NCBI GenBank assembly: GCA_018648945.1
Contig: JABGQJ010000240.1
Span: forward strand, 1 to 10,177
Reading direction: 5' to 3'
Origin: Victivallales bacterium
Lineage (GTDB): Bacteria; Verrucomicrobiota; Lentisphaeria; Oligosphaerales; Lenti-02
Length of the DNA stretch: 10,177 nt
Part shown: one piece after another, positions 1 to 10,177 of the stretch
How positions within the stretch are numbered: the first letter of the stretch is position 1
Layout: every line of letters begins with the position of its first letter
Program-made: the position numbers and the translations under genes
Notes under the pieces: generated by a model
The model's input: the letters and a program-made list of their open reading frames with translations, nothing else
Databases searched by the model: none
Told to the model about the DNA's origin: nothing

Positions 1-1
1 G

Positions 2-2569
2 GTTCTGGATCTGGTGCATACGCTGGCCGCGTCGGGCCTTGCCCAGCCGCCGCGCCTCTGGCTGGTCACGCGCGGAGCACAGGCGGCCGGGGAGTTGCCA
101 TCGGCCCTGCATCTTGCCCAGTCCCCGATCTGGGGGCTGGCGCGGGTGATCGCCGCCGAGCATCCGGAACTGGGATGCAGTCGCGTCGATCTCGATCCTG
201 GCGGCGACCCAAGTGCAGTCGACCTCCTGGCCGAGGAGATTGCCTTGGATCAGCCGGAGGACCAGATTGCCTATCGCGGCGGCGAACGCTTCGTCGCGCG
301 CTTGCGCCATGCCGGGAGCGGCGACCGGGATGAACTGACTCCCCCGCGCGGCGCTCCCTACCGTGCCGAGATCCTGTCTCGTGGGGAACTCGACAGCGTG
401 GCACTGCACCCCGCTCCCCGGCAGGCACCCGGCCCCGGACAGGTCGAGATCAAGGTGGACGCCACGGGACTGAACTTCCGCGATGTGCTGAACCTGCTGG
501 ACCTGTACCCCGGTGACCCCGGTCCCCTCGGTTGCGAGTGCGCCGGCGAAATCATCGCCGTCGGGGAGGGGGTCGATAGTCTGGGGCCCGGCGACCGGGT
601 AATCGCGTTGGCACCCGCCAGTTTCGCGAGCTACGCGATCACTCAGGCCGAGTTTGCCGTGCCTTTGCCTGCCGGTCTGGAACCGGCAGCGGGCGCCACG
701 ATCCCGATCTGCTTCGCCACTGCCTACCACGCTCTCTGTCGGGTGGGGCAGATGCAGCCTGGTGAACGGGTCCTGATCCACTCGGCGACCGGCGGCGTGG
801 GCTCGGCGGCGATCCAGATTGCCCGACACCTCGGGGTCGAGATCTTCGCCACCGCCGGCAGTTCGGCGAAGCGGGGTTCCCTTGCTTCCCAGGGCATTCG
901 CCAGGTCATGGATTCCCGCTCCCTGGATTTCGCGGACGAGATCATGGCCGCCACCGGCGGGGGGGGAATCGATCTGGTTCTCAACTCCTTGACTGGCGAG
1001 GCGATCGGCAAGGGCCTCTCCGTGCTGCGCCCAGGTGGGCGATTCATCGAGCTCGGCAAAACCGACCTCTGGGACCAGCAGAGAGTCGACCAGAGTGCTC
1101 CCGGAGTCCGTTTCGTGGCGCTTGCTCTAGACGAAATGATGGCGACCGATCCCAAGGACGTCGGCGAATTGCTGAATGCGGTTGCCGAGCGGGTCGCGGA
1201 CGGCACGTTCCGTCCTCTTGACCGGCGCGTGTTCAAGATCCGGCATCTGGTCGATGCCTTCCGGCATATGGCCCGGGCCGAGCACGTGGGCAAGGTGGTG
1301 ATTGAGGCCGAGGCGCCTGCGGACGATGAGCCGCCCGAGTTCTCTCCCCGTCCCGACGGCACCTATCTGATCACCGGTGGATTGGGCGGCCTGGGGCTTA
1401 GGCTTGCGGAGTGGCTGGTCGATGCCGGCGTGCGGCATCTGGTCCTGCTCGGGCGCTCCGGTGCCTCTCCCGAAGCGCGTCTCTCCATTGGGGATCTGGA
1501 GCAGCGGGGCGTGCGGGTCGCGGTGCGTTCGTGCGACGTCTCGTGCCGCGACCAGGTCGCCGAGGTGCTGGCGACCGCACGTGCCGAGATGCCGCCTTTG
1601 CGTGGCCTGTTCCATCTGGCCGGCATCCTGGATGACGGCATTCTCCGCGAGCAGACTCGCGAGCGTTTCGACCGCGTTCTGGCGGCCAAAGCCGTGGGTG
1701 CGTGGCATCTGCACGAGCTAACCCGGGAAGATCCGTTGGATGCATTTGTGCTCTTCTCGTCCGCCGCTTCCCTGCTCGGATCTCCGGGGCAAGGGAACTA
1801 CGCGGCCGCGAATGCCTTCCTGGATGCCTTGGCACACCATCGGCATAGCGAGGAACTGCCTGCTCTGAGTGTGAACTGGGGGGCGTGGGCCGAGGTCGGT
1901 ATGGCCGCCCAGCTCAAGGACAGCGAAGGCGAACGTTGGGCTACAGCCGGCGTGGGTTGGATTGAACCCCATCAAGGCTTCGAGACGCTGGCACAGGTCA
2001 TGGCCGGGAGGAGTGCCCAAGTTGGCGTTTTGCCCATTGATTGGCCGCGCTTCTTCGAACGAATCCCAGTTGGCATGGAGCCCCCCTGGCTAGTCGAGAT
2101 GGCCAAGGGGGCGCGAGCCCCCTCGGTTGCCGAGGACAGCGGGCCGCCCGAATTGCTCGAGAAGCTGCGGGAGGTCACCCCCGGCGAACGCCTCGACACG
2201 GCCGTGCTCTCCCTCCGTCAGCAGGCGGCACGGGTCCTGGCCATGCCCGGGGACGAGCTTCCCGATCCCAGACGCGTCCTGAACGAGCTGGGATTCGACT
2301 CGCTCACGGGGGTGGAGTTCTGCAATCGGGTTGCTCGCTCGATCGGGCAACACCTCAACCCGGCCGTATTGTTCGACTACTCGACCATCGAGCGGCTGGC
2401 CGGCCACGTGGTCCGCGATATTCTGCAGATGGAGACCGATGCGCAGGAGGAGATCCCGGACGTGGCGACCGACACGGTCCGTGAACAGGCCGTGGCCGAG
2501 GTGGCCGAGATGTCCGACGAAGACATGGACGCCCTGGTGAACGAGCAGATCCGCAAGCTCCAGAAGTAG
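2..2569 (+). CDS. Modular type I polyketide synthase, C-terminal part (ER-KR-ACP); 5' end outside window
   Basis: This is the back half of a PKS extension module, which reduces the growing chain while it is held on the ACP. The frame is already open at base 2 with typical PKS linker sequence, so the GTG at 14 is not the true start. Domains in order: the structural, non-catalytic half of the ketoreductase (about 2-340); an NADPH-dependent enoylreductase (about 370-1310) with a GGVG nucleotide loop at 791; the catalytic ketoreductase (about 1355-1910) with TGGLGGLG at 1373, the LDD motif of B-type ketoreductases near 1628 and the active Tyr in NYAAAN at 1799; and an ACP (about 2180-2430) whose GFDSL motif places the phosphopantetheine serine at 2300. 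A charged tail ending in MSDEDMDALV resembles a C-terminal docking element. The ketosynthase, acyltransferase and dehydratase expected before this point are not visible. All motifs seen look intact, so the module is probably active; with a dehydratase it would give a saturated beta carbon. The stop is 3 bases before the next gene. Confidence 0.95.
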   Translation, partial: VLDLVHTLAASGLAQPPRLWLVTRGAQAAGELPSALHLAQSPIWGLARVIAAEHPELGCSRVDLDPGGDPSAVDLLAEEIALDQPEDQIAYRGGERFVARLRHAGSGDRDELTPPRGAPYRAEILSRGELDSVALHPAPRQAPGPGQVEIKVDATGLNFRDVLNLLDLYPGDPGPLGCECAGEIIAVGEGVDSLGPGDRVIALAPASFASYAITQAEFAVPLPAGLEPAAGATIPICFATAYHALCRVGQMQPGERVLIHSATGGVGSAAIQIARHLGVEIFATAGSSAKRGSLASQGIRQVMDSRSLDFADEIMAATGGGGIDLVLNSLTGEAIGKGLSVLRPGGRFIELGKTDLWDQQRVDQSAPGVRFVALALDEMMATDPKDVGELLNAVAERVADGTFRPLDRRVFKIRHLVDAFRHMARAEHVGKVVIEAEAPADDEPPEFSPRPDGTYLITGGLGGLGLRLAEWLVDAGVRHLVLLGRSGASPEARLSIGDLEQRGVRVAVRSCDVSCRDQVAEVLATARAEMPPLRGLFHLAGILDDGILREQTRERFDRVLAAKAVGAWHLHELTREDPLDAFVLFSSAASLLGSPGQGNYAAANAFLDALAHHRHSEELPALSVNWGAWAEVGMAAQLKDSEGERWATAGVGWIEPHQGFETLAQVMAGRSAQVGVLPIDWPRFFERIPVGMEPPWLVEMAKGARAPSVAEDSGPPELLEKLREVTPGERLDTAVLSLRQQAARVLAMPGDELPDPRRVLNELGFDSLTGVEFCNRVARSIGQHLNPAVLFDYSTIERLAGHVVRDILQMETDAQEEIPDVATDTVREQAVAEVAEMSDEDMDALVNEQIRKLQK

Positions 2570-2572
2570 CGT

Positions 2573-5500
2573 GTGAGCCGAAGCATGGAATCGCGACGCA
2601 TGGATGTGTTGGAAGACCGGCTGAAACAGATGACCCCGCTGCAACGCGCGGTGGTCGCCCTCAAGGAAACCCAGGCCCGTCTGGAAGCCTTGGAACAGCA
2701 ACGGGACGAGCCGATCGCGATCGTTGGCATGGCCTGTCGGTTCCCCGGCGGCGCCGATGATCCAGATTCCTACTGGCGCCTGCTCCGCAACGGCGTCGAT
2801 GCCATCCGGGAGATTCCCGCGGAGCGCTGGGATGTTGACAGCTACTACGACCCGGACTCGCGCGCACCCGGCAAAATGAACACCCGCTGGGGTGGGTTCC
2901 TGGACGGGGTGGCGGAGTTCGACAACCATTTCTTCGGCATCTCGGAGCGCGAGGCGACCCAGATGGACCCGCAGCACCGCCTGGTGCTGGAGCTGGCCTG
3001 GGAAGCGCTTGAGGACGCCGGGTTGCCGCCCTCCCGCCTGCGCGGCTCCCGGACCGGTGTGTTCATCGGTCTGTCGCACAGCGAGTACGGCATCATGCTG
3101 TCCTCGGACCTGGCCCAGACCGATGCCTTCGTGGGCACCGGCACGGCGCACTGCATCGCGGCCAATCGGGTTTCGTTCCTCTTCGGCCTCTGCGGTCCCA
3201 GCCTGACGCTGGACGCCGCCTGTTCGTCGTCTCTGGTGAGCGTGCACATGGCGTGCCGGAGTCTTCGCTGCGGCGAGTCGGAGCTGGCCTTGGCGGGAGG
3301 GGTGAGCCTCATCCTGTCGCCGTTGGGCACGGTCAACCTTACCAAAGCCGGCTTTTCGGCACCCGACGGGCGGGTCCGGGCATTTGATGCCAAGGCTTCG
3401 GGTTACGTGCGCGGCGAAGGGGCGGGAATGGTCGTGCTCAAACCCCTTGCCGCTGCGCGGCGCGACGGTGATCGGGTCTACGCCGTGATTCGCGGTTCGG
3501 CGGTCAACCAAAATGGTGCCAGCAACGGCCTGACCGCGCCCAGTGGGAAGGCGCAGGAACGGATGCTGCGCGATGCCTATGCCCAGGCCAAGGTCACGCC
3601 CGGCAAGATTGGCTACGTCGAGACCCAGGGTACCGGAACTGCCCTCGGCGACACCATCGAGGCGCTGGCTCTGGGCAACGTGCTCCGCGAGGGGCGCGCG
3701 GTCGATCAACCATGCGCCATCGGGTCGGTCAAGACCAGTATCGGGCACTTGGAGGCCGCATCCGGGATCGCCAGCCTGATGAAGGCAGTATTGGCGCTGG
3801 AGCATCAGCAGTTCCCCCCCAGTCTCCATTTCGAGACGCCCAACCCGAATATTCCTTTTGCCGACCTGCCTCTGAAGGTGCAGACCCAATTGGCACCATG
3901 GCCGGAATCGGGGGAGCCACGCCTGGCCGGGGTTAGCGCGTTTGGCTTTGGCGGCAGCAATGCCCATGTGGTGCTAACGGAACCGCCCGCGGCGCAACCG
4001 CCGCCCGCCGCGGCGGGCATGGGGCTTCTGCCGCTCTCCGCCCGCACCGATGCGGCCCTGCGCGATCTGGCTTCACGCTATGTGGGGTTCCTGCGGGGTA
4101 CGTCGCTGCCGTGGTTGGATATCTGTGCTACGGCGGGGTCGGGTCGGGACCATCACGATTGCCGCCTGGCCGTTCTCGCCTCCACGCCCGCCTCGGCGAC
4201 TGATCTGCTGGCTGTCTTCCTCGCTGGCCAGGACCGACCGGAACTCGTGGCGGGTCGCAAGCCCTGGGGGCAGGACCTGCATGTGGCTTTCCTGTATTCC
4301 GGAGAGACCGATCCATGGTGCGCGGGGGTACCTCGCCTGGCCGCTGAGATTCCTGGCTTCGTGGCGGCTATGGCGGGCCTCGATGGTCCACTGCAGCGGG
4401 TCGCCGCATTGACTGCCGACCGCGTTCTCCACGACGCTGCGGTTTGGGAGCAGCCAAGCACGGCCTGGCCGTCTCTGGTCGCCGTGCAACTGGCGCTTAC
4501 GGCTTGGTGGCGCACCTGTGGCGTTGGCCCGCAGGTGGCCGTCGGTCGGGGGCTTGGCGAGCTGGCCGCCGCTGCCGCAGCCGGCATCCTGGAAGTCGAT
4601 GAGGCCCTCCGGCTTGCGGCTGCGTTGGCCAGTGGCGATGGTGCCAGGGCGGTGGGCGAACTGACCCATCGGGAGGCCGTCCTGCCGTTCGTCTCCGGTC
4701 TGGACGGACATCTCTACCGCGGCCGCGATTTGTTGCCCGATCATTGGCTGCACTGCGGCGACGCCTGCGGTGACTGGGAATCGGCCCTGGTCGCTTTGGG
4801 CGACCGTCGGCCTGATGTCTGGCTGCACATCGGCTCCGGGTCGCTGGATTGCCCGGAGGTCGTGGTCGCGGCCACACTGGGCAGCGATGGCGAGAATCTG
4901 GGCGGAGCAGCCGTGGGCGCGTTGTATGCTGCCGGGGTGGACATCGACTGGCCCGGGGTCTTCGCATCCGACCGCTGCCCGGTCCGTCTGCCGACCTATC
5001 CGTGGCAACGGCATCGCCTCTGGGCCGAACGCAAGGACTGGTTGGCGGGGGCACCGCCGAGCGGCGCGGATGCCACTGCCATCCCCACATCCCAGGATCC
5101 CGGCTCTCCCGTTGGCGAACCCGTCCAGGAAGCGAACCGGCCCCGTCCTGATCTGGCCGCTCCATATGTCGGCCCCGGCACCGCACTGGAGGAGGTCCTG
5201 GCCCAGGCGTGGACCGAGATCCTGCGTCTTGACCGCGTGGGGGTGCACGACAACTTCTTCGAGTTGGGCGGCGATTCCCTGCAGGCCATGATGCTGCACA
5301 ACCTCCTGCAGGAACAGCTGGGCGAGGTCGTCTATGGCTATGTTCTCTTCCAGGCACAGACGGTCGGCGAACTGGCCGACTACCTGCGCGGTCACTACGC
5401 CGCGACGATTCAGCGTCTCTATCCCGGGGAACCGCAGGTCGAGATCCCGGCACCCGCAGCCGACGTGCTGGCGATCGACGATCGGGCGGTCGCGGGCGTG

Positions 5501-6601
5501 CGGCGTCTGGTTTCGGGGTTTGTCCGTGTCCCGGGGGCGGCTGTGCCGGTGCGGGAGAAGAACCCGCGCGCCGTGTTCATTCTGGCGCCGCCGCGGAGCG
5601 GTTCCACGCTGCTGCGGGTTATGCTTGCCGGTCACGAGGGGATTTTCGCGCCGCCGGAGCTGGAGCTTCTTGGCTTTGACAGTGTCGCCGACCAGCAGGC
5701 CGCCTACGCCGGCGTGCCGGGGAACTGGCTGGAGGGTTTTGTCCGGGCGGTGATGGAGGTGTCCTCGTGCGGCGTCGACGAAGCGCGGCGAACGATTCGT
5801 GAGTGGGCGGACTCCGGGCTTGGCGTGCAGGAGGCGTACCGCTGGTTGCAGGCGTCGATCGGAGAACGTCTCCTGGTGGACAAGACGCCGAGCTATTCGG
5901 GGTGGAGTGAGGTGCTGGGGCGGGCCGAACAGCTTTTCGACTCGCCCCTGTATATCCATCTCATGCGGCACCCGTGCGGCATGATCCGCTCGTACGTGGA
6001 GGCCAATCTGCACGAGGAGACGCAGATGCGTTTCGGGTTCGGCGGGCAGGCCCCCTTCCCCCCGCGGCAGATGGCTGAACTGGTGTGGACCATCGGTCAC
6101 CAGAACATCGTGGGGTTGCTGGCGGGGGTTCCGGCCGAACGCCAGCACCGGCTTCGCTTCGAGGACCTGGTGCGGCGTCCCGAACAGGCCATGCGCGAGG
6201 TCTGCCGCTTCCTGGGTCTCGAGTTCCGGGGCGGGATGATCCTGCCCTACGAGCACCCCGAGCGCAAGATGGTGGACGGGGTGACTGCCCAGGACCGGAT
6301 GAGCGGCGACCAGAAGTTCCTGTTCGCGCACAAGGCCATCGACCCTGCCGTGGCCGATGCCTGGAAGCAGCATCTGGCCAGCGACATCCTCGGCCCGCCC
6401 GCCCGGCAGTTGGCCGCCGACTTCGGCTACGAACATCTCGGGGAGGCTCCCGCAGCCATGGCCGACGGACCCACCTCCCTCGTCACCCCTGCGAACCAGG
6501 ATGACGCCGAAGCTCTGCTGGGGCGCCTGGACGAACTATCCGACGACGAGGTGGCAACCCTGCTGCATGCGCACTTGGACGACGAGGACACCCATGACTA
6601 G
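2573..6601 (+). CDS. PKS subunit: non-elongating ketosynthase, degenerate acyltransferase, carrier protein, sulfotransferase
   Basis: A 1342-residue multidomain subunit between a reducing PKS and an NRPS. Residues 10-45 form a charged helical N-terminal docking/linker region. The ketosynthase (about 46-470) keeps nucleophile Cys217 (ACSSS) and the second catalytic histidine, His392 (SIGHLE), but the usual HGTGT motif reads QGTGT, with Gln352. The linker at 484-565 is normal. Residues 568-800 align with an acyltransferase, but GHSxGE reads GRGLGE (Gly660 for the catalytic Ser) and the segment carrying the catalytic His is missing. The post-acyltransferase motif YPWQRHRLW (809-817) is kept. A PCP-like carrier (about 868-940) has LGGDSL with Ser902. 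A sulfotransferase follows (998-1289) with PAPS loops at 1004-1014 and 1127-1143. The acidic tail (1315-1342) resembles a docking element. The family normally extends the chain by two carbons; I infer that this one does not, and instead holds the chain for sulfation. GTG 2573 gives the longest frame; ATG 2585 or 2600 are possible, and none has a strong ribosome site. Confidence 0.93.
4274..4972 (+). other. Degenerate acyltransferase domain (catalytic Ser and His lost) inside the 2573-6601 subunit
   Basis: The acyltransferase normally loads malonyl or a similar extender onto the carrier using a Ser-His pair. Here the opening GQGxQ-type motif is unrecognisable ([10 protein letters not shown]), the nucleophile elbow is GRGLGE, with Arg (CGG, 4547) and Gly (GGG, 4550) where His and Ser belong, and about 100 or more residues expected after the LRLAAALAS helix are absent. 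That missing part is the small subdomain with the extender-selecting GHAFHS-type motif and catalytic His. The sequence resumes at LPFVSGLDG (4682), equivalent to the C-terminal acyltransferase portion, and runs into a normal post-acyltransferase linker. The reading frame is intact throughout, so this is a retained inactive scaffold and not a frameshifted relic. Confidence 0.85.
5564..6439 (+). other. Embedded PAPS-dependent sulfotransferase domain of the 2573-6601 subunit
   Basis: This domain would transfer a sulfonate group from PAPS to a hydroxyl (or amine) of a carrier-bound chain. The 5'-phosphosulfate loop is [11 protein letters not shown] (residues 1004-1014). KTPSYS (1104-1109) and the 3'-phosphate motif [17 protein letters not shown] (1127-1143) provide Arg1132 and Ser1140, the usual pair that binds the 3'-phosphate. 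Its position after the carrier protein matches the ACP-sulfotransferase order of CurM (curacin) and the cyanobacterial olefin synthases. In those systems a thioesterase follows, and sulfation of a beta-hydroxyl drives terminal alkene formation. No thioesterase is present here, so that off-loading reaction is not expected and the sulfate may stay on the product or act as a leaving group in the chain. Domain identity is secure; the substrate is unknown. Confidence 0.88.
6584..6588 (+). promoter_or_regulatory. Ribosome binding site for the NRPS gene
   Basis: GAGGA lies 5 bases before the ATG at 6594, inside the last codons of the preceding gene. It is a good Shine-Dalgarno match at suitable spacing and supports the ATG start that overlaps the upstream stop, implying translational coupling of the two subunits. 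Confidence 0.6.
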
Positions 6602-9600
6602 CGGTCCTTCCCCCGCCCGAGAACTGAGCGCCGAGCAGCGTCGCGAGCTGTTGCGCCAGGTGCTGGAACGCAAGGTGCAGCAGGGGCGGAGCTATCCGGT
6701 TTCACTGGGGCAGGAGGTCCTGTGGTTCCTTGATCGCCTGGACCCCGGCCGCCCGACCTATGGCTTTTATCCCGCACTGCGCCTCCGCGGCCCCCTCGAC
6801 CTCGCCGTGCTGGAACGTTGCGTCGGGGAGATCCTGCGTCGGCATGACATCCTGCGGACCACGTTCCCGGAAGTGGACGGTGCCCCTGTGCAGCGCGTGG
6901 CCCCGTTCCGGCCGTACCACCTGGCGGTGGTGGATCTGAGCGGCTTGCCGGCGGCGGGACAGGAAGCCGAGGTTCACCGGATCGTCGGCGAGCGTCCGGC
7001 GCTGGATCTGCACAACGGGCCGGTTGTTCGCGTCCAGGCGCTGCGCCTGGGGGAAGGTGAGCACGTGGTCCTCCTGCATATCCACCACATCGCGTTCGAC
7101 GGCTGGTCGATGGGAGCGCTAGGGCGCGAGATTCTCGCCCTGTATCCGGCCTTCCTGGCCGGGCGTCCGTCGCCGCTGCCCGAGTTGCCGATCCAGTACG
7201 CTGACTTTGCCGTCTGGCAACGGCAGTTGATGCAGTCCGAACGGCTGGATATGCTCCGCACCCACTGGCAGGCACGACTGGCCGATCTGCCGCCCCTCGA
7301 CCTGGCCACGGACTACCCCCGTCCGTCCGTCCGCACGTCCCATGGCGACACACTGCCAATGGCCTTCTCTCCTGAGTTGAGCCGAGCCGTGCAGGAGTTC
7401 AGCCGTCGGGAGCGCGTGACCCCGTTCATGACGTTGCTCGCGGGGTTTCAGGAATTGCTGCGCCGCTACAGTGGGCAGGAAGATTTCGCCGTCGGCACGC
7501 CCACTGCCAACCGCCGCCAGAAGAACGTCGAGCCCCTGATCGGGTACTTCATCAATGTCCTGGTCCTGCGGGCCGACCTGCATGGCGATCCCACTTTCCG
7601 CGAACTGGTCCAGCGCGTCCGGCAGACCTCCCTCGACGCCTACGAGAACCAGGATCTGACGCTGGACAAGATCGCGGAAGCCGTGCAGCCCGACCGCGAT
7701 CTCAGCCGACACCCGCTTTTCCAGGTGATGTTCGTTCTGCAGAACAACCCGCGCCTGTCGTTCCGTTTTCCCGGCTTGGAGGTGGTCCCGTTGGGCACTG
7801 TCGAGCATGCCCGCACGGCGAAGTTCGAGCTGACCATGCCGCTCAGGATCACGCCAGACGGCCTCTTCGAGGGGGATCTGAACTTCAATACCGACCTGTT
7901 CGCTCCCGGCACCGCCCGGCGGATGATCGCGCACTTCCAGATGGTGCTGGCAGATGCCCTGGTCGATCCGGACCGCCCTCTCTCCCGCCTGGGACTGCTG
8001 ACCGACGCCGAGCGGCAGACCGTGGTGTCGGACTGGAACGCCACGGCCAAGGCGCTCCCCGAGGCAGTCGGCGTGGAACAGCTCTTCGCCGCTCAGGCGG
8101 CCCGGTTGCCGCATGCCGAGGCGGTGGTGGATGGCACCCGACGCTGGACCTACGGGCAACTCAACGAGGACGCCAACCGCCTGGCCCGGTACCTGCAACG
8201 GCAGGGGGTGGAACCCGAGGTGACCGTTGGCATCTGTCTGGAACGGTCGGCAGAGTTCGTCCTTGCGGTTCTGGCCGTGCTCAAAGCTGGCGGTGCCTAT
8301 GTCCCCCTGGACCCGACCTACTCGCGGGACGCGCATGAACGACTCCACTTCATGTTGGCGGACGCTGGTGTGTCGCTCGTGTTGACCAATGCCGGGAATG
8401 CAATTGCCGCCAGGGGAGGCGAGGGCGGTTCGTCTCCGAATCTGGTTCTGCTGGACGGGGATGCCGAGGCCATCGCAGCGGGGAGTGCCGAGGATGTCGC
8501 GAGCGCCGCCACGCCCGCATCGTTGGCCTACATCGTCTACACCTCCGGTTCGACCGGTCGCCCCAAGGGCGTGATGGTGACGCGTGACAACCTGCTGAAC
8601 GCGTACTGCGGCTGGGAGCAGTCCTACCGGCTCGATGGTGAGTTGTCCACGCACCTACAGATGGCGAGCGCTGGATTCGACGTGTTCTCCGGGGATCTGG
8701 CTCGGGCGCTGGGCTCGGGTGGCAAGCTGGTCCTTTGCCCCCGGGAGATCCTGCTGTCGGCCACAGAGCTGCTCGACCTGCTGCGACGCGAACGGGTGGA
8801 CGTGGCGGAGTTCGTCCCCGTGGTCCTCCGCAATCTGGTACAGCACCTGGAGGACACCGACCAGCGTCTCGACTCCCTGCGGTTGGCGGTTGTCGGCTCG
8901 GACGCCTGGTATGTGGAGGACCACCGGCGGATGCTGGCGGTTCTGGCCCCCCAAGCGCGGTTGGTGAACTCCTACGGCCTGACCGAGGCCACGATCGACA
9001 GCTCCTTCTTCGAGAGTGATGCGCGGGCACTGCCGGAGACCGGTATGGTACCGATCGGCCGTCCCTTCGCCAATGTGCGGCTGTATGTGCTGGATTCGCA
9101 TCGGCGGCCGGTACCTATTGGCGTGCCCGGCGAGCTGTATGTCGGTGGTCGCGGGGTCGCGCGGGGCTATGTCAACCGTCCCGATCTGGACGCCGAACGG
9201 TTCGTGGCAGATCCATTTGCGGGGGAGCCCGGCGCGCGCCTATGCCGCACCGGCGATCGGGTTCGCTGGCGCGCCGAAGGGCAGATAGAGCTACTCGGTC
9301 GGGTGGACGAGCAGGTGAAGATCCGCGGCTTCCGCATCGAGCCCGGCGAGGTCGAGGAGGTCCTCCGGGAGCACCCGCTCCTGGAAAACGCCGCCGTCCT
9401 GGCCCTGGAGCGGACCCCCGGGGACATGCAGTTGGCAGCCTACGTCGCGGGTCGGGACGAAACGCCGCCCACCGTGGCCGAAATGCGTCGTTTCCTCGGC
9501 GGACGCCTGCCGGACTACATGATCCCCTCGGCCTTTGTCGTGCTTGATGCTCTCCCCACGACTGCGAGCGGGAAGGTGGACCGACGGTCGCTGCCTGCGC

Positions 9601-10177
9601 CGGATTGGCGGCGTCTTGGGGAAGCGGGGAAGGGGCGGCCGCCGCAGACCGACACCGAGCAGAAGCTGGCAGCCTTGTGGGCCGAAGTTCTCGGGGTGGA
9701 GCGAGTGACCGCCGAGGACAACTTCTTCGAACTTGGCGGGAATTCGTTGCTGGCCGTTCGTGTGGGCGCGCGAATCCGCAACGAAATGGCGCTGAACCTG
9801 CCCCTGGCTGTACTGTTCACGTCTCCCACCCTTGCGGGGCTGGCGGCGCGGATCGAGGAACTGCAGGCGTCCGGTCTTGGCAGCGATCTGCCGACCATTC
9901 CGAGGGCGTCCCGCGAAGCCCCGGTGCCTCTCTCCTTCGCCCAGGAACGATTCTGGTTCGTCCACCAATTGGCGGCGGGCACGCCGATCCTGAATCTGCA
10001 TGTCGCCCTGCCCATCTCCGGGGCGCTGGACATCGCGGCATTCCGCCAGACCATCCAGGACGTAGTCCAGCGCCACGAGTCGCTGCGGACAACGTTCGTC
10101 GGGACGGCGGACGGGCAAGCCGTGCAAGTCGTGGCCCCGTTCAGACATCTGGAGCTGCCTGTGGAGGATCTGAGCCA
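6594..10177 (+). CDS. Non-ribosomal peptide synthetase, N-terminal part (C-A-PCP-C); 3' end outside window
   Basis: I translated this frame by hand from ATG 6594; it stays open for 1194 codons to the right edge. It condenses the polyketide chain from the previous subunit with an amino acid and passes the product on. A short helical N-terminus (residues 8-32) precedes a condensation domain (about 35-470) with the catalytic motif HHIAFDG (His164, His165, Asp169); its opening [13 protein letters not shown] resembles condensation domains at PKS-to-NRPS junctions. The adenylation domain (about 492-1003) has [11 protein letters not shown] (649-659), NSYGLTE (792-798), CRTGDR and the lysine of ASGKVDR (Lys994). 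The PCP has LGGNSL with the phosphopantetheine Ser1051 (9744). A second condensation domain begins near 9918 ([13 protein letters not shown]), typical of ordinary L-L peptide elongation, and is cut before its active site. No epimerase or methyltransferase domain is seen. It overlaps the upstream stop by 8 bases, so it is co-translated with that gene. Confidence 0.95.
8067..9605 (+). other. Adenylation domain with an ornithine-like specificity code
   Basis: This domain selects an amino acid and activates it as the AMP ester. Aligning by the FD, GS and NSYG motifs to the GrsA numbering gives the pocket residues D696, V697, G700, E739, V766, G768, S793, I801, D802 and K994, that is DVGEVGSIDK. 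From memory, the ornithine code of gramicidin S, bacitracin and fengycin synthetases is DVGEIGSIDK or very near it, which differs only by Ile to Val. The two acidic pocket residues fit a substrate with a side-chain amine. The alignment was made by eye, so the call is a prediction; lysine, diaminobutyrate or another basic residue remain possible. Confidence 0.55.

Follow-up and report, generated by a model that had tools for sequence, protein, structure and literature searches.

A putative non-elongating ketosynthase relay of cis-acyltransferase descent with an in-line sulfotransferase at a PKS-NRPS junction

Results

A candidate relay subunit between a PKS and an NRPS

Analysis of the window, that is, the whole stretch of 10,177 nucleotides, points to a polyketide synthase (PKS) subunit that is quite probably a non-elongating relay derived from a cis-acyltransferase (cis-AT) module, carrying an in-line sulfotransferase (ST) and handing its chain to a nonribosomal peptide synthetase (NRPS). 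The subunit lies in one open frame on the forward strand (2573-6601), which is unbroken over its 1342 codons counted from GTG, as the original prediction had it; the residue numbers 352 and 660 given there are correct when counted from this GTG. The database copy of the window protein (P0001) begins at ATG 2600 and has 1333 aa, and this ATG is a likelier start for the relay than GTG 2573. Pfam matched a ketosynthase (KS) at residues 46-421, a linker at 423-552, a PP-binding carrier at 875-938 and Sulfotransfer_3 at 1001-1218 of the relay protein, while the Acyl_transf_1 match (residues 573-683) covered profile positions 2-114 of 319 only. The features of the window are as follows.

2..2569, + strand: upstream PKS subunit, 5' end beyond the window; enoylreductase (ER) ~431-1303, ketoreductase (KR) 1358-1894, carrier 2213-2410 and C-terminal tail (Pfam)
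2573..6601, + strand: relay subunit with the order KS0-AT remnant-PCP-ST, probably starting at ATG 2600 (Pfam and database copy)
2600..2707, + strand: N-terminal helical stretch ahead of the KS (translation; predicted helices 2-18 and 22-44)
2708..3835, + strand: KS domain, putatively non-elongating (KS0), with Cys217 and His392 retained and Gln352 in place of the HGTGT His
3221-3223, + strand: codon of KS Cys217, kept
3626-3628, + strand: CAG codon of KS Gln352 in QGTGT, replacing the HGTGT His
3746-3748, + strand: codon of KS His392, kept
4289..5032, + strand: remnant of an acyltransferase, reading GRGLGE in place of GHSxGE and missing the small subdomain with SHAFHS
4550-4552, + strand: GGG codon of Gly660 at the position of the AT nucleophile (translation)
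5195..5386, + strand: PCP-type carrier, LGGDSL, with Ser902 at 5276-5278
5549..6442, + strand: in-line sulfotransferase; an 18-letter motif (letters not shown) and the RHP motif kept
6500..6598, + strand: C-terminal tail of the relay (translation; 17 protein letters not shown)
6594..10177, + strand: downstream NRPS, C-A-PCP followed by the beginning of a further C domain, continuing past the window end

The helical stretch is a probable docking helix, as its predicted structure suggests, and the C-terminal tail probably docks to the NRPS. The upstream subunit, with the motifs GGVGSAA in the ER, GGLGGLG and S-Y-N in the KR and GFDS in the carrier, is the likely chain donor. The A domain of the downstream NRPS has the code DVGEVGSIDK, which we take to be ornithine-like.

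We infer chain transfer, non-extension and sulfation from the sequence. In the proposed mechanism, the carrier of the upstream PKS would pass its acyl chain to KS Cys217, as the intact Cys and the gene order suggest. With Gln at the HGTGT His, the KS would be unable to decarboxylate an extender, and no functional AT would remain to load one, both its Ser and its His being lost. The unextended chain would then move to Ser902 of the PCP-type carrier, where the ST, with PAPS as donor, may sulfate a hydroxyl on the acyl group that the carrier bears. The condensation (C) domain of the next subunit would then couple the chain with an amino acid, which is probably ornithine to judge from the A-domain code.

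Loss of the KS decarboxylation His and of the AT catalytic residues

The HGTGT His of a KS is needed to decarboxylate the extender. The window KS has kept the transacylation Cys and lost this His, the two marks of a KS0; Gln352 and an intact Cys were found as predicted, and the pattern is common to the whole clade. Among 53 related KS domains (32 with an ST and 21 without), the HGTGT position was Gln in 43 and His in 10. The KS-ST alignment was built from 34 listed KS-bearing proteins and the window, leaving out P0001, which is the window protein, and P0118, which matched the motif by chance; in its 35 rows the HGTGT position read Q in 23, H in 9, S in 2 and a gap in 1, the Cys217 column held C in 34 rows with a single gap, and the His392 column was H in 35/35. 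Among the matches listed, 20 ST-less relatives with a KS showed Q in 19 and H in 1, and the Cys217 equivalent was present in 20/20. Background KS domains of P0121-P0238 (n = 238), which were gathered by similarity to the window KS and thus form a near background, not a random one, had H in 235 and N, F and S in one each; Gln was seen in 0/238 of them. The His was kept despite a dead or missing AT in ten relatives (P0023-P0027, P0032-P0034, P0038 and P0255). Judged by these residues, the Gln replacement and a dead AT coincide, with these ten relatives as exceptions, and loss of the His appears neither universal nor strictly required in relays (His in 10/53).

The AT of the window reads G658-R659-G660 (4544-4552) where active ATs have G-H-S. 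When aligned with three intact reference ATs, those of the upstream modules of L001, L002 and L069, it was found to lack ~85-90 residues including SHAFHS with the catalytic His, so that the Ser-to-Gly change at Gly660 and the accompanying deletion were both confirmed. The same block is absent from the relay ATs of L002, L003 and L069. The GQG motif is also lost in the window, where it reads GET. The distance from the Ser motif to YPWQR was 149 in the window versus 246 in the intact ATs (n = 3), with a median of 157 in the relays (measurable in 33/58), and an HAFH-like motif was detected in 0/58 related proteins and in 3/3 intact ATs used as control. At the AT Ser position, the 35 rows of the KS-ST alignment had G in 29, S in 2, R in 1 and a gap in 3, and the 20 ST-less relatives with a KS had G in 18, E in 1 and L in 1 (among the matches listed). 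In three KS-ST members (P0025, P0030 and P0031) the AT stretch is nearly missing. We also asked whether any homologue has a functional AT at this locus; among the relays, none was found.

The sulfotransferase and the junction with the NRPS

The carrier Ser902 and the ST motifs are in place, in agreement with the original prediction. The solved STs closest to the relay ST are those of CurM and olefin synthase (4gbm, 4gox; 37-38 percent identity), with which it is homologous over the full length. Elsewhere, A domains ahead of carrier-ST pairs show a Ser/Thr/Tyr bias, in a control in which 7/36 and 48/79 A domains had no assignment. This bias and the CurM/olefin-synthase homology suggest that the ST acts on a carrier-bound hydroxyl.

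Six loci were readable: the window, L001 and L002 from Planctomycetaceae, L003 from Verrucomicrobiia, L069 from the same genome as L003, and L121. An ER-KR-carrier PKS lies directly upstream of the relay in five of them (window, L001, L002, L069 and L121), and L003 has a glycosyltransferase-like gene in its place and no PKS ahead of the relay. An NRPS C domain follows the relay in 6/6 loci and is fused to it in L069 and L121; the predicted position before an NRPS is therefore recurrent. The lines of L001, L002 and L069 start with an AMP-binding-carrier protein having an AMP-dom_DIP2-like match, which we read as FAAL type. Their upstream PKSs carry their own intact AT as well as intact DH (HxxxGxxxxP, LDSxFQ), ER and KR motifs, and look fully reducing on this evidence. 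Because fully reducing PKSs should deliver a saturated chain, there is no obvious hydroxyl for sulfation, and if the upstream modules are fully reducing, the hydroxyl that is sulfated would need another source: the starter acid, a cycle left incomplete, or an enzyme beyond those seen. The DH region of the window's own line falls outside the window. No hydroxylase was seen among the scanned L070 ORFs, comprising seven that lie at 5200-15787, upstream of the FAAL-like gene, and two others.

The sulfate could also serve as a leaving group, its role in CurM and olefin synthase, and the product would then be an alkene or ring with no lasting sulfate decoration. We regard this as unlikely, though the least unlikely of the alternatives. 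It draws on the identity of the relay ST to these two enzymes, but no thioesterase (TE) was found by Pfam in the subunit after the ST, where a C domain of the NRPS comes next. The relay STs moreover form one clade (38 rows) apart from L090, L091 and L066, and branch with in-line STs of NRPSs away from the TE-ended PKS modules L090 and L091, in a FastTree phylogeny with long branches flagged. A leaving-group role of the sulfate would leave the relay itself unchanged.

Conservation and descent of the relay clade

Remains of a KR are present in six relatives (P0023, P0029, P0030, P0031, P0035 and P0043), and the catalytic Tyr is lost in all six (E, F, I, F, L and F, respectively); it is kept in the TE-ended ST modules L090 and L091 and in the PKSs that precede the relay in the window and in L001. 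We considered whether the module might still extend, with malonyl delivered in trans, the way AT-less modules receive it, and a Gln KS retaining some condensing activity. L090 has a truncated AT (Gly for Ser) yet retains HGTGT and an intact KR, and no AT is seen in L091, which is truncated where its contig ends. A lost AT by itself therefore does not have to imply non-extension; His is also kept in 10 of the 53 relay KSs. However, Gln occupies the decarboxylation position in 43/53, the KR Tyr is gone in 6/6, and the carrier is PCP-type rather than ACP-type, and continued extension seems distinctly improbable to us.

The original prediction had taken damaged extension alongside a retained KS Cys, carrier Ser and ST to suggest selection for a new job. 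At the sequence level this is strengthened by the clade-wide occurrence of the pattern, which is no one-off, and by the Tyr loss in 6/6 KRs. The extent of the clade was assessed from a search with the ST region (1234 proteins, best 120 listed) and a search with the AT remnant (152 proteins, best 120 listed, 109 of them new). Among the matches listed in the latter, P0239-P0259 have a degenerate AT and no ST, and 20 of these carry a KS; GHS and His are both present in the seven KS rows that follow (P0260-P0266), and beyond them 81 of 82 KS rows have His and one has Asn. The ST-less branch of the relay clade includes L069, L121 and 20 listed proteins. Since part of the clade thus lacks an ST, sulfation is not the sole reason for which the relay is retained, and the best reading of these sequences is that relaying would be the conserved job and sulfation optional. 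The earlier proposal that the chain is held for sulfation and handed to the NRPS therefore stands in its sequence pattern, found clade-wide, and not in making sulfation the only purpose.

Mean identity over the 153 pairs of 18 Gln-type members was 73.5 percent for the KS, 67.1 percent for the carrier, 61.1 percent for the ST and 38.8 percent for the AT remnant; the three intact upstream modules share 71-79 percent in the KS and 62-69 percent in the AT. The KS of the window and that of P0008 share 93 percent. From this profile, the module appears to be retained for its KS, carrier and ST, with the AT remnant drifting. A decaying module that is skipped, with the upstream carrier passing the chain directly to the NRPS and the relay serving as a scaffold only, would be in keeping with the dead AT, the KR that is dead where present and the 38.8 percent identity of the AT remnant. 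It is nevertheless very unlikely: the Cys (34/34), the His392 equivalent (35/35) and the ST motifs are kept, relay KS identity is as high as in active modules, and the ST-less branch retains the relay at the same kind of junction. As for a sequencing or assembly artefact, the window is an isolated contig and the L001 relay is split into two frames, but these residues are found again in independent assemblies of several origins and the frame is open over 1342 codons, so this reading of the window is refuted and its residual probability negligible.

The relay KSs were monophyletic, with SH-aLRT values of 99 (35 rows) and 98 (52 rows), and lay apart from the extending KSs of the adjacent upstream modules. 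In the 52-row KS tree the deepest branches were ST-bearing and the ST-less rows fell mostly in one later branch; constraining the ST-less rows together was not rejected (p-AU 0.613), and constraining the ST-bearing rows together was marginally rejected (p-AU 0.0486). Our reading of these trees, in which the two sets come from different searches, is that the ST was probably present early and then lost once or a few times (3 state changes). The HGTGT His position changes state four times on the KS tree. Listed proteins in which Pfam matched no AT (P0147, P0166, P0167, P0169 and P0228) had KSs outside the relay clade in the tree with the SH-aLRT value of 99, which makes an origin of the relay KS0 separate from trans-AT PKSs likely, though not proved. 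We propose that the relay clade arose by stripping an extending module.

Discussion

Beyond the non-elongating relay itself, we give even chances to a wider picture in which the clade has become an established adapter that links FAAL-started, fully reducing PKSs to NRPSs. The adapter would have lost AT, KR and KS decarboxylation stepwise, have reached KS0 separately from trans-AT PKSs, and exist in sulfating and plain forms, the sulfating form leading to sulfated acyl lipopeptides in bacteria that include Planctomycetes and Verrucomicrobia. With dozens of bacterial relatives sharing it, the design seems to be a relay put to repeated use and not a gene that has broken down. If true, an assembly line can drop extension yet keep transfer, with readable intermediates (dead KR present, AT remnant, AT gone), and a KS0-carrier-ST cassette would be available for on-line sulfation at the switch from PKS to NRPS. 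Product prediction that scores each KS as an extension would then err by one unit per relay.

The nearest working analogue, by architecture, is MmpE of the mupirocin line (KS0-ACP-oxidoreductase), whose KS0 is described as taking the chain from the upstream carrier, a transfer demonstrated by mass spectrometry, and giving it to its own ACP, with epoxidation by an in-cis domain (PMC7619045). In both subunits a KS0, a predicted one in the relay, is accompanied by a carrier of the same subunit and by a tailoring domain in cis. Unlike MmpE, which according to that report sits in a trans-AT line and has an epoxidising domain, the relay has an AT remnant, an ST and an NRPS partner; an AT remnant within the relay and intact ATs in the upstream PKSs of L001, L002 and L069 place it outside trans-AT lines. 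The CurM and olefin synthase modules (KS-AT-KR-ACP-ST-TE) likewise have a homologous ST following the carrier of a PKS module, but they are reported to extend and reduce the chain, and their thioesterase releases an alkene (PMC3903477), whereas the relay would not extend (Q352, G660 and the AT deletion), has no KR and would pass its chain to an NRPS.

In the cyanopeptolin (oci) and dysinosin (DysB) synthetases, the ST is also inside the assembly line, and the sulfated N-terminal glyceric acid is described as staying in the product (PMC2533009, PMC6520454); the relay similarly has a carrier and ST followed by a C domain. In these accounts their substrate enters through glyceric-acid or FkbH domains, whereas that of the relay would come from a PKS via the KS, and Pfam found no glyceric-acid, FkbH or A domain in the subunit for loading its carrier. 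Terminal KS0 domains of algal PKSs, in which the HGTGT His is replaced by Ser, have been interpreted as non-elongating (PMC4661987) and share the loss of the condensation His; unlike the relay, they also have a displaced Cys, and no ST is named in the portion of that source drawn on here. As judged from its domains, the relay joins a cis-AT-descended KS0, an ST and the hand-over to an NRPS in one subunit. The KS0-carrier-tailoring plan is thus already known from MmpE, and what would be new by this comparison is an ST variant of cis-AT descent.

Relay loci and other sulfotransferase line-ups

P0109 and P0120, two proteins that fell outside the relay clade and therefore possibly represent a second, independent loss of extension, consist of a KS with SATGT, an AT with Gly replacing Ser, a carrier, a sulfotransferase (ST) and a thioesterase. 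At the Planctomycetaceae relay locus L001 the relay gene was read as two overlapping frames, a split that is probably an assembly error; the nearly identical protein P0009 is a single frame. The Verrucomicrobiia relay locus L003 also carries an alpha-L-rhamnosidase-like gene on the opposite strand, and no PKS was found 5' of its relay.

L001 6982-8694 and 8453-11044, relay gene in two overlapping frames
L003 5471-11059, relay with ST, glycosyltransferase-like gene directly upstream

STs were also found in other line-ups.

L090 7731-14243, (-), Planctomycetota, olefin-synthase-like ST module with C-terminal alpha/beta hydrolase
L091 10662-15677, (-), Planctomycetota, the same arrangement
L089 5296-10635, Planctomycetota, AMP-binding-KR-carrier-ST
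L008 6815-15598, cyanobacterium, FkbM methyltransferase-carrier-ST-C-A
L039 5198-15496, two tandem carrier-ST pairs (T-ST-T-ST) in one NRPS protein

Inactive ATs appear to be a recurring feature near STs like those of L090 and L091. Both hydrolase-ending modules retain HGTGT and the KR Tyr; the AT of the L090 module is truncated with Ser replaced by Gly, and no AT is visible in that of L091, where the contig stops within the KS.

A-domain specificities

Among the ST-bearing loci and listed ST proteins, A domains immediately preceding a carrier-ST pair (A-carrier-ST modules) strongly favour Thr, Ser and Tyr, a bias that may offer a rule for predicting in-line sulfation. The first A domain of the downstream NRPS of the window is the following.

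window 8064-9593, first A domain, code DVGEVGSIDK

The code of the window matches an ornithine code at 9 of 10 positions; that at the Planctomycetaceae relay locus L002 is DVGEAGSIDK.
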